Virus record (IMG/VR): IMGVR_UViG_3300046000_006512
Span: 1 to 21,146 of that record
Source of the DNA: a virus
Strand: one strand, 5' to 3'
Length of the DNA stretch: 21,146 nucleotides
A model generated the notes under the pieces. It was not told the origin of the DNA. It saw nothing but the letters and a program-made list of their open reading frames with translations, and did no database searches. Positions 1 to 21,146 of the stretch are shown here, one piece after another. A program made the translations under genes and the position numbers. Within the stretch, counting starts at the first letter, position 1. The number at the start of each line of letters is the position of its first letter.

Positions 1-1
1 G

Positions 2-517
2 ATCAAGAAAAACGTCGAACTGGCCCCATGGGCTGACGCTGTTTACGGCTGCGACTACCCGTGGTGGCGAAGCGTTCGGGGCCTGCCCGACTTCAACGGC
101 CTGAAGATGGCCTATGCCGTGCGGGCCTGCACTGAGTTCGGACTGACGCGGGTTCTCATCCCTGACGTTCGGTCGGAGGTCATCCTTGACGGGCCGGTCG
201 GTTCGGTCGGGGCTGGAGGGGCGTCGGGGTTTCAGGCGCTTAATCTGGCGGTGCAGTTCGGAGCCAAGCGCGTCCTTCTGATCGGGTTCGACGCGCAGGG
301 GCGGTCGGGCCTGCACTGGTACGGGCGCAATACGGCCAACGGGATGTCAAATCCCACAGACAGCAATTTCCGGCGCTGGCGGCTGGCGTTTGACGCCGTG
401 GCGCCGGGGCTGAAGGAGCGGGGCATTGACGTGGTCAACGCCTCGACGCTGAGCGACGTCAAAGGATTTCGGCGGATGCCGGTGTCTGACGCGCTCGCCG
501 AATGGGGAATGACGTGA
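2..517 (+). CDS. MptE/DUF115-like protein, 5' end missing
   Basis: The reading frame is open from base 2, so the gene starts left of the window; the first internal ATG is at 107. About 171 C-terminal residues are visible. Motifs are an APWAD..Y.CD..WW segment near the start, GASGFQALNLAV followed by GAKRVLLIGFD, then LHWYG, a FRRW segment and a VVNAS..S motif close to the end. This pattern is what I know from phage and bacterial proteins related to the DUF115/MptE-like Rossmann fold, which occur in surface-glycan and flagellin-glycosylation loci. The enzymatic reaction is not established by sequence. It overlaps the next glycosyltransferase gene, so it is probably part of the same glycan cassette. 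Family placement is recalled rather than searched. Confidence 0.65.
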   Translation: MKKNVELAPWADAVYGCDYPWWRSVRGLPDFNGLKMAYAVRACTEFGLTRVLIPDVRSEVILDGPVGSVGAGGASGFQALNLAVQFGAKRVLLIGFDAQGRSGLHWYGRNTANGMSNPTDSNFRRWRLAFDAVAPGLKERGIDVVNASTLSDVKGFRRMPVSDALAEWGMT

Positions 518-1197
518 AGCGCAGCATCTACGTCGGGTTTGATCCGCGTGAGGAGACGGCCTGTCTTGTGGCCATCCGGTCAATGGTCGGTCGGATGTCG
601 CGCTATATCCCTGTCAATGCAATCCGGCTGGAGGAGCTTCGCGAGGCCGGGCTTTACACCCGCCCGATGGAAACCCGTGACGGGCGCATGTGGGACGTGA
701 TTTCGCAGGCGCCGATGGCCACTGAACACGCCTGCGCACGCTTCCTGACGCCGCATCTGGCGAAAGAGGGGTGGGCGGTCTTCATGGACGGCGACGTGCT
801 GATCCGGGCCGACATCGGAGAGATTTTTGAGGGGCTTGACCCGTCGAAGGCGCTCTATTGCGTCAAGCATGACCACCGGCCCGAACACACGGTCAAAATG
901 GACGGGCAGGCGCAGACGATTTACCCGCGCAAGAACTGGTCCAGCGTGATGGTCTTCAACTGCGATCATCTGGCAAACAAGGCGCTGACGGTCGAACTGG
1001 TCAACAGCGTGCCTGGCCGAGACCTGCACCGCTTCTGTTGGCTGACGGATGATCTAATCGGCGATCTGGACCCGGCGTGGAATTGGCTTGTTCCTGCGGT
1101 TGATCCGAAGATTGCGCACTTTACCGAAGGCGTGCCGGACATGGCGGGGTATGAGCGCCAGTTCTACGCCGACGAATGGCGCGAGTTTGTCGGCTGA
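514..1197 (+). CDS. GT-A glycosyltransferase (GT8-like)
   Basis: A 227-residue protein starting IYVGFDPREE, the usual N-terminus of a GT8-like group of small glycosyltransferases in phages and alphaproteobacteria. The metal- and nucleotide-sugar-binding DxD motif is seen as MDGD at about residues 91-94, at the end of a hydrophobic strand (WAVF). The NWSSVMVFNC segment is typical of the acceptor side of such folds. It should move a sugar from a nucleotide-sugar donor to an unknown acceptor in the cytoplasm. I chose GTG at 514, which gives a GTGA overlap with the upstream stop and has GGGGA just before it; ATG at 502 in the same frame is the alternative and lacks an obvious ribosome binding site. 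The stop overlaps the next ATG as TGATG. Confidence 0.75.
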   Translation: MKRSIYVGFDPREETACLVAIRSMVGRMSRYIPVNAIRLEELREAGLYTRPMETRDGRMWDVISQAPMATEHACARFLTPHLAKEGWAVFMDGDVLIRADIGEIFEGLDPSKALYCVKHDHRPEHTVKMDGQAQTIYPRKNWSSVMVFNCDHLANKALTVELVNSVPGRDLHRFCWLTDDLIGDLDPAWNWLVPAVDPKIAHFTEGVPDMAGYERQFYADEWREFVG

Positions 1198-1982
1198 TGG
1201 GCCTTGGAGATCAGCTTCTCGCCACGGGCATGGCGCGCGGGGCGAGGGCAAGGGGAAAACTGATAGCGTTCGGCGATGGCCGGCGCATCAGGTGGGACCA
1301 GAACAGCGCGACGGTGTTTCAGGGGAACCCGAACATCGCGAGGCCCGGAAGTGAACAGCGGGCGCGTGATCTGGAGTGGGTGCCCTACTACAAAGGCCAT
1401 CGGATCTACAATCGCCACGACGTCTCCCGGAACCGATGGATATGGAACGAGGATTTCCGGCCCATCCCCGGCGAGATGTTCCTGAGTGACTCCGAAAAGA
1501 GGTCGGCGGCGCGGTACGGCTCGCGGTTCATCGTGATCGAGCCGAACGTCGAAACGTGGAAGTCCAGCGCGGCGAACAAGGACTGGGGCCGGGAGAAGTA
1601 CCAGGAGGTCGCTGACGTCCTGCGGCGGGATCACAGGGTGGTGCAGTTCACGCATCCCAAGTCCGGCCCCTTGCTTCGCGGTGTTGAGGCGCTGGCGACC
1701 AACAACTTCCGAGACGCGCTGGGGATCATGGCGCGGGCCTCGCTGTATGTCGGGCCGGAGGGTGGGCTTCACCACGGCGCGGCAGCGATGAGCGTTCCGG
1801 GCGTGGTTCTGTTCGGCGGTTTCATCCCGCCCTCGGTGACGGGATACGAGACGCATACGAACCTCACCGGCGGGGCTGAAGCCTGCGGCTCTTTGAGCCC
1901 GTGCAAGCACTGCCGGGACGCGATGGCCGCCATATCGGTGGACGAAGTTTTGACGGCGGCAAAGGAAAGGCTTGGCGGTTGA
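1197..1982 (+). CDS. GT9-like (heptosyltransferase-type) glycosyltransferase
   Basis: A 261-residue GT-B-like protein. It begins with a glycine-rich GLGDQLLATG segment. In the C-terminal half it has IVIEPN at about 112-117, a KDWGREKYQEVADVL helix, and the clear GT9 signature GPEGGLHHGAAAMSVPGVVLFG at about 186-207, written here in two halves: GPEGGLHHGAAA, then MSVPGVVLFG. GT9 enzymes include ADP-heptose:LPS heptosyltransferases. This copy is shorter than the usual 300-350 residues, and the N-terminal acceptor domain is reduced. A cysteine-rich CGSLSPCKHC lies near the C-terminus, as in several family members. The start at 1197 overlaps the upstream TGA as TGATG; a longer reading from 1176 is less likely. 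Donor and acceptor sugars cannot be told from sequence. Confidence 0.78.
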   Translation: MGLGDQLLATGMARGARARGKLIAFGDGRRIRWDQNSATVFQGNPNIARPGSEQRARDLEWVPYYKGHRIYNRHDVSRNRWIWNEDFRPIPGEMFLSDSEKRSAARYGSRFIVIEPNVETWKSSAANKDWGREKYQEVADVLRRDHRVVQFTHPKSGPLLRGVEALATNNFRDALGIMARASLYVGPEGGLHHGAAAMSVPGVVLFGGFIPPSVTGYETHTNLTGGAEACGSLSPCKHCRDAMAAISVDEVLTAAKERLGG

Positions 1983-2545
1983 ATAGCGCATACAAGGTGC
2001 AGCGTCGGGTGGCCGGGGAACATGACTTCCGGGTCGATGGCATGGCTGATCTTCTGCATCGGGCGCGCGGCGCATCGGTGTTCGACATCGGCTGCAATCG
2101 CGGGATGGTCGGCTTTGAGTTCGCGCGGAACGGGGCCACGAAGGTTCACGGCTGCGACATCTTCGACGTGGGGATCAACACCGCCCGCGAGGTCTTCGCT
2201 GATTTGAGGTCGGTTGATGCGCGGTTTGAGGTTGTGGACCTGACCGGCGGGCCGAAGGCGCTCGGGGCATTCTCCGGCGAGACCTACGACATCACGCTAT
2301 GTCTCGCGACCTATCACAAGCTGAAGCGGGTGATGACGCCGGGCGACCTTAGCGAGCTGGTCAAGCACTTCGGCAAGGCGACCAAGGGCTATTTTGCGTG
2401 GCGCGCGACGTCGGACAAGCCCGACGAGAACGACGCGGAAATGGCGGCGCTGGATCGCGACCTGGGGGCGGTTGGCCTTCGCCGCATTCACACGTCCTAC
2501 ATGAGCGCCGAACTGGGCGTTTGCGCGGTTTGGGGGAGGGTCTGA
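1979..2545 (+). CDS. Class I SAM-dependent methyltransferase
   Basis: A 188-residue protein with the SAM-binding motif I as VFDIGCNRGMVGFEF at about 34-48, a following acidic strand end (GCDIFDVG), and a motif-IV-like YDITLCLATYHKL. It has no DPPY- or PCQ-type DNA methyltransferase motif, so small-molecule or sugar methylation is more likely than DNA methylation. The start is taken as TTG at 1979, which overlaps the upstream TGA (TTGA) and is preceded by AAAGGAAAGG; a longer open frame from 1901 would overlap the previous gene by 80 bases. Position between glycosyltransferases suggests O-methylation of a sugar, possibly capping a glycan. The substrate is inference only. Confidence 0.75.
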   Translation: MNSAYKVQRRVAGEHDFRVDGMADLLHRARGASVFDIGCNRGMVGFEFARNGATKVHGCDIFDVGINTAREVFADLRSVDARFEVVDLTGGPKALGAFSGETYDITLCLATYHKLKRVMTPGDLSELVKHFGKATKGYFAWRATSDKPDENDAEMAALDRDLGAVGLRRIHTSYMSAELGVCAVWGRV

Positions 2546-3138
2546 TGGGCCGCTATCTGACGGACGCAGCGCAGGACCCGGCGGAGATCGCCGCCTTCTG
2601 TGACCTTTTGAAGCGCGAGGGCGTGGGATCTTATCTGGAGATCGGCTCCAAGTTCGGCGGCTCGCTCTGGCGCGCGGCGACGGCGCTTCCGGTGGGCTCG
2701 CTCATCGTGTCGGTGGACATGCCGGGCGGAACCAAGGCGTGGAAGGAAAGCGAGGCATCGCTGAAAGCCTGCCACGCCGAACTGCAACGGCTCGGCTACC
2801 GGACGCACGCCATCTGGGGCAACAGCATGGACCGGGCGGTTATCGAACAGGTGCGAGCACTAGGCCCGTTTGACGCCATGCTGATCGACGCGGACCACCG
2901 CTGGGACCCGGCAAATCCGACGCCAAATGGTGTGCAGGCCGACTTCCTAAATTACGGCCCAATGGGGAAGATCGTCGCGTTCCACGATCTGGCCTGGCGC
3001 CGGGCGCCGGAGTGGGTCGGGACGCGGATCAATGTCCCGGAGTTCTGGGCGTCGATCAAGGACGGCTACCGGCACGAGGAAATCATCCTCTGCCCGACCG
3101 GAAAAAATAACGGGCTCGGCATTCTGTGGCGCGACTAA
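2545..3138 (+). CDS. Class I methyltransferase (Methyltransf_24/CmcI-like)
   Basis: A 197-residue protein with LEIGSKFGGSLW at about 31-42 (SAM-binding loop), FDAMLIDADHRWD at about 109-121, and GKIVAFHDLAW further on. The D-x-DH and FHD pattern is characteristic of the CmcI/macrocin-O-methyltransferase-like class, where the acidic residues and His often bind a divalent metal. It is a different subgroup from the methyltransferase just upstream. ATG at 2545 overlaps the previous stop as TGATG and follows a strong GGGGGAGGG ribosome binding site; the longer frame from 2398 is ignored. Role in the cassette is inferred to be sugar O-methylation. Confidence 0.75.
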   Translation: MGRYLTDAAQDPAEIAAFCDLLKREGVGSYLEIGSKFGGSLWRAATALPVGSLIVSVDMPGGTKAWKESEASLKACHAELQRLGYRTHAIWGNSMDRAVIEQVRALGPFDAMLIDADHRWDPANPTPNGVQADFLNYGPMGKIVAFHDLAWRRAPEWVGTRINVPEFWASIKDGYRHEEIILCPTGKNNGLGILWRD

Positions 3139-3761
3139 TCCTGACGACCTGGGTCTGGGGCGAAAAGTACGGCCCCGACTACATCGCCAAGCTGGAGGGC
3201 TCGATAGCCCGCAACGTGACGGAGCCGTATGAGTTCCGCGTGATCCGCACGGATGACTCCCTGATCCATAAGAAGGGCTGCTTTGCCCGCCTCCGGGCGT
3301 TCGATCCTTACTGGCAGGCAAAGCAAGGGTTCATGCCCGGCGACCGCATCGTTTGCATGGACCTTGATCTGGTGGTGACGGGCTCGCTCGATGGTCTCTT
3401 TGACCGCGATGAGCCGTTTGTGATCCTTACCGGCGTGAACAGTTCCAACCCATGCCCCTACAACGGCAGTCTGTGGATGCTTCGCGCGGGCCATCGGCCT
3501 GATGTATGGGCGGACTTCTCTCTGGAGGCGGCGGCCAAGGTTCCGTTCGACAGCTTCCCCGACGACCAGGCATGGATGGCGCACAAGCTGCCGGATGCCG
3601 GAGCGTTCGGGCCTGAGACGGGCGTGTTTGGCTTCCACAAGCGCGGATGGCCCAAGGGCGAACATCTGCCGAAAGGCGCCCGCATCGTGGCGTTCCCCGG
3701 CTGGCGTGATCCGGTCGGGTTCCAACATCTGGATTGGGTGAAGCAACATTGGCGCGCGTAG
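3126..3761 (+). CDS. GT-A glycosyltransferase with DLD motif
   Basis: A 211-residue protein opening with LILTTWVWGEKYGPDYI and containing IVCMDLDLVVTGSLDGLF around 75-92. DLD at 79-81 is the DxD metal/nucleotide-sugar motif. PYNGSLWMLRAG and DDQAWM are the conserved later segments. It ends in WVKQHWRA, nearly the same C-terminus as the glycosyltransferase two genes downstream (WVRDHWR), so the two are likely paralogues. The start is GTG at 3126, overlapping the upstream stop by 13 bases, with no strong ribosome binding site, so translational coupling is likely. Donor and acceptor are unknown. Confidence 0.75.
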   Translation: MARLILTTWVWGEKYGPDYIAKLEGSIARNVTEPYEFRVIRTDDSLIHKKGCFARLRAFDPYWQAKQGFMPGDRIVCMDLDLVVTGSLDGLFDRDEPFVILTGVNSSNPCPYNGSLWMLRAGHRPDVWADFSLEAAAKVPFDSFPDDQAWMAHKLPDAGAFGPETGVFGFHKRGWPKGEHLPKGARIVAFPGWRDPVGFQHLDWVKQHWRA

Positions 3762-4222
3762 GCGATCCGCAGCTTGTCTACGGTGTCCACCCGCTGGCCC
3801 ATGTGGATGGCGATCATCTGGGCGTCACGGTCTGGCAGTTTGCATCGGTCATCCGGGGCGCACAGATCGGTGCAGGGTCCAGCATTGCCAGTTGCGCCAT
3901 CGTGGACGGCGCGCGGCTCGGAAAGGGCGTCAGGGTCGGCCACGGGGCCAGCATTCACCCCGGCGTCTGGATTGGTGATGACGTGTTCGTCGGGCCGGGC
4001 GCGGTGATCTGCAATGACCCGTGGCCCAAGGCTGGAAGCGGGTTCGACGTCTGCGAGCTTCTGGCCGGCAAGGTCGTGGTTAGGATTGAAGACGGCGCCA
4101 GCATTGGGGCCGGTTCGGTGATCTTGCCCGGCGTTACGGTCGGCAAGGGCGCGATGGTCGCCGCTGGTTCGGTGGTGACGCGGGATGTTCTGAAGGGATC
4201 GACGTGGCTTCAGAAACGCTGA
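3749..4222 (+). CDS. Left-handed beta-helix acyltransferase
   Basis: About 157 residues, dominated by imperfect hexapeptide repeats that form a left-handed parallel beta-helix: IRGAQIGAGSSI, VDGARLGKGVRVGHGA, IHPGVWIGDDVFVGPGAVI, then IEDGASIGAGSVILPGVTVG and a terminal AAGSVVTRDV. The VWQFASVIRGA opening and VICNDPWP loop recall sugar N- or O-acetyltransferases of the WbpD/WlbB/FdtC type, which use acetyl-CoA on nucleotide-linked amino sugars. TTG at 3749 is preceded by GGTGA at seven bases; TTG at 3734 in the same frame is possible. It likely acylates a sugar used by the neighbouring glycosyltransferases, but the exact substrate is not determinable. Confidence 0.78.
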   Translation: MARVGDPQLVYGVHPLAHVDGDHLGVTVWQFASVIRGAQIGAGSSIASCAIVDGARLGKGVRVGHGASIHPGVWIGDDVFVGPGAVICNDPWPKAGSGFDVCELLAGKVVVRIEDGASIGAGSVILPGVTVGKGAMVAAGSVVTRDVLKGSTWLQKR

Positions 4223-4824
4223 CGGTCGCGACGTGCTTCTGGACGCCGAACAAGCACACGGCGCAGGCCAGCCGGGTTTACACGCCGGAGTGGGTCAACA
4301 GGCTGGCGCGGGGCTTCCGGCGTAACCTGACGGTCCCGCATCGGTTCGTGGTCCTGACGGATCGCGAATACGAGTTTGACGACGGCATCGAGCAAGAGAG
4401 GCTTTCGACCGACACGCCGGACTGGTCATGCATGATCGAGCCCTTCCGCATCGACGGCCCGCTTATGGTGGTGGGTCTCGATACGGTGATCGTCGGGAAC
4501 ATCGACGCGCTGGCGCACTGGACGGTGAACCTGGACCGCCTCGCGCTGCCGAGATCGCCCGGCAAGGACTACGCCTGCAACGCCATCGCCTTGGTCCCGC
4601 AAGGACATACGGATGTCTTTATGCGGTGGCGCGGCGAGAACGACATGGAGTGGCTGCGGACCTTTCCGCACACGTTCATTGACGAGCGGTTCTCCGGATG
4701 GGTCTCGTCCTACAAGTGCGACGTGAGGCCGAACGGGCTTGGCGAAAGCCGCATCGTTTACATGCACGGGCGGCCCAAGATGGATGAGATTGACGCCGAT
4801 TGGGTGCGGGACCATTGGCGATAG
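4204..4824 (+). CDS. GT-A glycosyltransferase-like protein with altered DxD motif
   Basis: A 206-residue paralogue-like partner of the gene at 3126. It opens LTVATCFWTPNKH, carries HRFVVLTDREYEF, and has LMVVGLDTVIVGNIDAL around 87-103. Aligning this with MDLDLVVTGSLDGLF of the earlier gene puts Gly at the first Asp of the DxD motif (GLD at 91-93), while the second Asp is kept. YACNAIALVPQG matches the usual acceptor-side segment, and HGRPKMDEID..WVRDHWR is the shared C-terminal signature. GTG at 4204 follows AAGGGA at good spacing and overlaps the upstream gene by 19 bases. It may be active with a relaxed metal site or serve as a non-catalytic partner. Confidence 0.7.
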   Translation: MASETLTVATCFWTPNKHTAQASRVYTPEWVNRLARGFRRNLTVPHRFVVLTDREYEFDDGIEQERLSTDTPDWSCMIEPFRIDGPLMVVGLDTVIVGNIDALAHWTVNLDRLALPRSPGKDYACNAIALVPQGHTDVFMRWRGENDMEWLRTFPHTFIDERFSGWVSSYKCDVRPNGLGESRIVYMHGRPKMDEIDADWVRDHWR

Positions 4825-5624
4825 ACCCGGCGCAAACCGCGTTCTTCCGGCCCGATGGCCTGAGCGCGTTCAAGGTCAAACTTTTTGACCGGGTAGGGAA
4901 CACAATCCAGAACGCGGGCGGCGCCTACGTCAAAGGCGACTTCGCGCTTCTGGATCACAAGGTCAGCAAGGGCCGCATTCCCATCGTGGGCTGCACGCCT
5001 GAGCTTCGGCCCTACATCGACAAGTGGAAGGCGGACGGACGCACCTGGATTTATTGGGACCGGGGATACTTCCGCCGGGTGTTTGCAACGGACCTTCCGA
5101 CCGGAGAGGCGGGCGGCTTCTATCGTTGGCAGGTCAACGCCTACCAGATGCGCGAGGTGGGGGACGTCCCGGCGAATCGGTGGCAGGCGGCATCGACGCC
5201 GCTCTGGCCGTGGTCGCGGGCGGCAAGTCACATCGTCGTCGCCGAGCCCTCGCCGACCTATCAGCGGTTCCACGGGATCGAGGGCTGGACGGAGCGGACT
5301 ATCAAGGCGCTGAGGGCGAAGACGGATCGCAAGATCATCGTCCGCGACAAGGAAATGCAGGCCGCCGGCCATCGTCTAAGCCGTGATCTGAAGGGCGCGC
5401 ATTGCCTCGTGACGCACGGCAGCAACGCGGCGGTCGAGGCGGCCATCATGGGCTGCCCGGTGTTTGTCCACCAAGACAGCGCGGCTGCTGTGATCGGGCG
5501 GACTGATCTGGAAATTGAAGACCCACTTTATCCCGACCGGGAAGCGTGGGTGCGGTCGCTGGCCTATTCGCAGTTTAACGAACGCGAGCTGATCGACGGG
5601 ACGCTTTGGAGGTTGCTGGCATGA
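4815..5624 (+). CDS. Capsule-synthesis / GT-B-like protein
   Basis: A 269-residue protein with no clean textbook motif. The N-terminal half has FDRVGNTIQNAGG, IPIVGCTPELRPYI and TWIYWDRGYFRR. The C-terminal half has KIIVRDKEM then HCLVTHGSNAAVEAAIMG followed by CPVFV at about 197-217. This last stretch resembles the nucleotide-sugar-binding end of KpsC/KpsS-type capsule enzymes and other GT-B folds (a T-x-S-x-x-x-EA-x-x-x-G-x-P pattern). Similar proteins are found in phages near glycosyltransferases. TTG at 4815 sits at the same CATTGGCG junction as the TTG at 3749; TTG at 4800 is an alternative. It is the last gene before the head-tail connector block. Function is tentative. Confidence 0.55.
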   Translation: MAIDPAQTAFFRPDGLSAFKVKLFDRVGNTIQNAGGAYVKGDFALLDHKVSKGRIPIVGCTPELRPYIDKWKADGRTWIYWDRGYFRRVFATDLPTGEAGGFYRWQVNAYQMREVGDVPANRWQAASTPLWPWSRAASHIVVAEPSPTYQRFHGIEGWTERTIKALRAKTDRKIIVRDKEMQAAGHRLSRDLKGAHCLVTHGSNAAVEAAIMGCPVFVHQDSAAAVIGRTDLEIEDPLYPDREAWVRSLAYSQFNERELIDGTLWRLLA

Positions 5625-5791
5625 GGGTGCGCTTTCTCCGCGACTTCGATTTCATCCCGTCCCGCAAGCCGGGCGTGACCATCGCCTATCGGGCCGGGTC
5701 TGTTTTTCTGGTCACGCGCGAGTGCGGACAAGCGGCGATCAAGGCCGGGGCTGCGGAGAAGGCGAATGTGGCGGCAACCCGACGCAAATGA
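5621..5791 (+). CDS. Small conserved phage head-region protein
   Basis: A 56-residue protein starting MRVRFLRDFDF, with TIAYRAGSVFLVTRECGQAAI and an alanine-rich, basic C-terminus. Small proteins of this shape are common just before head-closure genes in siphoviruses, but no function is established to my knowledge. ATG at 5621 overlaps the upstream stop as ATGA and has a perfect GGAGG nine bases ahead. This strong site, together with an ATG start, marks the return to typical translation signals after the glycan cassette, whose starts are mostly GTG or TTG. It overlaps the next gene by 26 bases. Confidence 0.7.
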   Translation: MRVRFLRDFDFIPSRKPGVTIAYRAGSVFLVTRECGQAAIKAGAAEKANVAATRRK

Positions 5792-6125
5792 CTTGCGCGA
5801 GCGCGTCCGCTTTGAGCGCCGCGCCGACACGACGGACGGCTATGGAAACACATTGGGCGCCTGGGCCACGGTGGTCACGTCGCGCAAGGCTCGCCTTCTG
5901 CCGACCCGTGGCGGTGAAGAAGTCCTCGCGGCGCGCCTGACCGGGACGGGCCTTTGGGACCTGACCGTGCGCCGGGATAGCCAAACGGCGACGGTGCTAG
6001 TCGGGGACCGGATCGTGGACGAGCGCGACACGACGCGGATTTGGAACATTCGCTGGATCGCCGATCTGGAGGGCCGCAATCATTGGCTGACCATGACGGC
6101 GGAAAGCGGCGTCGCCGATGGTTAG
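5766..6125 (+). CDS. Phage head closure (head-tail adaptor) protein
   Basis: A 119-residue protein with the standard outline of the Phage_H_T_join family (SPP1 gp16-like head closure): LRERVRFERRADTTDGYGN, then LGAWATVVTSRKARLLPTRGGEE, and RIWNIRWIADLEGRNHWLTM at the end. Family members form the ring that closes the head under the connector and joins the tail. ATG at 5766 follows GGAGAAGG. Order with the next two genes (HK97 gp10-like, then DUF3168-like) is the classic connector sequence, which strengthens the call. Confidence 0.85.
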   Translation: MWRQPDANDLRERVRFERRADTTDGYGNTLGAWATVVTSRKARLLPTRGGEEVLAARLTGTGLWDLTVRRDSQTATVLVGDRIVDERDTTRIWNIRWIADLEGRNHWLTMTAESGVADG

Positions 6126-6651
6126 CAAGGTGCAGGGGCTGGACCGGCTAAAGCGCCAGCTTGCCAGCCTGCCCAACTCGGTGCGCGCCGCTGTTGACGA
6201 TGCCTTGGCCAAGAACGCGGCGGAGATGGCCGACAGCATCGAGCGGGCCGCACCTGTAGCCGACGGGGACCTTCGGCGGTCGGTTGGCTGGTCTCAGGGT
6301 GAGCCGCCACCCACAAGCGCGACGGGGGCTTTCCGCATCCGCCGCAAGGACATGTCAGCCCGTCAAGGCATCCTCGCCGACGCTGGGCTTCTCTACAGCG
6401 TCTATGCCGGGGACGACGTCGCCTTCTACGCGCGGTTCGTGGAGTTCGGCACGGCGCCGGGAACCAAGGGAATGAAGGTCGCCAGCAATACCGGCGGGCG
6501 CCGTAGTCGCAAGGTGGCGAGAACCCACCCAGGCACGCGGGCGCAACCGTTCTTCTTCCCGGTGATCCGGTCAAAGAAAAGGCTGGTCAAGAACCGGGTC
6601 GCGAGAGCCGCCCGCAAGGCCATGAAAGAGATCGCGGGGCTGAGTAAATGA
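6118..6651 (+). CDS. HK97 gp10-like neck / tail completion protein
   Basis: A 177-residue protein typical of the HK97-gp10 family: an N-terminal GLDRLKRQLASLP segment, a helix with AAEMADSIERAAPVADGDLRRSV, the YARFVEFGT motif in the middle, and RAQPFFFPVI near the end. Family members take part in neck assembly and in docking the tail to the filled head. Between these motifs it carries a basic stretch (GGRRSRKVARTHPGTR) longer than in many relatives. ATG at 6118 overlaps the previous gene by eight bases and the stop overlaps the next start as ATGA. Confidence 0.85.
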   Translation: MVSKVQGLDRLKRQLASLPNSVRAAVDDALAKNAAEMADSIERAAPVADGDLRRSVGWSQGEPPPTSATGAFRIRRKDMSARQGILADAGLLYSVYAGDDVAFYARFVEFGTAPGTKGMKVASNTGGRRSRKVARTHPGTRAQPFFFPVIRSKKRLVKNRVARAARKAMKEIAGLSK

Positions 6652-7046
6652 ACGACCCCTCGCTTCCGCTTCAGGCCGCCATGTATTCCGCGCTCGCCGG
6701 GTCAACGGTGGTCATGGCTCTGGCGACGGACGTTTACGACCGCGTCCCGCCTGATGCGGCGTTTCCCTACGTCTCGTTTGGCCCGGTGCAGGTGCTTCAG
6801 GACTTCGACCAGTGCCACGACGGCGCAGAGGTTTACGCGCAGGTCGATTGCTGGTCGCGGGGCGTCGGCATGGTCGAGGTCAAGCGCCTCGCCGCCGCTG
6901 TAGCGACCGCCCTTGACGCTGCTCTGACCGTCACCGGCTACGAGATCACAATCCACGAAGTCCAGACGATCCGGTACTTCGCCGACCCTGATGGCCTCAC
7001 CAGCCATGCGGTCGTGGAGATGCACTACTTCACCCAACCGACCTAG
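6648..7046 (+). CDS. Tail terminator / tail completion protein (DUF3168)
   Basis: A 132-residue protein with the DUF3168 outline: LQAAMYSALAG at the start, VYDRVPPDAAFPYVSFG, a YAQVDCWSR core strand, VKRLAAAVATALDAAL helix and AVVEMHYFTQ at the end. DUF3168 proteins correspond to lambda gpU/SPP1 gp17-type factors that cap the tail tube and join it to the head. The ATG overlaps the upstream stop (ATGA). The 41 bases after its stop precede the tail-tube gene and contain its ribosome binding site. Confidence 0.85.
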   Translation: MNDPSLPLQAAMYSALAGSTVVMALATDVYDRVPPDAAFPYVSFGPVQVLQDFDQCHDGAEVYAQVDCWSRGVGMVEVKRLAAAVATALDAALTVTGYEITIHEVQTIRYFADPDGLTSHAVVEMHYFTQPT

Positions 7047-7087
7047 TCGGCCCCTCGCCCATCCGGGCATTCCACGGAGACGCAGCC

Positions 7088-7528
7088 ATGACCGCTGTAA
7101 GTGTTTTTGAGGGCCAGTCGGTCCTCGTGAAGATCGGTGACGGCGCATCGCCGGAAGTGTTCGCCCACGATTGCATGATCAACCTCACGCGCGGGTTCAC
7201 CATCGACGCCAACATGATCGAGGAGGAGGTCTTCGACTGTGACGCCCCCGACGCGCCCGCCGTTATCTACCGGCTGAAGCGTTCGGTCTCGATCTCCGTC
7301 ACTGGGACCGGCAAGTGTCACAAGACGTCGCTCTCGACCTGGCTGGCCTACGCCAAGAGCGCGAGCGCCAAGAACGTCAAGATCGAGATCGCCGGCACTG
7401 GCGGGCAGCGCATTACGCTGGCCATGCACTGCGGTTCGTTCGGCATCGAAGGTGAGCCGAAGAACTACGCCACGGCCAACGTCTCGCTGGCCTCGCACGG
7501 CGACTGGACGACTGAGACCATCACCTGA
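7088..7528 (+). CDS. Major tail tube protein
   Basis: A 146-residue protein directly after the tail terminator gene. Its beta-rich composition, GQSVLVKIGDG opening, DANMIEEEVFDCDAPD segment and repeated S/T-rich strands (KRSVSISVTGTGKCH) fit the tail tube proteins of siphoviruses and gene transfer agents. Many copies would polymerise into the tail tube. ATG at 7088 has a clear GGAGACGCA ribosome binding site, one of the few genes in this block with its own leader rather than an overlap, consistent with high expression. The stop overlaps the next start (TGATG). Confidence 0.8.
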   Translation: MTAVSVFEGQSVLVKIGDGASPEVFAHDCMINLTRGFTIDANMIEEEVFDCDAPDAPAVIYRLKRSVSISVTGTGKCHKTSLSTWLAYAKSASAKNVKIEIAGTGGQRITLAMHCGSFGIEGEPKNYATANVSLASHGDWTTETIT

Positions 7529-7956
7529 TGAGCCGCAGCGCAAAGGTCAGGCTGCCCTTCGCGGACGGCGCGCACGACTTCGCCCTGAAGATCGGGCAGC
7601 TCGAAGAGTTGCAGGAGAAGTGCGACGCCGGGCCGGAGGAAATCTTTGACCGGATTTCCTCCGGCAAGTGGCGGCTTAACGACATCCGCGAGCCGCTGAG
7701 ATTGGGCCTCATCGGTGCGGAAATGGACCCCATCAAGGCGGCCATTCTTGTGGACCGTTACGCCGGTTCTGGTTCGCTGGCGATGTGGAAGAACACCGCG
7801 CAAAGCGTGATCCTCGCGGCTCTGGTCGGGGCGCCTGACGAGGATGCGCCAGCGGGGGAGCCGCAAGGGGAGGCGACGGACTCCCCAGGCGAAAAATCCG
7901 TTTCGGCGCCATCTACGGAGCCGGAGCCGCAATGGGATGGTCAGCCCGCGACGTAG
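7528..7956 (+). CDS. Tail assembly chaperone (GTA TAC-like, first ORF)
   Basis: A 142-residue protein with a structured N-terminal part (VRLPFADGAHDFALKIGQLEELQEKC, then IREPLRLGLIGAEM and a YAGSGSL segment) and a proline/serine/acidic C-terminal tail from about residue 110. This matches the gene-transfer-agent-type tail chaperone placed between the tail tube and the tape measure; such proteins bind the tape measure and help tube assembly. The tail of the gene overlaps the next ORF in the -1 frame by 25 bases, and the -1 frame is open back to 7839, leaving room for a frameshifted fusion. Confidence 0.78.
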   Translation: MSRSAKVRLPFADGAHDFALKIGQLEELQEKCDAGPEEIFDRISSGKWRLNDIREPLRLGLIGAEMDPIKAAILVDRYAGSGSLAMWKNTAQSVILAALVGAPDEDAPAGEPQGEATDSPGEKSVSAPSTEPEPQWDGQPAT

Positions 7957-8108
7957 CCAGATCCAGTCTCTGGCATTTCGCCAGAGCCTTTGAGGGCTGG
8001 AAAGCGGCGAACGGCGCTCCTGAAAAGGTCCGCGCTCCGACCGATGAAGAATTTGAAGCCGCAGTGAGAGCATCGAGGGAGGCGGAACTTGGCGCAAACC
8101 GAACTTGA
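7932..8108 (+). CDS. Tail assembly chaperone, second ORF (TIGR02216-like)
   Basis: A 58-residue ORF beginning MGWSARDVARSSLWHFARA, followed by EGWKAANG and PTDEEFEAAV. This is the pattern of the short conserved protein found directly before the tape measure gene in alphaproteobacterial phages and gene transfer agents. ATG at 7932 has GGAG five bases ahead, so it can be translated on its own; it could also be reached by a -1 shift from the upstream chaperone. It overlaps that gene by 25 bases and the tape measure start by 20 bases. It is easily missed because of its size. Confidence 0.82.
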   Translation: MGWSARDVARSSLWHFARAFEGWKAANGAPEKVRAPTDEEFEAAVRASREAELGANRT

Positions 8109-10161
8109 ACGCCTGACCTTTCAGCTTTCGGCTGACGTGCGGCGGATGCAGCGCGATCTCGACAAGGCCAACGGTGTTGTGGACCGCAACACCAAGCAGA
8201 TGCAGGCTAAGTTCGACAAGATGGGTCAGGAGGCTGGTCGCGCCTTCGCCAACATGTCGATGGCCGCTGGTGTCGCGTTCGGGGCGATCACGGCCTATGC
8301 CATCAAGGCGGCGTCCGATGCCGAGGAGACGGCCAACGCTTTCTCAGTCGCCTTCGGTACGCTGACGGATGAGGCGAACAAGTTTGCCGAGTCCTACAGC
8401 AAGAACGTCGGGCGGTCCTTTACCGAAGTGCAGGGCAACATGGCCCGCGCGCAACTGGTCCTTACCGGCATCGGCGTCGAGGCCACGCAGGCGCTGGAAA
8501 TGGTCAAGGCCATCCAGTCGCGGTCTGTGGATATCGGCTCGCTGTTCAACGTCGAAGACGCGGACGCTTTCCGGGCGATCATGTCAGGCATTGCGGGTGA
8601 GGCGGAGCCGCTTAAGCGGTTTGGCGTCGCGGTCAATGATGCAGCGGTCAAGACCGAGCTTCTCCGCATGGGCTTCAAGGGCACGACGTCGGATGCAACC
8701 GAAACTCAGAAGGCTGTCGCCCGCCTGAACATCATTATGGCGCAATCGGTCAAGGCCGATGGCGACGCGATCAACACGAAGGACAGCCTGGCCAACTCGA
8801 CCAAGGCTGCGAAGGCTGAGTTTGAGGCCGCTGCGGTCGCGCTGGGCAAGAACCTGCTCCCGGCGGCCACGGCGGCGACTAAGGCGGCGTCTGAATTGCT
8901 TGTCCAATTCAACGCCATGCCCGACAGCGTAAAGCTGGCCGGTCTGGCGCTGCTGGGTCTGGTCGCGGCGTCCGGTCCAATCATGGCGGTGATTGCCGGC
9001 CTTTCAAACCTGATCAGGATGGCCGCAGCTGCCCGCGCTTCCTTGGTGCTGCTGGCCAATCCCATCGTGGCGGCGGGAGCGGGTGCGGCCCTCATGGGCG
9101 GCATCGCTGCGAGTGATGACATCAAGGGCGTAACGGCAGATCGTCTCACCCGCGACCCGAACAGCCTCCAAACCCAGATGAACCAACTGGCGGCGTCGGA
9201 TAGGGACCTGGCCAACGCGCGCGACTGGTATCGCCAAGGCAACCGCGCCCGCTCAAATCCGGAGGATGTGAAGCTCCTCGATAAGCTGATCAGCGACCGC
9301 GCCGCGTCCGTAGCGGCCCGCGAGACGGCAAAGGTGCAAGCCCAGCTAGACGAGGTGATGTCGGCCTTTCAGCTTCCGACTACGTCGCCGGGTGGGTCCG
9401 CTGGAGGTGCGGGAAGCACGCGCACCGCGAAGCCAAAAGCAGACGCCAAATACGTCCCGGTCGCCGTGATTGAAGAGGTCACTATTGACCCGAAAACCCT
9501 GTGGGATTCCATGACCCCGCAGGCAATCGACACGAACCCCGACCTTAATGCACCGCTTGAAAAGCCGTTTGCTCTGGGTGGGGAACTGGTTGATGAGCGC
9601 CGATATCAGGACGTCGAGGGCGGCATCTACAGCGCGGTTCGCGGCGGTCTGGAAACCGGCTTCGAGGAAGGCATCCCCGGCGCCATGCGTTATCTTGCCG
9701 ATGCGCTCAAACAGACCCTCCTAGACCAGCTCGCCACCGGCCTAACCCAAGTCATCATGTCGGCGTTCTCGGGCGGCGGCGCGGGCGGCGGCGTCGGTAG
9801 CGCGCTCATGGCCATTTTCGGCTTCCGCGCTAACGGCGGTCCCGTGTCGGCAGGCGCGCCCTATATCGTCGGCGAGAAGGGGCCGGAGCTGATGGTTCCC
9901 CGCATGTCGGGAACGGTCATTTCCAACAGCGCCCTTCGATCCGCCCGTGCGGCCTCTCCGGTTGGCAAAGGCAACAGCGTCACCATCGTCCAGCCCTTCC
10001 ACCTTCATGCCGAGGGCGCGGTGATGACCAACGAACTGATGGCCGCGCTGGATCAGAAGTCGAAGTCCTACGCCGCGCAGGCGACTGCTGCTGCGGTCGG
10101 CATCACCCGCAAAGGCTTCGCGTCCGTTCGGCAGCGGCAGGAAATGTTGGGGTCAACATGA
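8089..10161 (+). CDS. Tape measure protein
   Basis: A 690-residue protein and the longest in the tail block upstream of the tip. It has a coiled-coil-prone N-terminus (MQRDLDKANGVVDRNTKQM), an alanine-rich helical body with hydrophobic segments (VKLAGLALLGLVAASGPI at about 290), and the typical C-terminal block RANGGPVSAGAPYIVGEKG followed by PELMVP. Tape measure proteins set tail length and are ejected with the DNA; by the usual rule of about 0.15 nm per residue this predicts a tail near 100 nm. TTG at 8089 is supported by AGGGAGG six bases ahead; no better ATG lies nearby. It overlaps the second chaperone ORF. Confidence 0.9.
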   Translation: MAQTELERLTFQLSADVRRMQRDLDKANGVVDRNTKQMQAKFDKMGQEAGRAFANMSMAAGVAFGAITAYAIKAASDAEETANAFSVAFGTLTDEANKFAESYSKNVGRSFTEVQGNMARAQLVLTGIGVEATQALEMVKAIQSRSVDIGSLFNVEDADAFRAIMSGIAGEAEPLKRFGVAVNDAAVKTELLRMGFKGTTSDATETQKAVARLNIIMAQSVKADGDAINTKDSLANSTKAAKAEFEAAAVALGKNLLPAATAATKAASELLVQFNAMPDSVKLAGLALLGLVAASGPIMAVIAGLSNLIRMAAAARASLVLLANPIVAAGAGAALMGGIAASDDIKGVTADRLTRDPNSLQTQMNQLAASDRDLANARDWYRQGNRARSNPEDVKLLDKLISDRAASVAARETAKVQAQLDEVMSAFQLPTTSPGGSAGGAGSTRTAKPKADAKYVPVAVIEEVTIDPKTLWDSMTPQAIDTNPDLNAPLEKPFALGGELVDERRYQDVEGGIYSAVRGGLETGFEEGIPGAMRYLADALKQTLLDQLATGLTQVIMSAFSGGGAGGGVGSALMAIFGFRANGGPVSAGAPYIVGEKGPELMVPRMSGTVISNSALRSARAASPVGKGNSVTIVQPFHLHAEGAVMTNELMAALDQKSKSYAAQATAAAVGITRKGFASVRQRQEMLGST

Positions 10162-10856
10162 ACGTCTGGCCGATTGACCTCTTTCAGTCCCGCGAGTTTG
10201 AGGCATCCCTACAGGGGCGCACCATCACGGGCGGGCAATCCGTCAGCGGCATTTCGCAGGCGGTGCGGACGGACGGCGGCGGCCTTTGGGTGCTGTCGTT
10301 CTCCGGCATCTTCCTGCGGACGGCGGATCATGTGCGAGCCTGGCGGGCGTGGGAAGGCATCCTCGACGGCGGTGCGCAGAACGTCATCGTTCCTATCTGC
10401 GATCTCCGGCACGGCCCCCGCCCTATAGTGGCGGGCGTTCCGGTCGATCCGGGCGACCCCGTCCCGCACTCTGACGACGCCTACTTCTCAGACACGACCG
10501 GCTATGCGTCTTACCTGATCGAAGCCGAGACGGTTGGAACTGCCGTTCTGGGTGCAACGGAGATTGTCATTGACATCACGGTCGGCGAGCCATTGCGCGG
10601 CGGTGAGCATTTCACGCTGACGCACCCGACGCGCGGCGAGCGCATGTACCGCGTCGTCAAGGTGGCGTCGGTTTCCGGCACCGAACACACGGTCAAAATC
10701 CGCCCCCCACTTCGCGAGGCCACGACCGACGCCATGACTGTGGACTTCGACCGGCCACGCTGCGTTATGAGGCTGGCCGATCCGAATGCCATGCGCCTCA
10801 ACCTCCAGCTTGGGCGGTTTGCCACGGTCGGCGTTGCGTTCGTGGAGTCCTTTTAA
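10158..10856 (+). CDS. Distal tail protein candidate
   Basis: A 232-residue, beta-rich protein that starts MNVWPIDLFQSREFEASLQG, with FSGIFLRTADHVRAWRAWEG in the first third and an FDRPRCVMRLADPNAMRL segment near the end. I do not recognise a named domain with certainty. It sits immediately after the tape measure, where siphoviruses encode the distal tail protein that links tube to tip and where gene transfer agents encode a DUF2460 protein. The start overlaps the upstream stop (ATGA-type), and its stop overlaps the next start. Role is assigned mainly by position. Confidence 0.55.
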   Translation: MNVWPIDLFQSREFEASLQGRTITGGQSVSGISQAVRTDGGGLWVLSFSGIFLRTADHVRAWRAWEGILDGGAQNVIVPICDLRHGPRPIVAGVPVDPGDPVPHSDDAYFSDTTGYASYLIEAETVGTAVLGATEIVIDITVGEPLRGGEHFTLTHPTRGERMYRVVKVASVSGTEHTVKIRPPLREATTDAMTVDFDRPRCVMRLADPNAMRLNLQLGRFATVGVAFVESF

Positions 10857-11467
10857 TGGCCTTCATCTCCGAAGACGACGCGCTGCTTTTCGGCGCGCCT
10901 GCCGCGCGTGTCTCTGTCTTTCTGCTGATCAAGGCCGTGAACACGTCTCCGCCCACCTGGATCAGGCTTTGGTCCGGTGTGGGCGACCGCGAGCTGCCAA
11001 CTGATGCCATTGAAACGCAGGGCGGCACATATACCGGCATAGGCGATCTGATCGGCCTTCCCGCGCTTTCACAGCTTATCAACGGCGTGGCCGAGCGAGT
11101 GGAGTTTACGCTTTCAGGCGCGACCGCCGACATTGTGGCGCTTGCTGACAGCGAGGCCGACAGCGTTCGGAATGTGCCGGTTCACATTGCGCTCGTCGCC
11201 TTCGATGAGGACTACCAACGCGCAACCGCCCCCGTCTGGGTGTGGGAGGGCGAGAGCGACGTTCCCCGCATCTCCCGCGCCGCTGGCGAAGACCTATCGG
11301 TGGTGAGGACGATAAGCCTGTCGGTCGGCTCCGTTTTCACCGGTCGCCGCAGGCCACGCCAGTCCTATTACAACGGCGTTCAGCAGCGATCCAGGTCAGC
11401 GGATGATGCGTTCTGCGACCGCGCGAATATTTACTCTCTGGGCACCACGCGGAAATGGCCAGCTTAG
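10856..11467 (+). CDS. Minor tail / tip protein (DUF2163-like position)
   Basis: A 203-residue protein with WIRLWSGVGDRELP and YTGIGDLIGLPALSQLINGVAERVEF (split here: YTGIGDLIGLPALS, then QLINGVAERVEF), a pattern of beta strands, and a C-terminal SYYNGVQQRSRSADDAFCD stretch followed by RKWP. Its order between the distal tail candidate and the peptidase-like gene is that of the DUF2163 hub protein in gene transfer agents. Sequence identity to that family is not certain by eye. The TAATG overlap upstream and a 13-base overlap downstream show tight coupling. Confidence 0.55.
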   Translation: MAFISEDDALLFGAPAARVSVFLLIKAVNTSPPTWIRLWSGVGDRELPTDAIETQGGTYTGIGDLIGLPALSQLINGVAERVEFTLSGATADIVALADSEADSVRNVPVHIALVAFDEDYQRATAPVWVWEGESDVPRISRAAGEDLSVVRTISLSVGSVFTGRRRPRQSYYNGVQQRSRSADDAFCDRANIYSLGTTRKWPA

Positions 11468-11850
11468 CGGCGTTTCTGGACGATGCCAGCAAACAGCGTT
11501 TCGACTGGGGCAAGCACGATTGCTGCCAGCTTGTGCGCGGCTGGGTGCGGCTTCAACGCGGGTTCGATCCGGCTCCAGGCTGGTCCTACTCAAGCGAAAT
11601 GGGGGCCGCCCTTCTCGCCCATCGTCACGGCGGGCTTATCGATCTGATCGGCCTTCTCGCTGATCGGGCGGGACTGCCACCCACTGGCGCGCCGACCGAA
11701 GGCGACATCGGCGTCATTTCGGCCCTGACAAATGACGGGATTATGCCCGTCGCAGCAATCCACGGCTCAAGCGGCTGGGCCTTCATCACCAAGGGCGGGC
11801 TTTCGAGCGCGCGAGTTCCGGCACTTGCGGCCTGGAGGGTTCATGGCTGA
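11455..11850 (+). CDS. DUF6950 / NlpC-P60-like tail protein
   Basis: A 131-residue protein with FDWGKHDCCQLVRGWV at about 16-31; Cys23 or Cys24 corresponds to the cysteine at the start of the core helix in NlpC/P60-type papain-like folds. EGDIGVI at about 82-88 and AIHGSSGWAF at about 101-110 are the matching strand and His-containing segment, and it ends AAWRVHG. In siphoviruses and gene transfer agents a cysteine peptidase of this kind lies just before the large tip protein and is thought to open peptidoglycan during entry. Whether this compact form is catalytic is not clear. Confidence 0.7.
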   Translation: MASLAAFLDDASKQRFDWGKHDCCQLVRGWVRLQRGFDPAPGWSYSSEMGAALLAHRHGGLIDLIGLLADRAGLPPTGAPTEGDIGVISALTNDGIMPVAAIHGSSGWAFITKGGLSSARVPALAAWRVHG

Positions 11851-13990
11851 AGCTGTTGCCGCATTTGCTGCCGCCGTAGCGGCCAAGGTCACGGCTGTTG
11901 CGGCCCAACTCGGGGTAACGAGTCTAGCTGCCTCTCAGGCTATTTACGCTGTCGCGTTCTACGGCACGCAGGCCCTCGTCTACGCGGGGGTCAGCATAGG
12001 CTCTGCCATGCTTGCCGCGCCGTCTATTCCAAAGCCGGAATCGTTCTCAACGCCATATAGGTCTGGGCGCTCCCCGCGCGTTTCTGCCTATGGCCGAAAC
12101 CGTCTTTCTGGCCCGGCCATGCTGTATGAGGCCACCCGATATTGTTACGACGTCCTCGCGATCCACGACGGGCAAATCGAGGCCATCGAGGCGTACTGGC
12201 TGCACGATGACCAGGTAACGCTGGACTCGAACAAATACGTTATCGGATACGACGGCGGGACCGATCCCAGATACCGCAACCTCATCACGCGGGTCTTCAC
12301 GCGGCTGGGGTTGCCGACCGAAACCAGCTACACGACAGACATCGACTTTTCGGAACTTGGTTCTGGTGTTTGGACTTCGGCACACCGGGGCGACGGCGTG
12401 GCCTCAATGCTCGTATGGGCGAAGGGTGTCGAAAGTAACGACATGCCGACGCGCTTTCCCAATGGCGCGCCGCAAGGTTCGGTCACGGCGCGATGCCTGC
12501 GTGTCTATGACTGGCGCGACACTGGAAACGACGACGACGATCCCGATACATGGGAATGCAAGTTTAACCCCATCCTTCAGTTGGCCGACTACCTGACCAA
12601 CGACAACCACGGGATGGGATTTTCGTTCGCAGAACGGATCGCTCCGGCGCTAAGTGTGTGGTCCGCCGCTGCCGACGTGTGTGACGAAGCGGTAAGCCTC
12701 AAGGCGGGCGGTACTGAGCCCCGCTATCAATCCCACGGCCCATTCCAGCACGTCACCGCGCCGATTGATGTGATCACCCGCATTCTGGAGACCTGCGACG
12801 GCTGGCTCTCTCAGCGTGGCGATGGTGCGTTTATTGTCAGGGCTGGGGAATACTACGAGCCCGACGTTACGTTCACCGACGCTCACATCACCGATTACAC
12901 CCTGCAACGCTTCATGGAAGACGAGCAGGCGGTTAACGTGCTGATCGTTTCCTACACCTCGCCGGTTCACAAGTTTCAGGAAGTCGAAACCGATCCCTGG
13001 CGTGATGAAAGCGACATCCTTGCGCGGGGAATTGAGCGTTTTCAGGATGTGGCGTTCACGTGGGTCCAGAACAATGGTCAGGCGCGAAGGCTTGCAAAGC
13101 GTAGGATGTCCCGCCTTGCCGCCGAAATGCGCGGGACCTTCACCACCAACCTTTACGGCCTAAAGGCGCTTGGCGAGCGATACGTTCGTGTCCAGATTTC
13201 AGAGATCACGGCGCTCAACGATGTGGTGGTCGAGATTGTCGGAGCAGAGCTTGATCTGTCTTCGATGCGGATCGTGTTTTCGTGGATTGTAGCCGACGAA
13301 AACATCGACGCATGGAACCCGGCAACGGAGGAGGGCGACGGCCCCGCTACCGCGACAAGGACGGCGGTCGTCGCGCTGGTGGCGCCCACAATCGAAGACA
13401 TTACGCCATTCTTTGAAAGCGCGGGCACGGGCGGAGAGGGCGTTCGGCTGTCGGTCGATGTTGCGGGGCCTGACCGCGAAGACCTGACATGGTTCGTCCG
13501 CTGGCGCGTGGATGGCGGCGTTAGTTGGAACGAGGCACAATACAGCAGCGTCGAGTGGGGCACTTCAATACAGCTTGAGACCGGTTTTGTAACTGCCAAC
13601 GACGATCTGGAAGTTGAGGCCGCTTACTCAATCGGCAGTGGGGACATTTCCCCGTGGTCCACGACGTTCCCGATCAACACATCGACCAGCAACGTAGCCC
13701 CGACCTCGCCGTCTGGCGTGTCAGCCGACGCAAGCGGGTCGCCGCCGGATGTCATTGTGTCTTGGCGCAACCCCACCAGCGTCAACTTCGACCACGCGCG
13801 GGTCTATCGCAACACGACGGCCACCTTTGGAACCGCCGTTGACATCACCGGCGCTCTTACCGGGGCGCCTGGAGAGAACGTCGAGTACCAGGACGCCCCC
13901 GGTTCGGGGACTTTCTACTACTGGGTCACGGCTGAAAACGCCGCCAACACGGACAGCCCCCCGGCTGGTCCCGATTCCATCACAGTCTGA
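11843..13990 (+). CDS. Tail tip attachment (J-like) protein with Fn3-like C-terminus
   Basis: A 715-residue protein. The N-terminus is alanine-rich and hydrophobic (about 1-60), followed by SPRVSAYGRNRLSGPAMLYE, a common opening of J-like tip proteins. The middle has LQLADYLTNDNHGMGF and VDWITRILETCDG-like hub segments (here IDVITRILETCDGWLSQRGDG). The last 190 residues hold two beta-sandwich-like repeats with Fn3 features: LTWFVRWRVDGG..W and PDVIVSWRNPTSVNFDHARVY, then FYYWVTAENAA. It should form the tip hub that contacts the host. ATG at 11843 has GGAGGG close ahead and overlaps the previous stop; a longer frame from 11732 is dismissed. Confidence 0.78.
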   Translation: MAEAVAAFAAAVAAKVTAVAAQLGVTSLAASQAIYAVAFYGTQALVYAGVSIGSAMLAAPSIPKPESFSTPYRSGRSPRVSAYGRNRLSGPAMLYEATRYCYDVLAIHDGQIEAIEAYWLHDDQVTLDSNKYVIGYDGGTDPRYRNLITRVFTRLGLPTETSYTTDIDFSELGSGVWTSAHRGDGVASMLVWAKGVESNDMPTRFPNGAPQGSVTARCLRVYDWRDTGNDDDDPDTWECKFNPILQLADYLTNDNHGMGFSFAERIAPALSVWSAAADVCDEAVSLKAGGTEPRYQSHGPFQHVTAPIDVITRILETCDGWLSQRGDGAFIVRAGEYYEPDVTFTDAHITDYTLQRFMEDEQAVNVLIVSYTSPVHKFQEVETDPWRDESDILARGIERFQDVAFTWVQNNGQARRLAKRRMSRLAAEMRGTFTTNLYGLKALGERYVRVQISEITALNDVVVEIVGAELDLSSMRIVFSWIVADENIDAWNPATEEGDGPATATRTAVVALVAPTIEDITPFFESAGTGGEGVRLSVDVAGPDREDLTWFVRWRVDGGVSWNEAQYSSVEWGTSIQLETGFVTANDDLEVEAAYSIGSGDISPWSTTFPINTSTSNVAPTSPSGVSADASGSPPDVIVSWRNPTSVNFDHARVYRNTTATFGTAVDITGALTGAPGENVEYQDAPGSGTFYYWVTAENAANTDSPPAGPDSITV

Positions 13991-14001
13991 GGTTTTCCAG
14001 C

Positions 14002-15783
14002 ATGGGTGAGATCACCACCGAGGCCGCATCGGTCTTTCGGGATTACGTCAGTGATGGCGTACCGGCGTCTGGCGCTCACGAGCCGGTTAAGTCGGAAATC
14101 AGGGGCCTTTTTGGGACCGTAGACGACCGCATCACCACGGTCTCGGAAGCGGCGTCTGGCGCGTATATCCTCAAGGATACCCTGTCGGACCTGAACGCGG
14201 ATTTGAACCACGCTGCTGGCGTTTATGCGAGGGTCATCGCTGATAACAGCTCGCCGCCGGCCAACGGCTATTACAAGAAGGTTGGCGCTAGCGGGTCGGG
14301 TTCGTGGTCGTATGTCGGCCCCGATCCTGCGGAAACCTTTGCGGACAATGCGGAAGCCGCCGCAGCGCTCGCCGAGCTATGGGCGGCCTCTCCTGAAGAC
14401 ACTCCCGTAGAGACGTCGCCAAGCCAATACTCCGCTCTTCACTGGGCCGCAAAGGCGGAAGCGTCAGCGACCGATGCCGCCGCGTCTGCGGCTTCGGCGT
14501 CTAGCTTAGATGTGTTTGAATGGGTCGCCCGCGACGACATGCGCCGCAAGATGCAGGCCCAATGGGACGGCAGGCCGGAAGCGGCCATCGTGGTCTTCGC
14601 TCATTCGCAATCGCTTGGAAACTGGCGCTCGGGGACGGCGGTTTCCGGTACGCAGCCGCTCAACTGCTTCATGCTGGCTGGCGGCGCCTATTGCAGTCAG
14701 ATGGCGTTCTTCGCGACCAATGCCACCTACCCGATGCGCTACAGCGACGTTTCGTCCGTGGTGGCGTTCGCCGAGCCTGCCGGTGGTCAAGGCCCTCTTG
14801 GCGGGATCGCCCACGCCCTGAGCGGCAAGTTTGCGCGGGTCTACCTGTGCAGCCCTGCCATCGGCGCTAGGACGCTGGCGGTGCTGACCCAGGACGGCAT
14901 TGCGGCCAACGTGCAGGCGGCGCTCAACTACCTGTGCAAGCACGCCATCGACGCCGGGTATCGCCCGCGTGTCGTGATGCCGGTTTCGCAGGGCGAAGCC
15001 GACGCGACGGCCAACACCGGAGAGACCGCCTACTACGCGCTCGGGTCTGATGCCTATCAGCACGCGCAAATGCTGGCGGTGGATGCGATGGGGGTTCCGG
15101 GCGAGCCGGTCCCGCTGTTGTTTGGCCAGATGATGCAGATGTCGAACACCGGCGACAAGGACCGGGAAATCATCATGGCCGTAAACCGGCTTGCCGATGA
15201 TCTGCCAAACGCAATGCTCATCCCGAGCCATGACTTCGATTACGAAACCGACCGCGTTCACCCGTCAAGCACCGGTTATTTCCAGAAGGCCTATCGGTAC
15301 GGCTGGTTCGCCAACGAGTTCTTCCACAACGGGCGTCTGGTTCAGTGGCCCAGGATCGCGCACGTCAAGCAGCTCACCTCGACCAGCTTCCGCGTCTACT
15401 GGTCGGATGAAATGGAGCAGCACACCACGACGGGGCCGACCTTCGTCATGGGCGAGAACCTGGACGCCAACTATCTGAAGGGCATCGGGTGGGAAGACAA
15501 CGGCACCCCGCGCGACGTGTCGGCGGTGACGGACTACGGCGCCTATTCGGACTTCACTGTCGCGACGATCACCGGGACCATCGACCAGCAATGGTGTCTG
15601 CACGGGATGCAGCGGACCACTTCCACGCTGACGGCCGGGCAGGATTACCACTCCGGCACGCTGTACCGGAAGACCACGCGGGCGGCAGGGCCGGAGATGT
15701 TCGGCCAACCCCTGCAAGCCCTGTCCACCTACGATCACAGGCCGTGGGCGCGTATCGAGCGCGTCAGGCCGGAGGCCGCCTGA
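14002..15783 (+). CDS. Tail fibre/spike with SGNH (sialate O-acetylesterase-like) domain
   Basis: A 593-residue protein. Residues 1-165 look like a fibre N-terminus: ANGYYKKVGASGSGSW..VG, then an alanine-rich coiled region (KAEASATDAAASAASASS). From about 195 there is an SGNH-hydrolase pattern: IVVFAHSQSLGN (likely nucleophile Ser204 in QS), SQGEAD at 329-334, the QGE block seen in sialate O-acetylesterase-type enzymes, and DRVHPSSTGY with Asp417 and His420 as the catalytic pair. The last 150 residues are beta-rich and unassigned. It likely binds and deacylates a host surface polysaccharide during adsorption. GAGG lies nine bases before ATG 14002. Confidence 0.75.
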   Translation: MGEITTEAASVFRDYVSDGVPASGAHEPVKSEIRGLFGTVDDRITTVSEAASGAYILKDTLSDLNADLNHAAGVYARVIADNSSPPANGYYKKVGASGSGSWSYVGPDPAETFADNAEAAAALAELWAASPEDTPVETSPSQYSALHWAAKAEASATDAAASAASASSLDVFEWVARDDMRRKMQAQWDGRPEAAIVVFAHSQSLGNWRSGTAVSGTQPLNCFMLAGGAYCSQMAFFATNATYPMRYSDVSSVVAFAEPAGGQGPLGGIAHALSGKFARVYLCSPAIGARTLAVLTQDGIAANVQAALNYLCKHAIDAGYRPRVVMPVSQGEADATANTGETAYYALGSDAYQHAQMLAVDAMGVPGEPVPLLFGQMMQMSNTGDKDREIIMAVNRLADDLPNAMLIPSHDFDYETDRVHPSSTGYFQKAYRYGWFANEFFHNGRLVQWPRIAHVKQLTSTSFRVYWSDEMEQHTTTGPTFVMGENLDANYLKGIGWEDNGTPRDVSAVTDYGAYSDFTVATITGTIDQQWCLHGMQRTTSTLTAGQDYHSGTLYRKTTRAAGPEMFGQPLQALSTYDHRPWARIERVRPEAA

Positions 15784-16085
15784 TGACCCGAGAAGAAGCC
15801 ACAGGGGCCGTTCACGGCCTCGCCTTCGCTGCTCTGGGTCGGGGGCTATCCCTTGCCGTGGTCTGCGAGACCATGCGCCGAAAAATCGACGCGCTGACCG
15901 CTGCCGACCGCAAGCCGGGGGACGACGGGGACGACGGCTTGTTCGGGGTCACACTTGATGTGGAGCCCGACGCCGCGCTGGCCGATGACTTCTCCGCCGC
16001 TTTCGCCGAGGCCGACGCTCTGGCGCTGGCCGCCGCTCGCGCAACCCTTGTCGAGATTTCAAGCCCGCTTCGGAGGGGTCAATGA
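15783..16085 (+). CDS. Hypothetical protein after tail fibre
   Basis: A 100-residue, acidic protein with no family I recognise. It has an N-terminal helix-like part (AVHGLAFAALGRGLSLAVVC), an acidic linker (GDDGDDG), and an alanine/acidic C-terminus. GGAGG stands seven bases before ATG 15783, the start overlaps the fibre stop (TGATG), and the stop overlaps the next start (ATGA). The coupling on both sides suggests a tail-associated or fibre-assembly role, but no direct sign of this is seen. A longer reading in the same frame from 15489 would lie inside the fibre gene and is rejected. Confidence 0.6.
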   Translation: MTREEATGAVHGLAFAALGRGLSLAVVCETMRRKIDALTAADRKPGDDGDDGLFGVTLDVEPDAALADDFSAAFAEADALALAAARATLVEISSPLRRGQ

Positions 16086-16843
16086 CCTACGCCCACGACC
16101 TGACCCTCAACGATCTGCCAGGCCTGGTGACGCGCCACTACGTTTTCCAGAACGACCCCCGCTTCTATGACGGTGTGACTGGCGAGTTCATTGACCAGAG
16201 CGCCTATTCCTGCGGCGAGCGCAAGCGCAACTGCCGCACGGCCAGCGGCACGCCGACGTGGACGACGCTGGCCGGGAACGGCCTGCCGGGGATCACGCTG
16301 GACAGGACGTGGAAGGGCTCGATCCTCAACCCGATCCCGTTCGAAGGCGCGATCATCGCCGAGTTTGAAATGCTCACCCCGTCAGGAACGGTGACAATCT
16401 ACCCGCTGATTTCCGACGTCGCTGCAAACCCGAACAACGTCTTTCATTGGCGGATTAGCAAAAGCTCTGGCAACGTGGCGATGCAAATAAGCAACGCGAC
16501 ATTTGCCGTTAACAACTTCGGCAACAACACCATCGCGCAGTCTGACCCGAGGATTGCCCTTGGCGGCTGCGATCAGGTCAACAACGTCGCTTACCGCAGC
16601 CTCGACGGCTCGACCATTACCACGACGGCGGCCTCTGCCGTCACCACGTCCGGCTGGCCGTGCGCGCCCAGCGGCGACCTCCTGTGGCGCTTGGGCGATG
16701 TGAACAACGACGCCTCGAACGTCGCCCAGGCTGACTACATCAAGCTGCACCGGCTGATGTTCCTGAAGGGCCGCCCGACCAGCGCGGGGGACCTTGCCAA
16801 GCTGTCGGCGTTCTTTACCGCGCGCATTGCCGCGCTCGGCTAG
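16082..16843 (+). CDS. Putative tail-associated beta-sandwich protein
   Basis: A 253-residue protein, unrecognised. It is rich in Ser, Thr and Asn with alternating short strands (IPFEGAIIAEFEML, VTIYPLISDV, VFHWRISKSSGNVAMQI), and ends with a helix (DLAKLSAFFTARIAALG). The SILNPIPFEGAIIAEFEM then whole-protein strand pattern, and the KLHRLMFLKGRP..A.DLAKL close, resemble concanavalin-like (LamG-type) domains in phage fibres, where the last strand is followed by such a helix. It could be a second receptor-binding or decorating protein. GGAGGGG lies just before ATG 16082. It is the last gene before a hairpin and the lysis block. Confidence 0.55.
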   Translation: MTYAHDLTLNDLPGLVTRHYVFQNDPRFYDGVTGEFIDQSAYSCGERKRNCRTASGTPTWTTLAGNGLPGITLDRTWKGSILNPIPFEGAIIAEFEMLTPSGTVTIYPLISDVAANPNNVFHWRISKSSGNVAMQISNATFAVNNFGNNTIAQSDPRIALGGCDQVNNVAYRSLDGSTITTTAASAVTTSGWPCAPSGDLLWRLGDVNNDASNVAQADYIKLHRLMFLKGRPTSAGDLAKLSAFFTARIAALG

Positions 16844-16870
16844 CCACGTCGGCGCCCTGACGAAACAACC

Positions 16871-16891
16871 GCCACCGGATAGTCTGGTGGC
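16871..16891 (+). promoter_or_regulatory. Hairpin between structural and lysis blocks
   Basis: GCCACCGGA and TCTGGTGGC form a nine-base-pair stem with one G-U pair and a three-base TAG loop. No T-run follows, so it is not a standard rho-independent terminator. It lies three bases before GGAGG, the ribosome binding site of the next gene, in one of the few real gaps of the late operon. It could slow or protect the transcript or affect access to the ribosome binding site. Confidence 0.5.
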
Positions 16892-16905
16892 CTGGAGGAC
16901 TACGG

Positions 16906-17166
16906 ATGACGACGAAGACACAGGTTGTTGGCCGGGCTCTGCTTATGCGGGCGCTCATGAACGGCATCGAGCGGCGAACGCAGGAAAGCATCGACGACGC
17001 GGCGGACGCGGGGCTGACCGGCGCCGTGGAAAAGTTGACCGAGGCGCAGGGCTACCTTGAGCAGGCCCACGCCGCGTTCAACGCGCTCCCGCCCATGCTG
17101 GCCGCGCACTTCGGCGACACGGACGTCACGCCGTATTCCGGCGGCGACGACAAGCCGCCTCAATAG
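16906..17166 (+). CDS. Small hypothetical protein
   Basis: An 86-residue soluble protein with a helical core (RALLMRALMNGIERRTQESI and VEKLTEAQGYLEQAHAAF) and a flexible C-terminus ending GGDDKPPQ. There is no membrane segment or recognised domain. It has its own leader with GGAGG eight bases before ATG, downstream of a stable hairpin. It opens the lysis block, one base-pair step before a membrane protein gene. Function unknown. Confidence 0.6.
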   Translation: MTTKTQVVGRALLMRALMNGIERRTQESIDDAADAGLTGAVEKLTEAQGYLEQAHAAFNALPPMLAAHFGDTDVTPYSGGDDKPPQ

Positions 17167-17167
17167 C

Positions 17168-17656
17168 ATGGGGCCGCTTGCGACAGCCTACACGCTGGCG
17201 ACGCTGGCAATGTTCCTGGTGTGCGCCATTGCGCGGAACTGCACAGACGACGCCGACCGGGTGGCCAGAGCGGCGGCATGGCTGGCGTTTGGGGTGGGAA
17301 TGAGCCGGATAGTTTCGGCCTTGGTTCCCGCCCCTTGGTCAATGGCGCATTACCCGGCGCAAGACCTGTTCATGCTGGCCCTGTGCCTTGGCTGGTTTCA
17401 GGTGCGCCGGGAATGGTGGGCGGTCCTGCTGGCGACGTGCTTCGCCGTCCAGCTTTACATGCACGCCGCGTTCTGGTGGGCGCATGATGCAAGCGCGCTG
17501 CGCTCCTACATCATCCAGAACAACGCGGTCTTTATCGCCGAACTGTTGATTCTGACGGTGGCGGGAGGCCGTTATGTGGTTGCTGGTATCGGCGCTCGCC
17601 TTCGGATGCTTGGCGGCTGGCATCGCCCTCGTCTGGCATACGTGGGGGCGTCGTGA
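17168..17656 (+). CDS. Polytopic membrane protein in lysis region
   Basis: A 162-residue, very hydrophobic protein with about five membrane segments: near residues 3-21 (ATAYTLATLAMFLVCAIA), 35-55 (AWLAFGVGMSRIVSALV), 62-76 (QDLFMLALCLGWFQV), 80-100 (WAVLLATCFAVQLYMHAAF) and 115-135 (FIAELLILTVAGG). It is rich in Trp and Met. It belongs to no holin family I can name and has more segments than common holins. ATG at 17168 is one base after the previous stop; the frame is open further left but that part lies inside the upstream gene. Its 3' end contains another small ORF in a different frame. Confidence 0.6.
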   Translation: MGPLATAYTLATLAMFLVCAIARNCTDDADRVARAAAWLAFGVGMSRIVSALVPAPWSMAHYPAQDLFMLALCLGWFQVRREWWAVLLATCFAVQLYMHAAFWWAHDASALRSYIIQNNAVFIAELLILTVAGGRYVVAGIGARLRMLGGWHRPRLAYVGAS

Positions 17657-17669
17657 ACGTGAGCGCTGA
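17574..17669 (+). CDS. Nested 31-aa single-membrane-segment peptide
   Basis: An ORF of 31 codons starting MWLLVSALAFGCLAAG, then IALVWHTWGRRERER. It is one predicted membrane helix with a short charged C-terminus (N-out/C-in or the reverse is not clear). A near-ideal GGGAGG stands five bases before ATG 17574, stronger than the sites of its neighbours. It lies largely within the 3' end of the membrane protein gene at 17168 in another frame and overlaps the start of the next gene. It resembles tiny accessory lysis or pinholin-modulating peptides in shape only. Too short for standard gene calling. Confidence 0.5.
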   Translation: MWLLVSALAFGCLAAGIALVWHTWGRRERER

Positions 17670-17907
17670 ACTGCTGTCAGGCGTGCTTGTCGCCGTGGTC
17701 GGGGGTGGGGGACTTTGGGCCTATCTCGGGGCTCGGGGCAAAACCAAGGCCGATCTTATCACCATAGCGCAGGATGCTGCGGGGTCCGTCATTCAGAGCT
17801 TGCGCGAGGAAATCCACCGGCTGAACGAGCGCATTGGCGAACTGGAAATCCAGGACGAAAGGTGCAAACGCGAACTGGCGGACCTGCGTCGGAGGATTGA
17901 AGCATGA
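17653..17907 (+). CDS. Membrane-anchored coiled-coil protein
   Basis: An 84-residue protein with an N-terminal membrane segment (LLSGVLVAVVGGGGLWAYLG, about 7-26) and then a charged heptad-like helix (IQSLREEIHRLNERIGELEI through RCKRELADLRRRIEA). Starts available are GTG at 17653 and GTG at 17659; the first follows GGGGG. Similar one-helix-plus-coil proteins occur in phage lysis regions near holins, but the true Rz-like spanin is a separate gene at 19208. Its stop overlaps the next start (ATGA). Confidence 0.6.
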   Translation: MNVSAELLSGVLVAVVGGGGLWAYLGARGKTKADLITIAQDAAGSVIQSLREEIHRLNERIGELEIQDERCKRELADLRRRIEA

Positions 17908-18260
17908 ACGGCTTCGACCGCGTGAAAGCGTGGGCATCGGCCGCGCGGGACGTGTTTGCCCTGCTGTTCACGCCGGTCCTGTCGGTCATCCTGGTCTGGC
18001 TGATCTGCATCCTCGCCTATGGGGCGTGGGAGGCGGACACTCAGGGGCAGAGGATCAACTACCTGGGCGCCCTGTCGATAGCCCTGGCGGTCCTGATCGG
18101 GCTCGGGGGGCAGTGGTTTCAGCGCAACCGGCTGGAGAAGCTGAAGGTCAGCGGGCCGGGCGGGTTCGGGGGCGAGATCGAGACCCAGGCGGACAACGGC
18201 GCCACCGTCACCACGACCACGACCACGGAAGTTACGCCAGCGGGCGACGCCAAGCCTTAG
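17904..18260 (+). CDS. Two-segment membrane protein, holin candidate
   Basis: A 118-residue protein with two clear membrane segments: about 17-41 (VFALLFTPVLSVILVWLICI) and 52-69 (YLGALSIALAVLIGLGG), a basic region after the second (QRNRLEKLK), and a Gly/Thr-rich polar tail with a run of six Thr. Two helices and a charged tail upstream of an endolysin fit a class-II-like holin, though the 118 residues and long tail are larger than usual. ATG at 17904 overlaps the upstream stop. Assignment is by position and shape. Confidence 0.55.
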   Translation: MNGFDRVKAWASAARDVFALLFTPVLSVILVWLICILAYGAWEADTQGQRINYLGALSIALAVLIGLGGQWFQRNRLEKLKVSGPGGFGGEIETQADNGATVTTTTTTEVTPAGDAKP

Positions 18261-18333
18261 ACAACCCTGAAACCTTCGGCAGGCGGGAGGTGATCCTTGT
18301 CGTTGAGGGCGTCCTGATCGGGGTGGGTGTCGC

Positions 18334-18438
18334 ATGGCTCTGCTGGCGTTCGCAGGCGGCTTTGCGCTGGGTGTCGGGTCTGTTGTCGCGGCTGCGTGGT
18401 TCGCGGCGCGATGGCTGCTCAGGCGGGCGGTGAGGTAG
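18334..18438 (+). CDS. Possible 34-aa membrane peptide
   Basis: An ORF of 34 codons starting MALLAFAGGFALGVGS, then VVAAAWFAARWLLRRAVR: one small-residue-rich membrane segment and a basic end. It shares its layout, including a M-x-LL start and Arg-rich finish, with the nested peptide at 17574. The ribosome binding site is weak (GGGGTG eight bases ahead). An alternative in another frame starts at GTG 18290 and encodes about 47 residues with ILVVEGVLIGVGVAWLCW followed by a basic tail. Only one, or neither, may be real. Confidence 0.35.
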   Translation: MALLAFAGGFALGVGSVVAAAWFAARWLLRRAVR

Positions 18439-18485
18439 TCGGCGGCGGCCCAACCGAGAGACCCCAGTCCAAAGCCGCCGCCGTT

Positions 18486-18559
18486 GCTGCGCTGGGATTC
18501 GAACCCTTCGGCGAGCGTCACGCCTACGACCAACCGTCGTGCTCTTCGGAATACGCAGC
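18486..18559 (-). other. tRNA-like element, not a canonical tRNA
   Basis: Read on the minus strand, GCTGCGT (18559-18553) can pair with GCGCAGC (18492-18486) as a seven-base closing stem with one G-T(U) pair. Inside it lies GGGTTCGAATCCC, the T-loop signature of tRNAs, plus ACGAC/GTCGT and GGCG/CGCC hairpins. The T-stem is only three pairs, no standard D-arm or seven-base anticodon loop with T33 is present, and no CCA follows. It may be a decayed tRNA, an attachment-site-like relic, or chance. Confidence 0.3.
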
Positions 18560-18593
18560 GTCAAAAACCTACCACATCACGAGGTAATGCAAC

Positions 18594-19211
18594 ATGGGCA
18601 TTGACCCATCGAAGTTCGCCGCGTTCGCCCCCCGCGCTTTGCCCGGCACCCGTGAGGCGCTGGAAGCTGCGGCGGCGCAAAGCGGCATTGCCGACCGTCT
18701 CGCCCTCGCTCACTGGCTGGGCCAGATGCGGGTGGAAAGCGCCGGGTTCACGACGCTGTCGGAAAGCCTCAACTACAGCGTCGAGGGGCTGCTAAAGCTG
18801 TTCGGGCGCCACCGCATCAGCGCCGCCGACTGCGACAAGTTCGGTCGCAAGCCGGGGCAGGCCGCAAACCAGAACGCGCTGGCGAATATCCTCTACGGCG
18901 GCGAGTGGGGGCGTAAGAACCTGGGGAACACAGAGCCGGGCGACGGGTGGCGATACCGAGGCGGCGGCGTGAAGCAGATCACGGGCCGGGCCAACTATCG
19001 CGAGGCAGGCCACGAAGACGACCCCGACACCCTGCGGACGGACATCAAGGCGAGCGCCTTCGCGGCGGCCAATTTCTTCGCCCGTCACGGCTGCATTGCG
19101 CCGGCAAGGGCAGATGACGTTGAGGCCGTGACCCGTCGTGTGAATGGGGGGCTTACGGGATTGGCCGAACGCATCGCCGCGACGAAGGCCGCAAAGGGTG
19201 TTGTCCTGTGA
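18594..19211 (+). CDS. Endolysin, GH19 chitinase-like lysozyme
   Basis: A 205-residue protein with the phage GH19-type pattern: LALAHWLGQMRVESAGF at about 36-52, where Glu48 is the expected catalytic acid, then TLSESLNYSVEGLLKLFGRH, ANILYGG.WG at about 97-106, and GDGWRYRGGGVKQITGRANY at 116-135. These enzymes cut the glycan strands of peptidoglycan. No signal peptide or membrane segment is seen, so release should depend on a holin. ATG at 18594 has GAGG ahead. The next gene starts just before this one's stop. Confidence 0.88.
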   Translation: MGIDPSKFAAFAPRALPGTREALEAAAAQSGIADRLALAHWLGQMRVESAGFTTLSESLNYSVEGLLKLFGRHRISAADCDKFGRKPGQAANQNALANILYGGEWGRKNLGNTEPGDGWRYRGGGVKQITGRANYREAGHEDDPDTLRTDIKASAFAAANFFARHGCIAPARADDVEAVTRRVNGGLTGLAERIAATKAAKGVVL

Positions 19212-19624
19212 TCGCCGCCGTTCTCTCCGTCATCACCTCCCGCTTTGCCGGGCCTGTCGCGCTGGCCGGCTGCGCTGTTCTGGCCATTGTCCTGATCGGC
19301 GCGAAGCTGGAAACGGGGCAGGTCCGCTCTGACCTTAAGGCCCAGGTAGCGGAAAGCCGACGCCTCGCGGATGCCCTCGGAACATGCCGGGCAAACGTGG
19401 CCAGCCTTGATGGTGCCCTGACCCGCCAGAATGAGGCCGTGGCGGTCGCACAGGCCAAGGGCGAGGCAATGGCCCGGAACGCTGAGAAGGCCGCCACAGA
19501 GGCGCGGAAGGCCCAAGGCAAGGCCGATGCGCTTGCGGCCAAGCTGGCGACGTTCACTCCGGGCGAAACGTGCGAGGCGAGGGAAACCAACGTGGCCGAT
19601 CTGATCGAGGGGCTGGACCGATGA
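19208..19624 (+). CDS. Rz-like inner-membrane spanin
   Basis: A 138-residue protein with a single N-terminal membrane segment (about 12-32, AGPVALAGCAVLAIVLIGA) followed by a long alanine/lysine/glutamate-rich coiled-coil (about 35-115) and a short C-terminus with CEARETNVADLIEG. This N-in/C-out plan and its place after the endolysin and before a small lipoprotein gene define an i-spanin. It would span the periplasm and pair with the lipoprotein to fuse the membranes at the end of lysis. The GTG start overlaps the endolysin stop. Confidence 0.8.
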   Translation: MIAAVLSVITSRFAGPVALAGCAVLAIVLIGAKLETGQVRSDLKAQVAESRRLADALGTCRANVASLDGALTRQNEAVAVAQAKGEAMARNAEKAATEARKAQGKADALAAKLATFTPGETCEARETNVADLIEGLDR

Positions 19625-19899
19625 AACGCGCCGCCGTCATCCTTGCGCTGGCCCTCGCCGGGTGCGCGACCACGCCAGAGCCGCAGATCATGGTTAAGGA
19701 AGTGCGCGTGCCCGTCGTCACGCCTTGCCCCATCGACACCACGGCGCCCGCCTACGTCGATACACTGGACGCCCTCAAAGCAGCAGCAGCGCGTGGATCG
19801 GATGCCGTGGTCGCGCTCCTCATCGGCGGGCGCTCGCAACGTGACGCACAGATCGCCGGGCTTAAGGCCCAGGCTGAGGCTTGTGGGTCGCTGGACTGA
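19621..19899 (+). CDS. Rz1-like outer-membrane lipoprotein spanin
   Basis: A 92-residue protein starting MKRAAVILALALAGCATTPE. The signal peptide ends in a clear lipobox (LAGC), so Cys15 should be lipidated; the mature protein begins CATTPEPQ and continues with a VRVPVVTPCP stretch and an alanine-rich helix. Together with the preceding i-spanin it forms a two-component spanin; the genes here overlap only by four bases (ATGA) rather than being nested as in lambda. GAGGGG lies eight bases ahead of ATG 19621. It is the last gene of the plus-strand late operon. Confidence 0.82.
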   Translation: MKRAAVILALALAGCATTPEPQIMVKEVRVPVVTPCPIDTTAPAYVDTLDALKAAAARGSDAVVALLIGGRSQRDAQIAGLKAQAEACGSLD

Positions 19900-19900
19900 C

Positions 19901-19938
19901 TTGCCCCGTAATTGCCCCGTAATTGCCCCGGGGCAATT
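19901..19938. repeat. Tandem 11-mers leading into a perfect palindrome
   Basis: TTGCCCCGTAA occurs twice back to back (19901-19911, 19912-19922). The third copy begins TTGCCCCG but turns into the 18-base perfect palindrome AATTGCCCCGGGGCAATT at 19921-19938. It starts one base after the spanin stop. It could be a protein-binding or recombination site. Confidence 0.75.
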
Positions 19939-19972
19939 CGGGACGGCTCGTCACACAATACCCCGGTAGAAT

Positions 19973-20000
19973 GGCCCTCGGTGAAAGCCGGGGGCCTTTT
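19973..20000 (+). terminator. Rho-independent terminator of the late operon
   Basis: GGCCCTCGG and CCGGGGGCC form a nine-base-pair stem with one G-T(U) pair and a six-base TGAAAG loop, followed directly by TTTT. It sits 73 bases after the last lysis gene on the plus strand and faces the convergent integrase gene, so it should end late transcription before it runs into int. Confidence 0.8.
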
Positions 20001-20012
20001 CTGCGTTTGAAG

Positions 20013-20185
20013 GGTGAGACACTATCCCCGCAACGCCAAGCCCCGCTTTAGGGCGCCGGGGACGGTGAGACAGTGCAACCGATTGATCCGGCACACTTGC
20101 GACATTCCCTCCGGGCCTACCACCCCCTAGCGCAACCGCCTTTCCTATAAGGCGTCAGGATCGGGTGAGACAATCAGGTGAGACA
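20013..20185 (+). repeat. Four GGTGAGACA repeats near the integrase 3' end
   Basis: GGTGAGACA is found at 20013, 20064, 20164 and 20177, all in the same orientation. The last two are 13 bases apart and lie within the final codons of the integrase gene. Spaced short direct repeats beside int are the usual look of arm-type integrase sites in attP, so the stretch 20022-20163 could hold the core site. Direct proof is lacking. Confidence 0.5.
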
Positions 20186-21146
20186 GCGACCCGTTCACGG
20201 TTCGGGCCATTGCCGACTTGGCGAGCTTTCCCTGACTGGCGGTCGATGTGTACCGCTCCACTTCCTTGAGGCTTTCGTGGCCGGTGATGGCCATAATTTC
20301 ATGAGCCGAACAGCCAGCCTCAGCCAGGCGCCGCGCTGCCGCTTTCCGCAGTCCGTGGGGCGAGGACTTCGCAGGCAAGCCCGCATCCCTCGCGCACCGA
20401 ACAAACCAGTTCGTAAACCCGGCCTCGCTCATGGGCTTTCCGTAGGCGGTCATCAGGAACGTCAGGTGTTCTTTCGGCAGGGCGTCCAGCTCTGCCTTTA
20501 GGTCGGGATGGATCGGGATTGACAGGACCGGGGCATCAACGCCGCGTTTTTTCTGCCGTACCTGGATACAGCCGTCGCGGATGTGCTGGCGGCCCATACG
20601 CACCACGTCCGACCTGCGCTGGCCGGTGTAGACTAGCAGGGCGAGCGCGAGACGGGCGCGGGAGCCGGCGGGCCAGTGTTTGCGGAACGCCTCCATATCG
20701 TCTTCCGTCCATGCCCTGAACCCGTCGCTTTTCGGCGCCTTGAACTTTACTCCGGCGGTCGGGTTATGGGCCACTAGCCCGCGCTCGACGGCGAACGCGA
20801 ACAGCGAGCGCAGGGTCTTTAGAAGATTGCGCGCGGCGCCGGGCCGGTCGGCGGTCTTGTCCAGAATGGTCTTGATGTGCGTCGGCTTCAAAGCCTTTGC
20901 GCCCCCGTCGCCATACACGGCGCGGAAGCGGTCAAGGATGTTGCGATACGTCCCCTTGGTCGAGACGTTCAGGCCCCGGAACGTGGCGCTGGCGTAGTAG
21001 GCGACACAGAGCGCGGAGACCGTCCCGGCCTTGGGGGCCTTGCCGGCGCCCTCGGGGATGGCCAGAGCGTCCAGCGCGTCGGCATAAGCGGCCATGAAGG
21101 CGACGGAGCCCGGCAGGCCCGGAAGCGGCGTCAGCTTGCGACCCTC
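20145..21146 (-). CDS. int: Tyrosine recombinase (phage integrase), 5' end missing
   Basis: The minus-strand frame is open to the window edge, so the protein lacks its N-terminus; 333 residues are visible, including GLPGSVAFMAAY just before the internal ATG at 21095. Numbering from that Met: SAM-like core-binding domain about 25-115, then the catalytic domain with Arg160 in TGQRRSD, His247 and Arg250 in HGLRK, His273 in TGHES and nucleophile Tyr282 in ERYTST. All expected catalytic residues are present, so it should be active. It would carry out site-specific integration and excision. It converges on the late operon, and its 3' end carries two GGTGAGACA repeats. Confidence 0.92.
   Translation of the reverse strand, partial: EGRKLTPLPGLPGSVAFMAAYADALDALAIPEGAGKAPKAGTVSALCVAYYASATFRGLNVSTKGTYRNILDRFRAVYGDGGAKALKPTHIKTILDKTADRPGAARNLLKTLRSLFAFAVERGLVAHNPTAGVKFKAPKSDGFRAWTEDDMEAFRKHWPAGSRARLALALLVYTGQRRSDVVRMGRQHIRDGCIQVRQKKRGVDAPVLSIPIHPDLKAELDALPKEHLTFLMTAYGKPMSEAGFTNWFVRCARDAGLPAKSSPHGLRKAAARRLAEAGCSAHEIMAITGHESLKEVERYTSTASQGKLAKSAMARTVNGSLSHLIVSPDPDAL

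Follow-up and report, generated by a model that had tools for sequence, protein, structure and literature searches.

The short ORF at positions 17574-17669 is very probably a genuine overlapping gene. It lies on the plus strand of the window, by which we mean the whole 21,146-base virus record analyzed here, whose right half carries tail genes followed by a membrane and lysis region and an integrase. The fuller reading that we favor, and consider probable, is that it encodes an internally initiated inner-membrane peptide, whose most likely role would be that of a partner of the membrane protein in whose gene it starts (the container), of a nearby holin candidate or of both, tuning lysis. The assignment as a 31-residue single-pass membrane peptide is based on translation, on a conserved position in two diverged relatives, L006 and L030, and on a hydrophobicity greater than the codons of the container would yield.

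A small ORF in the +1 frame of a membrane-protein gene

The ORF begins with ATG at 17574, ends with TGA at 17667-17669 and encodes 31 amino acids, as confirmed base by base; its translation is MWLLVSALAFGCLAAGIALVWHTWGRRERER. The product has one hydrophobic stretch, with a best 19-residue Kyte-Doolittle mean of 2.30, followed by the tail GRRERER, which confirms the original prediction of a membrane peptide with a single hydrophobic helix and an arginine-rich end. The container (17168-17656, plus strand) is a 162-residue polytopic membrane protein with about five helices, as placed by a structure model of low confidence (mean pLDDT 59.7). Relative to the container, the small ORF is in the +1 frame, its first base falling on the second position of a container codon. 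The prediction had described it as hidden inside another gene; the different frame and the overlap are as described, but the last 13 nucleotides run past the container stop, and a second gene, starting with GTG at 17653, is overlapped by 17 nucleotides.

The motif GGGAGG at 17563-17568 (plus strand) lies five bases 5' of the ATG, the spacing that had been called ideal, and is a strong Shine-Dalgarno candidate. Its estimated anti-Shine-Dalgarno energy is -10.4, compared with -0.5 for the container, -8.4 for the 84-residue gene that follows, -9.5 for the 118-residue gene beyond it, -9.3 for the 86-residue gene upstream and -7.3 for the endolysin; the claim that this ribosome binding site is better than those of its neighbors is thus borne out. 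Among the starts scored, only that of the tape-measure gene at 8089 has a stronger site (-11.7). The motif is partly forced, since it is formed by the Ala-Gly-Gly codons of the container, and in the predicted RNA the accessibility of the motif and start was 0.23, the lowest of 11 starts tested in the window. The start reads AUGUG in the window and in L030 but not in L006; sites of this kind are reported to initiate translation in two frames in E. coli (PMC9841429).

Codon usage in the small ORF is intermediate and indecisive (mean log RSCU 0.03). When products were classed as transmembrane-like at a best 19-residue mean of at least 1.9, the class contained 16 of the 728 unannotated candidate starts of 20-120 codons on both strands of the window. 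Those on the coding strand were the small ORF itself, an internal TTG start within it, and three others that lie in the gap separating the 118-residue gene from the endolysin or extend into it.

Searches of PHROGs, NCBIfam and PADLOC gave no family match for the peptide, and the only match in Pfam was LapA_dom (PF06305), at E=0.014 and 15.7 bits against a cut-off of 28. Eight matches to solved structures were all at chance level (E of at least 2), and Rfam gave no match. A literature search returned no description of the peptide, which is not proof that none exists.

Conservation and selection in the overlap

A pair of IMG/VR records that agree at every one of the 7,729 bases compared carry a container 99% identical to that of the window. 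All 13 codons that differ in the container upstream of the overlap are silent, as are 18 of the 20 that differ in the 84-residue gene; the single differing base in the overlap replaces a proline of the container with serine and leaves the peptide unchanged. The container of L006 is 37% identical to that of the window (40% by pairwise alignment), and that of L030 is 34% identical to that of the window and 55% to that of L006. L030 was found through a degenerate DNA pattern that matched eight stretches, of which four were known records or L030 itself and the rest were chance matches as judged by frame. We therefore speak of three lineages: the window with its pair of near relatives, L006 and L030.

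All three lineages with a closely related container have an ATG at the same container codon, opening a +1 ORF with one hydrophobic helix. In L006 this ORF occupies 1134-1286 and its product begins MSLVMFGLACLCFIGGLRLVARME; in L030 it is on the minus strand, coding over 5441-5581, and its product begins MWVAMFGLASLCFIAALLLLCRTAK. Each is preceded by a Shine-Dalgarno-like run (GGGGGGC, -9.4, in L006; GGGGGC, -8.6, in L030). The peptides vary in length, with 31 residues in the window, 50 in L006 and 47 in L030, while their N-terminal helical part has M1, L8, A9, C12 and L19 in all three. Loss of the ORF or its start from close relatives that keep the container, which had been named as evidence against the gene, was looked for, and the ATG, a G-rich ribosome binding site and the helix are instead kept in all three lineages.

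In each lineage the container stop shares bases with the start of the next gene, as GTGA in the window and L006 and as ATGA in L030, and 14 of 28 positions of the container tail are identical between L006 and L030. Together these observations suggest that both frames are used in L006 and L030, and we reject the reading in which the frame really ends in the peptide and the container tail is an artifact. Access to the peptide by frameshifting from the container was also considered and seems unnecessary, each lineage having an ATG and a Shine-Dalgarno-like run of its own.

The hydrophobicity of the +1 product was compared with a null model in which the container protein was held fixed over the overlap, synonymous codons were drawn at genome frequencies and the +1 frame was translated. 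For each of the three lineages, none of 50,000 draws attained the observed value (an earlier run for the window gave 2 of 50,000), and with its own small codon table L006 gave P=8e-5. The small ORFs have z scores of 4.03, 4.26 and 7.19, whereas control segments within genes reached at most 2.01 in the +1 frame (n=197) and 2.87 in the +2 frame (n=217), none of them transmembrane-like. These high values stem from an excess of T in the third position of container codons that is confined to the overlap, where this base is the second position of the peptide codons and so specifies hydrophobic residues. Third-position T occurs in 10/27, 13/28 and 12/29 codons of the overlap and in 15/135, 16/143 and 14/149 codons of the container upstream (Fisher tests of 0.002, 5e-5 and 8e-5).

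The peptides of different lineages are also more similar than expected from the alignment of their containers (P=0.006, 0.014 and 0.045). Where two containers share a residue, identity of its codon reached significance for just one pair of the three (0.017; the others 0.66 and 0.43). The lineages share ancestry, so that these three-lineage statistics are not fully independent. The resampling and the control segments support selection on the peptide over and above that on the container, and codon identity does so more weakly. Conservation across three diverged lineages, together with the codon resampling, gives strong support to the proposal of an overlooked membrane-peptide gene.

Gene neighborhood and distribution of the peptide

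Directly upstream of the container, and apparently its partner, is a gene for an 86-residue protein ending in SGGDDKPP (16906-17166, plus strand). The container model gave no viral fold match at E of 0.001 or below, and because of its low confidence its fold matches served only as leads; among solved structures the container had no match at E of 1 or below. Downstream, all on the plus strand, follow an 84-residue protein with an N-terminal transmembrane segment and a coiled coil (17653-17907), which begins before the small gene ends; a 118-residue protein with two transmembrane segments (17904-18260), a holin candidate by position and topology with a PHROG holin match of only E=0.09; an endolysin in which no transmembrane segment was seen (18594-19211; PHROG 181, E=4.5e-56); an Rz-like gene (19208-19624; match of only E=0.097); and an Rz1-like lipoprotein gene (19621-19899) with a lipobox, LAGC, read by eye. 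The peptide was itself considered as an Rz1-like o-spanin and rejected, as by eye it has no lipobox, the invariant Cys12 being preceded by AFG, ACL and ASL, and no charged n-region; the Rz1-like gene at 19621 is separate from it.

In the window, L006 and L030 the container and peptide directly precede coiled-coil/transmembrane, two-transmembrane, endolysin and spanin genes. The gene immediately 3' of the peptide differs between them: the window has the 84-residue coiled-coil protein there, L006 a protein with weak similarity to XhlA (PF10779, E=2.6e-4, below the cut-off) and L030 one that by eye is similar to that of L006. The 118-residue protein of the window is 94% identical to its counterpart in L006 (1407-1751), although identity falls to 37% between the adjoining containers and the intervening gene is different; this contrast marks a sharp mosaic junction.

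A second family of small peptides, of 33-35 residues with one transmembrane segment and a basic tail, is encoded between the 118-residue gene and the endolysin. The window copy (18334-18438) reads MALLAFAGGFALGVGSVVAAAWFAARWLLRRAVR, and others are found in L006 (1748-1849), L009 (4348-4455) and L007 (about 4339 to 4443); the ORF overlaps the end of the 118-residue gene in L006, L009 and apparently L007. In the window a 47-codon GTG ORF with a transmembrane-like segment (18290-18433) covers the same stretch in another frame; its Shine-Dalgarno motif abuts the start, so that this ORF is perhaps a remnant and not a gene. Just before the endolysin, 18483-18556 reads GGGATTCGAACCC and resembles a tRNA T-arm on the opposite strand; neither ARAGORN nor Rfam found a tRNA there, and the stretch is perhaps a remnant. 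At the left end of the window (107-4824), 5' of the head-tail genes, several genes appear by eye to be sugar-transfer- and acyltransferase-like.

A remote homologue of the container is found in Caulobacter jumbo phages (BLASTP E values of 4e-6 to 5e-7 within a seven-protein set), with 10 records in the phage collection. The family was reached from one of the L006 container's matches in the phage collection, all of which were weak (E of 0.3-1). In all four jumbo-phage homologues read, the peptide is absent: the +1 frame is stopped, no transmembrane-like off-frame ORF is listed, and third-position T occurs in 5-7 of 28 codons of the container tail. The same four carry an SGGNDKPP tail on the gene upstream of the container homologue, and no annotated lysis gene was found nearby in the stretches covered (about 2-5 kb), where the neighbors are unnamed genes. 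Tails of the SGG(D/N)DKPP type are common to otherwise little-similar proteins encoded directly 5' of the container in IMG/VR phages and Caulobacter jumbo phages (window 16906-17166; L006 414-701; L007 3063-3263; L027 2030-2269; L040-L042 558-797), and the same type is present in L030.

The container and the upstream SGG-tail protein form a two-gene unit more widespread than the peptide, which fits gain of the peptide by overprinting; its loss in the jumbo phages is a possible alternative. Every copy of the peptide found accompanies the container, at a site followed by lysis genes. Brevundimonas phage StAshley has coiled-coil/transmembrane, two-transmembrane, endolysin and Rz-like genes in order, and neither container nor peptide was seen, which implies that the peptide is not needed for lysis generally. 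Apart from those weak matches of the L006 container, searches for relatives of the container or its neighbors gave no hit in the phage, plasmid and genome-contig collections, and viral contigs scanned with an 86-residue-protein alignment and a three-row container alignment yielded no further lineage. Sansa20 of Caulobacter phage Sansa (KT001913; L039 7206-8051), annotated as a terminase small subunit, gave a weak fold match to the container; its N-terminal half appears by eye to be polytopic and container-like, and it is possibly misannotated.

Possible roles of the peptide

In our proposal, ribosomes would use the Shine-Dalgarno motif inside the container gene to initiate independently at the ATG of position 17574, on a transcript that presumably also covers the container and the membrane and lysis genes 3' of it. 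The predicted product, a 31-residue single-pass inner-membrane peptide, would by the positive-inside rule have its short N-terminus outside and its basic tail in the cytoplasm, and it may bind the container, the two-transmembrane holin candidate or both, tuning membrane opening for the soluble endolysin. As the endolysin shows no transmembrane segment, a holin should act, and a small membrane partner tuning that holin is a reasonable guess. The suggestion that the peptide is a lysis regulator agrees with its position directly 5' of lysis genes in the window, L006 and L030, and sits less easily with the container homologues of jumbo phages, which lack the peptide and have no annotated lysis gene in the stretches covered; a role in lysis, inferred from position, is quite possible. 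A role confined to the container is almost as likely as tuning of the holin.

The strongest competitor is a real overlapping gene that serves the container outside lysis, for example in superinfection exclusion or in stabilizing the container in the membrane; we regard this as a serious possibility, though not the one we expect. It is consistent with the constant company of the container, and with the jumbo phages, where the container family and its SGGNDKPP-tailed neighbor stand in stretches with no annotated lysis gene. The same phages imply that the function of the container as such is independent of the peptide, and the restriction of the peptide to sites followed by lysis genes, as well as the lack of a PADLOC match, argue against such a role.

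It is improbable that the peptide is itself a lytic, holin-like pore former. Small antiholins and class III holins, the latter with one transmembrane domain oriented N-in/C-out (PMC3556154), resemble it in having a single transmembrane segment and, in our case, a place in the lysis region; however, no sequence similarity to them was found, its charges predict the opposite orientation, and a two-transmembrane holin candidate is already present. We consider it very unlikely that translation of the ORF serves only to aid the start of the gene at 17653, with an irrelevant product: the ORF ends 16 nucleotides past that start, which the container stop overlaps too, but this stop already supplies coupling, the ORF end lies at no fixed distance, and selection for a hydrophobic product is strong. 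The least credible explanation is a chance ORF in a GC-rich genome, since, although open off-frames are common (they persist in 67-91% of resampled tails) and an ATG alone would arise at this start about 30% of the time, the combined hydrophobicity and T excess of three lineages was unmatched in 197 control segments.

The favored reading, a nested partner of the container or holin candidate, invites comparison with the embedded and overlapped spanins (lambda Rz/Rz1, P2 lysB/lysC), which likewise place a short, membrane-directed +1 gene near the 3' end of a membrane-protein gene in the lysis region. The peptide differs in being a predicted single-pass inner-membrane protein without a lipobox, and its host gene is polytopic and not an i-spanin, the Rz-like and Rz1-like genes being separate and downstream. 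A resemblance to XhlA-type hemolysin/holin modules lies in the XhlA-like coiled-coil/transmembrane gene directly 3' of the peptide in L006; XhlA would there be the neighbor, not the peptide, and the window has another coiled-coil/transmembrane protein in that place. A survey of spanins counted 182 embedded and 228 overlapped systems, with 196 o-spanins missed in annotation, and describes gene callers as biased against genes so arranged (PMC6139136).

The peptide gene is a statistically supported instance of this type of gene, and suggests that spanins are not the only genes nested in phage lysis regions. Measuring second-frame hydrophobicity under resampling of first-frame codons is applicable to any phage lysis region. 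Tentatively, and with less confidence than in the lysis role itself, these peptides may represent an undescribed family of nested inner-membrane microproteins that arose when a phage membrane protein with five helices entered the lysis region and had its cytoplasmic tail overprinted, and that determine when lysis occurs in Brevundimonas-like phages. Set beside the peptide-less jumbo-phage homologues, the window, L006 and L030 provide a natural comparison for the origin of a membrane microprotein by overprinting.
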